From an uncultured Tateyamaria sp. (GTDB lineage Bacteria; Pseudomonadota; Alphaproteobacteria; Rhodobacterales; Rhodobacteraceae): a stretch of DNA of 64,000 nucleotides. Location: the NCBI RefSeq assembly GCF_947487805.1, contig NZ_CANKXW010000008.1, positions 1 through 64,000 of the forward strand. The letters run 5' to 3'. Below, piece after piece: positions 1-64,000 of this stretch. Both the position numbers and the translations under genes were made by a program. The notes beneath the pieces were generated by a model. That model was not told where the DNA came from. It saw only the letters and a list, made by a program, of their open reading frames with translations, and did not search any database. The first letter of the stretch is position 1, and each line of letters starts with the position of its first letter.

Positions 1-74
1 TGAAACCATCGTCCAGATGGACCAAAGGCCGATCATGCACTAACAATCAAATTGGACCACTCAAGTGGGGCTGA
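1..74 (+). mobile_element. Probable right end of an IS3-like insertion sequence (partial)
   Basis: Read on the minus strand from base 77, the sequence TGATCAGCCCCACTTGAGTG resembles the terminal inverted repeat of IS3-family (IS407-like) elements, which often begin TGA followed by a C-rich block. Two plus-strand frames are open from the window edge, one stopping at 41-43 and one at 72-74 inside the presumed repeat, as transposase orfB genes of this family often do. The junction coincides with the premature end of the neighbouring integrase. The other end lies outside the window, so the element cannot be proven here. Confidence 0.35.
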
Positions 75-1022
75 TCACTCGCTCATAGGACGTTGGAAAG
101 ATCGCAGGCTTGGAAACAGGTATCGCCCGTTGCCATTGATACGCCGGAGATCATCAAGCAATGCGAGTGCCTGCTTTGGAAGCGGAACGCTATGGGGGCG
201 ACGCATCTTCATTCGTTCCGCTGGGATCGTCCAAACCGCGTTGGCGAAGTCAATTTCGATCCATTCTGCGTGACGCAATTCCCCCGGGCGCTGGGCAAGC
301 AATGCCTGCAACTGCAAAGCAATGCGCGTCGTCACCTGCCCTTCAAAACCGTCAAGCGCGCGCAGCAATGCCCCCAGCGCAACTTTTTCGGTGATCGCCG
401 CACGGGATTTAGGCTTTGGGCGGATCAACGCATCGTGCAACGGCTGCGCTGGGTCGAACTCAGCTATGCCACTGGCCACAGCAAGCCGAAACACTGCGCT
501 GATCTTAGCGCGTAGCCTTTGTGCTGTTTCATAGTTTCCTTTTGCTTCGACCTTGCGAAGGCAATCCAAGATCATTGGCGACTTGATGTCCGTGATCGCC
601 ATCTTACCAAAGTCGGCCTTGGCCATGTCCAAGAGCCAAGAGTTTTTGGTTTGCGTGGCTTTTGCACGCCCTTCCTGCCGCCCTTTATCCAAGAAGGCAT
701 CAGCTATTTTTTCAAATGTATGTTCTGAAACGGCGCGACGTGCTTGCTTTTCCGCCCGTTTTGCTGCGCCCGGGTCTATCCCTTTGGCCAGCAGGGCCTT
801 GGCACTTTCACGGGCCTCTCTTGCATCCGCTAACGAAACAGCAGGATACGCACCGAAGGATAATCTCTTTTCACGTCCCTCAAAGCGGTATTTCAATCGC
901 CAGAGCCGGGACCCGGTCCGCGTCACCTCGATGTACAAGCCGCCAGAGTCGCTGACCTTGTAGGTCTTTTCCTTCGATTTGAGGTTCCGAAGTTTTGCAT
1001 CGTTCAAAGACATTGGGGGCAT
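75..1022 (-). pseudogene. Truncated tyrosine integrase (P4-like, DUF4102 arm-binding domain)
   Basis: The 315 readable residues contain the N-terminal arm-DNA-binding domain of P4-type integrases (about residues 1-95, with the typical LSFGAYPAVSLADAREA stretch), a core-binding domain (about 100-200) and the start of the catalytic domain including the first catalytic Arg in LLAQRPGEL. The family is usually about 390-420 residues. The second box (HxxR), the distal His and the nucleophilic Tyr are all missing, because the frame stops right after RPMSE at what looks like an IS end. The start is the ATG at 1022 (MPPMSLNDAKLR). The gene reads away from att1 (1178), which suits an integrase of a third, further-left island using the same tRNA-Phe site. 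It should be inactive unless rescued in trans. Confidence 0.8.
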
Positions 1023-1043
1023 CCTACAATCAACCTATCCGAA

Positions 1044-1077
1044 CATGCCCCCAATCATGCCCCCAAGATGGGGGCAT
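1044..1077. repeat. TGGGGGCAT boxes upstream of the truncated integrase
   Basis: Two direct copies of CATGCCCCCAA (1044-1054 and 1056-1066) are followed by an inverted copy, ATGGGGGCAT (1068-1077). The integrase start codon region contains one more (CATTGGGGGCAT). Clustered boxes of this kind lie just upstream of many DUF4102 integrase genes; a role as arm-type binding or autoregulatory sites is inferred. Confidence 0.5.
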
Positions 1078-1120
1078 TCGGCTGGACGATAGAGATCCAC
1101 ATCGGACAACCAGAAGCACA

Positions 1121-1143
1121 AAAGCCCTTTGTTATTGGGCTTT
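1121..1143. terminator. Stem-loop with T-runs between integrase remnant and att1
   Basis: AAAGCCC (1121-1127) pairs perfectly with GGGCTTT (1137-1143) around a 9-nt loop, with A/T tracts on both sides. It looks like a short bidirectional intrinsic terminator. No gene clearly ends into it, so it may be a relic of island sequence. Confidence 0.4.
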
Positions 1144-1177
1144 ATCGTATGTAGTTGCTTACTTTCGGATGTTGAAG

Positions 1178-1222
1178 TGGTGCCCGGGGGCGGAATCGAA
1201 CCACCGACACGAGGATTTTCAA
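1178..1222. repeat. att1: 45-bp copy of the tRNA-Phe 3' end
   Basis: These 45 bp are identical to the 3' 45 nt of the intact tRNA-Phe gene at 33549-33593 and to a third copy at 17905-17949. Only the CCA end, T arm and part of the anticodon arm are present, so this is an attachment site and not a tRNA gene. It marks the left end of island A. Confidence 0.9.
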
Positions 1223-1336
1223 ACCGAAGCTTATTGATAAGGCCCAACAGGTTAGGTTCGGAAAACCTGTCAAACCCGCCACGACGCATCAAGCACTTAG
1301 CCGCGAATTGTCAAACCTTGACCCCGAGGCCATCCG

Positions 1337-2191
1337 ATGAGCTGGCGGGTGGCAAATGCTTGCGCCGAACGGAAGTTCGGGAGTGCGACGCGCAAGCAGA
1401 TCATCATGTTTCTGGCGGACAAGGCCTCGGATGATGGCTCGGGCATCTGGTGTTCCAAAGGAACGATCCAGCGGCACACCGAACTGGGCGAGACCACCGT
1501 CAAGCGCACGATCCGCGACTTCCTAAAGGAAGGCATCCTGGTCGAGACCGGCGCGCGCGGGTGCAAGAACGGATTCACGGTTGTCTACCGGATCGATCTG
1601 GCACGGATCGAGGCGCTGGAACTCACCGCAGAACCCGAGATTGAGACGGGGGCCACAGTGGACCCCGTCCAGACTGGACCCGGAACGGGGGCCACAGTGG
1701 CCGGGGTACCGGGGCCACCACGGCCCCCAAACCATCCTAAAACCATCCATAAACCTCCTACGCACGAGCGTGTGGTGGCGGAGGATGAAGAGGCTGAGAA
1801 GATATTGGCTGCGTATCCGCCCGACAGATTACGGGGCAAAGCGGTGTGCTTTGCCCAAATCGAAGACGCCGTGAAGGAAGGGATTGCACCGGAGGACTTG
1901 CTGAAAGCCGTCCAAGCCTACGCCACCGACAGCGCGGGATTCACCCGTTCCAAGGTCTGCTTTTCCGACAACTGGTTTCAGTCGAAGCGATGGCAGGCCT
2001 ATGTCGAGAGGCAGGCGGAAGACCGGGAGAAGGCGGCAGCGTTGCAGGCTGATCACCTTGCACGGCTGGCCTGCTGGATCAATGACCGCAGCCCGATGTG
2101 CAAGCACATCACGGCCCCGCAAGTCTCGGAATTACTCGCCTCAAAGCTGGTGACAGAGACGCAGATTCAAAGCGCAGGCCTCAGATCATGA
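1337..2191 (+). CDS. Winged-HTH protein, probable replication initiator (phage O-like) of the mobilizable island
   Basis: The 284-residue protein has an N-terminal winged helix-turn-helix (about residues 15-85; GSGIWCSKGTIQRHTELGET is the recognition region), like phage replisome-organizer and plasmid Rep proteins. A Gly/Pro/Thr-rich linker follows (about 105-140), then a charged helical C-terminal domain. The DNA encoding the linker contains direct repeats followed by an A-rich repeated tract, which recalls the origin embedded in the lambda O gene. The start ATG follows GAGG by a usable spacing. The stop overlaps the mobC start (ATGA). A replication role is inferred from the domain, the internal repeats and the linkage to mob genes; a purely regulatory HTH protein is the alternative. 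Confidence 0.6.
   Translation: MSWRVANACAERKFGSATRKQIIMFLADKASDDGSGIWCSKGTIQRHTELGETTVKRTIRDFLKEGILVETGARGCKNGFTVVYRIDLARIEALELTAEPEIETGATVDPVQTGPGTGATVAGVPGPPRPPNHPKTIHKPPTHERVVAEDEEAEKILAAYPPDRLRGKAVCFAQIEDAVKEGIAPEDLLKAVQAYATDSAGFTRSKVCFSDNWFQSKRWQAYVERQAEDREKAAALQADHLARLACWINDRSPMCKHITAPQVSELLASKLVTETQIQSAGLRS
1646..1748. repeat. Iteron-like repeats inside the HTH/rep gene (candidate origin)
   Basis: ACGGGGGCCACAGTGG occurs twice exactly (1646-1661, 1685-1700), with a degenerate third copy, GGGGCCACCACGG, at about 1711. AAACCATCC then occurs twice with 11-bp spacing (1729, 1740) before an A-rich TAAACCTCC. Repeats next to a more A+T-rich tract in the linker of a candidate initiator gene suggest a replication origin. 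The reading frame stays open throughout. Confidence 0.4.
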
Positions 2192-2661
2192 GCACCACCA
2201 GACCAACCGAAGCGCAAACAGCAAGGCGACCCATGTCATACGCTGGCGCTGCTGACACGGGACCTTGCGAGGGGCGGCACGCCTCCCCTTCGAACCCCAC
2301 CGGCGCGGGCAAAGCCCCCGCCAAAGAGCCGCTGACCGAGACCTTCGTCTTTCGCTGCACCGCGTCCGAGAAGGCCCAGTTGCGCGCCAAGGCAGAGGCC
2401 GCTGGACTGCCTGCTTCGACGGTCCTGCGCGAGGCGCTTGGCCTGACTGACGCGCGCCGCCGCAAGCCCATCCCCCGCGTTGATCCCGCGCTTGTGCTGG
2501 CTGTCGGGCGCATTGGCGGCAACCTCAACCAGATCGCGCGCTGGCTGAACCACGCCATGAAAGTTGGACGCACCGACCTCGACACGCTGACCGTCGCCCG
2601 CCGCCTCGTGGTGATCGAACGCCAGCTCGCCGCGCTCCTCGATGAGGCGCGGCGGTGCTGA
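2188..2661 (+). CDS. mobC: MobC-family relaxosome accessory protein
   Basis: The 157-residue protein has a disordered Pro/Ala-rich N-terminus, then a ribbon-helix-helix-like segment (FVFRCTASEKAQLRAKAEAA, about 55-75) and the hallmark C-terminal MobC stretch VGRIGGNLNQIARWLN (about 108-123). MobC proteins bind oriT and help the relaxase open the strands for conjugative mobilization. The ATG at 2188 overlaps the stop of the upstream HTH gene as ATGA, and the 3' end overlaps the relaxase start by 7 nt, indicating a translationally coupled operon. The ORF track begins further upstream, but that extension lies inside the previous gene and is not supported. Confidence 0.85.
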   Translation: MSTTRPTEAQTARRPMSYAGAADTGPCEGRHASPSNPTGAGKAPAKEPLTETFVFRCTASEKAQLRAKAEAAGLPASTVLREALGLTDARRRKPIPRVDPALVLAVGRIGGNLNQIARWLNHAMKVGRTDLDTLTVARRLVVIERQLAALLDEARRC

Positions 2662-4208
2662 TCAAGTTCTTTCCCAATGGCAAAGGCGCGGGCGCGGGGC
2701 CGGTCGGCTATCTCGTGGCCGAGCGCGTGCTGACCTACGATAGTAACCGCGACCTGATCCGCGATGCCGAAGGCCAGCCCGTGACCGTTAACCGCGACCC
2801 TCTGCCTGAGGTCCTGCGCGGGAACCCCGAGCGCACCGAGGCCCTGATTGACGCCAGCCGCCACCAATGGACCTACCGCGCGGGCGTGATCAGCTTTGCG
2901 GATAGCGATGATCCTTCCGAGGACCAGCAGGCCGAGGTCATGGACGGGTTCGAGCGGCTGGCCTTTGCGGGGCTGGACCCCGAGCAATATGAAGTGCTCT
3001 GGGTCCGCCATCGCCACGAAGGCCGGGTCGAGCTGCACTTCTGCACGCCGCGCCTTGAACTGACCACGGGAAAGAGCCTCAACATCGCGCCGCCGGGCTA
3101 CCAGGACGCCTATGACAGCCTGCGGGACGTCATGAACCGGCGTCATGGCTGGGCCGATCCGATGGATGTGGAGCGCGCGCAGGAGGTCCGCGACACCATT
3201 GAGACCCCGACACGCGCCCAAGGCCGGGACGAGCTGCACGCCTGGATACAGCACCAGATCGATATGGGCCTGATCACCAACCGCGCCACTATGGTCGACG
3301 CGCTCGCTGATGCGGGCTTCGACCTGCCGCGCACCGGCAAGGCCTACATCACCGCCCGCGATCCCGGCACCGGCGAGCGCTGGCGGCTGAAAGGAGAGAT
3401 TTTCCATGAAGACTGGCAAGCCGACCCGGCTGAGCGAGAAGCTGAACGCGGAGCTCGACACGATCCGGGCCGAGCACGTCGCCTCGATCTCATCCCAGCT
3501 CAAGAGCTTCAGGATCGATTTGAAGAACATTGTGGGCACCGCGCAGCATACCATCGCGAGCGATACGCGCAGCTTCCAGACCGAGACGGCGAGTTTGTTC
3601 GAGACACGGCTGAAATCGATCCGCCTCTGGCTGACGATCTCGCCTTGGCTGATCGCGGGGATGGTGTTGACGGGGATCGCCTTGATGATGGCCGCGAGCT
3701 TTTTCTGGACAGTGCATCTGACACGCTCGGAGCTGAACGAGATGGGCCTGACGCGGATCGAACGGCCCGAGGGGACGTGGCTGATCCTGGACCCGTTGAA
3801 GACGCGCCTGCGCACCTGCACGATGGGCGAGAGACACGTCACCTGCATTCGGATCGAGGAGAATTAGATGACCCAACTGACAGCCTTGGAACGCGACTTG
3901 CTCGCCTACGTCGAGCGGTTGGTGACGGCCTCCGAAGCCTCCGCGAAGGATTTGACCGCTTTGGAGACACGCTCGACCGGCAGGATCGAGAGGGAACTGG
4001 CTGGCTTGAAAGACTGCGTGACCTTGCTCATTCGTTCACAGACCGCATCCATGAAGGCCTTGAACGGATTGCTGAACGACGAGGCGAGCTACAAGACGCT
4101 GGACGAGAGCTTGCAGCAGAGCTTGACCTTAGCGAAAGCCGCCGCCGAGAGATTGAGGGACAGCTAGACAGCCAGGAAGCGCACGCGGAACGGGGGTTGC
4201 GGCATTGA
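2655..4208 (+). CDS. Relaxase / mobilization nuclease (MobA-like)
   Basis: The protein has 517 residues from a GTG start overlapping mobC. The N-terminal half is a VirD2/MobA-type relaxase domain. It opens with MLIKFFPNGKGAGAGPVGYL and has the histidine triad H119, H121 and H128 in HRHEGRVELHF, which would hold the metal for nicking at oriT. The catalytic Tyr is not obvious; Y23, Y28 and Y74 are candidates. Residues after about 250 are Asp/Arg-rich, low in complexity and probably disordered. That half also encodes two other genes in the +1 frame (3406-4167), which would explain its odd composition. No coupling protein or type IV secretion gene is visible, so the element should be mobilizable rather than self-transmissible. 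Confidence 0.85.
   Translation: MLIKFFPNGKGAGAGPVGYLVAERVLTYDSNRDLIRDAEGQPVTVNRDPLPEVLRGNPERTEALIDASRHQWTYRAGVISFADSDDPSEDQQAEVMDGFERLAFAGLDPEQYEVLWVRHRHEGRVELHFCTPRLELTTGKSLNIAPPGYQDAYDSLRDVMNRRHGWADPMDVERAQEVRDTIETPTRAQGRDELHAWIQHQIDMGLITNRATMVDALADAGFDLPRTGKAYITARDPGTGERWRLKGEIFHEDWQADPAEREAERGARHDPGRARRLDLIPAQELQDRFEEHCGHRAAYHRERYAQLPDRDGEFVRDTAEIDPPLADDLALADRGDGVDGDRLDDGRELFLDSASDTLGAERDGPDADRTARGDVADPGPVEDAPAHLHDGRETRHLHSDRGELDDPTDSLGTRLARLRRAVGDGLRSLREGFDRFGDTLDRQDREGTGWLERLRDLAHSFTDRIHEGLERIAERRGELQDAGRELAAELDLSESRRREIEGQLDSQEAHAERGLRH
3406..3867 (+). CDS. Nested mobilization protein with one membrane segment (MbeB-like position)
   Basis: The 153-residue ORF lies wholly inside the relaxase gene in the +1 frame. 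It has its own strong ribosome-binding site, AAGGAGA (3391-3397), spaced properly before ATG 3406. Its first 70 residues are a charged amphipathic helix, and a single transmembrane segment spans about 74-97 (WLTISPWLIAGMVLTGIALM). A short soluble tail follows. ColE1-type plasmids nest mbeB and mbeD inside the relaxase gene mbeA in just this way, with mbeB first. The match is to arrangement and properties; I do not claim clear sequence homology. The stop codon is directly followed by the next nested start. Confidence 0.7.
   Translation: MKTGKPTRLSEKLNAELDTIRAEHVASISSQLKSFRIDLKNIVGTAQHTIASDTRSFQTETASLFETRLKSIRLWLTISPWLIAGMVLTGIALMMAASFFWTVHLTRSELNEMGLTRIERPEGTWLILDPLKTRLRTCTMGERHVTCIRIEEN
3868..4167 (+). 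CDS. Second nested mobilization protein (MbeD/MobD-like)
   Basis: The 99-residue ORF sits inside the 3' part of the relaxase gene, in the same +1 frame as the preceding nested gene. It begins immediately after that gene's TAG and is preceded by GAGGAG (3856-3861). Its start, MTQLTALERDLLAYVERLV, follows the Leu/Glu-rich helical pattern at the N-terminus of MbeD/MobD proteins of ColE1 plasmids, which are small and coiled-coil. The rest is predicted helical, without cysteines or membrane segments. The role in mobilization is inferred from position, size and helical character. Confidence 0.65.
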   Translation: MTQLTALERDLLAYVERLVTASEASAKDLTALETRSTGRIERELAGLKDCVTLLIRSQTASMKALNGLLNDEASYKTLDESLQQSLTLAKAAAERLRDS

Positions 4209-4223
4209 GGGCAATGGCTTTGG

Positions 4224-5801
4224 TCATCTTCGCTTCGATTTCCGGCGTCTAGCAGCCTGCTTTCGTCGCTCTTTCCTGTTTGGCACTTCCATCCCGGCCA
4301 AGTCGGGACGAGTGAAGACGACTTGGGTCAGTTCAGGGTACTCGTCGTCGTCCACCGGTCGCATTTTCAGAGGGCTCTGCAAGATTCCAAGTTCCTTGCA
4401 GTTTTCTCTAATTCTCCTTCTATCTTCCGCCGTCCAATCGCTCTGCTCTGCGTAAATTAGGTCTTCTGATACGCCACGACCTTGCTCAGGTGGCTCCCGA
4501 GATATGCCCACAATCCGTTTCAGATGCGGATACCGCTCCAAAACCCCCTGAGCATAGATTGTCGCCCTCTCAGTACGTTTACGCCGATACTGCTCATACC
4601 CACCTTTTTTCTCCATCCAGTCCAGATATTTGAAGGTCATGATGAAAAAGGCGGTTTCGTTGTCTTTTGCCCCTTCTGGGGCAAGCATCATGCGAAAGAA
4701 TGCATCTTCGGTGATCCCTCGCTTGAGAGCTCCCATAATCGCTTCGCCATGGCTGCGCCTTCTGAACCGCATCTCGAGCGCCATATGCCGTACTGCAAGT
4801 TCATTTTTTGTGAGTTCGAAAGTGTGATCATCTATTGTTATCGAGGTGCCGCCGAGCATGTGATCTGTGAACAATGTTATGAATTTGTCCCAGACGTATG
4901 AGATTTTGTCCGCTTCCTTTTTTGCTAGGTACTGCGGATCAGAAACCCAGTTTGCGTAATGATCTCGTTCGATGGTTAATGGGGGTTCAGAGGCGTCGAC
5001 GACAAAATCGTGGTCACCGTCGTCGTTGATCCTGATGGCATAGTAGGCCAGCAAGTTTTCTTCGCCATGAGCCAACTTCAAGCGGCCAGATCGTACAAAC
5101 TCCTTTTTCTTTTCAAGGTAGTCTGTGAAGTCGCGAATCGTATCCAGTTCTTGCAAGATGATATCAAGTGAGACGTCATCAAGAACGTGTACGAACGAGC
5201 CCTCGGGGCTTACATCACCTATAGCGAACGGTTCGGATTTGCTTGGGTCCTTTGGCCAATTCATTTCACCTTTCAAACTAGGTTGGATCATGAGACTGCC
5301 AGAATGGCCCTCTCGGTGCTTTCTAAATGCATCCGAAGCACCGCGTGCGACGATTACATGATGAAATTTGCAGACGTTTGGCGACGGTAACTCTATGGGG
5401 AAAGGGTGTTTGCAGTTCCGATCTAGGAAAATCCGGTCGGGGTGCTCGGTTATCCATCGTTCCGCTCCTTTGGCTTGTTTTGCTGCCGCTGATACGGCGC
5501 GCTTGACCCATCGACCCCACGCGACAGACAGCTCCCCGGATGGCCAATCAATACTCTTTTCTGAGAAAATGATGATGTGATCACCGCACACAACTAGCAG
5601 GTCGCAAAGTTCTTTGCCGTCACCACGGCCATTGCCGCCAACTTTCTGATCTCTGTAGGGACTGGGATATGACCAGAGGTTCAAAAAGGTCTTGTCAGCG
5701 AGGTTAGCCAAGTACCTTTCACTTTCAGTGACACCCACTTCTTTGACTACTGGAGGGCGAAGCTGTTCCGGGCGCTCATCTATTCCAACGGGTTTCTTCA
5801 T
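4224..5801 (-). CDS. Uncharacterized protein with PD-(D/E)XK-like nuclease motif
   Basis: The 525-residue protein is not assigned to a named family. Near residues 60-85 the pattern GDGKELCDLLVVCGDHIIIF followed by SEK resembles the D...(D/E)xK core of restriction-type nucleases (acidic residue in a hydrophobic strand, then ExK in the next strand). Downstream are alpha-helical stretches, and the extreme C-terminus is a basic tail (NRKERRKQAARRRKSKRR). It is convergent with the relaxase operon and last on the minus strand after the toxin-antitoxin-like genes. Base composition is more A+T-rich than in its neighbours. A defence nuclease is the best guess given the location beside a restriction system. 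Confidence 0.55.
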   Translation of the reverse strand: MKKPVGIDERPEQLRPPVVKEVGVTESERYLANLADKTFLNLWSYPSPYRDQKVGGNGRGDGKELCDLLVVCGDHIIIFSEKSIDWPSGELSVAWGRWVKRAVSAAAKQAKGAERWITEHPDRIFLDRNCKHPFPIELPSPNVCKFHHVIVARGASDAFRKHREGHSGSLMIQPSLKGEMNWPKDPSKSEPFAIGDVSPEGSFVHVLDDVSLDIILQELDTIRDFTDYLEKKKEFVRSGRLKLAHGEENLLAYYAIRINDDGDHDFVVDASEPPLTIERDHYANWVSDPQYLAKKEADKISYVWDKFITLFTDHMLGGTSITIDDHTFELTKNELAVRHMALEMRFRRRSHGEAIMGALKRGITEDAFFRMMLAPEGAKDNETAFFIMTFKYLDWMEKKGGYEQYRRKRTERATIYAQGVLERYPHLKRIVGISREPPEQGRGVSEDLIYAEQSDWTAEDRRRIRENCKELGILQSPLKMRPVDDDEYPELTQVVFTRPDLAGMEVPNRKERRKQAARRRKSKRR

Positions 5802-5945
5802 TTAACATCAATTTCCAAAATCGAATTTCAATCGGTTAAGTGGCGAGCTTTCGTACAAAGCTTTCCACTAATTCTGTAGCGCGTATGTCTACAGAAGCAT
5901 TCTTCCGGCTTAATGCTGATTTAACTTTAGGTCTGTCGCAATTCT

Positions 5946-6236
5946 CTAAGTTGCAACAAGCGGTTCAATGTTCGAAACATCGATCTCCTTCGCCGCAAGC
6001 GCCATGTCGTGGTTCGTCTGCAAGTTCACCCAGTAGGCCGGGGTCGTATTGAACACACGAGCCAGGCGTAGTGCCGTGTCAGGTGTGATCCCGGTCGTGC
6101 CCTTGATCAACCGCTCGATCCGCGTCCGAGGCACACCCAGACGCCGCGCAAATGCGATGGCCCCCATCTCCAGGGGATCAAGGTAAAGCTCTTTCAGGAC
6201 TTCACCGGGGTGCATCGGGTCTTCAAGCAGGCTCAT
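5946..6236 (-). CDS. HigA/VapI-family HTH antitoxin-like protein
   Basis: The 96-residue protein opens with LEDPMHPGEVLKELYLDPL, the signature of HigA/VapI-type XRE antitoxins. Its helix-turn-helix spans about residues 25-60 (FARRLGVPRTRIERLIKGTT), and AYWVNLQTNHDMALA is also typical. HigA normally pairs with a RelE-fold HigB encoded just upstream. Here the upstream gene (14 bp away) is a different HTH protein and no HigB is present, so this is an orphan antitoxin or a co-opted repressor in a three-gene operon. Confidence 0.8.
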   Translation of the reverse strand: MSLLEDPMHPGEVLKELYLDPLEMGAIAFARRLGVPRTRIERLIKGTTGITPDTALRLARVFNTTPAYWVNLQTNHDMALAAKEIDVSNIEPLVAT

Positions 6237-6250
6237 TGCCAGATACTTCC

Positions 6251-6838
6251 TCAGGCCGCGCCAGTTCGCGTTTCAGCGTTCATGCCATCGGCGTAGATGA
6301 ATTGCTTGGCATCCTCACGCACTTCGAGCGTCGCCCCATCAATCGCGCCAACGGCAAGGCCTGCGTTCACCCGCCGCGCAGGTTTCCCCGCACTCAGCCA
6401 CTTCCCCGCCTTGTCCACTGCAAAGCGCCCTTTGCGCGCTCCAGTGCCCTTGCCTTCAGCCGCGTCCATGATGACCAAAGCGACCTCTTCCATCCGAAAC
6501 AGCCCTCCCTGGCTGGCCGGGGGCATCTTGCGCTTTTGCAGGGATTGGCGCGAAACGTCCAACCGCTTGGCAACGTCGGCCAAGCTGACAAGGTCAGGCC
6601 GCACTTCCCGCAAAACCGAGCCCTCAGGCAATTGCTTTTGGATCGCACGCGCTGCATCCAGAATCGCATCTTCCGCGCGATGACTCGCCGCTTCCAGCGC
6701 AACGCCAAGCATGCCAGGCACGCCAGTACCGACGATGGCATCCTCGAAGCCAGCCTCGAAGACTGCGTCCACCAGATCGAACGCTTCATGTTCACCCTCA
6801 GGAAGGGCGAAGATCAGTTCAAACTCGATTTCTGCCAT
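6251..6838 (-). CDS. HTH protein, likely antitoxin partner of the upstream HicA-like gene
   Basis: The protein has 195 residues from the ATG at 6838, one base after the upstream stop; the longer ORF start overlaps that gene and is rejected. The N-terminal half (AEIEFELIFALPEGEHEAFD) looks like an alpha/beta domain, and a MerR/excisionase-like helix-turn-helix lies at about 105-145 (SLADVAKRLDVSRQSLQKRK). The coupling to a small HicA-like gene and the upstream palindrome suggest a type II antitoxin and autorepressor. This is an inference from organization, since the protein is larger than a usual HicB. Confidence 0.55.
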   Translation of the reverse strand: MAEIEFELIFALPEGEHEAFDLVDAVFEAGFEDAIVGTGVPGMLGVALEAASHRAEDAILDAARAIQKQLPEGSVLREVRPDLVSLADVAKRLDVSRQSLQKRKMPPASQGGLFRMEEVALVIMDAAEGKGTGARKGRFAVDKAGKWLSAGKPARRVNAGLAVGAIDGATLEVREDAKQFIYADGMNAETRTGAA

Positions 6839-6839
6839 A

Positions 6840-7118
6840 TTATTCATCCTCTTGCGGGCCATCGTTCGTGTCGTCGAGCTTGGTGCAACCAAGCGCCCGA
6901 CTTCTCAATTGCCGCGCGAAGCGGCCCGGATTTTGAGGCGTCGACCAGACGCCCATCTGACAAAACTCACCGCACCTACAGTCAGGATCGTTGTTCGGGC
7001 ATCGGATCAGGCCCCACGCATGTCCGCGCCCCGGACGTAAAGTGACGGTCCAACCCAGGGCCTCCAACTCGCGCAAGACCGCCTCAATCTCCTTGGACTT
7101 GTGCGGCTTTCTGGACAT
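6840..7118 (-). CDS. HicA-like toxin candidate
   Basis: The protein has 92 residues from the ATG at 7118, which follows GAAAGAGG on the minus strand. The TTG start of the ORF track (7154) would place the operator palindrome inside the gene and is less likely. The segment LEALGWTVTLRPGRGHAWG matches the HicA-type fold, a dsRBD-like toxin with a catalytic His in a Gly-rich turn. It is followed by a Cys-rich patch (RCPNNDPDCRCGEFC) in place of the usual ending. HicA proteins cleave mRNA. The Cys patch and the large partner set this pair apart from classical hicAB. Confidence 0.6.
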   Translation of the reverse strand: MSRKPHKSKEIEAVLRELEALGWTVTLRPGRGHAWGLIRCPNNDPDCRCGEFCQMGVWSTPQNPGRFARQLRSRALGCTKLDDTNDGPQEDE

Positions 7119-7137
7119 TAAATAGGCCTCTTTCTTT

Positions 7138-7157
7138 AAGTTGTCAATTGACAACTT
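7138..7157. promoter_or_regulatory. Perfect 20-bp palindrome, probable autoregulatory operator
   Basis: AAGTTGTCAATTGACAACTT is a perfect inverted repeat lying 20 bp upstream of the HicA-like start. It includes a TTGACA that could serve as a -35 box for minus-strand transcription. Autorepression by the toxin-antitoxin proteins through such a site is typical of type II systems. Confidence 0.65.
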
Positions 7158-7182
7158 AACATCACTTCGAGTCTTCCCTGTT

Positions 7183-10100
7183 TTATGCCGCTTGCGGCAT
7201 CTCTCGAGCTAGGACTTCAGCTTGCTTCACGACCTTTTTCACCGCCTCTGACTGCAAGTCTGGTGGGAAGCCGTGCTTACGCAGGATGCGCTTGATAACA
7301 ACACGCATCTTGGTTCGCACATTTTGCTTTCGCCACCAATCGACGGACGAGGTGCTCTGCACAGCATTCACAAGTTCCTGCGCTATCACGCGCAGCTCTT
7401 CGTTGCCCATCAGCTGCACCGCACTGTCGTTCTGAGCCAGAGCATCGTAGAAAGCGACCTCTTCAGCGGAAAGCCCATCTTCAGGCTGCGACTGAAGTTC
7501 CTTGGCCATCTCGATCATTTCTTGGATCACTTGAATCGCATCGATACTTCGGTTGTGGTACCGCGCCATCGCATCTTGAAGACGTTTGGAAAACGCTTCG
7601 TTCTGGGCTTTGTTGGTTCGGGTCCGCGAACTGATTTCACCGTTCAGCAGCTTCTTCAGAGCCTCAACCGCGAGGTTCTTATGGGGACTATTTTGTAGTC
7701 CCATTAAGAAGTCCTCACTCAGCACACTGAGGTCCGGCGCGTCCACGCCCGCAGCTTCGAGAATGTCGATCACTTCGGTCGAAGCGACAGCCCGATTGAG
7801 CAACTGAGCGATTGCCAGTTCTGCCTCCTCGGCCGTCCTGGCCTTACTCGACGAAGCATCCATTTTTCGTATTGCGGCTTGAACTGCGATGAAAAAGCCA
7901 ACTTCGTCTTTGACCTCCCGAGCGTCCGACGTTCCAGAAGCAATCCTGAAAGCTTTGACCAAGCCCGCAACCGCAGTCATGAAACGCTTCTTTGAGGCTT
8001 CGCGATCCTTGGGCTCTTGACCATCAATTTTGAGTGTCAACGCATGTTCGATAGCCGTGGGAAGCAAGCGAATTCTGTCCGCGGCGCTTCCTTTGACTGC
8101 CTCCATGTACGGAATGCCATGGAACATCGATCTCATGACGTCCAACTGCGTTAGCAACGCGTGGGCGGCCTCGCCTTGGTCTACGCCTGTCTGCTTCTGG
8201 TCGGCGTTCGAATAGTGCTTAAGAGCCTTCTTAAGGTCTGCCGCAAGACCAATGTAGTCCACAACAAGCCCAGAAGGTTTGGCCCCAAACACGCGATTGA
8301 TGCGTGTGATGGCCTGCATAAGACCGTGCCCCTTCATTGGCTTGTCCACGTACAGGGTGTGCATACAAGGCGCATCGAACCCCGTTAGCCACATGTCTCG
8401 CACTATCACCAGCTTCAGACCGTCTGACGCATCACGGTATCGGGTTCCAAGAGTTTCCAGACGAGCTTTTGACCTAATATGCGGCTGGAAGTCAGCAGGG
8501 TCTTGCGCAGCTCCGGTCATGACAACCTTTACTGCACCTGCACCATCTTCGTCCGAATGCCAGTCAGGTCGCGCCTCAGCGATCCGCTTGTACACCTCTA
8601 CGCAGATACGGCGTGACATGCAGACAATCATAGCTTTGCCGCCGTCCATTGCCTCTAGGCGTGCATCAAAATGCTCCAAGATATCCGCAACAACTGCGTC
8701 AAGACGCTTCTCGGAGCCAACCAGTTTTTCGATTTGCGTCCACTTGGTCGTCATGGAGCCTTTGGCGTCTTCGTCGAAAACGCCTCCATCCGCTTCGGCG
8801 TCTTCGATGATCTCATCGAATTCTGCGTCGAGCAGATCGCCGGCTTCCTCGCTCATCTCAATCTTCGCGACCCGGCCTTCATAGTAGATGGGTACGGTTG
8901 CCCCATCGGCGACAGCCTGGGCGATATCATAGACATCGATGTAGTCACCGAAGACCGCCTGCGTGTCCGCACCAACAAGAGAAATAGGTGTCCCCGTGAA
9001 GCCGACATGAACAGCATTTGGCAACGCGGTCCGCATATGATGCGCAAAGCCGTATTTGGTCTCACCAGTCTCCCGGTTCAGTTTTGCATCAAAACCGTAC
9101 TGCGAACGGTGCGCCTCATCCGCAAAGACGATGACATTCGAGCGGTCGGTCAATAGTCCGAAATCTGTCTGCCCTTTCTCCGGTCGAAACTTTTGGATCG
9201 TGGCAAAGATCACGCCCCCTACCTTGCGATCACCTAGCTTTTTTCGAAGATCTGGAACGTCCTCTGCCTGTACGGGCATTTCACCGAACAAGGCTGAGCA
9301 TCGCGAAAACGTTGCAAACAACTGATTGTCCAGATCGTTGCGGTCCGTGATGATCACCAAAGTCGGGTTTTCTAGCCTGGGGTCTCGCATCAAGCGGCCA
9401 CCGAGAAAGGCCATCAGCAAGGACTTGCCGGAACCCTGCGTGTGCCACATCACGCCGCCACGCCCATCGTTTCCACGGGCGCGGGCGACTGCGGCAACGC
9501 CTTTGCGCACAGCATGAAACTGATGATAACCCGCGATCTTCTTGATGGGGCCTTTGCCTTCATCCTCAAAGACGGTGCAAAACCGCAGCATGTCCATAAT
9601 GACGACCGGATCGAGAAGACCTTGAATGAGCGTTTGCAAAGCTAGGGCTGAGCCATCCTCGACCAGCGTGTCTCCATCGACCGTGCGCCAACGCATGAAA
9701 CGATCATAATTTGCGGAGAGTGAACCGAACCGCGCAGTCACACCTTCTGAAATGACATTGAATGCGTTTGTCCGGAACAGATCCGGAACCTGCGTCTTGT
9801 AGGTTTCGATCTGGTTGTAGGCCCCCTTGAGACTTCCGCTCTCGGTTCCTTTCAACTCGACCACGACGAGAGGAAGGCCGTTGAGGAAAAGGATGATATC
9901 GGGACGTCGTGCTGTCTGACCAACCACCTCAAATTGATTGACCGCCAACCAATCATTCTCCCGGTTTTCCCAATCGACCAAGCGCGCGATATCTGACCGT
10001 TCCGTGCCGCCCTCGAACCACGAGACAGGGACACCGGCCACAAGCACCTCATGGATGCGTCGGTTTTCCGACATTAGATCCCCGGCAAATTCAGTGTCGC

Positions 10101-10323
10101 GCACCTTGTTGAGTGCGGCCCGGATCGCGTCATCCGGTAGGTCTGGGTTCAGCCGCCGCAGGCTTTCGTCAAGACGTCCAAGGAGCAGCACCTCGCGAAA
10201 ACTCTCCCGCGCGGGCGCTTCATTCTCAGGCGACAGCTCTGAGCCATGCAGATAGGCAAAGCCCAAGCCCTGCAACTCTTCCAGCGCCCATTGTTCGAGA
10301 TCGTCTTCGGAAGCGAAAGCCAT
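7183..10323 (-). CDS. hsdR: Type I restriction enzyme, R (translocase/endonuclease) subunit
   Basis: The 1046-residue protein shows the full HsdR layout. An N-terminal PD-(D/E)XK nuclease domain has [20 protein letters not shown] at about 135-155. Two RecA-like superfamily 2 helicase domains follow, with Walker [14 protein letters not shown] at about 295, DEAH box [11 protein letters not shown] at about 405 and motif [13 protein letters not shown] at about 690. A helical C-terminal domain would bind the methylase. It cuts unmodified DNA after ATP-driven translocation. The ATG overlaps the upstream stop as TGATG, making this the last gene of a six-gene operon transcribed from hsdM. Confidence 0.95.
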
Positions 10324-11462
10324 CAGTCCACCTCCTCACCAAGCGACAGGTCAGGAATATCCAGACCATTCAGGCGTTCACCCAATACGTGTTCCAGTTT
10401 TTGGATATGCGAAGCCAACCAGCTCGCCATATCTGCCCAGGCGTCGCGGTTATATCCGTCAAACTCTTCCGAATAGACGATCAGGCTCTGCTTCTTGTCG
10501 TCCATCCGACGCCAGATCAATTCCGCCCCGAACTCAGCCTCAATCTGTTGTTTCTGTTCATACAACTGATCGAACAACCACTTGTTCTCCGCAGCATTCG
10601 CCCGCTCGAAACTCAACTGAACCCGCGCTTCCTTGCGCAGGAACACCAACTGAAATGGGCAAGACCGAACGCCAGAACCTGCACTCAACCAATGGCTTCT
10701 CGTTGGGCTGATGCTTCCGAAAAGCCCTGCACCATCTGCGCGCAGCTGATCCAGCGCCACCTCCCAGAAGTCGAGCCGCAACTTGTGACGCTTCTTCTGG
10801 GTGTCCTGAACCGCCTTCTCCTCGTTTTCCTTGCTCGACATCCCGATCATGAAATCCGCCGCTTCCGGCGTCGGGATGATCTGCTGGATGTCCACCATTA
10901 GCTCCTCGCCAAAGGAAAACGGCGTCACCTTGAAGCATTGCGCGCGAATGCCCCGGCTCAGAAGCCACAGCACCGTCGCCGTCACCTCACGCCGGAAATT
11001 GGCAGCGATAAAGATCATCCGCTGATCGTTGCCTGGGTTAAGGACGGTCTCCTCCAATTCCTCAACTTCCATGAACTCGCAAATCCGCACCGCCGCATTG
11101 CCGCCGCCCTCGTAGCGGTCGAGGTATTGCTGGTAGATGTCCACGATCTGCGTCTTGGTCAGGCCCGAGACATAGGCCGTGTATTTCAGCGCCTGCCAGG
11201 TCACATCCCGCCCGCTGTCATCGAGCTTGTTCTCGATCACAACCAGATTGCCGTCCTTGTCGAGCGCCAGAAGGTCCAGCCGCTCGCGCGTCTCGTCAAA
11301 CCCGTCGAACTCCTTCTGGATGATCAACAGCTCTTCCCCGAGCGCGTCGGGCTGGTTGGCCAACCATTCCTGCAAATGATCCCGCTCGCGCAGGTTCAGA
11401 TCAGCAAAGCGTTTCTGGACTAAGCGGGACAATCGGTTTTGGTTCAAATCAACGCGGAACAT
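10323..11462 (-). CDS. Accessory protein of the type I R-M operon (DUF4268-like, nuclease-fold N-terminus)
   Basis: The protein has 379 residues from the ATG at 11462 (the ORF track's extra Met is a TTG). The N-terminal region contains [20 protein letters not shown] at about 62-81, a clear D...ExK arrangement of PD-(D/E)XK folds as in NucS-like proteins. The C-terminal third ([28 protein letters not shown]) resembles DUF4268 proteins found beside restriction genes. Start and stop both overlap neighbours by TGATG, so it must be co-translated with hsdR and the preceding gene. It could restrain or assist restriction, or be an independent nuclease. Its function is not known. Confidence 0.7.
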
Positions 11463-12205
11463 CAATCACCTCTGAAATCGGAAAAATCTAAGATCGCGAC
11501 GCCAGCTAGGTCGCGCTGAAGAACATACTGCGACATGAAATCACGCTCGCGGATACGCTCGAAAACCTCACGTCTGTCCTGTGGCATTGAACGTTCCGCT
11601 CCACCAACATCAATGCCCAAGCCCGATTTGGCATCACATTTGCCAGAACTTGTGACCAGGCGATGCCACGGCTTCATATGCTTCTTGAGCTTGCTCAGAG
11701 CATTGGTTTTTTCCGCCTTAACTTTCTTGGCGCAGGCGACCGAGCAGCCCCAATAGCTTCGCCCGCGATAGGGATATTCGCCGCCGCCATGCAGTAGCTT
11801 GGAGTTTGAACCGTGGTCGTGGTTGAAGAAGACATATAGCGGGATGCAAGTCCCAGCATTCGCAATCAATTTGGCGGATTGGCCCGATGCCGGATCAAGG
11901 CCGCCATAGTCCGATCCTTTGCTGGAATGGTAGAGCCGCTTTGCCTGAACACGCAAACCCAGATCGCACCAAGGCGTGCGAACGATCCATTCCCAATCCG
12001 CGCCGTTGATGCCTTCCTCTGTCTTATTGAACATGGTCACGGTCAGTCCATGCTTGGCGTGATCGCGTGCCATGCGCAGCAAGAGCATTTCGGTGAGCGT
12101 CTCTTCCTGAAGGGCCAACCCACGTTTGAAAGCATGACCTTGCTCGTTCCAAACCCAAGCGGCTCGCCTGCGGAGATAGTCACGGAGAGTGATCGATGCA
12201 GCCAT
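11462..12205 (-). CDS. Accessory protein of the type I R-M operon with a candidate restriction-nuclease motif
   Basis: The protein has 247 residues from the ATG at 12205, which overlaps the previous stop as TGATG; the longer ORF runs back into that gene. The core GADWEWIVRTPWCDLGLRVQ followed by AKRL (about 67-91) fits a PD-(D/E)XK nuclease, with an acidic residue after Gly-Ala, Glu two residues later, and a Gln-Ala-Lys in the next strand. A Cys/Gly-rich middle follows (GGGEYPYRGRSYWGCSVACA). I do not recognise a named family with certainty (DUF6615 is a possibility). It is the second of three unusual genes between hsdS and hsdR. Confidence 0.55.
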   Translation of the reverse strand: MAASITLRDYLRRRAAWVWNEQGHAFKRGLALQEETLTEMLLLRMARDHAKHGLTVTMFNKTEEGINGADWEWIVRTPWCDLGLRVQAKRLYHSSKGSDYGGLDPASGQSAKLIANAGTCIPLYVFFNHDHGSNSKLLHGGGEYPYRGRSYWGCSVACAKKVKAEKTNALSKLKKHMKPWHRLVTSSGKCDAKSGLGIDVGGAERSMPQDRREVFERIRERDFMSQYVLQRDLAGVAILDFSDFRGD

Positions 12206-12666
12206 CACCAAACCTCGAACCGATCCATGGATCGCTTGCTCGCCGCCTCTGTCACAACCTGCCGCACGACCGCGCAGATGTCGTCGTCGCTGCGGGCGGG
12301 CATGTGGTCCTGGTCTTCGCAAACGCCGCAGCTGATCAGGACGGCTTCGGAATGGGGGAGTTCAGAGACCGTTCCGGCGACCATGCTGTCGAGGGTTTCT
12401 TCGAAACCATCGGAGAGCATGCCAGTGTCGCTATCGTATTTCTCTTGGTACCAGCACCACTCGTCCCAAACGGTTTTGAGCGGCTCTGCCGTGTCTTCAA
12501 ACATGCCTACGGCGGGCATCCGTTGCAGGCGGATGATGACGCGTTTGGCGAGCGCCTCGATGCGCTCGGCGGCAAAGACTTGGATGGGGTGGAAATAGTC
12601 CACCTCCGGGCCCGCCTCGGCCATCAGGAACGGGGCGGAGACGTCATAGGGTTTCGGTGCACTCAT
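12205..12666 (-). CDS. Uncharacterized protein in the type I R-M operon
   Basis: This 153-residue acidic protein has no motif I recognise. It contains several Trp/Tyr residues (KTVWDEWCWYQEKYDSDTGM) and a Cys pair (ISCGVCEDQDHM), with no membrane segment. Its ATG overlaps the hsdS stop as ATGA, and its stop overlaps the next start. The coupling makes a role linked to the restriction system likely; whether it is structural, regulatory or immunity-related cannot be told from sequence. Confidence 0.7.
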   Translation of the reverse strand: MSAPKPYDVSAPFLMAEAGPEVDYFHPIQVFAAERIEALAKRVIIRLQRMPAVGMFEDTAEPLKTVWDEWCWYQEKYDSDTGMLSDGFEETLDSMVAGTVSELPHSEAVLISCGVCEDQDHMPARSDDDICAVVRQVVTEAASKRSMDRFEVW

Positions 12667-13883
12667 AACATCGCCTCCACTTCCGCCTCAGCGGCTTTGA
12701 CGCGCAGGGTGCCGGACATGAGGCGGGGCAGCAGGGTGTCGCGGAGGGTGGCGAGGGTTTGGTTTTCCTTCGTTAGCTCAAGAACCTTTCGAAACATCGG
12801 ATCGACGATGCTTTCGAACGCAGCAGATACAGAACGAGGCGGCGAAACGACCGTGGCAGCTTGGAGTGTCTTGGTTGTTATGGTGTCAAAAACAGAACCA
12901 TGCGCTGCAAGCGTTATGCCCAATATTTCCGTCATGAACATGCAATTTGCGAAGAATGGTTTGCCCTCTCTGGAATTCAACGCATAGCAAGTTTGGTTCA
13001 TCGCGATCTGCTCTCCAAACATGCACGCACGGCCAGTGGTTGCGCCACGCGCGACAACAACTGTGGCGTACTTTGGGATCAGTTTCGTACTGCTCTTGGA
13101 CAGCCCCAGCTCGGTAATTCTGCGCTCTGTGGAAATCAAAAACGCTTGGCCGCATTGGCTTACATCTTTGGCGCTAGCCCATGGAATATAGCCGTCCCAA
13201 TAGTCCTCGATCGAAGTTTTTGGCGTCCCACCGGAGATAAGCTCTACGACCTCCAAAAGAGCTTTTTCTCCCCACCCCTCCGGCAGGCCGTTTTCGCCGA
13301 AGCGGTCGGGGAAGAGAGCGGCGGTTTCGGGGGCCATGTGGGCGGGGGGACGGTTTTGGGATTTGGCGTGGACGGGGTCGAACGTGACGAACCACGACCG
13401 ATAGAGCGCCCGCGCCATCTCTTCCAGGCAGGCCGAGGCCTTCCGGTTCGCCTCGATCTTGTCATCCAGCGCCCCCAATATCCCCGCAATCTCGCGTTGT
13501 TCTGGAAGTGGTGGCAAGACCACTGCTTCTTGGTGAGCATCGTTTCGGTTAACGCCAGGAACACCGCTCTTGTCGTTGAATTTTTCCCAATCCAAGGTCT
13601 GCAGAAAGTAGTAGCAAAACTTCGGATCATTCCCTTTGAAATCGCGGACGTACAGCGCAGTGTTCAAAGGCCAAAAGTCACTTTCAGAGAAGAAAACTTG
13701 GCCGATCGTTCCATAGCGACCTGTTATTACACCCGGCCCATTGACCTTTGCCTCTGAGTGAAGATCAGTTGGTCCAGACGAAGAAATTATTGGGACATCG
13801 CCGGGCTTGCGCTTGGCATGCGGCAAGTCATAACCACGTTTCAGCTCCAGCACGTCGCCCAGTTCAACGTCGGCCCAGCTCAC
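12663..13883 (-). CDS. hsdS: Type I restriction enzyme, S (specificity) subunit
   Basis: The protein has 406 residues from a GTG at 13883 that overlaps the hsdM stop as GTGA; the ORF track's earlier start is also a GTG. It has two target-recognition domains separated by long conserved helices. The first domain (about 1-125) ends in VLPPLPEQREIAGILGALDD, the classic HsdS helix start. The second (about 195-360) ends in a matching helix near FRKVLELTKENQTLATLRDT. HsdS sets the bipartite DNA target for methylation and restriction. The target itself cannot be read from sequence. Confidence 0.93.
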   Translation of the reverse strand: MSWADVELGDVLELKRGYDLPHAKRKPGDVPIISSSGPTDLHSEAKVNGPGVITGRYGTIGQVFFSESDFWPLNTALYVRDFKGNDPKFCYYFLQTLDWEKFNDKSGVPGVNRNDAHQEAVVLPPLPEQREIAGILGALDDKIEANRKASACLEEMARALYRSWFVTFDPVHAKSQNRPPAHMAPETAALFPDRFGENGLPEGWGEKALLEVVELISGGTPKTSIEDYWDGYIPWASAKDVSQCGQAFLISTERRITELGLSKSSTKLIPKYATVVVARGATTGRACMFGEQIAMNQTCYALNSREGKPFFANCMFMTEILGITLAAHGSVFDTITTKTLQAATVVSPPRSVSAAFESIVDPMFRKVLELTKENQTLATLRDTLLPRLMSGTLRVKAAEAEVEAML

Positions 13884-15406
13884 ACCAAGCCCCCCAACCA
13901 CGCCTCGATCTCGGTCTCCAGCCGTCGGCCTTCCTCGAAATGCCCCTGCAACTCGGCCCGCAGCCGCGTAAATTTTTCCTCAAACGGCTCGTCGTCCTCT
14001 TCCACCGCGCCCGCGCCCACGTAGCGGCCCGGGGTCAGCACGTAGTTGTGCTTGGCAATCTCCTCGACCTTCACGCTTGCGCAGAAGCCCGGCTCGTCTG
14101 CGTAAGGCCCCTCTGCCTCCTCCCCCCGCCAGGCATGGTAGGTGGTGGCGATCTTGGCGATCTCGTCCTCTGACAGTTCCTTTTGCTTGCGCGACCCTGC
14201 GATCAGCGCGCCCATCTTGCGGGCGTCGATGAACAGCACCTCGCCGCGCCGGTCGCGAAGCGTGCCGCCCGCCGCCGTGCCGTTGGATTTGTCCTTTGCC
14301 AGAAACCACAGGCAGGCGGGGATCTGTGTGCCAAAGAACAACTGTCCCGGCAGCGCCACCATGCAATCCACCGCGTCCTGTTCGACCATCGCCTTTCGAA
14401 TGTCGCCCTCGCCCGATTGCATGGACGACATCGACCCGTTAGCCATGACCACCCCTCCAATGCCGTTGGCGCTGAGGTGGTGGTGGATATGGGACATCCA
14501 AGCAAAGTTCGCATTGCCCGTCGGCGGCGTGCCATAGCGCCAGCGCGTGTCCTCGCGTAGCGCCTCGCCGTTCCAGTCCGAGATGTTGAAAGGCGGGTTG
14601 GCGAGGATAAAGTCAAACCGTTCATCCGGGAAGGCGTTGCGGGTCAGCGTGCCCTCCTGGTTCCAGCGCAGATCGCCAAAGATGCCCCGGATGGCAAGGT
14701 TCATGCGGGCGAGGCGAAAGGTCGTGTGGTTGCGTTCTTGCCCATAGACCGCGATGTCATCGACCCGGCCTTGGTGGGCGGCGATGAATTTCTCGGACTG
14801 GACGAAGAAGCCTCCGGTGCCGCAGCAGGGGTCATAGACGCGGCCATGGGTCGGCTCCATCATCTCAACCATGACCGAGACGATAGATTTAGGCGTATAG
14901 AACTCCCCGCCGCGCTTGCCCTCGGACGAGGCGAATTCCCCAATGAAGTATTCGTAGATGCGCCCGATCAGGTCGAAGTCGGATTTGGTACCGTGCAGTT
15001 CGAGGTTGGTGAACATCTCGATCAGGCCGGTGACGATGGCCCGGTCGAGGTTGGCGCGGCCAAAGACCTTTGGCAGCGCGTCTTGCAGCGAGGGGTTCGA
15101 TTTCTCAATCTCGCGCATGGCGTCGTCCACCTGCACGCCTATGTCGTTTGCTTTGGCATTGGCGGCGAGCCGATCCCAGCGGGCTTTTTCGGGCACCCAG
15201 AAGATGTTTTCGGCCTCGTATTCTTCGGGGTCTTCGAGGTCGATGTATTCATCCTTGGCGAATTCGGCCCGCTTGGCTTCGAACGCGGCAGAGACATAAC
15301 GGAGGAAGAGAAGGCCCAGGGCAACGTGTTTGTATTCGCCCGCGTCCATCGCCCCGCGCATCTTGTCAGCGGCGGCGAAGAGGGTCTTTTCAATGCGTTC
15401 TGCCAT
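13880..15406 (-). CDS. hsdM: Type I restriction enzyme, M (adenine methyltransferase) subunit
   Basis: The 508-residue protein has the HsdM N-terminal helical domain (MAERIEKTLFAAADKMRGAM), the SAM-binding motif YDPCCGTGGFFVQSEKF (about 195) and the catalytic motif IV ILANPPFNISDW (about 270), which predicts N6-adenine methylation. Its length is normal. It is the first gene of the hsd operon, 35 bp downstream of a small membrane-protein gene. Two copies with one HsdS would form the modification complex protecting host DNA. Confidence 0.95.
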   Translation of the reverse strand: MAERIEKTLFAAADKMRGAMDAGEYKHVALGLLFLRYVSAAFEAKRAEFAKDEYIDLEDPEEYEAENIFWVPEKARWDRLAANAKANDIGVQVDDAMREIEKSNPSLQDALPKVFGRANLDRAIVTGLIEMFTNLELHGTKSDFDLIGRIYEYFIGEFASSEGKRGGEFYTPKSIVSVMVEMMEPTHGRVYDPCCGTGGFFVQSEKFIAAHQGRVDDIAVYGQERNHTTFRLARMNLAIRGIFGDLRWNQEGTLTRNAFPDERFDFILANPPFNISDWNGEALREDTRWRYGTPPTGNANFAWMSHIHHHLSANGIGGVVMANGSMSSMQSGEGDIRKAMVEQDAVDCMVALPGQLFFGTQIPACLWFLAKDKSNGTAAGGTLRDRRGEVLFIDARKMGALIAGSRKQKELSEDEIAKIATTYHAWRGEEAEGPYADEPGFCASVKVEEIAKHNYVLTPGRYVGAGAVEEDDEPFEEKFTRLRAELQGHFEEGRRLETEIEAWLGGLV

Positions 15407-15441
15407 TCGAAATTCTTTCTACTCGGTATGAAATTGGGTCG

Positions 15442-15738
15442 TCAGTTGGACATCAGGCGGTCAAGCCTCCGGCTGGTGAAATGCAGCGTCAGGACGGAGC
15501 CGGTTAGGATTGGCAGCAGGAAGCCGGAGAGAGCGATGGCAAGTACGCCTGCGCCTGTGATCCATGTGAAATCTTGCGGTTGGCTCGCGAAGGTCAGCCG
15601 TAGAAAGCCGATCAGGTAGAGCGCACTGGCTGCTAGCAGAATCGCGTGGAGCGGCTCCAGTGTTTCAACGATATTGCGGCGCGCACGCTCTAAGGTGGCC
15701 TGGCGCAGTTTCTTCCATTGGTCGCTTGGTTTTTGCAT
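15442..15738 (-). CDS. Small two-helix membrane protein
   Basis: This 98-residue protein has a basic N-terminus (MQKPSDQWKKLRQATLERAR), two hydrophobic segments (about 31-50, ILLAASALYLIGFLRLTFA, and about 58-85, ITGAGVLAIALSGFLLPILT) and a basic C-terminal tail. It starts 5 bp after the stop of the XRE regulator gene and ends 35 bp before hsdM, so the three probably share a transcript. I recognise no family; function unknown. Confidence 0.6.
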   Translation of the reverse strand: MQKPSDQWKKLRQATLERARRNIVETLEPLHAILLAASALYLIGFLRLTFASQPQDFTWITGAGVLAIALSGFLLPILTGSVLTLHFTSRRLDRLMSN

Positions 15739-15742
15739 TTGC

Positions 15743-16165
15743 TTACTCCCTTACGAGTTCGATCCAAGTGTGAACGTCATCATCCGTTACTTCCCGCCCC
15801 TCGACATGCGACTGGTACCAACGCGCGACGATGGCCCCGCGCTTTTCACTCTTTATTTTGATGTCTTCTTCATTCAGGTGCTGATCGAGCGAAGTCTCGA
15901 TCCGCTTCAGCGCCTCGAAGTCATGCGCCGCGCGGACAGCCTTGGTGCCGAGCAGAATCCACGCTGCATCCACTTCGAACCGGTCCGCTATCGCCACGAG
16001 AGCCTCGACGGGCAACCCGCGCTGACCCTTTTCGTAGCTGTGATAGGCACGATGGGAGACGCCAATCGCCTCCGCCATGGCTGTTTGTGTCAGGCCAACT
16101 TCATTGCGCGCGATTGCGAGCCGCGCGCCCATAGAAGCGAAAACTGACCTATTGTCCTGTGGCAT
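15743..16165 (-). CDS. XRE-family transcriptional regulator, candidate controller of the hsd operon
   Basis: The protein has 140 residues from the ATG at 16165 (MPQDNRSVF); the ORF track's longer start is a TTG. The helix-turn-helix covers about residues 10-65 (IARNEVGLTQTAMAEAIGVS, then HRAYHSYEKGQRGLP). A helical C-terminus lacks the Ser/Lys dyad of a phage LexA-like repressor. It lies first in the minus-strand group that leads into hsdM, and is divergent from the excisionase-like and integrase genes. It is well placed to control restriction and mobility oppositely. Confidence 0.8.
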   Translation of the reverse strand: MPQDNRSVFASMGARLAIARNEVGLTQTAMAEAIGVSHRAYHSYEKGQRGLPVEALVAIADRFEVDAAWILLGTKAVRAAHDFEALKRIETSLDQHLNEEDIKIKSEKRGAIVARWYQSHVEGREVTDDDVHTWIELVRE

Positions 16166-16302
16166 GCGAGGTTCCCATTGACGCAACCGTCATAACGAGC
16201 GAAACTGCACAAAATGACGTTATTCCTATCCTCTTGCCATCTGAGCATGTCAAAAGGTGCGGAACAAGCGATTCCATTCATATCCAGCAGTGGAGGCTGA
16301 AA

Positions 16303-16509
16303 TTGACCCAGGAACGTCTTCTCTCTCCCAAACAGCTCAGCGAGATCGTGGGGCTCAGCCCTGCGCAAATTCGCGGCCTCATGAACACAGGGAAACTGGA
16401 GTTCGTGGAGATATCATCGAAGACCAAGATGCTGACGATGAGCGGTTGGGAGCGGTTTCAGAAGAACGCGACCAAGGTCAAAGGGGCTGAGGGTTCGGCA
16501 GCGAATTGA
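16303..16509 (+). CDS. Small HTH protein (excisionase/MerR-like)
   Basis: The region LLSPKQLSEIVGLSPAQIRG, followed by LMNTGKLEFVEISSKTKMLT, has the winged HTH pattern of excisionases and AlpA-like regulators. I place the start at TTG 16303, which has GGAGG 8 nt upstream, giving 68 residues. The ORF track's GTG at 16159 would overlap the divergent regulator and lacks a comparable site. It is followed 15 bp later by a second HTH gene and then the integrase, the typical position of a recombination directionality factor. Confidence 0.55.
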   Translation: MTQERLLSPKQLSEIVGLSPAQIRGLMNTGKLEFVEISSKTKMLTMSGWERFQKNATKVKGAEGSAAN

Positions 16510-16524
16510 TGGGGGTGTCAGGTC

Positions 16525-16761
16525 ATGGCGACGACAAATCTCAATTTCAACGTGGTAGATAAGCGCATGTTTAAGCAGTCCGAGGCCGCAAGCTATGCCG
16601 GATTGCCAGTCAAGCATTTCAAGGCCGCTTGCCCGGTGCGCCCGGTGGAGTTGATACGAGGTGCACGTCTTTGGGATCGCAGGGACCTCGACCTCTGGAT
16701 TGACGATGTGAAGTCTGGGTCCGTGACCGACACGCGCGAAACCATTCTGGACCGCCTTTAA
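16525..16761 (+). CDS. AlpA/excisionase-like HTH protein
   Basis: The 78-residue protein carries FKQSEAASYAGLPVKHFKAA, then RGARLWDRRDLDLWIDDVK. This is the HTH plus 'ydr.dLdaWid' ending of small regulators that sit in front of integrases. Its TAA overlaps the integrase ATG by one base (TAATG), so the two are translated together. It probably regulates excision or integrase expression. Confidence 0.75.
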   Translation: MATTNLNFNVVDKRMFKQSEAASYAGLPVKHFKAACPVRPVELIRGARLWDRRDLDLWIDDVKSGSVTDTRETILDRL

Positions 16762-17873
16762 TGACACAGGTGCGGGTCAAGGGGTTCAAGATTTTCAAAG
16801 ACCGGCACGGCAAGCAACGATGCTATCACCGCGAGACCGGCCACAAAGTTGACCTTGCCCGCGCGCCCATTGGTTCCGCCGAGTTCTTTGCTGAATGTGA
16901 GACGATCCGCGCCATCGCTGAGGCGCAGCGAGCGAAGGCTCCAAAGGCCGGAACGCTTGGCGGGCTAATCCAGTCCTACTTTGAAACCGAGCACTACCAG
17001 AACCTCGCTGAAGCCACTCGGCGAGACTATCGCAAATGCGCCGACTTCCTTGAGCCGATCCGCGACACGCCGATCCATGTGATCGACACGCCTCTGATTG
17101 CAGGCATCCACGACAAGGCTGCGAAGAAAATTGGCTGGCGGCGGGCGAACATGGTCCGCACACTTCTGAGTGAGGTGTTTCGCGACAACATCCCGAAGGG
17201 GCTCATCTCAGCCAACTTCGCGAAGGATGTCATTCCCAAGCGCCGCCCGCGCGACCGCGCCTATGCGAACCGCCCTTGGGCCATCGAAGAACGCGACACT
17301 GTCCTGGGCAAAGCCAAGCCTCATGTACGTGTTGCGCTCGCTTTGATGATGAACACTGGCCTCGATCCGTCAGATGCCCTGCGACTGCGAAAGGATCAAG
17401 TCGATGACGGCACCATCTGGGGCGTGCGCGGCAAGACAGGCGAAGAAGTCGCGATTCCGGTCAGCCCGACCCTCCAAGCGGCGCTTGACCGCATGCCTAA
17501 CCACGACGCCGAGACCGTGCTTTCTAACTCGCGCGGTGAGCCATGGACCTACAACGGCTTTTCAACCGTTTGGCACCGCTTCAAGACCGCCCTTGAGAAA
17601 GAAGGCCTTATCGAAAAAGGCCTGACCCTCAAGGGCTTGCGGCACACGGTCGCCACGACTTTGCGCGAAGCAGGGCTGGATGAACGCCGCATCGCGGACC
17701 TTCTGGGGCAGAAAACCCCGTCCATGGCCCGGCACTATTCGCGCTCTGCGAACCTCGCCGATAAGAACCGCGAGACCATGGCGGCACTGGAAGAAGAGAA
17801 CCGAAGGCGGGCCGAAAGTGTCAAACCTTCGCACAAAAGCGTCAAACCTGAACGAAACGAGGATCAGCCATGA
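16761..17873 (+). CDS. Tyrosine integrase of island A, with non-canonical catalytic residues
   Basis: The 370-residue protein has an N-terminal SAM-like core-binding domain (about 62-160) and a catalytic domain (about 170-330). The box normally reading TGxR is NTGLDPSDALRL here, with Asp202 where the first Arg is expected. The second box is KGLRHTVAT, with Arg294 present but Lys instead of His two before Leu. The distal His is Gln317 (LLGQKT), and the nucleophile Tyr326 is retained (ARHYSR). The gene ends 31 bp before att2, so it is surely this island's integrase. Related proteins in alphaproteobacterial islands share the TGLDPSD form as far as I recall, so it need not be dead. Confidence 0.9.
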   Translation: MTQVRVKGFKIFKDRHGKQRCYHRETGHKVDLARAPIGSAEFFAECETIRAIAEAQRAKAPKAGTLGGLIQSYFETEHYQNLAEATRRDYRKCADFLEPIRDTPIHVIDTPLIAGIHDKAAKKIGWRRANMVRTLLSEVFRDNIPKGLISANFAKDVIPKRRPRDRAYANRPWAIEERDTVLGKAKPHVRVALALMMNTGLDPSDALRLRKDQVDDGTIWGVRGKTGEEVAIPVSPTLQAALDRMPNHDAETVLSNSRGEPWTYNGFSTVWHRFKTALEKEGLIEKGLTLKGLRHTVATTLREAGLDERRIADLLGQKTPSMARHYSRSANLADKNRETMAALEEENRRRAESVKPSHKSVKPERNEDQP

Positions 17874-17904
17874 GCAGAAAATGCGTACATATCAGCTTGT
17901 TAAG

Positions 17905-17949
17905 TGGTGCCCGGGGGCGGAATCGAACCACCGACACGAGGATTTTCAA
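17905..17949. repeat. att2: 45-bp copy of the tRNA-Phe 3' end
   Basis: Identical to 1178-1222 and 33549-33593. With att1 it also shares the three bases before it (AAG), and with the intact tRNA the base after it (T). It is the junction between island A and island B and lies just behind the island A integrase. Confidence 0.9.
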
Positions 17950-18312
17950 TTAGCCTCGTGATCTGCACACGCTGTTGCAAGATCGCTCAACCCGTAACGT
18001 AGCCGCTTGAAAACCTTGTTCTTTGTGAATGGCAGATCGTCTCGCCCTGTCTCAAACCAAAGCATTCAAGCACGCTACTCCTGCTACCCCAGCGATACCC
18101 GGGGTGCTTGAGGAGAACACGCCACTTCCGTTTGCGTGTCAGTTCCCGGCAATTGGGCGAAGACAGCATACTTGAATGCCGCTACTATCCAAACTCCGTC
18201 GTAGGTGCGAAGCCTATTCAAACCTCACCAAAATCTCTCTAGGGTTGCATCACGCGGCTATAGACCAAACCCAATGTAGCTGTCGTTTGATCCAATTCTC
18301 AAGGAACGGCAA
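17950..18312. other. Intergenic stretch between att2 and the CHAT gene
   Basis: Only short ORFs occur here (for example a 60-residue minus-strand frame) and none has a convincing start, composition or family. The last part should hold the promoter of the CHAT gene. I see no RNA gene or repeat. Confidence 0.5.
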
Positions 18313-20436
18313 TTGTACGATTTATCAAACTGGCGACAGCTGTCTGCGGACTATGGTTTTGTGCTTCCTGATGTAGAATGTCCAATCTCGGTGCCGCAGA
18401 TTCCGGGATTGCTGGTTGAATTGAACAACCTACAAGCTGCTGCTCAGGCCACATCGTTTGACGAACTCCATCGAGTCAGTGCCACAGTTGCGGAAGAGAT
18501 CATTCAAGCTCAGGCGAACGCGACCGGCGACGTCGAACGCGTTCTACTTGAATATGTTCAGTTCGAAGTGTCGATTGCGCCAATGATGGCTGCGATTAAG
18601 CGAGGTCGCTTCGATAGTGCATTTGACTGGATACACAACGGCCTAAGTGACAGCATAGAATCTAGTGCTCAACGAAAGTTTTTTGACGGACGACCATTTC
18701 GTTTCATCGGAGTTTTAGTTGACATGCTGCCAAACAGCTTTCCGAACACGTTTTTGGAATGGGCGGACGGTTTTTTCTATTATTGCCGCAATCAGTCCGC
18801 GCTATTTGCCCCGGCAGCTCAGATTGCTCCGCTCTTAGAAGAGACGATTTTCAGGTTGCCAGCCGATGGAAGCCTAGCAGTTAAAGCTGCTGTGAGCCTG
18901 ATGTGCTGGGGTAGAGATGTGGGGCATCAAAGCGCGGTTGGCGTCGCGACCGTTCTGAGACGCTTGTACGATAACGATGCACTACCCAGAGAAAACAAAG
19001 CTCAGATCGCCAAAGCATTTTCAACACGGAGCTGCGACTTGGTCGGAGATCCACACCACAGGTGGGCCAAGATCGTAATACGTGATTACGCCGACTTTTT
19101 GCTTCAGCACGAACCCTTTCAGTACCACTTCGCTTCATTCGAAAACGTGGGGGATTGGGATGAAAACGTAGTGTGGTTGATTGAAGCCGCCAAAGAATAC
19201 TCAGATGGAGTTCGCAATAGTTTCCCATCCTACACAGACTGGTTGATTTCTCTCGATCAACGATCCAGCTTATTGAGTCCGGTGGCAAAATTCGCGTTGG
19301 ACAATGATCGGTCGGCAGACTTCGCAAAAATTCTGGCCGCTTGGTATGACGGTGAAATTGAAACGGCTTCTGCTGGGTGCAGTGTCGTTTTGCCCACTGC
19401 TATTTCCGGTGTTGGGTTTCTCGGGAACGACACTGAAATGGTCAGTTTTCGGGGGAAATTTTCCGGCGAAACCGAAGTAGTGGAAGCGATGAATGAAACT
19501 ACCAACAATGCATTGGGAACAACGAGAACTGTACAAGCCGGTCCTGAGCTTGATGCAGCACCGGAGCGTCCCGGGCAGCCAAACAGAGATTGTGCAAGCG
19601 CATTCGAGGGAGCATTGTTCGACTTTTACAATGTTCCAGTTTTAGCCGAGAAACTGGCTGGATCGCCCGCTTTTACATGTTTTCCCCACAACCTTCACCC
19701 GCTTCAGGCGCTGCTGTCGCGGGAGACGAATGAATGCCGGCCTTTGAGTTCGAGTCTACGGACACCGCTTCCAGATCGCCCAATTCGGCGGGCAGCCATA
19801 TGGGCTTCATGTGATGATTGGTATTCTGAAATGGAGGCGGCCTCGGCGTCGGATTTTCTTCAACGGCACGGTGTCGAAGCACATGTCTATCTTGGGCGGG
19901 AGAGTGGTCGAGATGACTTTTTGGCAATGTACCGCGATCCTGCCTATGACTTCATTCATATAATTGGGCATGGAGCTTTCGATCACTGGCAACTCGGTTC
20001 GTCAAAAATCCTCGTAAATCAGGGTGAGGTTCTTGCTGTAGACGACCTAGTTGACCTCCACCCAGAAAAGGAAAGGAGGCGCCTTCTTTGTTTGAACATT
20101 TGTGATGGCGGCGTTTCAGATGGCTTGGGTGGGATACAAAAATTGGGGCTCGCACCTTCATTGGCCTCACCAGCGCAAGCGGCTGTTTCTCATCTTTGGC
20201 CCGTTGAACCCCGAGTGGCTTCAGCCTTTGGTTTGACAATTTGCTCCGAGTTGGTGGCGGCCCAAAATGACCATTTTGGTGCTTTTGCTGAAACTCTAAA
20301 AAGAGTTCGAGAACCTTGGGTGCAACGTGTTACGGCGCTGCGAGAACAGTTCGACGGCGAAATCATGGATCGCCTAGAAATCTTCAATGCACCAGATGAC
20401 ATTTTCGATTGGGCTTCACCCGTGTTCTTTCAGTAG
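18313..20436 (+). CDS. CHAT-domain protein (caspase-like protease), probable defence effector
   Basis: The protein has 707 residues from TTG 18313, preceded by AAGGAA; an in-frame stop lies 36 bp upstream. The first 430 residues are helical, possibly a sensor or scaffold of degenerate repeats. The C-terminal part (about 500-690) is a CHAT caspase-like domain: YDFIHIIGHGAFDHW supplies the catalytic His553, and LLCLNICDGG supplies Cys597, at the usual spacing. AAVSHLWPVEPRVASAF is also typical. CHAT proteases in bacteria cleave partner proteins in several anti-phage systems. No gasdermin or CRISPR gene is adjacent; the neighbour is a convergent HNH endonuclease. It is more A+T-rich than the core genome. 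Confidence 0.8.
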   Translation: MYDLSNWRQLSADYGFVLPDVECPISVPQIPGLLVELNNLQAAAQATSFDELHRVSATVAEEIIQAQANATGDVERVLLEYVQFEVSIAPMMAAIKRGRFDSAFDWIHNGLSDSIESSAQRKFFDGRPFRFIGVLVDMLPNSFPNTFLEWADGFFYYCRNQSALFAPAAQIAPLLEETIFRLPADGSLAVKAAVSLMCWGRDVGHQSAVGVATVLRRLYDNDALPRENKAQIAKAFSTRSCDLVGDPHHRWAKIVIRDYADFLLQHEPFQYHFASFENVGDWDENVVWLIEAAKEYSDGVRNSFPSYTDWLISLDQRSSLLSPVAKFALDNDRSADFAKILAAWYDGEIETASAGCSVVLPTAISGVGFLGNDTEMVSFRGKFSGETEVVEAMNETTNNALGTTRTVQAGPELDAAPERPGQPNRDCASAFEGALFDFYNVPVLAEKLAGSPAFTCFPHNLHPLQALLSRETNECRPLSSSLRTPLPDRPIRRAAIWASCDDWYSEMEAASASDFLQRHGVEAHVYLGRESGRDDFLAMYRDPAYDFIHIIGHGAFDHWQLGSSKILVNQGEVLAVDDLVDLHPEKERRRLLCLNICDGGVSDGLGGIQKLGLAPSLASPAQAAVSHLWPVEPRVASAFGLTICSELVAAQNDHFGAFAETLKRVREPWVQRVTALREQFDGEIMDRLEIFNAPDDIFDWASPVFFQ

Positions 20437-20474
20437 CCACAAACAGTTGTCATCAGCCCCCTTTCCCCTTCGGC

Positions 20475-21482
20475 TCAGCAGTAGTCATCCATACAGTTTT
20501 CGTAACTATCTCCGGTCAGCTCGCAAAAGGTCTTTAGCGCGCCCTGCAAAGAGAAATACTGGTGTTCACTCCGATGGTAGAAAAACTCGCCACGAACCGA
20601 AATCTGAGCGACGGCCCAGTCTTTGATTGCGTTGGGGGCTGGGTTGTGTGTCAAGACGATCAAGGCATCTTCGGCAAGTGACCGTTGAACAACCAAGCTC
20701 TGATAGATGTCATTCCGTGCGAACACTTTTCCGAAGACGAGGTTTTCTGCATAGCGAGCCAACGCATCAACGGTCACTTCCGATGGGCATTCGGGAAACT
20801 CCGTGGGTATCCTCCAGCGAACTTGAACGACCGAAGGCGTGAGTGACTCGTACTCTTCTGGGTCCGGCTCGAAGTCAGCACGTTCAGCAGTTCCGTACAG
20901 CCATTCACCAATTGCACCACCGCTCGGAACCGCTCCGCTTCGCGCCCACGTTTCGAAGCGTGATTTTGCTTTGGCGGCCTCGTCCTTCGACACGGTTCGC
21001 ATCCAAGATACATCTGGATAGGAAGCGTCGCTTTGGACCTTCGACGGATCAGCAAGGAAAGCTTCGATTGAACCGTAGACCAGTTCTATTCGACGCACAG
21101 TGATCTCGTTCAATAGGGCGTTTTCCAATCGCGTTAGCCACCGCAGGTTTTCCGGTCGGTTGTTCGCACGGTTCGTGTCAATGTGATCTACGACATGCTG
21201 ATCGGTGGGTGGTTTACCGTGAAACGCGGAGCAAACAATGCGGTGCACAGGGACGCCCGCCAAATATTGGTATCCGGTTGTCAGGCTTTGGCGTCCGAAT
21301 GTCCAAGTTTTGTCGAGAGGACGGGCGCGCTTTCGATATTCATTGAAGCGAAAAACCGCCCCGTTGTCGCGAACGAGATACCGCTCACCCCGATATTCAA
21401 CTTCGATTTCGTTTTCGTAAACTTCAAGCAGGTGATCTTGATCGCCTAATGGCAATTTTGTTTGGTCCAAAGATGGCATCAC
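20475..21482 (-). CDS. HNH endonuclease-domain protein
   Basis: The 335-residue protein has an HNH nuclease module at about 75-125: VHRIVCSAFHG, then QHVVDHIDTNRANNRPENLR, as in phage and mobile-element HNH enzymes that carry a NUMOD-like N-terminus. The C-terminal 200 residues are a separate domain with no motif I recognise, ending in Cys (DDYC). The gene is convergent with the CHAT gene, with 38 bp between stops, and starts 272 bp upstream of the divergent integrase. It could be a homing-type nuclease or the DNA-cutting part of a defence unit. Confidence 0.75.
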   Translation of the reverse strand: MMPSLDQTKLPLGDQDHLLEVYENEIEVEYRGERYLVRDNGAVFRFNEYRKRARPLDKTWTFGRQSLTTGYQYLAGVPVHRIVCSAFHGKPPTDQHVVDHIDTNRANNRPENLRWLTRLENALLNEITVRRIELVYGSIEAFLADPSKVQSDASYPDVSWMRTVSKDEAAKAKSRFETWARSGAVPSGGAIGEWLYGTAERADFEPDPEEYESLTPSVVQVRWRIPTEFPECPSEVTVDALARYAENLVFGKVFARNDIYQSLVVQRSLAEDALIVLTHNPAPNAIKDWAVAQISVRGEFFYHRSEHQYFSLQGALKTFCELTGDSYENCMDDYC

Positions 21483-21754
21483 ACTCTCCAGTGCAAAATT
21501 GCCTCGGCCTTCCCCAGACTACTCGATCTGGTGCCGGTTGTTGTTGGCAGACATGAAACACGGCGTCAGGCGCTGCCTTATGCTCCGAAACGCAACCGAA
21601 GAATGTCGTGCATATTGTCACGAAGTCAAACAACGATTGAATTCGTTCAAAAGCACCAAGCTCACCATACAGCCAGTGCAGAGCGAACCAAAACCCTGCA
21701 AGCCTTCTAGAGTTGTCCCTGACGCAGCACGGCCGCCCATCTTATCATGGGCTT

Positions 21755-22948
21755 ATGAAACGCAAACTAACCACCAAGTTCATCGAAGGGCAAAAGCCTG
21801 ATCAGTCAAAGCGCCTCGATTTTCGGGACGAGCTGATGCCGGGTCTTGTCCTGCGCATCAGCACGTCCGGCACCAAGACGTTCTGCCTGCACAAGCGCAT
21901 CAACGGCAAAATGCGCCGCCTGACCATCGGACGGTTCGGCGTCGTGTCGCTGGCCGAGGCGCGTGAACGAGTGCGACAGGTTCTTTACGAAATCGAGACT
22001 GGGCGCTTTGAGGAACGCACCGGCATTGAGGTCGAAACCAAACCAACGCTGGGTGACGTGATCCCCGACTACATCGAAAAGCACGCCAAGGTTCACAACC
22101 GCGACTGGAAACGCAAGGCAGCCCTGCTGGCAAAGTTCACCACCCTGCACGGCAAAAGGATCGACGAGATCAAGCGCGCCGATGTCGTGAAAGCCTGCGA
22201 CGTGATCCACAAATCCGCGCCGGTCAGCGCGAACCGCGCGCTGGCCCACCTCAAGCACCTGATGGGCTGGTGTGTAGAGCGCGGTATGATCGATGCCTCC
22301 CCCATCGCCGGGATGAAACCGCTGTCCAAGGAACGGTCGCGCGAGCGCGTGCTGACAGAAGATGAGCTGGGCGCGCTATGGGCAGCCTGTGGCGCCGAAG
22401 GCTATCCTTTCGGGGATTGCATGAAGCTGTTGATCCTCAGCGGCCAGAGGCGCGCCGAGGTCGCTGAAATGCGCTGGTCGGAACTCGACGTCGAAAAACG
22501 CCTGTGGACCCTGCCCTCGCAGCGCGCGAAGAACGGCAGGCAGCACACGGTGCCGATCACCGACGCGATGATGGACGTGCTGCGCAGGGTGCCGAGGTTC
22601 ATTGGGTCGGACTACGTGTTCACGACCACCGGCAAATCGCCCGTGTCGGGCTTCGGTCGCCTGAAAGACCGGCTCGACAAGGCGCTGCCCGAAGGCACGG
22701 AACCGTGGATCATTCACGACCTGCGCCGCACGATGTCCACCAACATGGCGATGCTGGGCGTCCCCCAGCCCGTCACCGAAGCCCTATTGAACCACAAGAC
22801 GGGTGTGGTCTCGGGCGTGGCCGCTATCTACAATGTCTATTCATACGCGGACGAGAAGCGCGAGGCATTGGGCAAGTGGAATGAGCGTATCGAAAAAATC
22901 ACAGCGACCAAGAATGATCAGCAAGCTGAAAGGCGACATCACGCCTGA
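21755..22948 (+). CDS. Tyrosine integrase (P4-like, DUF4102) of island B
   Basis: The protein has 397 residues from ATG 21755 (MKRKLTTKF); the ORF track's earlier start lies in non-coding sequence. An N-terminal arm-binding domain (about 1-95, MRRLTIGRFGVVSLAEARER), a core-binding domain (about 105-185) and an intact catalytic domain are all present. The catalytic residues are Arg in LSGQRRAEVAEM, His/Arg in IIHDLRRTMST, His in LLNHKTG and the nucleophilic Tyr in YNVYSY. It is complete and looks active. It does not touch any of the three tRNA-Phe repeats, so either it serves a nested element with another target or the cargo to its left was inserted later. Confidence 0.92.
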   Translation: MKRKLTTKFIEGQKPDQSKRLDFRDELMPGLVLRISTSGTKTFCLHKRINGKMRRLTIGRFGVVSLAEARERVRQVLYEIETGRFEERTGIEVETKPTLGDVIPDYIEKHAKVHNRDWKRKAALLAKFTTLHGKRIDEIKRADVVKACDVIHKSAPVSANRALAHLKHLMGWCVERGMIDASPIAGMKPLSKERSRERVLTEDELGALWAACGAEGYPFGDCMKLLILSGQRRAEVAEMRWSELDVEKRLWTLPSQRAKNGRQHTVPITDAMMDVLRRVPRFIGSDYVFTTTGKSPVSGFGRLKDRLDKALPEGTEPWIIHDLRRTMSTNMAMLGVPQPVTEALLNHKTGVVSGVAAIYNVYSYADEKREALGKWNERIEKITATKNDQQAERRHHA

Positions 22949-23648
22949 GCGTTGGGTTGGTGAAGCCAGCAAGGACTTCCCTTGCGGTCATAATCCGTGG
23001 TCCGAAATCTACACCGATGACGCTGCGCTCAAGATTGCAGGCACGTTGAGGCTTGAGAACCGAGCCGACATCACTGCGTTGCGCCTCCAACTCGCCGCCA
23101 CAGCCGAATACCTTCTGTCTGTTTTCAATTTCGCAGGTGGGGCCGCGACCCCGGCCCAAAAATACGCTTGGGCCGCAAAGATCGATACTACCTCTCGCCG
23201 CCTATTAACAGAATTGGCCGAGTCCGACGACCTGTTGTCATCGGTGATTGTCCGCTCCGGGCGGAACAAAACCTCTCGCCTCGTTCCTGCGTCCGAAATG
23301 CGGCAAAGGGTGCATGAGGCAAGAAATGCCGTTTCGGCTCTTCTTGAATTGCTTCAGGCGGTTTCCGCCACACCCAAAGAAGACGGGATTGCGACGGCAT
23401 ATGCCGAAACAATTCAATTGACTGTCGATGGAATGACAGAGGTTTTCATCGCCTTCAAGGGGATCGAAAACGTGAAACGTTCGGCATCATCCGGCCATAT
23501 CGATGGTGAGTTTCCAGAGTTCATCCGAGCGTCAGCGCGTCCACTTCTTGCCGCCTATTTTTCCAAAACCTCGAAAGATGCGAAGCGGTTCGAAAACTTG
23601 AATAGACAGATACAAGCGGCTGTGGCTGCCTACCGCCTCTACGATTGA
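22914..23648 (+). CDS. Uncharacterized protein downstream of the integrase
   Basis: The protein has 244 residues from ATG 22914, overlapping the integrase end by 35 bp in another frame. It is mostly helical, without Cys clusters, membrane segments or a known motif; short recognisable stretches are DITPERWVGEASKDFPCGHN and DSEFPEF-like acidic turns. It belongs to the satellite core of island B by position. A role in replication or immunity cannot be assigned. Confidence 0.6.
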   Translation: MISKLKGDITPERWVGEASKDFPCGHNPWSEIYTDDAALKIAGTLRLENRADITALRLQLAATAEYLLSVFNFAGGAATPAQKYAWAAKIDTTSRRLLTELAESDDLLSSVIVRSGRNKTSRLVPASEMRQRVHEARNAVSALLELLQAVSATPKEDGIATAYAETIQLTVDGMTEVFIAFKGIENVKRSASSGHIDGEFPEFIRASARPLLAAYFSKTSKDAKRFENLNRQIQAAVAAYRLYD

Positions 23649-23761
23649 ACAAAACGGCTTCAAATGGACCTATCCCGTTCATAGTGCCGAAATGACACGC
23701 CCTGAAATCCATGCGACTGCTTTGTCAGGAACCGGTTCCCTTTAGTCAGAAAGGGAAAATC

Positions 23762-23986
23762 ATGACAGACGACAAAGCAAGTAAGATGCTGGCAACGCGC
23801 GACGACTTGAAGCGCATGGGCATCAAAGTCTCCAACGTTACGCTGCTTCGCTGGGAGGCACGCGGACGGTTCCCGCGCAGAATCCGTATGGCGGGCACCA
23901 CTGTCGCGTGGTTCCTGTCTGAGATCGAGGACTGGCTGAAAGAGCGTGCCAAGGAACGCGCTCGCACGCACTACGCCGACTACTAA
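23762..23986 (+). CDS. AlpA-family HTH regulator
   Basis: The protein has 74 residues from ATG 23762 after AAAGGGA. The sequence TRDDLKRMGIKVSNVTLLRW, then ARGRFPRRIRMAGTTVAWF, is the AlpA/excisionase-type winged HTH. It is followed 23 bp later by the Prim-Pol gene, the order seen in P4-like satellites, where AlpA-like proteins activate or control integrase and replication genes. Confidence 0.85.
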   Translation: MTDDKASKMLATRDDLKRMGIKVSNVTLLRWEARGRFPRRIRMAGTTVAWFLSEIEDWLKERAKERARTHYADY

Positions 23987-24009
23987 TCACCCAGATAAGG
24001 AGAACCGGG

Positions 24010-25782
24010 ATGCGAAAGGCATTTCGTTTCGAGGGTGATATGCTGTCATCTTCGATAATCAAGGCCGCGCTCGCTTGGGCGCGGAACGGCGGCAAAATCG
24101 TCGCTTTGCATGGCATTGGCGATGACGGCCAATGCACATGCGGCAAGCCTGATTGCAAGAGTCCGGGCAAGCATCCTATCGCGGAATTGTTTCCGAAGGG
24201 GCAGCATAGTGCCACGAGTAGCGCGGTTAAAATCCGTCGCGCGTTCAAGAAGCACCCCAATGCCAACTTCGGCGTGATCCTGCCGCCGGGGTTGGTGGTG
24301 CTCGATGTTGACGGCCCGGAGGGGGCCGAAACCTTCAAGAGGCTGAACCTCCCACCGACTCTGTCGGTTCGAACGGGTCGCGGAACACACTACTACTTCC
24401 GCGCCTCGGAGGCTCTACCCAAGAGGAAAGCGCGGCTAGCTGGCATAGACATCAAGGACAACGCCAGTGGATATCTCGTTGGCCCGCCCAGCATGCACAA
24501 ATGCGGTAGCCGGTATCGCGTACAGCGCGGAGAGGACCGCTTGGCGGCGTTGCCTGCCGACTTCGTGCGAGCGCTTGCGCGCGACAAAAGCCGCACAGAG
24601 AACTTCGACACGGTTGGTGCCTTCAAAGCTGGAAGCCGTAACATTGAACTGACCAAAATTGCCGGATCACTCAGATTTCGCGGGCTGACCGAAACGGCAA
24701 TCGAAGGCGCTTTGCAGGCGATCAACGCTGCGGCGTGTAGTCCACCCCTCGACGACAATGAGGTCGAGCGTATTGCCTCCAGTGTCGGCAAATACGAAGC
24801 CGGGCATGAAGAGGCTTTTGGCTGGCTCGGAGACGTCGAGGAATCCACGCCGCAATTCTCGATGTATCCTTATGTCGTGAAAGGTGCCTTGACTGTCCTC
24901 GACGGGAACATGGGGCAAGGGAAATCCACCTTCACCTGCGCCATCGCGGCCGCCGTGACGACAGGGAAGCCCCCGCCGTTCGTGGATGACATCGAAAAAG
25001 GCTCAGTCCTTTTCATGTCTGCGGAGGACGATCCGTCGCGGGTGCTGAAACCCCGCCTCATGCAGGCCGGGGCCGATGTCTCGAAAGTCCGCTTCCAACA
25101 GGAGCCGTTTTCCTTGGACGAGCGCGGCTTGGCGTTGCTCCGGCAAGAACTGTCGGCGAACACACCCGCCCTTGTCGTGATCGATCCGATAATCGCTTTC
25201 ATGAAGGAAGGTGCGGACGGGAACAAGGCGACGGAGACCATGCACTTCATGGTGCAGATCGACCAACTGGCGCGCGAGTTCGACACGGCCATCCTGATCG
25301 TGCGGCACCTTCGGAAGGCGCGGGCTGACCATGCCATGCACCAAGGTATCGGGTCGATTTCGATATCGGCTCGAGTGCGGTCGGGCCTGATCCTCGCGCC
25401 GCATCCCGACGACCCGCGCTTGCGCGCGGTAGCCCATGCCAAGTCGAACTATGCCGAACCCGGGCCGACAATCGTGTTCGAGATGCAGAGCACTGGCCCG
25501 CGCTCGCATCCCCGCGTGAAATGGCATGCCTGTGAGCCTGAGTTGACGGTGGGCGAACTACTCGCGCCTTCCGAGGCCGAACGGGGTCGACCACCACGGG
25601 AACGTGACACAGCGACCGCGTGGCTGAAAAGCGTGCTGCGCAAAGGCCCAGTCAAGAAGAAGGTGCTAGACGGCTGGGCCAAGGAGGAAGGGGTTTCACT
25701 CCCGACGCTCCGGCGCGCAGGCGAAGCACTCGGCGTGGTGAAGTCCAAGGACGGGAAAGCTTCTGTTTGGGCGCTGCCCTGA
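24010..25782 (+). CDS. Prim-Pol / RepA-like ATPase fusion, replication protein of the satellite
   Basis: The protein has 590 residues, with AAGGAGA before ATG 24010. The N-terminal part is a bifunctional primase-polymerase (Prim-Pol) domain (about 10-200), with the Zn-type knuckle CTCGKPDCKSPGKHP, the catalytic strand LVVLDVDGPEG and the SVRTGRGTHYYF motif. The middle is a RecA/RepA-type hexameric ATPase (about 285-510), with Walker A VLDGNMGQGKST and a Walker B-like strand PALVVIDPIIAF. A winged-helix-like tail follows. Such proteins open and prime the origin of integrative or satellite elements. It is the best marker that island B contains a replicating element. Confidence 0.88.
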   Translation: MRKAFRFEGDMLSSSIIKAALAWARNGGKIVALHGIGDDGQCTCGKPDCKSPGKHPIAELFPKGQHSATSSAVKIRRAFKKHPNANFGVILPPGLVVLDVDGPEGAETFKRLNLPPTLSVRTGRGTHYYFRASEALPKRKARLAGIDIKDNASGYLVGPPSMHKCGSRYRVQRGEDRLAALPADFVRALARDKSRTENFDTVGAFKAGSRNIELTKIAGSLRFRGLTETAIEGALQAINAAACSPPLDDNEVERIASSVGKYEAGHEEAFGWLGDVEESTPQFSMYPYVVKGALTVLDGNMGQGKSTFTCAIAAAVTTGKPPPFVDDIEKGSVLFMSAEDDPSRVLKPRLMQAGADVSKVRFQQEPFSLDERGLALLRQELSANTPALVVIDPIIAFMKEGADGNKATETMHFMVQIDQLAREFDTAILIVRHLRKARADHAMHQGIGSISISARVRSGLILAPHPDDPRLRAVAHAKSNYAEPGPTIVFEMQSTGPRSHPRVKWHACEPELTVGELLAPSEAERGRPPRERDTATAWLKSVLRKGPVKKKVLDGWAKEEGVSLPTLRRAGEALGVVKSKDGKASVWALP

Positions 25783-25901
25783 ACCATGCCACCAGCATCA
25801 CTTGCTCAGAAGTCGCACACGTATGGGATTTTTGAGCAAGTGTTCATCCCCACAAAAAACCGCGCTCCGACGAGTGCAAATTGGAAGAGAAAGAGGACAA
25901 A

Positions 25902-26120
25902 ATGCCCGAACGTGCAGAACACCTAACCCAACTAGGAAATGCAATTTTTGACGCTATTGAGATCGAGTTGGAGCGGCAGGAAAACTTGCAGATCGATTTG
26001 ACCTGTATGGAAATCGCGAAAATCTTGATCGAGATTGCACACGCCCACATGTCATTTGATATGATGAGCGACGAAGAGCTTTCCGAATATGGATGTGTCG
26101 ATGGGCAGAAATTGAACTGA
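25902..26120 (+). CDS. Small acidic protein
   Basis: The protein has 72 residues from ATG 25902, preceded by AGAGGA. It is acidic and helical (HLTQLGNAIFDAIEIELERQ) with no recognised domain. It stands alone, 119 bp after the replication gene. Codon pattern and ribosome-binding site support a real gene; phage anti-defence or regulatory proteins often look like this, but nothing specific can be said. Confidence 0.5.
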   Translation: MPERAEHLTQLGNAIFDAIEIELERQENLQIDLTCMEIAKILIEIAHAHMSFDMMSDEELSEYGCVDGQKLN

Positions 26121-26512
26121 CCCATAGATCAGCTTCAGAAACTAAAATCATGGCGGGGGCTGTCATCCGAGGTGGCCTGCGCCCAATTCTCTACTGGCGG
26201 ATGGCCTATGACGAAACGAGCGGCTGAGGGTTGATAACCTCGGCAGTCGATATGACCCCTTGCCCGTCCAAAGGGCGCGCGCCGTTAAAAAAACGCCTCC
26301 CCCCATGCCCCTGTGGTCGCCTTTCGCCGGTGCCGCTTCCGGCAGTGCGCGGAACACGTCAGACCGACCCGTTGACTATCTATCAGTCTGTCGGACGCAA
26401 GCCGGAGACAAATTGCCGAGCCTTTTCATGCGGTCCGCATTGGCAAGAGGTTTCAGCAGCGCTCGCCGGGTTCCACTCGGGTGGCAAACTGCTTGGGCGG
26501 AGGTGCTGGCGG
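26121..26512. other. Stretch without a convincing gene
   Basis: Overlapping short ORFs occur on both strands, but none has a plausible start, ribosome-binding site or conserved motif. The base composition is close to the GC-rich core rather than to the flanking island genes, so this may be degraded sequence. Confidence 0.4.
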
Positions 26513-26743
26513 TCATCCCTGCACCCACCCCATGCGATGGTAGTGGCGCAGCACGATGGCGCGATTGAACAGGGGGAAGCCGACCCACAGCCCGCTGGCC
26601 GTGATCAGCGACAAGAGCGCCCACCAGAACATGCCCTTGAACAGGTAATACAGGGGACCGAACAATAGACACCATAGCCGGTGCCAGTTGCCCAAGATGG
26701 TTTTCGTCTGGCCGTTGAAGGCCCACATCGAGCGGATCGTCAT
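26513..26743 (-). CDS. Small membrane protein (DUF2628-like)
   Basis: The protein has 76 residues from the ATG at 26743, preceded by AAGGAG with good spacing; the ORF track's longer version is not supported. It has the DUF2628-like layout: a short polar head (MTIRSMWAFNGQTKTILGNW), then two hydrophobic helices (LWCLLFGPLYYLFKGMFWWA and LLSLITASGLWVGFPLF) and a conserved-looking AIVLRHYHRMGW tail. Proteins of this kind are found in phages and plasmids as well as chromosomes. Function unknown. Confidence 0.7.
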   Translation of the reverse strand: MTIRSMWAFNGQTKTILGNWHRLWCLLFGPLYYLFKGMFWWALLSLITASGLWVGFPLFNRAIVLRHYHRMGWVQG

Positions 26744-27217
26744 ATCCGTCTCCTTGTTTTCGGGTTCGACGCAAGCGCGATAAGATCCAAGGTAGCTCCG
26801 TGTCAGGGCAATTCCTGCGGCGACGAGGAAGGCCGTGTCCGTCCCGGCAGCCATCAGGAGGTCGGCACCCCTGCACGCTCTGTAACGGGCGCACCGGGGC
26901 GGGAGGGCGATTTCTGCTAGGTCGAGGCGGTCTAGCGCATGGATCACTCTCAGCGGCGCTCTCCGTGGCTCTGGCGAGCGGCATGGCCCTCTGGGCCTGC
27001 GCCCCACATCCCGCGCAGAACAAGCACGCCTCGGCGCGGCGCCCAGCGCGCCAGCCGGGATTGCGACGGGATCACCACGTCTGAGGCACGCCCCGGCGCT
27101 CCTGGCTCAACACAACACCGCCGCGCACGCGTTTGACCGCGCCTGCCAGGGCTTGGTTTGGGATCATCCAGCGTTGGCGACTTGCAGCGCCGCTTGGCCT
27201 CTCGACTATTTTTTTAA
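26744..27217. other. Stretch without a convincing gene
   Basis: A plus-strand frame near 26940-27084 contains a lipoprotein-like run (LSVALASGMALWACAP), but it has no start codon with a ribosome-binding site in front and the rest is basic and low in complexity. Nothing else stands out. The area is GC-rich relative to its surroundings. Confidence 0.4.
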
Positions 27218-27679
27218 TCAGGCCGCATCGAAGTTCGCTGGATCGCTAAAGAAAGCTTCAACCCTCGCTTTAGTAAAAGGTTTTCCCCCAAACCAATGCT
27301 GCTTGAAGCTCTTCATCATGTGCTTGCACCCTAGCTTGTCGTACTGCTGGACTTTTCGAGGGAACTCGATGTTGAGAAAAGGGCGGCGCGCTTCCGAACT
27401 CGACCCATGATGCGGCCCTTGCGTGGTCTCAATTAGTTCGAAACCATGGTATTTTCCATCGAACGATAGCCAATGCCGTACGCAATGCGTCCCCGCCAAC
27501 GCTGGAGGAAGCCTTATCGCGCGGGCTCGATCTGCCAGTGTCTCAGCCTGCGCCGCGAGGGGGCCTTTGAACGCACCGTTTTCTAGAGCCCAGAAAAACC
27601 AATCCGGATCAGCAACAAGGACTTGCGGCAAGGATTTACCTTTGCCTTTCCACTTTCCGAAGTCGACCACATTCCACAA
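27218..27679 (-). CDS. Exonuclease X C-terminal-like small protein
   Basis: The 153-residue protein begins VVDFGKWKGKGKSLPQVLVA, DPDWFFWALE, which matches the 'fGkhkGk.l..lp..dp.yl.W' module found at the C-terminus of exodeoxyribonuclease X and in DUF3820 proteins, thought to bind nucleic acid. No exonuclease catalytic domain precedes it. The only in-frame start after the upstream stop is TTG 27679 (or GTG 27670); a GGGAGGGCGGG run upstream could act as ribosome-binding site. Stand-alone modules of this type occur in mobile elements. Confidence 0.55.
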   Translation of the reverse strand: MWNVVDFGKWKGKGKSLPQVLVADPDWFFWALENGAFKGPLAAQAETLADRARAIRLPPALAGTHCVRHWLSFDGKYHGFELIETTQGPHHGSSSEARRPFLNIEFPRKVQQYDKLGCKHMMKSFKQHWFGGKPFTKARVEAFFSDPANFDAA

Positions 27680-27925
27680 GGGGCCCGCCCTCCCGGCAAC
27701 CTATTAATGTTTTGCTTACTGTCGTCGAAAACCGGTTGCCCAACAAGTATTGGCTGCCATCCAACCTGTTCACGGCCTATGCGCAAAAATGCTCCAAGAC
27801 TTAGATGTTGCATCCGCTGTTCGACCACAGGGCATCACTGGAGCAAAAATTTGTAGTTGGGATTGTCCCTGACACGCTCAAGGCCTTCGTCTTATCGATC
27901 TTCATCAGCAACTTAGGAGATCGAA

Positions 27926-28126
27926 ATGACCGACATCGTGACGCTCAAGGCCATCTGCGAAGAACTCAAGATCGACCCGCGCGAAGCCCGCGAACGCCTA
28001 CGCGCTGTTGCCAGTGATGCCAAGGCGAACCCCGAACTGGCAAAGGCGAGGAAACCGCGCACACCGTGGCAGTGGGTTAAGGGCTCCGCCGCCGAGAAGG
28101 AGGCCCTTAGAGCTCTTCGCAAGTAG
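27926..28126 (+). CDS. Small conserved-looking protein of unknown function
   Basis: The protein has 66 residues with AGGAG before ATG 27926. The N-terminal half, VTLKAICEELKIDPREARER, looks like a short HTH-type helix pair, followed by a Pro/Trp stretch (KPRTPWQWVKGS). I recall similar small proteins in alphaproteobacterial islands, without a known role. It lies 120 bp before the giant STAND gene. Confidence 0.65.
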   Translation: MTDIVTLKAICEELKIDPREARERLRAVASDAKANPELAKARKPRTPWQWVKGSAAEKEALRALRK

Positions 28127-28246
28127 GTTACACAAGTTCAAAGGATCGACTTCGGGGCCCCGAAGCAGACGCGAAGCACGTTGAAGGCGAGCCTATTTCT
28201 CAATAGTCTACTAAGTGAGAAATGAGCAGAAGAGTGAACAAAAAGT

Positions 28247-31200
28247 ATGCCCGCGAGCCCCGAGGCAACAGGTGGCGTCGGCTACACCTTTGAAGATTCA
28301 GTAGTGGCGTCCTATTTGACCGGCCTCCTTGTTGAAGGTGGTGCGCGGGGTATCTCTGAAGCGACTACTGACGGCGTCTTTCTCCAGCGCGCGGCGCTTG
28401 GTGAGCCACTAGACGATATTATCGTGGAAGCGTCGGATCGATACGGCCAACCTTCCAAATTAGCTCTGCAAGTGAAGCAAAGCCCAACGCTGAGTTCTGC
28501 TGAAACTAATACCGACTTTCGAGACGTCATTTCGGCTAGCTGGCGAGAATTCCAGAAAGACGGCTTCAGAATAGGTCGGGACCGTGTTGGCTTAGCTGCT
28601 GCAAATATCGCGCAGTCCACACTCCGGGCAGCCCGCTCTACGCTTGAATGGGCTCGTATATCCAAGTCGGCAGACGACTTTTTTCGGCGGCTCGAAACTG
28701 AGAATTTCGCAAGCGACGCACAAAGAAGGTTTGTGAGCGATGTCCAATCTCTGCTCCCTGCAGGGGCGCAAGATGAGGAAAATTCGTGGCAATTTCTAAG
28801 GCATTTTGTCATCCTCGTCTTTGATACGCTTTCAGAAGGAGCGTCAGGTTCATTCGAGGCAATTGAACGTCTGCGGAATGCGCTACCAACTGGAGAGCGT
28901 CATCGTGCCGAAGAGCTTTGGGTACGATTTTCCCAGATATCACGACAAGCGTCGGGCGCAGCAGGTAGCTTTTCCAGGGCAACATTGGTTGAGCAGCTCA
29001 AGGGAGCGTTTGATCTTTCGTCTCTTCCAAGCATGCGCAGCGATCTGGTGAAAGTAGCAGAAGAAACAAGATACGCTCTTCAAGGTATCCGAATGGACAT
29101 CTCTGGGCTGGTTATTCCACGAAATAGTATTCTGGACACGATTAACGGCATTGTGGATGGCAAGAGATTTATCCAATTGGCGGGCGAGGCCGGTTCGGGA
29201 AAGTCGGCGGTGTTACGTGCGATGGCCGAAGAGCACACCCGGCACGGTTTCGCTCTTGTTCTGACCGATAAGCGTCTCGTCGGCCCCGGCTGGCCCTCAC
29301 TGGCCACGCACCTGCGCCTAGAAACGGAACGGCTCGCTGACCTCCTTTTTGAGCTAGCCACACTGGGAAAGCCGACTCTCTTCATCGACGGGATAGATCG
29401 CTTGGGTAATGAGGCCCGTCAGACAGTTTCAGACATCGTGACTACTCTTCTTGATGATCCAAGGCTTGCGGACTGGCGCGTTGTGGCATCTACCCGGTCG
29501 TCACACCTCGAAGACTTGAGGATATGGCTCCCTCATCAACTCATTGAGGACGACCAAGCACATATCGTCGAGATCGATGGATTTGATGACAATGAGGCTG
29601 GCATCCTTGCTGAGCGGTTTCCAGCGATGCACGAAGTCCTGTTCGCCGAGGGTCAAGAGAAGGAATTTGCAAGGCGCCCTTTCTTTGCTCAGGTTTTGGC
29701 ACAGCGTTCAGTGAGCACTGATGGAGCGGCGAGCAAGTTTTCCGAGATTTCGCTAGCGCAGATTTGGCTAGAAGGACCGCACGGTCTACATGAAAAGGCC
29801 GCTTCGATTGAGCGCCGCCACGCGATGGGTGAGCTGGCCGCGAGATGCGCTCAAGCAACCAATAGAAGCGCCGCAGTAGAAGGCATTTCCGCTCAAGCTC
29901 TGACGGCACTAGTACAAGAACGAGCGATAGCGGAGGTTGCGGGTAGCGGACGATATTCCTTTACCCACGACATATTTCTTGAATGGGCGATGTTCGGTTT
30001 GTGCCGCCAAAATGGTCCAGATTGGCCGAGCACCCTCACCGCCGCTGGAGACAGGCCCGGAATGATCCGGGTAGTGGAGCTACTGTCACAGTTTGAATTC
30101 GAGACCGGAGACAACTGGTCAGAAACTCAATTGGCACTGGAACAGCAGGAAGCGTGGCGTCATTGGAGCAGGGTTTGGCTCCTTGCCCCATTTGCCTCGC
30201 CAGCGTTCTTTGATCGCAAAGATGCGATTTCGGCTTTTTTGAGCGAATACCACCGTCTCATCCGGCTCCTTTCTTCTTTCCGAGCACACAAGACTATCGA
30301 AAACCTTCTAGTCGTCCATGGCGCGTTCGAACTCGGCGAGAAAACTAAATTCGAAAAATTCAGAATAGCTGATTTTTTGTCATGGCCCCGTCCCGTTCGG
30401 AACTGGAGGCGGCTTCTAATCTGGCTACTTTCTCTAGATTGGAATGAGGAAACAATCGAGGACATAGTCGACACGTTCGATGTCTGGCTTAACCTGTTCC
30501 AAGATTATCCCGACAGGATCAAAGATCGTTTTGCTCAAAGAATCGATCAAATTCTGACTGAGTGGGATGCTTATGACTATTGGGACCGGACCAAAAAGAC
30601 CAGACCGTTGGGGTTTCATAAGGACGGTTTAGGCGGCAAACTTCGACAGGCTTTCCTAAGGTCCTCGCTCACCAACACGGACCTACTAAGTCGGAGGCTT
30701 CAAGCGTGGACGAGCGAACGGATTGACGACAAGGTCCAATCCAGCGTCTTTGAATGGAGCGTGCGTCTTGCCAGTGTTGTCCCTGAAGCCCTAGCTGACT
30801 TTTCCTTCCAGGCGTTCATCGACCCACTACCATCAGAGTCAGCCGAGAGGTCGCGGGGGCAGATGATCGGTTGGTCGCCCCATATGAATGATTGGGATTC
30901 TCCGGGCATTAGCAACTATTCGCGCCACTGCCATCCAGCTTCTCCTATTCAACAACCATTCGCAGCCCTTTTCGAGCACGCACCTCAGGAAGGTCTTCGT
31001 TTAGTTCGCAGGCTGCTTAGCCGGACCGTTGTCGCGTGGAGAGAGCTACCCCAATACGACTATCGCAACCGCGAAATTCCAATCCCATTCAGCGTGGATT
31101 TCCCCTGGGGAACTCAAACGTTCTGGGGCGACCAAAGGATTCATGGTTGGTATCGAGGTCTGTTTTCTTGCGACATCCTCGGGTCGGCACTTATGGCGCT

Positions 31201-33475
31201 GGAAAACTGGGCGTTCTCCGAGCTTGAAGCCGGACGGGACGTTGATGAGATCGTACGGGAGCTTGTTACAGGACACGAAAGCGTGGCCACGCTGGGCATC
31301 GCCTTGGGAGTCTTGTTGGACAAGGACGCGCTGTCGCCTGCGGCAGCCGCTCTCGTAGGCTGCCAGCACATCTGGGCCATGGACGAGTACCGCTGGCAAC
31401 ACGATGTCCAAGGCCTTCACTCAAATGAAATCGGAGCGAGCTTCGGCTTGTCTATCGATACAACTCATCTTGAAGCACTGAAACGCCTCAACTCGCGGCC
31501 TTCCCGGAAAAAGAACATCAGGTGGCTCGCGACAGCATTTATTCTCACAGCTAACGACCAACGCGAAAAGGTAGCGGAAAAGCTTACCAGCTTTCCAACT
31601 GAGCTACCCTTCACCCACGAAGGCCAAGAAGATGATGATAAGCTAGTCGCATATCTTCTGCATCGAGCCGAGGAGTGGGCCGCGATGGCAGACCTTTCGA
31701 ACTATGCTCAGGTGGAGACCGATGATGGGAAAGTCGGCGTCGCATTTCAGCCGTCAGACGAACGAGTGCAACAAGCTGAAGAAGCAGGTGAGCGGCTAGC
31801 CCATTGGAACAAAGGCTTCCAACTGCTTAAACAATGTGAGGCTTGGTTTGAGAGCGGTAAAATTGGTGATGAGACGCGAGATGAAATTGTAGCGCTCGCA
31901 CGCCAGGTCGACAACGAGGACCTGTTCAAATCTGGTTTTGATGCCGGAGACCCCGGCAGCCGCCGCGCTGGCGGAGTAGCAGCCGTGTCAGCAGCGATCC
32001 TGAGTTTGAAGCCCGATCTTCCACATGATCAAGTGGAATGGGCCGAAAGCGTTGCATTTCGCGCCGCCAGTACTGTTCCGGCAAACGATGAGTTTTTTCA
32101 CGCTGATGCTCCTGCCGACGACAGACCCGAAACATTTGCATCAAAGGGATTGGCGGCGATAGTTGCGGGTCGCGGACCATTAGCAAGTTCGGCACAGGAA
32201 GAACTGGTTCGGTTGTGCTTTCATCCCTACAAGGGCGTGCAGTTAGCTGCCTTGTCAAACGCCGCGTCATGTTGGCGAGAGCATAAGGACTTCGCGGACA
32301 AGTGCACGGCACTTGCTTTCAAGCTGACGACTCTTGAATTGGATCGTGGTTCGCCTGATTGGTACCGGCGACGCGATGAGAGAGACAGCCATCTGGCCGC
32401 CGAAAAACAACGGCTGTTTGAGGCGACTATACAAGGTATAGCCTCCGGCGACTGGAACGGGCTGTCTGAGACGTATGCCGAAATCGGGCCGGAACACTTA
32501 GATCAATGGCGCGTCAAAGACTTCGCATCGATGTTGTCGATCATCCCGAAAGACAGGTTCAACGAAGATCATGCTTTTCGTGACGACCTATTAGCTCTTC
32601 TGCATAGCTTCGTTGAAAAGCTCACTGCGGCAATTGGCGCAGCTGACGAAGCCGAGCACCGTTCAGGCTCAAGCCTAAGTTTGGAGTTTTCCAGTTGCAT
32701 TTGGGACTTGGCAGCGCTGTGCGAGAAATTGCCAATTGAAAATATTCGTAGTGCAATCATACCCATACTGTCTCAGTTGCCCCATAAGCCGAAGAGCGAA
32801 GTTCTCTCGACTTTCGCAAATGCGTACTCCTGCATGCGACTTCTGGATTCACCGACAGTTCCAGCGGGCATTGTTAATGTTTTTCTCGACATCTTTGAGG
32901 CAGTCGCTGATGACCCGGATTGGAAGCGTCCCGAGTGGCGGGAGGACTATGGACTTCCCGAGCAGCTTCACAAATTGGTTCGTATCGCAATGGGGGCAAA
33001 TTGGGATCGGCCAGCAATGGGTGCGGCCCGCTTCGCTAACAATGATTGGTCCGATGCAAAGCTACTGGACCCATTGATTGATTTGATGCTCCAAAGATTT
33101 GGCCATCTACCGCAGGTCATGCAAGCATTCTTGCTCCATGTTGAAAGGTCATTCGATCACCGCAGCAGCGAATTCCTCGCTTCGAGGTTGGGAGGCATCG
33201 CGCCCGCAGTTTGGCAGTCTAGAGGGTTTTGGTCCGGGGGAAGAACTGCGCAACTCGCCGGTCTAATTCAATCCTTTGCCGAACGCGACGCCCCATTGCA
33301 GCCTGATGTCCACGTTCAGTTCTTGGAGATTCTCGATCACTTGATTGAACTTGGGGATCGTCGCGCAGCAGCGCTTCAAATTAGCTCGCTCTTTGATCTT
33401 CCGCGCAGGCAAACACCGCAGAGTGTTTCTTCGATAGGCCCCGCAAGCGGCCTGCCGAGATTGATACCCGAATGA
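28247..33475 (+). CDS. Giant STAND-type NTPase with Cap4-like nuclease domain, probable anti-phage effector
   Basis: The 1742-residue protein has three parts. Residues 9-150 are a Cap4-like dsDNA-endonuclease domain: GGVGYTFEDSVVASYL, FLQRAALGEPLDDIIVEA with the acidic pair at 56-57, and LALQVKQSP with Lys77. Residues about 285-600 are a STAND/NACHT-type NTPase, with Walker A GEAGSGKS (313-320), Walker B TLFIDGID (377-384), a sensor STRSS at 416-420 and the winged-helix motif YSFTHDIFLEWA (570-581). The remaining 1100 residues are helical repeats, a probable sensor. The layout is that of Avs-type defence proteins, where target binding triggers oligomerization and DNA cleavage. It stands alone without partner genes and ends 73 bp before the tRNA gene. 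A+T-rich for this genome. Confidence 0.8.
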   Translation: MPASPEATGGVGYTFEDSVVASYLTGLLVEGGARGISEATTDGVFLQRAALGEPLDDIIVEASDRYGQPSKLALQVKQSPTLSSAETNTDFRDVISASWREFQKDGFRIGRDRVGLAAANIAQSTLRAARSTLEWARISKSADDFFRRLETENFASDAQRRFVSDVQSLLPAGAQDEENSWQFLRHFVILVFDTLSEGASGSFEAIERLRNALPTGERHRAEELWVRFSQISRQASGAAGSFSRATLVEQLKGAFDLSSLPSMRSDLVKVAEETRYALQGIRMDISGLVIPRNSILDTINGIVDGKRFIQLAGEAGSGKSAVLRAMAEEHTRHGFALVLTDKRLVGPGWPSLATHLRLETERLADLLFELATLGKPTLFIDGIDRLGNEARQTVSDIVTTLLDDPRLADWRVVASTRSSHLEDLRIWLPHQLIEDDQAHIVEIDGFDDNEAGILAERFPAMHEVLFAEGQEKEFARRPFFAQVLAQRSVSTDGAASKFSEISLAQIWLEGPHGLHEKAASIERRHAMGELAARCAQATNRSAAVEGISAQALTALVQERAIAEVAGSGRYSFTHDIFLEWAMFGLCRQNGPDWPSTLTAAGDRPGMIRVVELLSQFEFETGDNWSETQLALEQQEAWRHWSRVWLLAPFASPAFFDRKDAISAFLSEYHRLIRLLSSFRAHKTIENLLVVHGAFELGEKTKFEKFRIADFLSWPRPVRNWRRLLIWLLSLDWNEETIEDIVDTFDVWLNLFQDYPDRIKDRFAQRIDQILTEWDAYDYWDRTKKTRPLGFHKDGLGGKLRQAFLRSSLTNTDLLSRRLQAWTSERIDDKVQSSVFEWSVRLASVVPEALADFSFQAFIDPLPSESAERSRGQMIGWSPHMNDWDSPGISNYSRHCHPASPIQQPFAALFEHAPQEGLRLVRRLLSRTVVAWRELPQYDYRNREIPIPFSVDFPWGTQTFWGDQRIHGWYRGLFSCDILGSALMALENWAFSELEAGRDVDEIVRELVTGHESVATLGIALGVLLDKDALSPAAAALVGCQHIWAMDEYRWQHDVQGLHSNEIGASFGLSIDTTHLEALKRLNSRPSRKKNIRWLATAFILTANDQREKVAEKLTSFPTELPFTHEGQEDDDKLVAYLLHRAEEWAAMADLSNYAQVETDDGKVGVAFQPSDERVQQAEEAGERLAHWNKGFQLLKQCEAWFESGKIGDETRDEIVALARQVDNEDLFKSGFDAGDPGSRRAGGVAAVSAAILSLKPDLPHDQVEWAESVAFRAASTVPANDEFFHADAPADDRPETFASKGLAAIVAGRGPLASSAQEELVRLCFHPYKGVQLAALSNAASCWREHKDFADKCTALAFKLTTLELDRGSPDWYRRRDERDSHLAAEKQRLFEATIQGIASGDWNGLSETYAEIGPEHLDQWRVKDFASMLSIIPKDRFNEDHAFRDDLLALLHSFVEKLTAAIGAADEAEHRSGSSLSLEFSSCIWDLAALCEKLPIENIRSAIIPILSQLPHKPKSEVLSTFANAYSCMRLLDSPTVPAGIVNVFLDIFEAVADDPDWKRPEWREDYGLPEQLHKLVRIAMGANWDRPAMGAARFANNDWSDAKLLDPLIDLMLQRFGHLPQVMQAFLLHVERSFDHRSSEFLASRLGGIAPAVWQSRGFWSGGRTAQLAGLIQSFAERDAPLQPDVHVQFLEILDHLIELGDRRAAALQISSLFDLPRRQTPQSVSSIGPASGLPRLIPE

Positions 33476-33548
33476 TACCCAAGACTATTTGGGTCAGGTG
33501 CTCATCCGCAGTAATGTCATGCAAGTATTTGATTTCGCTTTGTTTTAA

Positions 33549-33593
33549 TGGTGCCCGGGGGCGGAATCGAACCACCGACACGAGGATTTTCAA
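33549..33593. repeat. att3: attachment core inside the intact tRNA-Phe gene
   Basis: The 3' 45 nt of the tRNA-Phe gene, identical to the copies at 1178 and 17905. Only here does the sequence continue into a complete tRNA, so this is the chromosome-proximal end of the array. Confidence 0.9.
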
Positions 33594-33623
33594 TCCACTG
33601 CTCTACCCCTGAGCTACCCGGGC
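33549..33623 (-). tRNA. tRNA-Phe (GAA), CCA encoded
   Basis: The minus strand folds into a cloverleaf of 75 nt. The acceptor stem pairs GCCCGGG with CCCGGGC, the D stem GCTC with GAGC, and the T stem GGTGG with CCGCC. The anticodon loop is TTGAAAA, giving GAA. The CCA end is genomic. The anticodon stem GTGGA/TCCTC has one T-T mismatch (positions 28/42). It is the integration target of the islands to its left, and its 5' side borders the core gene yacG. Confidence 0.93.
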
Positions 33624-33720
33624 ACGGGAGACGGCTCTGCCGTCAGGTCGCAGCGTGATAGGCCGATGCGCAAACACTGTCCATAGGAAAACCGACAAAA
33701 AATCGCGGCAAGCGCAACAT

Positions 33721-33891
33721 TCAATGGCGCGGCTCTTCGTCGATGTCGGACAGGTCCTGATCTTCCTCGCGTTGCGACGGTACGGCGTAGCTGCCGCTCA
33801 TCCATCGGGCAAGGTCGATATCCGCGCAGCGCCGCGAGCAGAACGGCCGGTATCTGGGCTGCGTTTCATTCTGGCAGATGGGACAGCTCAT
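33721..33891 (-). CDS. yacG: DNA gyrase inhibitor YacG (zinc-ribbon), too short for the ORF track
   Basis: The 56-residue reading frame [30 protein letters not shown]... is a textbook YacG. It has a CPIC knuckle, a second FCSRRCADIDLARW knuckle giving four zinc ligands, a WMSGSYAVP stretch and an acidic tail. In E. coli YacG binds GyrB and inhibits gyrase. The ATG at 33891 overlaps the rng stop (ATGA). The infA-maf-rng-yacG order is usual in Rhodobacterales. Confidence 0.92.
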   Translation of the reverse strand: MSCPICQNETQPRYRPFCSRRCADIDLARWMSGSYAVPSQREEDQDLSDIDEEPRH

Positions 33892-34910
33892 CCCAGAACC
33901 TCCGCCAAAGGCAACCTCGCGCGTTTGCGTTGCAGCTCAAAGTGACCCAGCGGCGTCCAACCGGCGAAGACAGTGTCAATGTCATCGTCGCGGAACGCCG
34001 CGCGCAGGGCATTTTCGAAACTGCGGCGTTCCTTCTTGGGCATGGGCGCCAGATCGAGGGTGATCTGCCCGCCCAAACCACGTACACGAAGCGCCGCCGG
34101 CAAGGCGCGCGCACAGGCGATATTTGCGCGCAAACCTGCGGCAAAGGATCCGTCGGTGCCGGTGTTCACGTCAACCGCCACGAGCGCGCGGGTTTCTTCG
34201 ACGTAGAACGATGCGCCCTGGGGCAGGTCGACATGGGCACCGCGCCCGGCATCGACTGCGTCCAAGACCCCATATTCTTCGAAACAGCCTGTTGTTGTCA
34301 CCACCTCTGCCGGCGCGACCCAGTCGCGCCAGGCCAACACATGCGGACCATCGCCCTGGACCAGCACGTCCACGCCTTGCCCCGCGTCCGCCACGACCTG
34401 CTCGGCCAGTTCGCGCATCGCGGCAATGTCCTCGGCCACCGCGTCACGGTCGGCCTCTGCCGCGGCTGAGCGCAGGATCAGACCCATCTCGCACCCGTCC
34501 ATGACTTCGTGTGCGACCTCCAGAAGGACGTCACGGATATCCTCGTCCCGGATGCGGCGCGAGAGATTCAACCCGGGCGCGTCGGGTGTGACGATGGCGT
34601 AGCGGCTTTTGAAGAGGAGCTTGTGGCTGACCGGGATGGCTTTGCCCGGCTCGGCATAGCCTGTCACCTGGACCTGAACCGTTTCGCCCGCGCCAATGCC
34701 TTTGACCCCGCGCAAATAGGCGGCCCCGTCCGGCGTCTTGAGAAATATCCCTCCCTGCCCCGGAACCGGGCGGTCCGTGATGGCACGGTAAACCGTACCA
34801 GACCGCGGCGCATCGCCATCGATCAACAGGTCATGCAATGCCCCATCAACCATGAGCGCAGCCGCTTCGCGGCCATCAATATGATCAAGACAAATCTGAC
34901 GCCCCTTCAT
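33888..34910 (-). CDS. rng: RNase E/G family ribonuclease, short form
   Basis: The protein has 340 residues from the ATG at 34910 ([10 protein letters not shown]), which overlaps the maf stop by 4 bp; the ORF track's longer start lies inside maf. It has the catalytic-core features of RNase G/E: an S1-like start, a [19 protein letters not shown] block carrying the metal-binding Asp, [12 protein letters not shown] and the ending [12 protein letters not shown]. It lacks the CPxCxG zinc link and the scaffold domain of RNase E, so it is a compact RNase G-like enzyme acting in rRNA and mRNA processing. Rhodobacterales usually also have a full-length rne elsewhere. Confidence 0.85.
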
Positions 34911-35506
34911 CGTGATCCCTTCTCGCTGTTTGGTGCACGCGCCCAGATGTCCACGCCTGCGGCGGTCAAGAGCCCGCCTGTTTCCGCCAGAGGCAATCCG
35001 ACGATCGCGGTGTATGAGCCGGAAATCCAGGGGATCAGTGCGCTTGCAGGCCCTTGGATACCATAGCCACCAGCCTTGCCACGCCAATCTTCAGTGGCGA
35101 TATATCCCGCAATCTCGGCATGGGACAGCGACTTCATGCGCACCGTGCTGACGACATCTGTCTGCCAGATCCGATCCGCACGGCGCACGGCCACGGCTGT
35201 GATGACCCGGTGCCTCCGGCCAGACATCAGGCGCAGGAACGCGGCCGCTTCCACTGCATCGGCGGCCTTGCCCAGAATACGGCGCCCCACCGCAACGGTT
35301 GTGTCGGCGCACAGCACGATGTCCTGCGCATCGGCCTCGACGGCCACGACTTTTTCACGGGCGATACGGGTGCAATAGGCTCGCGGCAATTCCCCCGGTT
35401 TCGGGTCTTCGTCGATATCCGGAGGGCGTACAGCATCCGGCACAACGCCGATCTGCCCGAGCAGCTCAAGTCGCCGCGGGCTTCCCGATCCCAGTACAAA
35501 TGCCAT
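34907..35506 (-). CDS. maf: Maf-family nucleoside triphosphate pyrophosphatase
   Basis: The 199-residue protein has the Maf signature at its start ([14 protein letters not shown], a nucleotide-binding S-x-R-R motif), the catalytic strand [11 protein letters not shown] with the key Asp, and the conserved [13 protein letters not shown] block. Maf enzymes hydrolyse non-canonical or excess NTPs to monophosphates. Length is normal. The gene follows infA by 9 bp and overlaps rng by 4 bp, so the three form one operon with yacG. Confidence 0.93.
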
Positions 35507-35515
35507 CTGGAGCGG

Positions 35516-35734
35516 TTACTTGAACCGATAGTTGATGCGGCCCTTGGTCAGGTCGTAGGGGGTCATCTCGACCTGTACCTTGTCGCCTGCCAGAACACGG
35601 ATCCGGTTCTTGCGCATCTTGCCTGCCGTATGTGCGATGATCTCATGGCCATTTTCAAGCTCGACCCGGAACGTCGCATTTGGCAGGAGCTCCTTAACGA
35701 CACCGGGAAATTCGAGCGTATCTTCCTTGGCCAT
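35516..35734 (-). CDS. infA: Translation initiation factor IF-1
   Basis: The 72-residue protein is a single S1/OB-fold domain. It begins [20 protein letters not shown] and contains [20 protein letters not shown], then [13 protein letters not shown], all diagnostic for IF-1. It occupies the ribosomal A site during initiation. It is first in the infA-maf-rng-yacG block, with a promoter expected in the 82 bp before it. Confidence 0.98.
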
Positions 35735-35816
35735 GGTCTCTCCTTTGTAGCACCGTCCGCAATGCGCGCGGACGCGCCACTAAATGCGCCGCCGTGCCCC
35801 ATAATTCAAGGGCTAA

Positions 35817-36701
35817 TCAAGACAGTCTCGTGGTTTTGACCTCTTGGGCGCGCGCAATTGTGTGTGTGCGGTCACGGGCATTCAGCACGCCGCCATCGCG
35901 GCGCACCTCGTGGACCTGCGTCAGATCGACATCCGCGTAAATCCATCCGGGCGCGTTCAACACGCCCAGCGCGATGATTCCGGTGTCGGGAAATCCCCGG
36001 TCAGGCGGGGCAAAGACGCCCCCGGCCCCGGTCGAAATATCGACAGCTTCGGACCATGGCGCCGCCCCGACAACGGACGACATCACCGTCACACACTGAT
36101 TTTCCAGCGCGCGGGCCTGCGCCCCGATACGGACACGGGAATATCCCGACATCGCCTCGGTCACGGACGGGACTAGGATCATGTCCGCCTCGCGCAGCGC
36201 CTGCCCCAACAGGGGGAATTCGCTGTCATAGCAGATAAGGATGCCGATCTTGCCCAAAGCCGTGTCAAACAGATGCAGCGGACCGCCCGGAACAACATCC
36301 CATACCTCTGCCTCAAAGCGCGTCATGACCTGCTTGTCCTGAATGCCGACCAAACCTGTCGGGGTGAAAAGACGCGCGCGGTTCACCGGGCGCGCACCGT
36401 CGACGTCGTTGGTTGCCGGGCCGGATGCCGCCAGAATGTGGACGTCGAATTGTGCGGCGAGGTGACGGTGCAGCGCATCGGCCTCCGCCAACCGATCCGC
36501 GACGGCAAAAAGTGATTGCTCCAGATCTCCCGCAATGTCAGGCCCCGCGAGGGTCGCCAATTCCATTGCACCGTATTCGGGAAAAACCAACAGGTCGGCG
36601 CCATGACTGGCGGCATCGTCGACCCAGCGTGTCAACTTGTCTTCATAGGCTGCCCAATTCGGCAGGACATCCAGCGGGTAAGAGGCCGTTGCAATTTTCA
36701 T
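35817..36701 (-). CDS. Carbon-nitrogen hydrolase (nitrilase superfamily)
   Basis: The protein has 294 residues from the ATG at 36701 (MKIATASYPLDV); the long ORF-track start runs into the LysR gene. The catalytic triad is visible: Glu in LLVFPEYGAMEL, Lys in GIQDKQVMTRFE and Cys in ILICYDSEFPLLG. The family hydrolyses amides or nitriles, or transfers N-acyl groups; the substrate cannot be told from sequence. It is divergent from a LysR gene 156 bp away, which is its likely regulator. Confidence 0.88.
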   Translation of the reverse strand: MKIATASYPLDVLPNWAAYEDKLTRWVDDAASHGADLLVFPEYGAMELATLAGPDIAGDLEQSLFAVADRLAEADALHRHLAAQFDVHILAASGPATNDVDGARPVNRARLFTPTGLVGIQDKQVMTRFEAEVWDVVPGGPLHLFDTALGKIGILICYDSEFPLLGQALREADMILVPSVTEAMSGYSRVRIGAQARALENQCVTVMSSVVGAAPWSEAVDISTGAGGVFAPPDRGFPDTGIIALGVLNAPGWIYADVDLTQVHEVRRDGGVLNARDRTHTIARAQEVKTTRLS

Positions 36702-36720
36702 GCCCCCAGTTTGCCCGCGA

Positions 36721-36736
36721 TGCACCAAAAGGTGCA
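36721..36736. promoter_or_regulatory. Palindrome in the nitrilase-LysR intergenic region (candidate LysR site)
   Basis: TGCACCAAAAGGTGCA is a 6-bp inverted repeat around AAAA, 20 bp in front of the nitrilase start on its upstream side. LysR regulators bind interrupted palindromes between divergent genes, so it could be their operator. Confidence 0.4.
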
Positions 36737-36804
36737 ATGACCCCGTTTGGCGGTAACCAGTTTTACAGATATCGAAAATACAGCGCGAAATTTCCATATT
36801 TTCA

Positions 36805-36833
36805 TTGACGAAAGGGCGTCTTGGTTTCAATAA
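36805..36833 (+). promoter_or_regulatory. Candidate promoter of the LysR gene
   Basis: TTGACG (36805-36810) and CAATAA (36828-36833) are separated by 17 bp, a sigma-70-like arrangement ending 24 bp before the LysR start codon. This is based on sequence only. Confidence 0.35.
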
Positions 36834-36857
36834 AACGGAAACTACTAGGGGCTTGTC

Positions 36858-37820
36858 ATGTTGACCAAGGGCGTCACCCTGCGGGGACTTGAGGTGTTCG
36901 AGGCGCTTGCCGCAACCGGATCGGTGGCGCAGGCGGCGACGGTGACCGGCCTCAGCCAACCTGCGGTCAGCCAGCAATTGCGCAATCTGGAAACCGCGCT
37001 GGCCACGGATCTGATCGACCACGGCAAGCGGCCTATGCGCCTGACCCCGGCGGGGCACAGTTTTCTCATCCGGGCCGAGGCGGCGCTGTCGCAGCTGCGC
37101 CTAGCGCAATCCGAACTGACCGTGATGGACCTTGCACACCTGTCGGCGCTGGCGATCGGCGTCATCGATGATTTTGAAAACGATCTGACCCCGCGGCTGG
37201 TCACGATCCTGGCCGACAGCCTCACACGCTGCAAATTCACGCTGGCCACCGCGCCCAGCCACGAAATCCTGCAATCCATCGCGGACAAGCGTCTGCACAT
37301 CGCCATTTCCGCCAGTGACGGCACCATGCGGGACGGCGTGCTGGAATACCCACTTGCGCGCGATCCCTTTATCCTCGTGGCGCCCAAGGGCGTGGTGCGC
37401 GGCCCCGACCCGCTCGACGTGCTGCGCGATCTGCCGTTTCTGCGCTACGAAAGGGACCAGCTTATTTCCCGCCAGATCGAGGCCCACCTCGCGCGCCAGA
37501 AGCTCGACCTGGCCGACCGGTTCGAGATCGGCAGCCACCTTGCCCTGATGGCGATGGTCGCGCGCCGGATCGGATGGGCCGTCACCACACCGCTGGGATA
37601 CATGCGCGCCGGCCGCTTCCATGATCAGGTCGAGGCGTTTCCCCTGCCGGTCAAACCGTTCTCGCGCACCATTTCTCTTTACGCATCTGCCGATTGGGCG
37701 GGCAACGTGCCCACGGACGTGGCCAACACCATGCGCCGCCTCATATCGACCCACATGATCGAACCCGCGCTGGTCCAACTGCCCTGGCTCGCGGGCGAGT
37801 TGCGCCTGCTGGACAGCTAA
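36858..37820 (+). CDS. LysR-family transcriptional regulator
   Basis: The 320-residue protein has the LysR winged HTH at about 8-65 (RGLEVFEALAATGSVAQAAT, LSQPAVSQQLRNLE) and a substrate-binding domain from about 95 to the end. It is divergent from the nitrilase-like gene and 14 bp upstream of the CobB gene, so it may also influence the latter. The effector is unknown. Confidence 0.92.
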   Translation: MLTKGVTLRGLEVFEALAATGSVAQAATVTGLSQPAVSQQLRNLETALATDLIDHGKRPMRLTPAGHSFLIRAEAALSQLRLAQSELTVMDLAHLSALAIGVIDDFENDLTPRLVTILADSLTRCKFTLATAPSHEILQSIADKRLHIAISASDGTMRDGVLEYPLARDPFILVAPKGVVRGPDPLDVLRDLPFLRYERDQLISRQIEAHLARQKLDLADRFEIGSHLALMAMVARRIGWAVTTPLGYMRAGRFHDQVEAFPLPVKPFSRTISLYASADWAGNVPTDVANTMRRLISTHMIEPALVQLPWLAGELRLLDS

Positions 37821-37834
37821 GGAGCATAGGGCCC

Positions 37835-38533
37835 ATGACCCACCCTTCCATCGTCATCCTCACCGGCGCGGGCATCTCCGCAGAAAGCGGGCTGGGCACG
37901 TTTCGCGACGAGGGTGGCCTGTGGGCGCAGCACCGTATCGAGGACGTAGCAACACCCGAAGGGTTCGCGCGCAACCCGCAACTGGTCGTCGATTTCTACA
38001 ATGCCCGGCGCGCCCACGCCGCAACGGCCACGCCCAACGCGGCCCACGCCGCCCTCGCCCGGCTCGAGGCGGAATACCCCGGTGACGTTCTGCTCGTGAC
38101 GCAGAATGTGGACGGGCTGCATGAGATGGCGGGCAGTCAACGGGTGGTACACATGCACGGCGCGCTGAATGGGGCGCTCTGTGCGGCCTGCGATCACCGC
38201 TGGCCTGCGCCTTTGGAAATGTACGTGGGACAGGCCTGCCCCAGCTGCGGCCAACCCACCGCGCGGCCCGATATTGTCTGGTTCGGCGAGATCCCCTATC
38301 ACATGGACGAGATCCAAGAGACCCTGTCGCGCGCCGACATCTTTGCCGCGATTGGTACGTCCGGCAATGTCTATCCCGCCGCAGGCTTTGTGCAACTGGC
38401 CAGCCATGTGGGTGCAAAAACGGTCGAGATGAACCTTGATCCCTCCGAAACCGTTGCACTGTTTGAAGAGACACGCCCGGGCAAGGCGTCTGAGACCGTA
38501 CCACTTTGGGTCGACAGCTTGTTGAGACGATAG
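37835..38533 (+). CDS. cobB: NAD-dependent protein deacylase (CobB/SIRT5-like)
   Basis: The protein has 232 residues from ATG 37835 after TAAGGAG. Sirtuin motifs are complete: GAGISAESGLGTFRDE (NAD site), TQNVDGLHE, catalytic His in VVHMHGALNG, four zinc cysteines (CAAC, CPSC) and IGTSGNVYPA. The Y55-x-x-R58 pair in DFYNARRAH is the signature of class III sirtuins that remove succinyl and similar acyl groups as well as acetyl. Its 3' end faces hrpB with 3 bp between stops. Confidence 0.93.
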   Translation: MTHPSIVILTGAGISAESGLGTFRDEGGLWAQHRIEDVATPEGFARNPQLVVDFYNARRAHAATATPNAAHAALARLEAEYPGDVLLVTQNVDGLHEMAGSQRVVHMHGALNGALCAACDHRWPAPLEMYVGQACPSCGQPTARPDIVWFGEIPYHMDEIQETLSRADIFAAIGTSGNVYPAAGFVQLASHVGAKTVEMNLDPSETVALFEETRPGKASETVPLWVDSLLRR

Positions 38534-38536
38534 GCC

Positions 38537-40945
38537 TCAGCGCCGTGGCTTGGCGCGCAGCGTTGGATCGGCCTGCGTCGGATCTTCAGGCCACGGATGT
38601 TTCGGATATTGCCCCCGCATATCCTTGCGCACATCCGCATAGCTCGTCGCCCAAAAGCGCGGCAGGTCAGAGGTGATCTGGATCGGGCGCTGAGCGGGCG
38701 AAAGCAGCGTCACCTGCAACGGAACGGTGCCCACAAACGGGTGCCGGTCCACACCGAACATCTCTTGCAACCGCACTGCAATGCCGGGCGTTCCACCCTC
38801 GTAGTCAATCGCGATGCGCCGCCCCAGCGGCGTTTCGAAATGACCCGGCACCGCGCGGTCCAGCGCTTGCAACCCGGCATAGCCCACATGGGCCTGCAAG
38901 GCCGGGAGGATGTCGAAAGCCTTCCAATCCGCCGCATTTGTCACCCCATCGAGAAAGGGCAAGAGCCAGGTATCAAGCGTCTCCATCAACGCTGCCTCGG
39001 ACAGATCAGGGAAATCATCTCCCATCAGTGCCGCCCGTGCCAGAAACCGCCGCGCGCCCTTGCTGGGTAGCAGCCCAAGCTGCCGCACGCCGTCCAGCAT
39101 GGCCGTGGCCACCGCATCAGACGGGGCATCATACCAAGCCGCGTCGTCCAGCACCAGCGCACCGAACTGGCGCTGTCGCCGCGCCCGCACGGCGCGTTCG
39201 CGCCTGCTCCATTCGCATACCGAAACATTCCTGATCTGATCGCCAAACAGCGCCTCGAATGCGCCTCGGTCCAGCCGGGCGGCCTGCCGGATGCGCGCCT
39301 CCCGCGGGTCGCCGTCCAGATCGGTGGCCACGATCAGACCCTGGCCCGACAGCGGGTCGCCCTGTGGCAGGACCGCACCCTTGCCCCCCGACAGGATATA
39401 ACGTGGCGCGTCACCTGCGCGGCGCAACCCGATCCGGTCCGGGTAGGCCAAAGCGGCCATCTCGCCCAGATCCATGGGCGCACCTTCGGGAGCGCGGCGG
39501 GCCAGCCGCTTGGCCTCATCCCGGACGCGCGTGATTACGCCGCGGTGCGCGTCTGCAAAGGCGCCGGGATCCCGCGCGGCCCGCAGGCGCAGGGACAGAT
39601 CGGTGCCGCGGTTGCGCAGCGGGTCGCGCTCGGCCAGCAGGGCCGCCAAGGTGGCCGCACCCTTGCCCGCCGTCTCCAGCATGTGAGCCAATCGCGGGTG
39701 CAACGGGTGGCGCGCCAGCGCGCGGCCATGATCCGTGATCCTGTCCGCATCATCCAGCGCTCCCAGCATCCGCAGCACGTTCCGCGCCTCGGCAAGGCGC
39801 CCGGCATGCGGTGCTGTGACAAAGCGTAGACTGTCCTCGCCGCCACCCCACAGGCTCAGCTCCAGCGCAAAGCCGGTCAGGTCCCCCGCCTCGATCTCCG
39901 GCGGCGGATAGGCGGCCAGAGCCCCGTCTTCGCCCCGCGTCCAGAGCTTGTAGGCTATGCCCGGCGCAACCCGCCCTGCGCGCCCCGCCCTTTGCACCGC
40001 CTCGGCGCGTGTCACCCGCTCGGTGACCAGCCGCGACATGCCCGACGCCGCATCAAACCGCGACCGGCGCGACCGCCCGCCATCAACCACCACCCGGACA
40101 TCCGGGATGGTCAGAGACGTCTCTGCGATTGCCGTGGCCAGAACGACCTTGCGCTGCGTGGACGGGGCAAGGGCCGCGCGCTGCGCCTTGATGTCCATGG
40201 CACCAAACAGCGGCAGAACTGCCACCCCGTCCGGCACCTTCCCTTGCAACAGGGCCGCGGTCCGCCGGATCTCGCCCTCACCGGGCAGGAACGCCAGTAC
40301 GCCACCTTCCTCTTCTGCAATCGCTGTTTGGATGAGGTCCGCCATTGCCGCCTCGAACCGCGCCTCACGCGCCAAGGGTTTCGGCAGCCAGCGCGGGGTG
40401 ACGTCAAAACTGCGCCCTTCGGACGTCAGAACGGAACAGCCCATGACCTCCGCCACCGGGGCGGCGTCCAGCGTCGCCGACATGGCCAGCAGGATCAGAT
40501 CGTCGCGCAGCGCCTCCGCCACCTCAAGGCAGAGGGCCAGACCAAGATCGGCGTTCAGTGACCGTTCGTGAAATTCGTCAAAGATCACTGCGCCGATGCC
40601 CGGCAGATCCGGTGCGTCCTGCAACATCCGGGTCAGGATGCCTTCGGTCACAACCTCGATCCGTGTGGCCTGCCCAACCTTGCTGTCGCCGCGAATGCGG
40701 TAGCCCACGGTTTGACCAACGCCTTCGCCGAGCGATGCCGCCATCCGCTCCGCCGCCGCGCGCGCCGCCAAACGGCGCGGTTCCAGCATCAGGATACGGC
40801 CCGGTGTGAGGCCCGCCTCCAGCATCGCCAACGGCACGCGTGTCGTCTTGCCCGCACCGGGCGGGGCCTGCAGCACGGCGCGGCCATCCCGCCGCAGCGT
40901 GGCCACAAGATCGGGCAGGATCGGGTCAATGGGCAAAGCGGTCAT
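38537..40945 (-). CDS. hrpB: ATP-dependent helicase HrpB
   Basis: The protein has 802 residues from the ATG at 40945 (MTALPIDPILPDL); an alternative ATG lies 18 bp upstream. It is a DEAH-box superfamily 2 helicase with Walker A LQAPPGAGKTTRVPLAML, DEFH box AVIFDEFHERSLNAD, SAT motif LAMSATLDAAP and motif VI EAVQRAGRAGRVAPG. The HrpB-specific C-terminus follows (TYEGG-like YEGGTPGIAVRLQEMFG, VTLLSPAQRPIQITSDL). The length fits. RNA or DNA substrates of HrpB are poorly known; it is a common core gene. Confidence 0.95.
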   Translation of the reverse strand: MTALPIDPILPDLVATLRRDGRAVLQAPPGAGKTTRVPLAMLEAGLTPGRILMLEPRRLAARAAAERMAASLGEGVGQTVGYRIRGDSKVGQATRIEVVTEGILTRMLQDAPDLPGIGAVIFDEFHERSLNADLGLALCLEVAEALRDDLILLAMSATLDAAPVAEVMGCSVLTSEGRSFDVTPRWLPKPLAREARFEAAMADLIQTAIAEEEGGVLAFLPGEGEIRRTAALLQGKVPDGVAVLPLFGAMDIKAQRAALAPSTQRKVVLATAIAETSLTIPDVRVVVDGGRSRRSRFDAASGMSRLVTERVTRAEAVQRAGRAGRVAPGIAYKLWTRGEDGALAAYPPPEIEAGDLTGFALELSLWGGGEDSLRFVTAPHAGRLAEARNVLRMLGALDDADRITDHGRALARHPLHPRLAHMLETAGKGAATLAALLAERDPLRNRGTDLSLRLRAARDPGAFADAHRGVITRVRDEAKRLARRAPEGAPMDLGEMAALAYPDRIGLRRAGDAPRYILSGGKGAVLPQGDPLSGQGLIVATDLDGDPREARIRQAARLDRGAFEALFGDQIRNVSVCEWSRRERAVRARRQRQFGALVLDDAAWYDAPSDAVATAMLDGVRQLGLLPSKGARRFLARAALMGDDFPDLSEAALMETLDTWLLPFLDGVTNAADWKAFDILPALQAHVGYAGLQALDRAVPGHFETPLGRRIAIDYEGGTPGIAVRLQEMFGVDRHPFVGTVPLQVTLLSPAQRPIQITSDLPRFWATSYADVRKDMRGQYPKHPWPEDPTQADPTLRAKPRR

Positions 40946-41018
40946 GCTCGCCTTATGCGCCATGACAGCGCCGCCGCCAACTCTGGACATTCCCACGTGT
41001 TTGCCGGAAATGTGCGGC

Positions 41019-42032
41019 ATGGATATCAGCGATCTGGCAAAACGTATCGCCGCAGGCGAAAGGCGCGCACTGGCCCGCGCCATCACGCTGGTCGAAAGCG
41101 GGCGTGCCGATCATCGGACGCAAGCCACCGCCCTCCTGAATGCGCTGCCCAAGGATCAACAAGCGCTGCGCATCGGCCTGTCCGGCACACCGGGCGTTGG
41201 CAAATCCACCTTTATCGAAGCGTTCGGCATGATGCTGGTGGGTCTGGGACTGCGGGTCGCTGTGCTCGCGGTTGATCCGTCCTCGGCCCGGTCCGGTGGA
41301 TCGATCCTTGGCGACAAGACCCGGATGGACCGGCTCAGCCGCGAAGCCGCCGCCTTTATCCGCCCCTCGCCCAGCCAGACCCATCTGGGAGGCGTCGCGC
41401 GCCGCACCCGCGAGGCAGTCGCACTGTGCGAGGCTGCGCGTTTTGACGTCGTGCTGATCGAAACCGTGGGCGTGGGGCAGTCCGAAACCGTCGTGGCGCA
41501 GATGTCGGACCTGTTCCTGCTGCTGCTCGCGCCCGCGGGCGGCGACGAGTTGCAGGGGGTCAAACGCGGCATCATGGAAATGGCCGACATGATCCTCATC
41601 AACAAGGCCGATGGCGACCTGAAGCCCGCCGCGACACGAACCTGCGCGGACTATGCCGGGGCGCTGCGGCTGTTGCGCAAGCGTCCGCAGGACCCCGCCG
41701 GATTTCCAAAGGCCACGATGGTGTCGGCGATGACCGATTTTGGCCTCGACACGACATGGGATGATATTCAGACCCTCATGACATGGAGGCGCGAAAACGG
41801 GTTTTTCGACCAGACCCGCGCCGATCAGTCGCGGTACTGGTTCGAACAGGACGTGCGCGCGGCCCTGCTCGCGCAGCTCGACACGCCCGACGCAAAACAG
41901 CTTATGTCACAGCTTGGATCCGCCGTGGCGACCGGTGCGATGGACCCCACCGCCGCTGCGGCGCAAATGCTGTCCGCGATGGCAGTGGATTTAGGTCTGG
42001 CGCGGGTTGACCCGGCCAGCGATTCCCCCTAA
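41019..42032 (+). CDS. meaB: MeaB/ArgK-type GTPase for methylmalonyl-CoA mutase
   Basis: The protein has 337 residues from ATG 41019 (MDISDLAKRIAAG); the ORF track's extension overlaps hrpB on the other strand. It has a G3E P-loop GTPase with Walker A IGLSGTPGVGKSTFIEAF, DPSSARSGGSILGDKTRM (switch region), ETVGVGQSETVV and the NKAD guanine motif in MILINKADGD. It chaperones adenosylcobalamin-dependent methylmalonyl-CoA (or ethylmalonyl-CoA) mutase, replacing damaged cofactor. The mutase is not in the window. Confidence 0.95.
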   Translation: MDISDLAKRIAAGERRALARAITLVESGRADHRTQATALLNALPKDQQALRIGLSGTPGVGKSTFIEAFGMMLVGLGLRVAVLAVDPSSARSGGSILGDKTRMDRLSREAAAFIRPSPSQTHLGGVARRTREAVALCEAARFDVVLIETVGVGQSETVVAQMSDLFLLLLAPAGGDELQGVKRGIMEMADMILINKADGDLKPAATRTCADYAGALRLLRKRPQDPAGFPKATMVSAMTDFGLDTTWDDIQTLMTWRRENGFFDQTRADQSRYWFEQDVRAALLAQLDTPDAKQLMSQLGSAVATGAMDPTAAAAQMLSAMAVDLGLARVDPASDSP

Positions 42033-42137
42033 AGCCACCAGACGAAATTCAATGGCGCCGCCCGAAACGCGCGGTGCCTCTGTCGTTCTAGGGCCAACCG
42101 TTGGTTCAGCGCGGCAAAATGCGAAGAGGATAAGCCA

Positions 42138-42428
42138 ATGTCGCGCGTATGCGAACTGACCGGTAAGGGCCCGATGACTGGCAACAATGTCAGCCACGCC
42201 AACAACAAGACCCGTCGGCGTTTCCTGCCGAACCTGAACGACGTGACGCTCCAGTCCGAGACACTGGGCCGTGGCGTGAAACTGCGGATTTCCGCAGCGG
42301 CACTGCGGTCTGTTGACCACCGTGGCGGTCTGGATGCGTACCTGGCCAAGGCCAAGGACGTCGAACTGTCCGACCGCGCGCTGAAGGTCAAAAAAGAGAT
42401 CGCCAAGGCGCAAGCCGCGGCAGCCTGA
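42138..42428 (+). CDS. rpmB: 50S ribosomal protein L28
   Basis: The 96-residue protein begins [20 protein letters not shown] and continues [20 protein letters not shown], as in alphaproteobacterial L28. The ATG follows AGAGGA. The gene stands alone, with an intrinsic terminator right behind it. Confidence 0.98.
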
Positions 42429-42452
42429 TAAAGGCACCAAAGACTGACATGG

Positions 42453-42487
42453 CCCCGTCTGCACCCGCAGGCGGGGTCGTTTGCTTT
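42453..42487 (+). terminator. Rho-independent terminator of rpmB
   Basis: CCCCGTCTGC (42453-42462) pairs with GCAGGCGGGG (42467-42476), with one G-T wobble, around a 4-nt loop. It is followed by TCGTTTGCTTT. Confidence 0.75.
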
Positions 42488-42554
42488 GTACATGCCCGCA
42501 TGCAGCCGATTGCCACAGTTGAGGCCCGCGCGCCCGTGCCCTAAACCTGCGGCC

Positions 42555-42896
42555 ATGACCCAAGCGCTCCAATCCATTCTGCTTAGCGTGATGTTGGTGA
42601 TGTCCAGCATCGGCTTTGCGACGGCACGCGGCGCAGATCCTGCCGTGGACCGGATGGTCATCTGCATCGGTGCATCGGCGCAGGTTGTCTATATCGATGC
42701 CGAAGGGCGCCCAACGGCGGCCCCGCATCTCTGCCCCGATTGCACGCTGCATGCGTTGGATGCGGTTTTGCCAACGCAGGGCCATGTGGCGCACCCCATG
42801 CGCTTGGCAAAAGGCAGTGGCCTGACCGGCAATGGGTCGGCGAAACAATCGCCCGACAGCACGACCCGTGTGCGGGGGCCCCCACTGACAGTGTGA
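42555..42896 (+). CDS. Small secreted protein, DUF2946-like, next to a copper chaperone
   Basis: The protein has 113 residues from ATG 42555. An N-terminal signal peptide (QSILLSVMLVMSSIGFATARG) is followed by a short periplasmic domain with Cys in MVICIGASAQ and a CPDCTLHALDA pair, resembling DUF2946-type proteins that occur in copper loci. It lies 45 bp upstream of the PCu(A)C gene, so a copper-related periplasmic role is plausible, with the cysteines as ligands. Function not established. Confidence 0.65.
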   Translation: MTQALQSILLSVMLVMSSIGFATARGADPAVDRMVICIGASAQVVYIDAEGRPTAAPHLCPDCTLHALDAVLPTQGHVAHPMRLAKGSGLTGNGSAKQSPDSTTRVRGPPLTV

Positions 42897-42941
42897 CTAT
42901 TCCAACCTAAACACACACTTCATGTCAGAAAGGGACCAGAT

Positions 42942-43412
42942 ATGTCCTTTAAAACACTTGCCGCCGCCGCTGTCGCCACATGCGTTGCCTTGCCCGCATT
43001 TGCAGACCGGATCATGGTGATGGACCCCTACGCCCGTGCCGCGAGTGCGGCCGCCAAATCCGGGGCCGCGTTCATGACCCTGCACAACATGTCGGGCGAG
43101 GACGACCGCCTGATTGCCGCCAGTACGGACGCCGCCAAGCGCGTCGAACTGCACACCCATGTCGAGGTCAGCGATGGCGTCCTGCGCATGACCAAAATCG
43201 AAGGCGGCATCCCCCTGCCCGCCGGCGACATGCACGCGATGAAACGCGGCGCGGATCACGTCATGCTGATGGGTCTGACAGGGCCATTGGAACAAGGGGC
43301 CGAGATTGAGATGACACTGACCTTTGAAAAGGCGGGTGACATCGTGGTGACAGTACCGGTCGACAACGCCCGCAAGCCCGAAGCAGGCGCGCATGGCGGG
43401 CGCGGTCACTGA
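42942..43412 (+). CDS. Periplasmic copper chaperone PCu(A)C
   Basis: The 156-residue protein has a cleavable signal peptide (LAAAAVATCVALPAFA) and a cupredoxin-like domain with the family's Met/His pattern: VMDPYARA, MTLHNMSGEDD, ELHTHVEVSDGVLRM, and MHAMKRGADHVMLMGLTG. A His-rich tail (GAHGGRGH) follows. PCu(A)C delivers Cu(I) to the CuA site of cytochrome oxidase, often with Sco proteins; none is adjacent here. AGAAAGGGA precedes the start. Confidence 0.9.
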   Translation: MSFKTLAAAAVATCVALPAFADRIMVMDPYARAASAAAKSGAAFMTLHNMSGEDDRLIAASTDAAKRVELHTHVEVSDGVLRMTKIEGGIPLPAGDMHAMKRGADHVMLMGLTGPLEQGAEIEMTLTFEKAGDIVVTVPVDNARKPEAGAHGGRGH

Positions 43413-43422
43413 AACAGTCAGG

Positions 43423-44409
43423 TCAGGGTCGGATATCACCCGGTGACAGACCGGGCGGTCCCTCCCCCTCGGCCTCGGCGGCCCTGATCAGCGCGTGCAT
43501 CCGCGCATTGAGCGGGGCCTGTCGCCCGTATCTGGCGGCAAGGTCGAGGATCGCGCCCTGCAGCGCGTCGATCTCGGTCTTCCGGCCCCGGTTCAGGTCG
43601 TCCCACATGGACGACCGGGCCTGCGCATCGATGGTCAGCATCTGCGCCGCGATCAGGCGGAAAAGCGGTGTCGGCAACCGCAGGATATGCGGGATCACCT
43701 GAGGCTTTGCCGCGGTCGATTTGAGTGGCGTGATGCCCGCAGCTTTGAGCACACGCAGCGCCTCGGCCATCTGGTCCGCCATCAGACGGCGCCAACGCCG
43801 GTCCTGCAACTGTTCGAGCAGTGGGATATCTGCCAACGCATTCACTGCATTGCCCAGATTGATCAGCAACTTGCCCCACTGGACCCCGGCAATGTCCGGA
43901 TGCCCCCGCCAGCGAAGCGTGGGCGCGTCGAGATCCGGCAAAGGCCCGGCCTCAAAGAGGATGTCGCCAGACGTCGCGCGGTGATACGCACCGGGCCCCG
44001 TGGGCACCACGTTGAACGGCACCATGGCCGCGCGTACATCGTGATGCGGCAGCAGATCGCGTAGGCACGCGGCGTTCGCCACACCGTTTTGCAGGCTGAT
44101 CACCACCGCGTCGGGGGCATGTTCGGCAATCTGCGCACCCATCTGCGCAGTATCGCCCGATTTGACGCAGACAAGCACGATATCCGCGCCACCAAGGCTT
44201 TGCGCGGCAGAGTTGGAGACTTTGGGCGCGCGCAGGTGCACGTCCAGTCCGGAGTAGTCCGTCAGGCGCAGCCCATGCGTCGCACAGGCCGCAACCGTCG
44301 ATGAGCGCCCGAGAAAGCGGACGTCGTGCCCCTGATCCGCGAGCAATCCGCCCACGAAGCACCCGATGCTGCCCGCACCGGCCACGGATATGCGCGGCGG
44401 ATGGGTCAC
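43423..44409 (-). CDS. Ketopantoate reductase-like oxidoreductase
   Basis: The protein has 328 residues from a GTG at 44409, one base after the argF stop; the ORF track's longer start lies within argF. The N-terminal Rossmann fold (VAGAGSIGCFVGGLLADQGH) and the ApbA/PanE-type catalytic region (GVQWGKLLINLGNAVNALAD, with Lys and Asn) are present. PanE makes pantoate for coenzyme A, but the family includes other 2-ketoacid reductases, and co-transcription with arg genes gives no hint of substrate. The C-terminal helix region is normal in length. Confidence 0.85.
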   Translation of the reverse strand: MTHPPRISVAGAGSIGCFVGGLLADQGHDVRFLGRSSTVAACATHGLRLTDYSGLDVHLRAPKVSNSAAQSLGGADIVLVCVKSGDTAQMGAQIAEHAPDAVVISLQNGVANAACLRDLLPHHDVRAAMVPFNVVPTGPGAYHRATSGDILFEAGPLPDLDAPTLRWRGHPDIAGVQWGKLLINLGNAVNALADIPLLEQLQDRRWRRLMADQMAEALRVLKAAGITPLKSTAAKPQVIPHILRLPTPLFRLIAAQMLTIDAQARSSMWDDLNRGRKTEIDALQGAILDLAARYGRQAPLNARMHALIRAAEAEGEGPPGLSPGDIRP

Positions 44410-44410
44410 G

Positions 44411-45316
44411 TCATTTGCCAAGACACCAGCGCATGATCGCCTTTTGCGCGTGCAGCCGGTTCTCGGCCTCGTCAAAGATCACGGAATGCGGGCCGTCCAT
44501 GACCTCGCTGGTCGCTTCGTCGTCCCGGTGGGCGGGCAGGCAGTGCATGAAAAGGCTGTCATCCTTGGTGCGCGCCATGAGATCGGCGTTGACCTGATAG
44601 CCCCGCAACTGGTTGTGCCGCCGCTCGCGGGCCGATTGCGGATCGTGCATCGACACCCAGGTGTCCGTGACCACCAGATCGGCCCCCTCCACCGCCCGCA
44701 GCGGATCGCGTTCGGTCGTGTAAAGCCCGTCAAGCGCGCGCTCGGGGTCGAGCGGCTCGGGACCTGTAAAGACGAGGTCGAACTCGAATTGTTTCGCCGC
44801 ATGGGCAAAGCTGGCAAAGACGTTGTTGCCGTCGCCCGACCACACGACCTTCTTGCCTTTGATGGGGCCGCGATGCTCTTCGAACGTCATCACGTCTGCC
44901 ATGATCTGGCAGGGGTGCGTCCGGTTGGTGAGGCCATTGATCACCGGCACGGTCGCGTATTCGGCCATTTCCAGCAATGTTGCCTCTTCAAAGGTGCGGA
45001 TCATGATGAGATCGACATAGCGGCTGAGCACGCGGGCAGTGTCGGCGATGGTCTCGCCGTGGCCCAGTTGCATGTCGGACCCCGACAGCACCATCGTCTG
45101 CCCACCCATCTGGCGCACGCCGACGTCAAAGGACACGCGGGTCCGTGTGGACGGTTTTTCAAAGATGAGCGCGACCATGTGGCCGTCGAGCGGGCAGTCA
45201 TCGTCGCGCATGCCCTTGGGACGGCCTGCGCGCGCGGTTTTGATGTCTTGTGCCGTGTCGATGATGCGCCGCAGGTCGGATGGGGCGGTGGTGTGGATGT
45301 CGAGGAAATGGGTCAT
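44411..45316 (-). CDS. argF: Ornithine carbamoyltransferase
   Basis: The 301-residue protein has the carbamoyl-phosphate motif [13 protein letters not shown], the HPCQIMAD loop, and the ornithine-binding [16 protein letters not shown] motif. It converts ornithine and carbamoyl phosphate to citrulline in arginine synthesis. It follows argD on the same strand with a palindromic element between them, and is followed immediately by the ketopantoate reductase-like gene. Confidence 0.97.
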
Positions 45317-45339
45317 ATCTGTTCTCTTGCTGCGGAGCG

Positions 45340-45360
45340 CCGGGGGCTGTCTGCCCCCGG
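45340..45360. repeat. GC-rich palindromic element between argD and argF
   Basis: CCGGGGGC (45340-45347) pairs with GCCCCCGG (45353-45360) and is followed by ACCCCCGAAGGTATTTCAGG. I recall this sequence form as a dispersed palindromic repeat of Rhodobacteraceae intergenic regions. It may form a stem-loop in the argD-argF mRNA. Confidence 0.5.
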
Positions 45361-45391
45361 ACCCCCGAAGGTATTTCAGGCGAAAGGAAGA

Positions 45392-46573
45392 TCAGGCGCC
45401 AAGCGCGGTTGCTGTTGCGTCGAGCCGGTCGACCGCCGTCGCGATTTCATCGTCCGTGATGTTGAGCGGTGGCAGGAGGCGGACGGTGTTGTCCGCGGCT
45501 GGCACCGTGATCACCTGCTGTGCGTATCCGCCCGAGACCACGTCTCCGCAGGCCACCTTGCATTTGATGCCAAGCATCAGCCCCGCACCGCGGACGGTCT
45601 CAAAAACATCCGGGTGGGATGCGACGAGGCCTTCGAGTTTCTGACGCAAGAGACCGGCCTTGCGGTTTACATCCGCGAGGAAATCCACATCGGAGACGAT
45701 GTCCAGCACGGCACAGCCTACGGCACAGCCCAGCGGGTTGCCGCCATATGTCGAGCCGTGAGTGCCTGCGGTCATGCCGCTCGCCGCGTCTTCGGTGGCA
45801 AGGACGCAGCCCAGGGGGAAGCCGCCACCGATGCCTTTGGCGACCATCATGATCTCCGGCGCGATCCCGGCCCACTCGTGGGCAAAAAGCTTGCCCGTCC
45901 GGCCCACACCGCATTGCACCTCGTCGAGGATCAGAAGGATCCCCTTTTGGTCACACAGATCCCGCAGGCCCTTGAGGCATTGATCTGGCACCGGGATGAT
46001 CCCACCCTCGCCCTGGACGGGTTCCATCAGGATCGCGGCGGTGGTGTCGGTGATTGCCGGTTCCAGCGCGTCATGATCGGCAAAGGGCAAGTGCACGAAC
46101 CCGGGTAGCAAGGGACCGAACCCCTTGGTCATTTTTTCGGAACCGGCGGCCGCAATGCCCGCCGAGGACCGGCCGTGGAAACTGCCCGAGAAGGTAATGA
46201 TATCGACCTTGTCAGGCTGGCCTTTGTCATACCAGTATTTGCGCGCCATCTTGACGGCCAGTTCGCAGGCCTCTGTGCCCGAGTTGGTGAAAAATACCGT
46301 ATCGGCGAATGTCGCCTGCACCAGCTTGTCCGCCAGGGCCTGTTGCTGCGGAATGTGGTAGAGGTTGGAGGTGTGCCAGAGCGCGCCTGCCTGATCGGTC
46401 AGCGCCTGAGTGAGCGCAGGATGCGCATGGCCCAACGCATTCACGGCAATACCTGCACCCAGATCCAGAAAACGTCGGCCATCCGCCTCGATCAGCCATG
46501 CGCCTTCGCCTTTGACAAAGGTCAAAGGGGCGCGGTTGTAGGTCGGCAGAACGGACGTGATCATGGGGATCAT
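45392..46573 (-). CDS. argD: Acetylornithine aminotransferase
   Basis: The 393-residue protein is a class III PLP aminotransferase. It has TNSGTEACELAVKMAR (phosphate cup), the Asp of ILDEVQCGVGRTGKLFAHE and the PLP lysine in MMVAKGIGGGFPLG. It transaminates N-acetylglutamate semialdehyde to N-acetylornithine, and often serves in lysine synthesis too. It heads the argD-argF operon. Confidence 0.95.
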   Translation of the reverse strand: MIPMITSVLPTYNRAPLTFVKGEGAWLIEADGRRFLDLGAGIAVNALGHAHPALTQALTDQAGALWHTSNLYHIPQQQALADKLVQATFADTVFFTNSGTEACELAVKMARKYWYDKGQPDKVDIITFSGSFHGRSSAGIAAAGSEKMTKGFGPLLPGFVHLPFADHDALEPAITDTTAAILMEPVQGEGGIIPVPDQCLKGLRDLCDQKGILLILDEVQCGVGRTGKLFAHEWAGIAPEIMMVAKGIGGGFPLGCVLATEDAASGMTAGTHGSTYGGNPLGCAVGCAVLDIVSDVDFLADVNRKAGLLRQKLEGLVASHPDVFETVRGAGLMLGIKCKVACGDVVSGGYAQQVITVPAADNTVRLLPPLNITDDEIATAVDRLDATATALGA

Positions 46574-46809
46574 CCTTTTGGTAGGCCAAAAACATCAAAG
46601 CACGTTGGTGCATGACGCATCGGCAGGGGTCAACAGATTTGAAAGGGTGGTGTGCGCAATTCCGGTCGCGCACGGGTGATCACCGGCTGGTTCAGCCGCG
46701 CAAGCGAAGTCGTCGGAGGCGCAAAACGGTGATCATGCGGGATGCCATAGCGCAGGAATTGGCCCGGCACCAGTTGAAATTGCTTGCGCCTGTGCGGAGA
46801 GGGGCGCAG

Positions 46810-47724
46810 ATGGCGCATATGTTTTCGCCCAAGGCACAAAACCCTGCGCTGGCCGCCACGCTGATCTGCATTGCCTGTGCGTTCATCGCGGCCACAACGC
46901 TGTTTGCCAAGGCGCTTGGCACGGACCAGTTCGGCACGCCGCTGCATCCGTTCCAGATCAGCTTTGGCCGCTTTGTTTTCGCCTTTCTGGCACTGGGCAC
47001 GGCCGCTGCGATCCTGCGGCCCGAGTTCCAGCGCCCGCATCTGGGCCTTCATCTGGCGCGCACGGTGTCCGGGTGGTTGGGTGTCACGCTGATGTTTGCC
47101 AGTGTCGTTTATATCCCGCTGGCCGATGCCACGGCGATTTCCTTTCTCAACCCGGTGTTCGGGATGATCCTTGCCATTCCGCTTCTGGGGGAGCGGGTGG
47201 GCAAGTGGCGCTGGTTGGCGGCGGCAATTGCATTTGCCGGGGCGATGATCCTTTTGCGGCCCACACCGGCCAGCTTTCAACCAGCGGCGCTTCTGGCGCT
47301 GGGGGCGGCGATGGTGCTGGGGTTCGAATTGAGCATCATCAAGAAACTCACCGGGCGCGAAGGCCCGTTTTCCATACTCGTCGTGAACAACCTGTTGGGG
47401 ATGATCGTGGCCGGTCTGGCGGTGATCTGGGTCTGGACCGCGCCCACCGCGCAGCAATGGGCGTTGATGGCCGGGATCGGCGGAGCAATGGCCGTGGCGC
47501 AGACCTGCTTTGTCAACGCGATGGCACGGGCCGATGCCAGCTTTGTCGCGCCGTTCAGCTATGGGACCCTCATTTTCGCGGCCCTTTACGACATCCTGTT
47601 CTACGGCGTCATCCCCGATCACATCACTATCCTGGGCGCGGCGATCATCATCGCGGGCGCGCTTTTGCTGGCATGGCGCGAAGGGCGCAGACAGCGGCGC
47701 GAACCTGACCAAGCTCCCTTGTAA
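46810..47724 (+). CDS. EamA/DMT-family transporter
   Basis: The protein has 304 residues from ATG 46810, after GGAGAGGGG. It shows about ten hydrophobic helices in two EamA repeats, for example ATLICIACAFIAATTLFAKA, WLGVTLMFASVVYIPLADAT and IGGAMAVAQTCFVNAMARAD, with the conserved AxAISFLNPVF-like end of helix 4. It is an inner-membrane exporter of metabolites or amino acids; the substrate is unknown. It is followed by a terminator. Confidence 0.88.
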   Translation: MAHMFSPKAQNPALAATLICIACAFIAATTLFAKALGTDQFGTPLHPFQISFGRFVFAFLALGTAAAILRPEFQRPHLGLHLARTVSGWLGVTLMFASVVYIPLADATAISFLNPVFGMILAIPLLGERVGKWRWLAAAIAFAGAMILLRPTPASFQPAALLALGAAMVLGFELSIIKKLTGREGPFSILVVNNLLGMIVAGLAVIWVWTAPTAQQWALMAGIGGAMAVAQTCFVNAMARADASFVAPFSYGTLIFAALYDILFYGVIPDHITILGAAIIIAGALLLAWREGRRQRREPDQAPL

Positions 47725-47769
47725 CTTCGCCGCATGTGACTAGAATAGATGGCTGACACGAAATTTCAG

Positions 47770-47795
47770 GGCGGCCCCTCGGGAGGCCGCCTTTT
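47770..47795 (+). terminator. Rho-independent terminator before gcrA
   Basis: GGCGGCC (47770-47776) pairs perfectly with GGCCGCC (47785-47791) and is followed by TTTT. It ends EamA transcription, 18 bp upstream of the gcrA start; if gcrA transcription begins upstream it could attenuate that gene. Confidence 0.75.
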
Positions 47796-47813
47796 AGCTA
47801 GGAAAGCCTGCCG

Positions 47814-48389
47814 ATGTCCTGGACCGACGAGCGCGTTGAACTACTCAAGAAAATGTGGGGCGAGGGGCAATCCGCGAGCCAGATCGCAAAGGAACTGGGC
47901 GGCGTCACCCGCAACGCCGTGATCGGCAAGGTGCACCGGCTCGGTCTGTCGAACCGCGCAGGCAGCGGCGGGGCCGCATCGCCGGCCAAGGCCGAAGCCA
48001 AGCCAAAGCCCGCCCCCAAGGCCAAGGCCGAGCCAAAGGTGCAGCCCAAGACCGAACCAGCGATCAAACCGGTGCCCGCGCCCGAGACGAAATCCACCCT
48101 GCCTGCCCGCAAGCAGATCATTCCCGCAGGCCAGCCCCTGCCGCCGCAACCCTCGGCCAACGAGATCAGCCCCGAGGCCTTGGCCAAGGTCAACGAGATC
48201 GAGAAGAAGGCCAAGAAGATCAGCCTGATGGAACTGACCGAGCGGACGTGCAAGTGGCCGGTCGGTGATCCGGCGACAGACAATTTCTGGTTCTGCGGCC
48301 TGCCTGTGCAACAGGGCAAACCCTATTGCGAGGCGCATGTGGGCGTGGCGTTCCAGCCGATGTCGTCGCGCCGGGATCGCCGCCGCTGA
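47814..48389 (+). CDS. gcrA: Cell-cycle regulator GcrA
   Basis: The 191-residue protein has the GcrA N-terminal HTH (MSWTDERVELLKKMWGEGQS, ASQIAKELGGVTRNAVIGKV), an Ala/Lys/Pro-rich linker (about 45-110) and the C-terminal sigma-70-binding zinc-like motif with CKWPVGDP, FCGLP and PYCEAH. GcrA binds sigma-70 and acts at CcrM-methylated GANTC promoters. It is diagnostic of Alphaproteobacteria. Confidence 0.95.
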   Translation: MSWTDERVELLKKMWGEGQSASQIAKELGGVTRNAVIGKVHRLGLSNRAGSGGAASPAKAEAKPKPAPKAKAEPKVQPKTEPAIKPVPAPETKSTLPARKQIIPAGQPLPPQPSANEISPEALAKVNEIEKKAKKISLMELTERTCKWPVGDPATDNFWFCGLPVQQGKPYCEAHVGVAFQPMSSRRDRRR

Positions 48390-48489
48390 TACCACATCGC
48401 CGGGAAACGGGACGCGCGCCGCGTATTGAAACAATGCGCCACGCAGGTGTGAGTTGTGCGTCACCCCCGTCCCGTGACAGGAAGGCCCG

Positions 48490-50169
48490 GTGACGCGAAC
48501 CGACCAGAAGGCCCACCTCATGCGAGACCTGCCCCCTACCCCGCCACGCGCTGCTGATGTGCTGGCATCGCGGCTTTACGATGCCGGGTGCCGTCTGGCC
48601 TTTGGCATGCCCGGCGGAGAAGTCCTGACACTGGTGGATGCGCTGGAGCGTGCCGGTATCCGGTTCATTCTGTGCAAACACGAAAATGCCGCCGCCTTCA
48701 TGGCCGAAGGGGCGTGGCACCGTACCGGCGCGCCGGGCATTCTGGTGGCGACTGTTGGTCCCGGCGCGCTGAACGGCGTGAACGCGGTCGCCAACGCACA
48801 TCAGGACCGGGTGCCCATGATCGTTCTGGCCGGGTGCGTCGACGCGGACGAGGCGCAGACCTATACCCACCAGGTGCTCGATCAGACCCAGGTGTTCCGC
48901 CCGATCACAAAGGCGACGTTCACGCTCAACACCGGTGCGGCGCATGTGATTGCGGACAAGGCCGTCAGCATCGCCACCGAGGGACGCCCCGGTCCGGTCC
49001 ATATCGATGTCCCCATCACGGTCGCGGTGACGCCCGTGACACCTGAAATCCCGGCGCGCCGGGCGGTTGCCACACCCACCGTGCCCGCCCCAGACGTGCT
49101 CGCGGACATGCGCACGCAGCTGGCAAAGGCGCAGCGCCCCGTGCTGATTGTCGGTGTCGATGCGATCAACCAGGGCTTTGATACCCGCCGCCGGGACATG
49201 GCGCAGCAACTGCGCACCTTTGTCGAAACATATAATGTGCCTGTCATCACCACCTACAAGGCCAAGGGCCTGCTGCCCGAGGATCACCCCCTGTCGCTGG
49301 GCGGGGCGGGCCTGTCGCCCAAGGCGGACAAGATCCTGCTGCCGCTGGTCCAGCGCGCCGACCTGATCATCGGCCTGGGCTACGACCCGATCGAGATGCG
49401 CACCGGCTGGCGCGATTTCTACTTTCCGGGCATCCAGACGATGTTCGACATTACTGCCGAACCAAACCACCACTACATGCACCAGGCCTCCGTCAATGTG
49501 GTGGGCGACTGCGCCGCGACGCTGAGTGCGATCTCGGACGGAGTAGCTCCCCGCGACACCTGGACAGACGGTGACATCGCGACGGCCAAGGCTGATCTCG
49601 ATGCCGCCTTTCCGACCGATGATCCATGGGGCCCCGCCGCCGTCATCGACACCTGCCGCGCGGTCCTGCCGCGCGATACGCTCGCCACGGCCGACAGCGG
49701 CGCGCACCGCATCCTGCTGAGCCAGATGTGGCAGTGCTATGAACCGCGTGGCCTGATGCAATCTTCGGCGCTGTGCACGATGGGCTGCGCCATCCCGCTG
49801 GCCATGGGCGCACAAGTCGCCGACCCCGACCGCACCGTCGTCAGCTTCTCCGGCGATGCCGGGTTCCTGATGGTCGCTGGCGAGTTGTCCACCGCGGCCG
49901 AACTCGGCCTCAAGACGATCTTTGTCGTCTTCGTTGACGCGTCCCTCGCATTGATCGAACTCAAACAGCGCCAGCGGCAACTGACCAACGCAGGCGTCGA
50001 TTTCGCCAAACACGACTTTGCCGCGATGGGCCGCGCCTTTGGCGGTGCCGGGCACACGGTGACCTCGCGCGACGAACTGCGCGCCGCACTGGATGCCGCA
50101 CAGAACGCCGATGGCTTTACCGTCATCGCCGCCGTGATCGACCGGGGGGCCTATGATGGCCGCATCTGA
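48490..50169 (+). CDS. Thiamine-diphosphate-dependent enzyme (acetolactate synthase-like large subunit)
   Basis: The protein has 559 residues from GTG 48490 (ATG 48520 is an alternative). It has a three-domain ThDP fold: the N-terminal PYR domain with catalytic Glu in ILCKHENAAAFMAEGAW, the central domain (RPVLIVGVDAINQG), and the PP domain with the ThDP-binding FSGDAGFLMVAGELSTAAEL. It resembles acetolactate synthase and benzoylformate-decarboxylase relatives. Its 3' end overlaps a CaiB/BaiF CoA-transferase gene by 17 bp, the pairing known for oxalyl-CoA decarboxylase and formyl-CoA transferase. That suggests a CoA-thioester substrate, but no residue settles it. Confidence 0.8.
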   Translation: MTRTDQKAHLMRDLPPTPPRAADVLASRLYDAGCRLAFGMPGGEVLTLVDALERAGIRFILCKHENAAAFMAEGAWHRTGAPGILVATVGPGALNGVNAVANAHQDRVPMIVLAGCVDADEAQTYTHQVLDQTQVFRPITKATFTLNTGAAHVIADKAVSIATEGRPGPVHIDVPITVAVTPVTPEIPARRAVATPTVPAPDVLADMRTQLAKAQRPVLIVGVDAINQGFDTRRRDMAQQLRTFVETYNVPVITTYKAKGLLPEDHPLSLGGAGLSPKADKILLPLVQRADLIIGLGYDPIEMRTGWRDFYFPGIQTMFDITAEPNHHYMHQASVNVVGDCAATLSAISDGVAPRDTWTDGDIATAKADLDAAFPTDDPWGPAAVIDTCRAVLPRDTLATADSGAHRILLSQMWQCYEPRGLMQSSALCTMGCAIPLAMGAQVADPDRTVVSFSGDAGFLMVAGELSTAAELGLKTIFVVFVDASLALIELKQRQRQLTNAGVDFAKHDFAAMGRAFGGAGHTVTSRDELRAALDAAQNADGFTVIAAVIDRGAYDGRI

Positions 50170-51367
50170 CGCAAGCACACCCGGCGCGCTGGACGGCCTC
50201 TTTGTTCTCGACCTGTCGCGCATCTTGGCTGGCCCCACCGCCACACAAATGCTGGGCGATCTGGGCGCTACCGTGATCAAGGTGGAAAACCCCAAAACGG
50301 GCGGCGATGATACGCGCGGATGGGGACCGAACTATGCCAAGGGGCTCGACGGTCAACCCACGGACCTGTCCGCCTATTTCATGTGTGCCAATCGTAACAA
50401 GCAATCCATCGCCGTGGACCTTTCCACCGAGGATGGACAGGACACCATCCGGCAACTCGCCGCGCGCGCCGACGTGGTGATTGAAAATTACAAACCCGGC
50501 GGCCTGACCAAATACGGCCTCGACCACCAGACGCTGTGCGCCGCGCATCCGGGTCTCGTTTACTGCTCCATCTCCGGCTTTGGCCAGACCGGGCCGAACC
50601 GGGACCAGCCCGGCTATGACCTCATGGCGCAGGGCTATGGGGGGATCATGTCACTGACCGGGGCCCCGGATGGCGCGCCGATGAAGGTTGGCGTCGGCAT
50701 CGCGGATGTGATGTGCGGCATGTACGCAACCATCGGCATCCTTGCCGCCTTGCGTCACCGCGATGCCACCGGCGAGGGCCAGCACATCGACCTCAGCCTT
50801 GTGGACGCCCAGATGGCGTGGCTGATCAACGAAGGGTGCAACTTTCTGACCAGTGGGCAGGTGCCCGAACGGCGCGGCAATGCCCACCCCAATATCGTCC
50901 CTTATGACGCGTTCGAGGCCAGCGACGGCCACGTTCTGGTCGCCGTGGGCAATGACGCGCAATTCGTGCGGTTCTGCGATGCGGTCGGCGCGTCCGAACT
51001 GGGGGCCGACCCCAGGTTTGCCACGAACCTACTACGCATCGAAAACCGGACCACTCTGATCCCCGCGCTGCGCATGCAGCTGGCGACCTTGACCAAGGAT
51101 GATATCCTGACCCGCCTGCGCGCGGCCAAGGTGCCTTGCGGCCCGATCCATGATGTCGCCGAGGCGCTCGGGTCGGATCAGGCGCGCGCGCGTGGCACGG
51201 TGGTGGATGTTCCACGCGACGACGTGGCGGACGGCGCAGTGCAGCTTTTGGCGAATCCCCTGAAATTTTCCGCCACACCAGTCCGTTACAGGCGGCCTCC
51301 GCCGCGCTTTGGGCAGGATACAGACGCCGTTCTTGCAACATTGGCGTCTCAAAAAAAGCAAGATTAG
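50153..51367 (+). CDS. CaiB/BaiF (class III) CoA-transferase
   Basis: The 404-residue protein has the family opening GLFVLDLSRILAGPTATQML, GDLGATVIKVENPKTGGDDT (CoA-binding) and the catalytic Asp in KVGVGIADVMCGMYATIGIL, plus LVYCSISGFGQTGP. It transfers CoA between carboxylic acids. The gene overlaps the ThDP enzyme gene, so the two act in one pathway, possibly activation then decarboxylation or lysis of a short acid. The start may be either of two adjacent ATGs (50153 or 50156). Confidence 0.92.
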   Translation: MMAASDASTPGALDGLFVLDLSRILAGPTATQMLGDLGATVIKVENPKTGGDDTRGWGPNYAKGLDGQPTDLSAYFMCANRNKQSIAVDLSTEDGQDTIRQLAARADVVIENYKPGGLTKYGLDHQTLCAAHPGLVYCSISGFGQTGPNRDQPGYDLMAQGYGGIMSLTGAPDGAPMKVGVGIADVMCGMYATIGILAALRHRDATGEGQHIDLSLVDAQMAWLINEGCNFLTSGQVPERRGNAHPNIVPYDAFEASDGHVLVAVGNDAQFVRFCDAVGASELGADPRFATNLLRIENRTTLIPALRMQLATLTKDDILTRLRAAKVPCGPIHDVAEALGSDQARARGTVVDVPRDDVADGAVQLLANPLKFSATPVRYRRPPPRFGQDTDAVLATLASQKKQD

Positions 51368-51546
51368 CCTTCCGTTCCCAAGCGCTTTGGCCGTTTTTCG
51401 CCTGCTTGGGGCATGCGCGCTCACGTTTTGGTCACGGAACCGCCCACCACCCTTCACGGTTGCGTGTGTCGGCCCGACAATCAGTACCAATCGGGCCTAG
51501 ATGCAGTACACCCGATGCAACAACTTTCGTAAGAGGTACCGCACGC

Positions 51547-52893
51547 ATGCTGCACGACATTTGCCAAGCCCCGGTCAGCCTGGACGACCCCGAGCTGGTT
51601 GCCGAATGGAACGGCATGATCCGCGCCTTCATGGCCCATGGAACCGCCACTCCGACGCATCTGGGTGCGGTGCTGTCCGGCGCACCGGACTTTGCGATGG
51701 GGCACGCAGCCAAGGGGCTGTTTTCCTTGATGATGGGCCGCAAGGAACTCAACGCCGTGGCGCGTGAGGCAGGCACCACCGCTGTCGCAGCCCTTGCCAC
51801 TTCGGGCGGCACCGCCCGCGAACGCCTCTGGGTGCGCGCGCTGGGCGAATGGCTGGACGGTCGCCCGTCCGGTGCAATCGCCGCGATGGAGCGTGTTCTG
51901 GCAGAACATCCCACCGATACGCTGTCGGCCAAGGTCAGCCACGCAATCCGTTTCATCCTCGGTGACGGTGTGGGCATGCGCGCCTCGATCGAAAACGTGC
52001 TGGACGCGCACAAGGGCCACGCACTCGAAGGCTACGTGCATGGTTGCCATGCGTTCACACTGGAAGAAACAGGCGACTATGACGGAGCCGAAGCCGCAGG
52101 CCTCAAGGGTCTGCAACTGGCCACGGACGACGCATGGGGCCTGCACGCGGTGGCCCACGTCTACGACATGACCGCCCGCCCCGATCACGGCATCGCACTG
52201 ATTGAAAACAACTGCGCGGCCTGGGATCACTGCAACAACTTCCGCTACCACGTGTGGTGGCACAAGGCGCTTCTGCACCTCGACCGCGGCGAGAATGACA
52301 TCGTTCTGGCCCTCTATGATCAACAGATCCGCGCCGACAAGACCGACGACTACCGCGACATTGCGAATGCAACGTCCCTGCTGATGCGGCTTGAGCTCGA
52401 AGGCACAGCCGTAGGCGACCGCTGGGACGAACTGGCCGATTTCGCCCAGGGGCGGACTGACGATGGCTGCCTCGTCTTTGCCGATCTGCATTACCAACTG
52501 GCGCTGGGTGCCGCGGGACGCGATGGCGCACAGTCGTCGCTGGCCGCACGCTTTGCCGTGGATGCCGCGCGCCAGGGCGAAATGCCCGCCCGCGTGGCCG
52601 ATCCGGGCAAGGCCGCCCTGACCGGGCTCAACGCTTTTGCCGAAGGGCGCTATGACGACGCGTTCCGCAATTTGGCCGCGGCCCGCCCGGGCATGCAGAC
52701 CATCGGCGGCAGCCACGCCCAGCGCGACGTGTTCGAACGCATGACCATCGATGCGGGCCTGCGCTCTGGGATGTATGACGCGACCGAAGCCCTTCTCGAG
52801 GACCGGATCGCACGCCGTGCCGGTGCCATCGACCGGTTCTCGGCCACACGTCTGGCGAATATCAGCGATGCTCGCCGCATCCCCGCGCAGTAA
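51547..52893 (+). CDS. Tetratricopeptide-repeat protein, TTC38-like
   Basis: The protein has 448 residues from ATG 51547 (MLHDICQAPVSLD). It is entirely helical, with repeat-like units and the TTC38-type block DAWGLHAVAHVYDMTARPDH followed by YHVWWHKALLHLDRGE. No signal peptide or membrane segment is present. Bacterial and animal TTC38 proteins are conserved but uncharacterized. A weak terminator-like palindrome follows the gene. Confidence 0.8.
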   Translation: MLHDICQAPVSLDDPELVAEWNGMIRAFMAHGTATPTHLGAVLSGAPDFAMGHAAKGLFSLMMGRKELNAVAREAGTTAVAALATSGGTARERLWVRALGEWLDGRPSGAIAAMERVLAEHPTDTLSAKVSHAIRFILGDGVGMRASIENVLDAHKGHALEGYVHGCHAFTLEETGDYDGAEAAGLKGLQLATDDAWGLHAVAHVYDMTARPDHGIALIENNCAAWDHCNNFRYHVWWHKALLHLDRGENDIVLALYDQQIRADKTDDYRDIANATSLLMRLELEGTAVGDRWDELADFAQGRTDDGCLVFADLHYQLALGAAGRDGAQSSLAARFAVDAARQGEMPARVADPGKAALTGLNAFAEGRYDDAFRNLAAARPGMQTIGGSHAQRDVFERMTIDAGLRSGMYDATEALLEDRIARRAGAIDRFSATRLANISDARRIPAQ

Positions 52894-52902
52894 GCCGCGC
52901 GC

Positions 52903-52926
52903 GCCCGACGTGACTGCGCGTCGGGC
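52903..52926 (+). terminator. Stem-loop after the TTC38-like gene
   Basis: GCCCGACG (52903-52910) pairs with CGTCGGGC (52919-52926) around 8 nt. A short CTGACTCTTT follows, so it is a possible weak terminator before opgC. Confidence 0.5.
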
Positions 52927-52961
52927 CTGACTCTTTGACCAAAGAAGACTAAACACCGGCC

Positions 52962-54224
52962 ATGACCTTTGCCGATCCTACTCAGAGCCCCGCCGCACCC
53001 ATCGCCGCCGCCGCCGCGGCACCCGTCCGCGTGCGCGACATCCGGCTGGATTTCTTTCGCGGGCTGGCGATGTTCATCATCCTCTTTGCCCACACGCCGG
53101 GCAACTTCCTGACCTCGTGGATCCCTGCGCGGTTCGGATTTTCAGACGCGACCGAGATCTTTGTCTTCTGTTCCGGCATGGCCTCGGCCATTGCCTTCGG
53201 CGCAACCTTTGACCGGGCCGGGTGGCTCTTGGGGACGGCGCGCGTCATCTACCGCATCTGGCAAGTCTACTGGGCGCATATCGGCCTTTTCTTTGCGACC
53301 GCCGCGATGCTGGCGTTCCTGACCAACCTCGATGCGACCACGCGCAACTACTGGGGCCAGCTGAACCTCTGGATGCTCTTTGTCGAACACTCCGAAGGCC
53401 TTTGGGAAACGCCGGACATGCTGTTCAGGTTCATGACGCTGCAATGGGTGCCGAACCTGTTCGACATCCTGCCCATGTACATGGTGATTCTCGCGATGAT
53501 GCCGGTGGTGATCGTGCTGGGCAGGATCCATATCGGCCTGCTCGCCGCGGCCAGCCTGACGCTGTGGTTCTTTGGCCAACGCGCATTCACCGAGGCGCTC
53601 GGCCTGCCCTACCTGAACTTTACCGCCGAACCCTGGGTCGGCAGTGACGACTGGCAGCGCCGCTGGTTCCTCAACCCGTTCGGCTGGCAACTGGTGTTCT
53701 TCACCGGCTTTGCGTTCATGCGCGGCTGGATCCCCAAGCCACCCGTGACACCGATCCTCATCGGGCTGACCGCATTCATCGTACTGGCCAATGTGCCGCT
53801 CTCCAATATCGGCGTGCGCGAGTTTGGCTTTGACTGGGCCCGCGAATGGCGGGTCGAGAACCGCCAGTGGATCTCCAAGACCGACTTCGGCATCCTGCGC
53901 TATGTGCAGTTCCTGTCACTGGCCTACCTCGCCTGGGTCATCGCAGGGGACAAGGGCAATCGCATCCGCGCGGGCGTCAGTACGCTGGGCCGCATCTGGG
54001 GCGGTATCCTTGCCGTGATCCTCAAGGTGGGCCAACAGTCTCTTGCCGTCTTCGTGGTGTCGATCTTCGTGGCGCGCTTCAACGGCTTTGCCATGGACAT
54101 GCTGGGCCGCGACACCGGAACCGTTCTGGCCGTAAATGCGTTCGGCTGTGGATGCCTGATCCTCACAGCCTATCTGGCAGGATGGTTCAAGACGACCCCA
54201 TGGAAACCAAAGGTGGCCCGCTGA
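52962..54224 (+). CDS. opgC: OpgC, membrane acyl/succinyl transferase of periplasmic glucans
   Basis: The 420-residue polytopic membrane protein has the OpgC start RDIRLDFFRGLAMFIILFAH, FGFSDATEIFVFCSGMASAI and about ten hydrophobic helices. OpgC adds succinyl groups to osmoregulated periplasmic glucans. Its stop overlaps the opgG start (TGATG), so it is the first gene of opgC-opgG-opgH. A long Ala/Pro N-terminus precedes the first helix. Confidence 0.9.
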   Translation: MTFADPTQSPAAPIAAAAAAPVRVRDIRLDFFRGLAMFIILFAHTPGNFLTSWIPARFGFSDATEIFVFCSGMASAIAFGATFDRAGWLLGTARVIYRIWQVYWAHIGLFFATAAMLAFLTNLDATTRNYWGQLNLWMLFVEHSEGLWETPDMLFRFMTLQWVPNLFDILPMYMVILAMMPVVIVLGRIHIGLLAAASLTLWFFGQRAFTEALGLPYLNFTAEPWVGSDDWQRRWFLNPFGWQLVFFTGFAFMRGWIPKPPVTPILIGLTAFIVLANVPLSNIGVREFGFDWAREWRVENRQWISKTDFGILRYVQFLSLAYLAWVIAGDKGNRIRAGVSTLGRIWGGILAVILKVGQQSLAVFVVSIFVARFNGFAMDMLGRDTGTVLAVNAFGCGCLILTAYLAGWFKTTPWKPKVAR

Positions 54225-55756
54225 TGCTGAGACGCGAATTCCTTGCCAGCCTTGCAGCCCTCGCCGCCGCACCCCGCGCATCCTGGGCGCAGGAAGCCGC
54301 GGAACCCGGCCTGCAACTGGGTGATGCGACTGCATTTGCGCCGTCCGACGTGGCCGACATGGCACGCGAAATGGCCGCACGCGCCTACACACCGCGCCCG
54401 CTCATCCCCGAGCCGTGGCGCAACCTGACCTATGACCAGTACCGCAAGATCTGGTTCGACAGTCGCAATGCTCTCTGGGAAGGGTCCGACGCACCACAAC
54501 GCGTCGACGTGTTCCCACCCGGCCTCTACTTTCCACGGGCCATCCGCACCTATGTGGTGGACGGCGATCAGGCGCGCCCGCTCCGCTTTGACATGGGCGT
54601 GTTCGACACCACTGACAAATTCCCCGATGTGCCAATCGATGACACGCTGGGTTATTCCGGCCTGCGCCTGCGCGCCGAACTGCGCCAGCCCGGCATTTAC
54701 GAGGAATACGCGGTCTTTCAGGGCGCCAGCTATTTCCGTGGCATCGGCACCGGCGACATCTATGGTCTGTCCGCGCGTGGCCTTGCCCTGAAAACCGGCG
54801 ATCCGTCGGGCGAGGAATTTCCCGACTTCACCCATTTCTGGCTCGAACGCCCGCTGGCAGGTGCAGCCGAGATTGTCCTGCACGCGCTGCTCGACAGCCC
54901 GTCCTGCACAGGTGCCTACCGGTTCGAGATCATGCCCGGCCAGCCCCTGAAAATGCGCGTCGAGGCCGAGATTTTCGCGCGCAGCACGCTGACCCATGTG
55001 GGGATCGCACCGCTGACATCCATGTTCCTTTACGACGACATGGACCGCCAACGCTTTGACGATTTCCGTCCCGCCGTGCACGACAATGACGGGCTGATGA
55101 TCCACAACGGCGCGGGCGAAGTGATCTGGCGTCCTCTCGCCAACCCGCTCACACTTCAGATCAGTGCGTTTGGCGATAACAACCCGCGCGGGTTTGGCCT
55201 GATGCAACGGGCGCGCAAGTTCGAGGATTTCAACGACCTCGAGGCGCTGTATCACCGCCGTCCGGGCCTCTGGGTGACACCGGGCGAGGGCTGGGGGCGC
55301 GGCAACGTGCAACTGGTCGAGATCCCCGCCGACCGCGAAATCTATGACAACATTGTCGCCTACTGGCGTCCCTCTGCGGACATCGAGGCAGGCAGCTCGC
55401 ATCGCATCACCTACCAGCTTGATTGGGGATCCGATCCCGCACCCAAGGCGGCCATGCCACTGCGCGTGCTGAACACCGCAGCGGGTGGGCGACCCGAGGG
55501 CGGGCGCATCTTTGCCATCGACTTCGAAAATGCCGATCACGTGCCAACGGATCTGGGCAAGGTTGACCGCCTCGTGCGGTCAAGCGCGGGCGAAGTGACC
55601 GAGGGCATCATTCAACGCAACCCCGCCACCGGCGGGCCGCGTCTGGCGTTCACATTCATGCCGGGCGACGCGACCTGGGCCGAGTTCCGGGCGCAGCTGC
55701 GCCTTGATGGCGAGGCGCTCAGCGAGGTCTGGCTGTACCGGTGGACCCAATCGTGA
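54224..55756 (+). CDS. opgG: Glucan biosynthesis protein OpgG/OpgD, Tat-exported
   Basis: The protein has 510 residues from ATG 54224, overlapping opgC by one base. It starts with a twin-arginine signal (MLRREFLASLAALAAAPRAS, cleavage near SWAQ), then the periplasmic OpgG fold (LTYDQYRKIWFD, VFPPGLYFPR, LKTGDPSGEEFPDFTHFWLE, FDDFRPAVHDNDGL, NNPRGFGLMQR). OpgG/OpgD shape the beta-1,2 glucan backbone made by OpgH. The Tat signal favours an OpgD-like route. Next gene: opgH, overlapping by 4 bp. Confidence 0.93.
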   Translation: MLRREFLASLAALAAAPRASWAQEAAEPGLQLGDATAFAPSDVADMAREMAARAYTPRPLIPEPWRNLTYDQYRKIWFDSRNALWEGSDAPQRVDVFPPGLYFPRAIRTYVVDGDQARPLRFDMGVFDTTDKFPDVPIDDTLGYSGLRLRAELRQPGIYEEYAVFQGASYFRGIGTGDIYGLSARGLALKTGDPSGEEFPDFTHFWLERPLAGAAEIVLHALLDSPSCTGAYRFEIMPGQPLKMRVEAEIFARSTLTHVGIAPLTSMFLYDDMDRQRFDDFRPAVHDNDGLMIHNGAGEVIWRPLANPLTLQISAFGDNNPRGFGLMQRARKFEDFNDLEALYHRRPGLWVTPGEGWGRGNVQLVEIPADREIYDNIVAYWRPSADIEAGSSHRITYQLDWGSDPAPKAAMPLRVLNTAAGGRPEGGRIFAIDFENADHVPTDLGKVDRLVRSSAGEVTEGIIQRNPATGGPRLAFTFMPGDATWAEFRAQLRLDGEALSEVWLYRWTQS

Positions 55757-57606
55757 CCACATCCCCCCGCGATATGCCGCCAAAGGCGCCTCTGGATATG
55801 CCAGAGCAGAACTTTGACGTGGCCCCTGTTGCGGCGGTCCCGACCGTGGGAGCTCATGATCGTCTGTGGCGCGTCGCGGTCTTTTTGCCTGCGCTGGTGA
55901 TTACCGGGCTGATGGTCTGGGCGCTGCACGGGCTGTTCGAGACGGCGGGCATGACCGGGTTTGAATATGTGCTGCTGGTGCTGATCGGGATGACCTTTGT
56001 GTGGGTGACCCTGTCGGTGTCCACTGTGGCCGTAGGTCTGGCCGGGCGGCTTGAACCCGCAGACACCCTGCCGGATGCGCCGCCGCTTGACGTGGCGCTT
56101 CTGGTGCCGGTCTACAACGAAACGCCGTGGGATGTGTTTGGGAACGCGGCCGCGATGTTGCAGGACCTGACCCAACAGCGCGGCGGCCACCGCTACGCGC
56201 TTTTTGTGCTGAGCGACACGCGCGACGACGCCATCGCCGCCCAAGAATGGCGGGCGTTTCAGGCGCTCAAGGCCCAGGCACCGTTTCCCGTGCACTACCG
56301 CCGCCGGACGGACAACACCGACAAGAAGGTCGGCAATATCGTCGACTGGATTACCGGCTGGGGCGCCGATCACGAGGCCATGCTGGTTCTGGATGCCGAC
56401 AGCCTGATGTCCGGACGCGCCATTGACCGCCTTGCCTCCGAGCTTGCCGCCGACCCGCAGGCGGGCCTGATCCAGAGCTTTCCTCAACTGATCGGCGCCA
56501 ATACCCTCTTTGGCCGAATGCAGCAGTTTTCCGGCGTGGCCTATGGATGGCTCCTGGCCGAAGGGCTGGCCCACTGGTCGCGGACCGAGGCGAACTATTG
56601 GGGTCACAACGCCATCATCCGCACCCGCGCCTTTGCTTCGTCTGCGGGGCTGCCGCATCTGCGCAGCCTGTCGGGCCGCAGCGACCTGATCCTCAGCCAT
56701 GATTTCGTAGAAGCCTCTCTCTTGCGGCGCGCAGGCTGGCGCGTGCGGTTCCTGCCCCGCATCGCAGGAAGTTTCGAGGAAACCCCCGCCACGCTGATCG
56801 ACTACGTGCTGCGTGACCAGCGCTGGTGCCGCGGCAACCTGCAACACCTGCGCCTGCTGGCGACACGTGGCTTGCACCCGGTCAGCCGCTTTCACCTCTT
56901 TCAAGGGGCCGCCGCCTACCTGATGTCACCTGCGTGGTTCGTGCTGCTGGTGTTCTGGGCCCTGCTCGGGCGCGACGCAGAGACCAACGTGATCTCCTAT
57001 TTCAACGAGGCGAACCCGCTGTTCCCGAACTGGCCACCCGCCATGACCCATATCGACAGCGCCATTTTCCTCGTCGTGATGTACGCGATGCTGCTGACGC
57101 CCAAGATCACCAGCGCGGTCATCATCGCCAGCCACCGCAAAGCCGCGCGCCTCTTTGGCGGGCGGAGGGCGTTTCTGACGGCTGTGCTGGTCGAACTGGC
57201 CCTGTCCGTGGCCTATGCGCCGATCATGATGATCCAGCAGACCCGCGCGGTGCTGCGGTCCCTGACGGGACGCGGATCGGGCTGGCAGCCGCAATCGCGC
57301 GACGCCCAGCGCCGCAGCCTGCGCACGCTGGCCGCCTTCCACTGGGTCGAGACCATGCTTGGGATCCTGTTGCTCGCCGGTCTGTTGGCCGGGCTTGTGT
57401 CGTGGTGGCTGTTCCCGATCATGGCGAGCCTGCTGCTGGCCGTGCCGCTCTCGGCGCTCAGCGCGCGGCCCGCATCGGCCATGTCGCGCGTGCTCAGCCT
57501 CGACAACCCGCTCACCTTGCGCGAACCGACCATCGTGTCCAACGCGCGCACCGCGCGGGCGGAATTGCGCGCCCATATCGACACGCCGAACATCGCTGCG
57601 GAATAG
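55753..57606 (+). CDS. opgH: Glucans biosynthesis glucosyltransferase OpgH
   Basis: The protein has 617 residues from a GTG at 55753 that overlaps the opgG stop (GTGA); ATG 55774 is an alternative. It is a GT2 family glycosyltransferase in the inner membrane. Two N-terminal helices lead to a cytoplasmic catalytic domain with LLVPVYNETPWD, the DxD-type MLVLDADS, SHDFVEASLLRRAGW and the QxxRW-type RDQRWCRGNLQHL. Further helices follow. It polymerizes UDP-glucose into the linear periplasmic glucan and exports it. The N-terminal regulatory region of enterobacterial OpgH is shorter here. Confidence 0.93.
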   Translation: MTTSPRDMPPKAPLDMPEQNFDVAPVAAVPTVGAHDRLWRVAVFLPALVITGLMVWALHGLFETAGMTGFEYVLLVLIGMTFVWVTLSVSTVAVGLAGRLEPADTLPDAPPLDVALLVPVYNETPWDVFGNAAAMLQDLTQQRGGHRYALFVLSDTRDDAIAAQEWRAFQALKAQAPFPVHYRRRTDNTDKKVGNIVDWITGWGADHEAMLVLDADSLMSGRAIDRLASELAADPQAGLIQSFPQLIGANTLFGRMQQFSGVAYGWLLAEGLAHWSRTEANYWGHNAIIRTRAFASSAGLPHLRSLSGRSDLILSHDFVEASLLRRAGWRVRFLPRIAGSFEETPATLIDYVLRDQRWCRGNLQHLRLLATRGLHPVSRFHLFQGAAAYLMSPAWFVLLVFWALLGRDAETNVISYFNEANPLFPNWPPAMTHIDSAIFLVVMYAMLLTPKITSAVIIASHRKAARLFGGRRAFLTAVLVELALSVAYAPIMMIQQTRAVLRSLTGRGSGWQPQSRDAQRRSLRTLAAFHWVETMLGILLLAGLLAGLVSWWLFPIMASLLLAVPLSALSARPASAMSRVLSLDNPLTLREPTIVSNARTARAELRAHIDTPNIAAE

Positions 57607-57648
57607 AGAGGCGAGGACGGGCGCACACAAGGCGCACGCCCCGCACAC

Positions 57649-58161
57649 TCACTCGGCGGCCCAGGTCACCGTGGGCAGGCCACGTTTCAGCCACCCCGGG
57701 CCCGCACCTGATCCCAACATGCCTTCCGGCACATCAATGATGGTCGTGAACCCGGCGGCGGTCAGCCGTTCGGTCATCCGGCGCGACCGCACCCCGCGGG
57801 CACAGATCAAGGCCACGGGCGCGTCCGTCTGCCCGGCGGTATGTTGCAACAGGACATCCGTGAAATCATCGCGGCGCATGTCGATGGTGACGGCACCCTC
57901 GCCCACGCCCGTGCGCTCCCACTCGTCCGGCCTGCGGATATCGACCAGCACAATCTCGCCCGACACGGCCGCGCGGTGCGCATCAGGTGTACTTAGCGTG
58001 CCGTCCACCCCCGCCTGCGCGGAGATGTTGTACCAGCGAGAGGCAAATACGGCCCCGCCGACAATCATGGTGCCCGCTGCAATGCCAAAACCCCGGCGCG
58101 ACATGCGCACCGGGGCCCGGCCTGAGGCTTGGGTCTTGGAGGTCTCAGGGTCTTGTGTCAT
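57649..58161 (-). CDS. Membrane-anchored rhodanese-domain protein
   Basis: The 170-residue protein has an N-terminal anchor or Tat-like signal (MSRRGFGIAAGTMIVGGAVF) and a rhodanese domain (about 58-165), with IVLVDIRRPDEWERTGVGEG and the active-site loop LICARGVRSR holding the catalytic Cys. It probably acts in periplasmic sulfur chemistry. It lies 6 bp after a secreted YHS-domain gene on the same strand, so they form a pair. Confidence 0.85.
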   Translation of the reverse strand: MTQDPETSKTQASGRAPVRMSRRGFGIAAGTMIVGGAVFASRWYNISAQAGVDGTLSTPDAHRAAVSGEIVLVDIRRPDEWERTGVGEGAVTIDMRRDDFTDVLLQHTAGQTDAPVALICARGVRSRRMTERLTAAGFTTIIDVPEGMLGSGAGPGWLKRGLPTVTWAAE

Positions 58162-58167
58162 GTCGCC

Positions 58168-58695
58168 TCAACTGTTGGGGGCCGTGCTGGTGAATTTGGG
58201 GATGGTCCGGTCGGATGCTGGCGTGGGGTCCAGCGACACCCAGTTGCTTTCCGACAGGGTCAGGTTGCCGGGAATGTCCTCTTCCCAAAAGCCCACGACG
58301 ACGTCGGTGATGTTCAGGTACAGCTTGCCATCGACAATACGCCACAGATAGGGGTTGGCCGGAACCTTGCCGCCCTGGGCCACGCCATAGGCACAGTGCC
58401 CGTCATATTGCGGCGCGTATTTGGCGGGGTTGGCGACAAACGCATCCCGGTTGGCCTCGGTCGAAAAGGCAAAGGTCGCGCCGTTGTAGTCCGCAGTGAT
58501 GGACGCTTCACCCGGCACCGCGGCGGGCTGCGATTGGCCGACCGGGTTCTGATCCAGGCTGAAATAGGCAACCACGTCGTAACCGGACACGGCAAACCCT
58601 GTCTCATCAACATATTGATCGCCGGCAAAGGCCGCACTGGCCATGGTCAGCGCACTCGCGGCGGCGGCAACTGTCAGGGTAAATCGGTTCATCAT
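58168..58695 (-). CDS. Secreted YHS-domain protein
   Basis: The 175-residue protein has a signal peptide (LTVAAAASALTMASAAFAG) and a YHS-type domain with SGYDVVAYFSLDQNP, FAFSTEANRDAFVANPAKYA, PQYDGHCAYGVAQG. YHS domains in secreted proteins are linked to metal (often copper) handling. The start is one of two adjacent ATGs. Upstream of the rhodanese gene in a two-gene operon. Confidence 0.88.
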   Translation of the reverse strand: MMNRFTLTVAAAASALTMASAAFAGDQYVDETGFAVSGYDVVAYFSLDQNPVGQSQPAAVPGEASITADYNGATFAFSTEANRDAFVANPAKYAPQYDGHCAYGVAQGGKVPANPYLWRIVDGKLYLNITDVVVGFWEEDIPGNLTLSESNWVSLDPTPASDRTIPKFTSTAPNS

Positions 58696-58847
58696 CGGGC
58701 TTTGGTCCTCCGGGACATCGGGTGAGGGTCATGTCGCGTCACCGGCCCACATCATGCTCGGCAACACTGCGAGAATAGGCGCGCCCTGTCCAGCTTGGCA
58801 GGGCCGCTCGCGCCGATGTGACCGCGCGCCAGACTGGCGTGATCCCC

Positions 58848-59636
58848 CTAGCGCAGCTTCGGGGGGCGGTCCGGATCGGATCCCGGTGCGGACGGTGCCG
58901 GGGCGGATGTGGGCGCAGGCTGCGGCAGGTCAAACCGCAACCCCACCCGCGCCAGCCGCGCCGTCACAGGGTCGGAAGCATCGAAAAAGCCCACATCCAT
59001 CGCGCCCGCCTCGATCCCGGAAAAGGTCAACGCCTCCGCCGCCGCACGGGCCAACGCGTCCTCGGCACCGGGGGCCGCGCCAATCACGGCCAGCAGGTGG
59101 CCGCGCGCGCCATCGGTGTCCGTCGTGCCCACCAGATAGGCCATATGCGCCAGCCCCGTCGCCGTCGCCAGCTTGGTATCGAGCGCGGAAATCAGTACGT
59201 CGGGCAACCCTGTCGGGGCCGACACCTCCGCCAACCGCGCCTCGATCTCGTCCGGCCCATGGCTCAGCGTCTGGGCCAGCCAGCGCACCCCGTCCGCATC
59301 CAGCAGGAAGGACGAGGGCGCCACATCAAGGTTCAAACCCAGCCCCAGCCCCTGTTCGGCCAGCAGGCCAGCAATCACCCGGCCCGACAGCGCGGCATAG
59401 GGGGCTTCGGCCCCCACGAAAGCCGCCAGCCGTTCCTCACGGTCAAAGACCAGCACCAGCGGGCCAGCGCCGGGATCAAAGACTTGCGGCGTGACCTGAT
59501 CCCCTTCGGCCTCCGACTCCAGCAGTAGGAACAGTTCCGCATCGCCCAGACGCTCAAAGAACCGCAGGCGTGCCGCGTCCTCGTCCGGTGCCGCCTCCAT
59601 GGCCGCGTGGGCCTGATCCAATGCCGTATCCGTCAT
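58848..59636 (-). CDS. SseB-domain protein
   Basis: The protein has 262 residues from the ATG at 59636 (MTDTALDQAHAAME). It has an SseB N-terminal domain (RLRFFERLGDAELFLLLESE, VLVFDREERLAAFVG, SSFLLDADGVRWL) and a second alpha/beta domain, ending in a Pro-rich tail. SseB of E. coli was named for altered serine sensitivity; the biochemical role is not known. No obvious operon partner. Confidence 0.8.
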   Translation of the reverse strand: MTDTALDQAHAAMEAAPDEDAARLRFFERLGDAELFLLLESEAEGDQVTPQVFDPGAGPLVLVFDREERLAAFVGAEAPYAALSGRVIAGLLAEQGLGLGLNLDVAPSSFLLDADGVRWLAQTLSHGPDEIEARLAEVSAPTGLPDVLISALDTKLATATGLAHMAYLVGTTDTDGARGHLLAVIGAAPGAEDALARAAAEALTFSGIEAGAMDVGFFDASDPVTARLARVGLRFDLPQPAPTSAPAPSAPGSDPDRPPKLR

Positions 59637-59714
59637 GTCTGTCCCTCTTGCGCACTGCCAGATGTCTGGTGCCCACCGGGTATTGCGCCACGCCGGGTGA
59701 GGCAAGGGGGCTGA

Positions 59715-60296
59715 TCACTGCAACAGCCGCGCCACCCGTCGCTGGATCCGTGGCACGATCTCGGCCTCGAACCAGTCGTTCTGCTTCAGCCAGCGATTGT
59801 TGCGCGGGCTCGGGTGCGGCAGGACGAACACTCCGTCCTCGCCCGCGCCCGACGTTCGCACCGCGTCCCGCACGGAGTACCCCTTGAGGTAGGGCGCGTG
59901 CCACGCGATCGCATAAGCCCCGAGGATCAGGGTAAGTTCGACGTCCTCCAGCATCTCCATCACCGGCGCGCGCCAAGTGGCGGCGCATTCGGGCCGGGGC
60001 GGTGCATCCCCGCCGGGAGCGCTGCCGGGAAAGCACAGGCCCATCGGAAAAATGCCGATGCGCGGGTCGGTGTAGAACGCATCCCGGTCGATCCCCATCC
60101 ATGCACGCAGCCGTTCGCCCGACGGATCATCAAAGGGTCGATTCTTGTAATGCGTGATCCGCCCCGGCGCCTGCCCCACGATCAAAATACGTGCGCCCGC
60201 CGACAGCTGAAAGATCGGGTTCGGCCCCAGTGGCAGCCCCTCGCAAACGGTGCAGGCGCGCATTTTGGTCGTCAGGCTGTCAAAATCGCGCGTCAT
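59715..60296 (-). CDS. Uracil-DNA glycosylase family protein
   Basis: The protein has 193 residues from the ATG at 60296 (MTRDFDSLTTKMRAC); 60344 is an alternative start. It has the UDG fold motifs ILIVGQAPGRITHYKNRPF (active-site GQAPG), LTLILGAYAIAW and the leucine-loop-like FVLPHPSPRNNRW. Cys pairs near the N-terminus (ACTVC) recall Fe-S-containing family members, but only part of that cluster is present. DNA repair is the likely role. It is divergent from the arsR gene. Confidence 0.82.
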   Translation of the reverse strand: MTRDFDSLTTKMRACTVCEGLPLGPNPIFQLSAGARILIVGQAPGRITHYKNRPFDDPSGERLRAWMGIDRDAFYTDPRIGIFPMGLCFPGSAPGGDAPPRPECAATWRAPVMEMLEDVELTLILGAYAIAWHAPYLKGYSVRDAVRTSGAGEDGVFVLPHPSPRNNRWLKQNDWFEAEIVPRIQRRVARLLQ

Positions 60297-60449
60297 TCCT
60301 GCAAGGCCTCTGTTATGTTCCAAACCCTTGAGGACAATAGGCATTGGCGCAGCACAGGCAAATCACATCCTTCGCCTGAGATCAGGACGTTTCGAACTTT
60401 TTCGAAATAAAGCTTGCGAGAAACCGTTCATTTCAATATTTCTAGAATC

Positions 60450-60788
60450 ATGAAATTGAATGACGCCCCCACCCTCGACCTCACCCGCGCCGCCGCCGCC
60501 TTTGCAGCCCTCGGTTCCGAACAACGCCTCTCCGTCCTGCGCACGCTTGTCCGGGCCGGGCCCGACGGGCTCAGCATCGGAGAGCTGGGCACGCGTACCG
60601 GCGTGACCGGCTCCACCCTGACGCATCACATGAAAATCCTCACCACCGCCGGCCTCGTCACCCAGGCCCGGCAGGGGCGCTCGATCATCTGCGCGGCAGT
60701 TGCCTTTGACGAGGTGACCAGCCTGTCGACTTTCCTGCTCACCGAATGCTGCGCCGACAGCCCCAACACGGATCATGACCATGGCTGA
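60450..60788 (+). CDS. ArsR-family metal-responsive repressor
   Basis: The protein has 112 residues from ATG 60450 (MKLNDAPTL). The winged HTH (about 20-90) includes FAALGSEQRLSVLRTLVRAG and VTGSTLTHHMKILTTAGLVT. The C-terminal tail LTECCADSPNTDHDHG has a Cys pair and three acidic/His ligands that could bind metal or arsenical. It overlaps the permease gene by 14 bp, so the two form a regulator-transporter unit. An interrupted TTTCGAA/TTCGAAA repeat at about 60396-60410 could be its operator. Confidence 0.88.
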   Translation: MKLNDAPTLDLTRAAAAFAALGSEQRLSVLRTLVRAGPDGLSIGELGTRTGVTGSTLTHHMKILTTAGLVTQARQGRSIICAAVAFDEVTSLSTFLLTECCADSPNTDHDHG

Positions 60789-61809
60789 TACCACGACCCA
60801 AACGCCGCAAGAGTGGCGCAAATACCTCGACGGCGCATGGATCGCGTCAGCGTCCGTTCTGCTGATCGTCGCAATTCTGGACCCAGCGCAACTCTGGCCA
60901 ACCGTCCAGTTTGCCGCCTCCGCTCTGCTGGGCACTGCACCCTTTATCGCCTTTGCCGTGCTGGCCGTGGCGTACCTCAAGGCGACAGGGGCCGAAAACC
61001 TGCTGGCCAAGGCGTTCGAGGGCAATCCCGCCCGCATGATCGTCATGGCGGCCCTTCTGGGCGGGCTATCACCTTTTTGTTCCTGCGAAGTGATCCCCTT
61101 CATCGCCGCCCTGCTGGCCGTGGGCGCACCGCTGGGGGCCGTGATGGCCTTCTGGCTCGCCTCACCGCTGATGGATCCCGCAATGTTCGCCATCACCACC
61201 GGCGCCATCAGCCTCGAATTTGCGCTGGCCAAGACCGTGGCCGCCGTAGCGCTCGGGATGTTGGGCGGATTTGGCACGCTGATGCTGGCGGGCACCCCGG
61301 TCTTTGCCGACCCCTTGCGCGAGAAACCCAGCGTCAGCGGATGCTGCGGCGTCAAACAACCCTTCTCCGCCACACCGGTCTGGCGCTTCTGGACGCAGGC
61401 CCCGCGCCGCGACACGTTCCGCAGCACAGCCCTCGAAAACGCCGTTTTCCTGCTGAAATGGCTGACACTGGCCTATGTGATCGAGGCGGTGATGGTGCAC
61501 TACATGCCCGCCGACCTGATCGCCACGGTGCTGGGCGGCACGGGCATCGGCACTGTGATCCTCGGGGCGTTGGTGGGCATGCCCGCCTACCTGAATGGCT
61601 ATGCCGCGGCACCCCTGGTTGCAGAACTGCTGGATCAGGGCATGTCGAACGGGGCCGCAATGTCGTTCATGCTTGCCGGCGGCGTCAGCTGCATCCCCGC
61701 CGCCATCGCGGTCTGGGCACTGGTCAAACCGCGTGTCTTTGCCGCCTATCTCGGCTTTGCCCTCGCCGGGTCGGTTCTGGCGGGCATCACGTGGCAAATG
61801 CTCACCTGA
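60775..61809 (+). CDS. DUF318/ArsP-type permease
   Basis: The 344-residue protein has about eight hydrophobic helices, with the family motif LSPFCSCEVIPFIAALLAVG and a second half-repeat GMPAYLNGYAAAPLVAELLD. A cytoplasmic SGCCGVKQ loop offers Cys ligands. Relatives export trivalent organoarsenicals or other thiophilic metals. Coupling to an ArsR regulator supports metal or arsenical efflux; the exact substrate is open. Start is ATG 60775 or 60781. Confidence 0.87.
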   Translation: MTMADTTTQTPQEWRKYLDGAWIASASVLLIVAILDPAQLWPTVQFAASALLGTAPFIAFAVLAVAYLKATGAENLLAKAFEGNPARMIVMAALLGGLSPFCSCEVIPFIAALLAVGAPLGAVMAFWLASPLMDPAMFAITTGAISLEFALAKTVAAVALGMLGGFGTLMLAGTPVFADPLREKPSVSGCCGVKQPFSATPVWRFWTQAPRRDTFRSTALENAVFLLKWLTLAYVIEAVMVHYMPADLIATVLGGTGIGTVILGALVGMPAYLNGYAAAPLVAELLDQGMSNGAAMSFMLAGGVSCIPAAIAVWALVKPRVFAAYLGFALAGSVLAGITWQMLT

Positions 61810-61867
61810 ACGTGCGCGGGCGACAGTCTCCGCTCGCGCAACAATACACCAGCAATCCTGTACATTT

Positions 61868-61905
61868 GTCACCGACTTGGACATAATGTTGCCCAAGTCG
61901 GTGAC
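61868..61905. repeat. Perfect 13-bp inverted repeat upstream of kpsT
   Basis: GTCACCGACTTGG (61868-61880) is exactly complementary to CCAAGTCGGTGAC (61893-61905), with a 12-nt A/T-rich centre. No T run follows. It may be an operator for the capsule-export operon, or an RNA stem-loop in its leader or at the end of the permease transcript. Confidence 0.6.
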
Positions 61906-61966
61906 TAGACCATTAAGACACCTCTGTTAAGGAGGGCACAGGCACCCCACCTGTTATCAGGGGATC

Positions 61967-62653
61967 ATGGAAGGCAATCCGCGGAGCAACGGGATGCTAG
62001 AGTTCGAAAACGTATCCAAGTCCTTCTGGACAGGCACACAGCGCAAGGTGATCCTTGACCGTGTGTCTTTCCGGGTGGAATTGGGCCATTCCTTCGGCGT
62101 GCTGGCGCCCAATGGCACCGGCAAGACGACGTTGATCAACATGATGGCGGGCCTCGAAAAACCGGACGAGGGCGAAATCCGCCGCATGTGCAACATCTCG
62201 TTCCCGCTGGGGTTCATGGGCGGGGTGATCCCGAAAATCTCCGCACATGAAAACTCGCGCTATATCGCGCGGCTCTACGGGCTCGACCCCGATTATGTCG
62301 AAAGCTTCTGCCGCTGGCTCTGCAATCTGGGCGAATATTTCGACCAACCCATCGGCACCTACTCCTCGGGCATGCGGGCGCGGTTTTCCTTTGCGCTGAT
62401 GCTGGCCCTCGACTTTGACATCTACCTGATCGACGAAGGCATGCCGTCCTCCACGGATGTCGACTTCAATCGAAAAGCAGGCGAAGTGTTGCAGGAACGT
62501 CTGCGCACGACCACAATCATCATCGTGTCACATCAGGCGCAGACGCTCGAAAAATTCGCGCGCTCCGCGGCGGTCCTTCTGGATGGCAAACTGCACATGT
62601 TCGACACGCTGGAAGAGGCGAAACGGCTCTATGACTACGAAACCCAAAGCTAG
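61967..62653 (+). CDS. kpsT: Capsule polysaccharide exporter ATP-binding subunit (KpsT-like)
   Basis: The 228-residue ABC ATPase has Walker A LAPNGTGKTTLINMMAG, signature YSSGMRARFSFALMLALD (short KpsT-type form) and Walker B FDIYLIDEGM followed by the H-loop IIVSHQAQ. It powers export of capsular or similar polysaccharide with a KpsM permease, which is not in the window. The first ATG is at 61967; ATG 61994 (MLEFENVSKSF) fits the family start equally well. It overlaps kpsE by 23 bp. Confidence 0.93.
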   Translation: MEGNPRSNGMLEFENVSKSFWTGTQRKVILDRVSFRVELGHSFGVLAPNGTGKTTLINMMAGLEKPDEGEIRRMCNISFPLGFMGGVIPKISAHENSRYIARLYGLDPDYVESFCRWLCNLGEYFDQPIGTYSSGMRARFSFALMLALDFDIYLIDEGMPSSTDVDFNRKAGEVLQERLRTTTIIIVSHQAQTLEKFARSAAVLLDGKLHMFDTLEEAKRLYDYETQS

Positions 62654-64000
62654 AAAATTCCGCATCAAGCGGTCGGCACCCAGCCTGGGCAGCGCAGCAG
62701 CGGCCCAGACCCAAGACCAGCAACCGGCGCCTGCGCCGCGTCCCGCCGCCCCCGCTCCGCAACCCGCAGCACAGGCGCCGCAGCCCCCCCGCCCACAGGC
62801 GCAAACGGGCGAAGTCGCCTCGGCCGGTCAGGTCGCGGGCGAGAACACCATCGACGCCATCCGCCAGGAGGGGCTGACAGGCCGCCAATTGCGCATGGCA
62901 CGCCGCGTGGCCCAGAAACACAACCTGCCCGCCACATCGGATTTCGATGCGGTGCGCCTGTTGCGGGACAAGGGGATTGACCCGTTCCAGCGCTCGAACA
63001 TGCTCGAGCTTGTCGTGCCGCAGGCCGGGGCCGAACAGCACGAGGGCGGCGCACCGGACGCCTTCGCCAGCCTGCCCGCCACCACGGGTGGCGCAGGCGC
63101 GCAACAGGGCAAGGTGCAACTGCCCCAGACCGTGCCCGTCAAGAAACAGCAGCTGCCCTCTACCGAAGTCAGCCCCGCCGAACGCCGCGCTGCCGAAATC
63201 CGCAACATCCAGCGCGATATCGGCCGCCGTCGCCGCAAGAAAACCGGCCTTTTGCTGGTGCGGCTCGCGTTCTTTGTGATGCTGCCCACGTTCCTTGCGG
63301 GCTACTACTTCTACAGCATCGCCACACCGATGTACGCGACCAAATCCGAATTCCTGATCATCCAGAACGAGGGATCAGGCGGTGCCGGTCCGCTGGGTGG
63401 CCTCTTGCCGACGCAATTCGCCACCAACGCCGACAGCATCGCGGTGCAGGGCTTTTTGCAATCCAAGGACGCGATGCTCAGGTTGGACCGGGATGTCGGT
63501 TTCAAGTCGCACTTTACCCAGGGCTGGATCGATCCGATCCAGCGGCTGAGCGAAGAGCCCACCAACGAAGAGGCCTACAAGGTCTATAAAAAGAATGTCA
63601 AAATCGGCTATGACCCGACCGAAGGCATGATCCGCATGGAGGTCGCCGCCGCCGATCCGCAAGTTTCCGCCGAGTTCTCGCGCCAGCTGATCGACTATGC
63701 CGAAGAGCGGGTGAACAACCTGTCCGCCCAGAAACGCGACGACCAGATGCGCGACGCCCGCGAAGGGTTCGAACGCGCCGAAGGTGAACGGCGCGCGGCA
63801 CAAGAGGATCTCGTACGTCTTCAGATCGAGGGATCGACCCTCGACCCCGAGGGCGTCATTGCATCCTTGCGGACACAGATCGGACAGCTCGAGACGCAGA
63901 TCATCGAAAAACGGATCGAACTGCAAAGCCTGCTCAACAACGCGCGTCCCAACCAGTCGCGCGTGGATGGCGCGCGCGGCACGCTGCAAATCCTCGAAGA
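62631..64000 (+). CDS. kpsE: Capsule polysaccharide export inner-membrane protein (KpsE-like), incomplete at window end
   Basis: An open frame from ATG 62631 continues past the window edge, which is why the ORF track omits it. The first 200 residues are cytoplasmic and Pro/Ala/Gln-rich, with a conserved-looking island (LTGRQLRMARRVAQKHNLPA, RDKGIDPFQRSNMLELV). A transmembrane helix follows (LLLVRLAFFVMLPTFLAGYY, about 207-226). Then comes the Wzz/KpsE-type periplasmic region (YATKSEFLIIQNEG), with a coiled coil beginning near residue 370. KpsE links the ABC exporter to the outer-membrane channel. Overlap with kpsT shows co-translation. Confidence 0.9.
   Translation, partial: MTTKPKARKFRIKRSAPSLGSAAAAQTQDQQPAPAPRPAAPAPQPAAQAPQPPRPQAQTGEVASAGQVAGENTIDAIRQEGLTGRQLRMARRVAQKHNLPATSDFDAVRLLRDKGIDPFQRSNMLELVVPQAGAEQHEGGAPDAFASLPATTGGAGAQQGKVQLPQTVPVKKQQLPSTEVSPAERRAAEIRNIQRDIGRRRRKKTGLLLVRLAFFVMLPTFLAGYYFYSIATPMYATKSEFLIIQNEGSGGAGPLGGLLPTQFATNADSIAVQGFLQSKDAMLRLDRDVGFKSHFTQGWIDPIQRLSEEPTNEEAYKVYKKNVKIGYDPTEGMIRMEVAAADPQVSAEFSRQLIDYAEERVNNLSAQKRDDQMRDAREGFERAEGERRAAQEDLVRLQIEGSTLDPEGVIASLRTQIGQLETQIIEKRIELQSLLNNARPNQSRVDGARGTLQILE

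Follow-up and report, generated by a model that had tools for sequence, protein, structure and literature searches.

Anti-addiction antitoxins are solitary antitoxins that protect from a related toxin–antitoxin (TA) element. In E. coli hicAB, the transcript from the P2 promoter yields HicB and not HicA, the strand order of the latter having been described as helix-strand-strand-strand-helix (PMC10865869). The PADLOC defence candidates (PDCs) were identified by screening for 'guilt by embedding', and the majority await validation (PMC12988326). For one of these candidates, PDC-M06, a search of the literature other than the source preprint retrieved no published or experimental description. Here we relate these systems to three consecutive genes, A, B and C (Table 1), located in a stretch of 64,000 nucleotides from an uncultured Tateyamaria sp., hereafter the window. 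The first-pass annotation had described three genes with 1–14 bp gaps behind a perfect palindrome, an arrangement that the ORF coordinates bear out (1 bp between A and B, 14 bp between B and C). The TTG at 7154 given as the start of A in the ORF list represents an upstream extension, and the family alignment fits the ATG.

Table 1. Features of the A–B–C locus; positions are those of the window.
Feature	Position	Strand	Remarks
Gene A, putative toxin	6840-7118	minus	92 aa, ATG at 7118; HicA-like topology; PDC-M06A
Gene B, putative antitoxin/autorepressor	6251-6838	minus	195 aa from ATG at 6838; ferredoxin-like domain and HTH; PDC-M06B
Gene C, orphan HigA antitoxin, intact, predicted captured add-on	5946-6236	minus	96 aa; TIGR02607
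Palindromic operator (candidate)	7136-7159	none	24 bp, perfect; core TTGTCAATTGACAA at 7141-7154; gene-proximal half contains consensus -35 TTGACA
-10-like sequence (predicted)	7116-7124	minus	TATTTA (spacer 17) or TTTAAT (spacer 19); abuts or overlaps the gene A start codon; transcription from such a promoter would begin inside A
HsdR of the type I R-M operon	7183-10323	minus	ends 64 bp before the gene A start codon

The genes lie behind a type I restriction-modification (R-M) cluster (HsdM 13880-15406, HsdS 12663-13901, and HsdR as in Table 1), in an island that also carries integrase and mobilisation genes; read-through from hsdR is a possible source of gene A transcription. Type I R-M genes are likewise found upstream in three other loci with C and in one without it, the HsdR proteins being ~30% identical where measured. 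Between hsdS and hsdR (10323-12666) are genes for a DUF4268 protein matching PDC-S11 (E = 6e-172), a DUF6615 protein and an unnamed 153-aa ORF. The 525-aa gene downstream of C (4224-5801, minus strand) matches phrog_18195, a group of unknown function (E = 1e-60), and has no Pfam, NCBIfam or PADLOC match. Further on, 75-4208 belongs to a mobilisable island and holds the integrase (75-1022, with a partial match to the C-terminal catalytic domain) alongside genes resembling NikA/MobC and relaxases.

The A–B pair and its relation to PDC-M06

Gene A matches PDC-M06A (E = 3e-29, residues 1-83) and gene B matches PDC-M06B (E = 4e-24, residues 1-103 of 195), as do all homologues compared (52/52 for A and 56/56 for B). 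A and B together make up a single unit, the two-gene PADLOC phage-defence candidate PDC-M06. The initial statement that the genes correspond to no standard type II pair holds for the named TA families, but has to be amended in view of PDC-M06. Pfam, NCBIfam and PDB sequence searches with A and B gave nothing convincing besides weak HTH matches. Among the B homologues, eight have weak matches to PADLOC mad1 (from the MADS system), and a model for type I methyltransferases is matched by one (E = 2e-8).

We followed the pair in an order-wide sample of 296 genomes and in a separate set of 68 further contig loci from named genomes and viral contigs. Gene A occurs in 13 of the 296 genomes, one match being weak, and the 12 strong gene B matches of the order-wide profile search come from the same 12 genomes as the 12 strong gene A matches. 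Among the contig loci, B directly follows A on the same strand in 67 of 68, the sole exception being cut by a contig end, and A and B are also adjacent in most of the distant relatives, which come from beta- and gammaproteobacteria, from plasmids of cyanobacteria and from Escherichia phage Cyrano. The neighbourhood check proposed along with the idea of one three-gene operon-like module upheld A–B as the conserved unit and not C, which also lies there in only 4 of the 68 loci and is an add-on in five loci, namely the window and four close relatives.

The settings of the pair are unrelated, ranging from type I R-M islands and conjugative plasmids to cyanobacterial plasmids and a phage. In 28 of 68 loci, genes for conjugation are found no more than 9 kb away, and on annotated plasmids type IV secretion genes flank the pair on one side and relaxase genes on the other; addiction and defence roles both fit this context. 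In phage Cyrano (L128, 1998-2846) A–B lies between replication genes and is preceded by the second operator form described below; here a phage carries a copy of a defence candidate.

A and B are both intact in 92 loci; in seven a broken A accompanies an intact B, and in one an intact A accompanies an incomplete B, although some of the breaks may be sequencing errors, three of them lying in one assembly. Loss of A with retention of B, and hardly the reverse, is the asymmetry expected of a candidate toxin and its antitoxin. In the single locus with an intact A and an incomplete B (L126, 5001-5529, on a planctomycete plasmid), B is a 96-aa protein comprising the N-terminal domain alone, hinting that the ferredoxin-like domain is the neutralising one. 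The pair thus displays type II TA features: two adjacent small genes, an operator upstream and a putative toxin rarely kept without its antitoxin.

Structure models were built from alignments without the rows from plasmid and phage records. The gene A model is of middling confidence (pLDDT 74) and has an alpha-beta-beta-beta-alpha order; H33, T60, P61, A68 and C78 are invariant in all 52 A sequences. In a viral fold library, a few phage proteins named HicA-like match A with low to moderate confidence (probability 0.3–0.9), and a PDB fold search with the same model gave no significant match. The PADLOC 'HicA-like' model is matched by 2 of the 52 A members, and the depositors of phage Cyrano named its A–B pair HicA/HicB. 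The Pfam HicA family (PF07927) has no match among the 52 members at E ≤ 1, and hhalign aligned A with HicA at a probability of 20% over 15 columns. Homology of A to HicA was unsupported by hhalign in three modes, and likewise when the comparison was restricted to Cys-poor members. The description of A as 'HicA-like' is based on predicted strand order, a conserved His and weak phage fold matches, the Pfam and profile–profile comparisons being negative; from the strand order, the invariant H33 and the phage fold matches we consider that A plausibly works like HicA, while membership in that family is unsupported by any sequence method. The 'unusual Cys patch' is real (C40, C47, C49 and C53) but is lost in divergent members, on which ground we rejected it as essential to A.

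The gene B model (pLDDT 92) shows a beta-alpha-beta-beta-alpha-beta domain, then an HTH, and a helical tail at the end. The nearest solved folds include ferredoxin/ACT/PII-like proteins, none below E = 0.001; the domain is ferredoxin-like and does not have the partial RNase H fold of HicB. As a phage family named 'excisionase and transcriptional regulator' is matched by the N-terminal half of B (E = 4e-6), whose domain is similar to the ligand-sensing ACT/PII folds, and as 28 of 68 loci have conjugation genes nearby, A and B might be a regulator of transcription with a small accessory partner (e.g. an anti-repressor or a nucleic-acid-binding protein) that control their carrier element rather than a TA pair. 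We consider this unlikely, given that the genome has one operator and hence no regulon here, that the pair occurs in unrelated contexts, and that A is lost while B is kept. A and B are best read as TA-like.

Operator and predicted promoter

Upstream of A, 17 bp from its ATG, lies the palindrome TTAAGTTGTCAA/TTGACAACTTAA. It had been reported as perfect over 20 bp; it is indeed perfect, but over 24 bp, a length expected ~0.004 times per 64 kb if bases were equally frequent and independent. Its 14-bp core, TTGTCN4GACAA, has no second copy in the genome of 4.14 Mb, also when one mismatch is tolerated. This site or a related inverted repeat precedes A in 85 of 90 loci, including loci without C: TTGTCN4GACAA in 78 (once with a single change) and the related TTGACN4GTYAA in seven more (L110, L112-L116 and L128), five of which the automated labels put in the first class. 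Both forms are missing in the remaining 5 of 90, among which L028 differs by one base. The second form belongs to the most divergent members and goes with a different HTH type in B wherever the HTH could be compared.

Since the site is kept where C is absent, C-type HigAs have another operator and the genome contains a single copy, the likely reader of the palindrome is B and not C. We rejected C as reader because it is absent from most loci and its native operator differs, and we rejected a host regulon site because the genome has a single such site.

A TTGACA box lies in the operator half nearer to the gene, and a -10-like hexamer is enriched 15–19 bp from it: the mean best score is 3.92, with at least four of six positions matching in 27 of 36 clusters. 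Comparison windows not overlapping the 15–19 bp range reached mean scores of 2.3–2.9 and at least four of six in at most 8 of 36. The -10-like signal lies in an AT-rich stretch of the kind that often precedes start codons. Because TTGACA is inside the palindrome, its conservation may reflect repressor binding only. In the window TTGACA is perfect, TATTTA matches at three of six positions, and TTTAAT matches at five of six but at the 19-bp spacer; a strict generic promoter scan called no promoter there, so that the promoter reading rests on comparison across loci.

In all 67 sequences with TTGACA, the predicted transcription start falls at -11 to +8 relative to the first base of the A start codon, and in 47 of the 67 it falls at or past that base. 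Of the 48 recognisable Shine-Dalgarno motifs of A, 46 begin upstream of the predicted start. Transcription beginning at the 5' end of A, or within it, would give a transcript lacking the ribosome-binding site of A, from which mainly B would be made. By analogy with P2 of E. coli hicAB, we infer that the operator promoter is antitoxin-only. Leaderless translation of A we thought unlikely, as a GTG or TTG start codon is common among the members and a Shine-Dalgarno motif is retained in them.

Gene C and its HigA relatives

Gene C matches the HigA model TIGR02607 at 94.6 bits against a cut-off of 47.7. Relatives at 92–98% identity are present in nine genomes; in eight the gene immediately follows an intact higB, and in the ninth (L166) no higB is seen next to it. 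The cognate HigB of these relatives has no match anywhere in the genome of the window, and none was found in three other A–B–C genomes apart from one marginal match (E = 0.05); the same query found HigB in two control genomes. The native operator of C-type HigAs, TGTATCN7GATACA upstream of higB, is absent near gene A and from this genome. A genome without that HigB and without its operator identifies C, at the level of sequence, as a separate, captured orphan HigA, and the match to TIGR02607 together with the missing HigB vindicates the 'orphan HigA-type antitoxin' of the first-pass annotation. Between B and C, a stop and ribosome-binding segment of the TGA-GAG type has been retained that is similar to the one joining higB and higA. 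In the gene C tree, support was too weak to tell single from repeated capture.

A single three-component TA system, in which C would help to neutralise or regulate A, would account for the common strand, the 14-bp gap and the same position of C in five related loci. We regard it as very improbable: C is absent from 64 of 68 loci and the operator is conserved without it, C is closest to HigAs paired with HigB while its ancestral operator is missing, and its C-terminus is truncated or altered in L028, L031 and L043.

Taking C as a captured HigA, it is perhaps an anti-addiction antidote. The competing explanation of C itself is a functionless passenger, a decaying remnant of recombination with a higBA locus; the altered C-termini in the same three loci and the loss of cognate toxin and operator would agree with decay, whereas the copy in the window is full length, nearly identical to the HigAs of intact loci, and keeps a ribosome-binding site in the B–C gap. 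We lean slightly against the passenger and narrowly prefer the antidote.

Proposed circuit and comparison with known systems

Drawing on gene order, conservation of the pair and of its operator, promoter geometry and the kinship of C, we propose a model in which toxicity, neutralisation, DNA binding, antitoxin-only expression and a defence or addiction role are all inferred. A would act as the toxin, plausibly as a small RNase whose fold is HicA/dsRBD-like and which uses the invariant His33, and would be neutralised by B, probably via its N-terminal ferredoxin-like domain. The HTH of B would bind the 24-bp palindrome and repress the promoter embedded there, whose transcripts would mostly lack the A ribosome-binding site and yield mainly B, while A would be supplied by transcripts from further upstream, in the window probably hsdR read-through. 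If free B were lost, e.g. because a phage infection or loss of the element had halted its production, A would be freed, and derepression would refill B first. C would stand outside the A–B circuit as a HigA captured with its translation-initiation region behind B, perhaps as an antidote to incoming HigBA elements. We consider this model as a whole, a PDC-M06-type TA pair with B as autorepressor on the palindrome, an antitoxin-only promoter and C outside the circuit, fairly probable. It provides a testable circuit for a catalogued defence candidate, specifying the reader of the operator, why derepression spares overproduction of the toxin, and the neutralising domain.

With PDC-M06 the locus shares matches that span most of A and, in B, its first half, and the type I R-M operon alongside the pair is as expected for 'guilt by embedding' candidates (PMC12988326); it differs in having the extra gene C and in lying downstream of hsdR and not inside the operon. 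RptR (PMC12255303) resembles B, as predicted here, in being a small regulator that binds DNA and is linked with type I R-M islands, but it represses the R-M island promoter via TAGCTA sites, whereas B goes with its own gene pair and is mostly found away from R-M. HigBA is related through C, by both TIGR02607 and near-identity to higBA-borne HigAs, yet this genome has neither HigB nor the HigA operator. C resembles anti-addiction antitoxins in being an orphan in a mobile-element setting with the cognate TA in the same bacterial family; if true, the capture of a foreign antitoxin by such a locus would clearly exemplify competition between TA elements by way of antidotes.

Finally, E. coli hicAB (Gerdes classes 3/4) shares with A–B a small first gene with predicted alpha-beta-beta-beta-alpha order and a conserved His, a second gene with an HTH, a palindromic operator, and a promoter placed, by prediction here, such that the toxin would go untranslated. 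In contrast, A has no sequence link to HicA, and A–B is not among the 14 HicA contexts in PMC10865869. More broadly, and as a proposal that we regard as rather doubtful, A–B may represent a widespread TA family combining a HicA-resembling toxin with a ferredoxin-like/HTH antitoxin, its antitoxin-only operator-promoter kept from cyanobacteria to proteobacteria and a phage, and a HigA captured in one lineage exactly downstream of the family's own antitoxin, as antidote to rival addiction elements. If true, an antitoxin-only promoter associated with a non-HicB antitoxin would suggest convergence on the solution found by E. coli hicAB.
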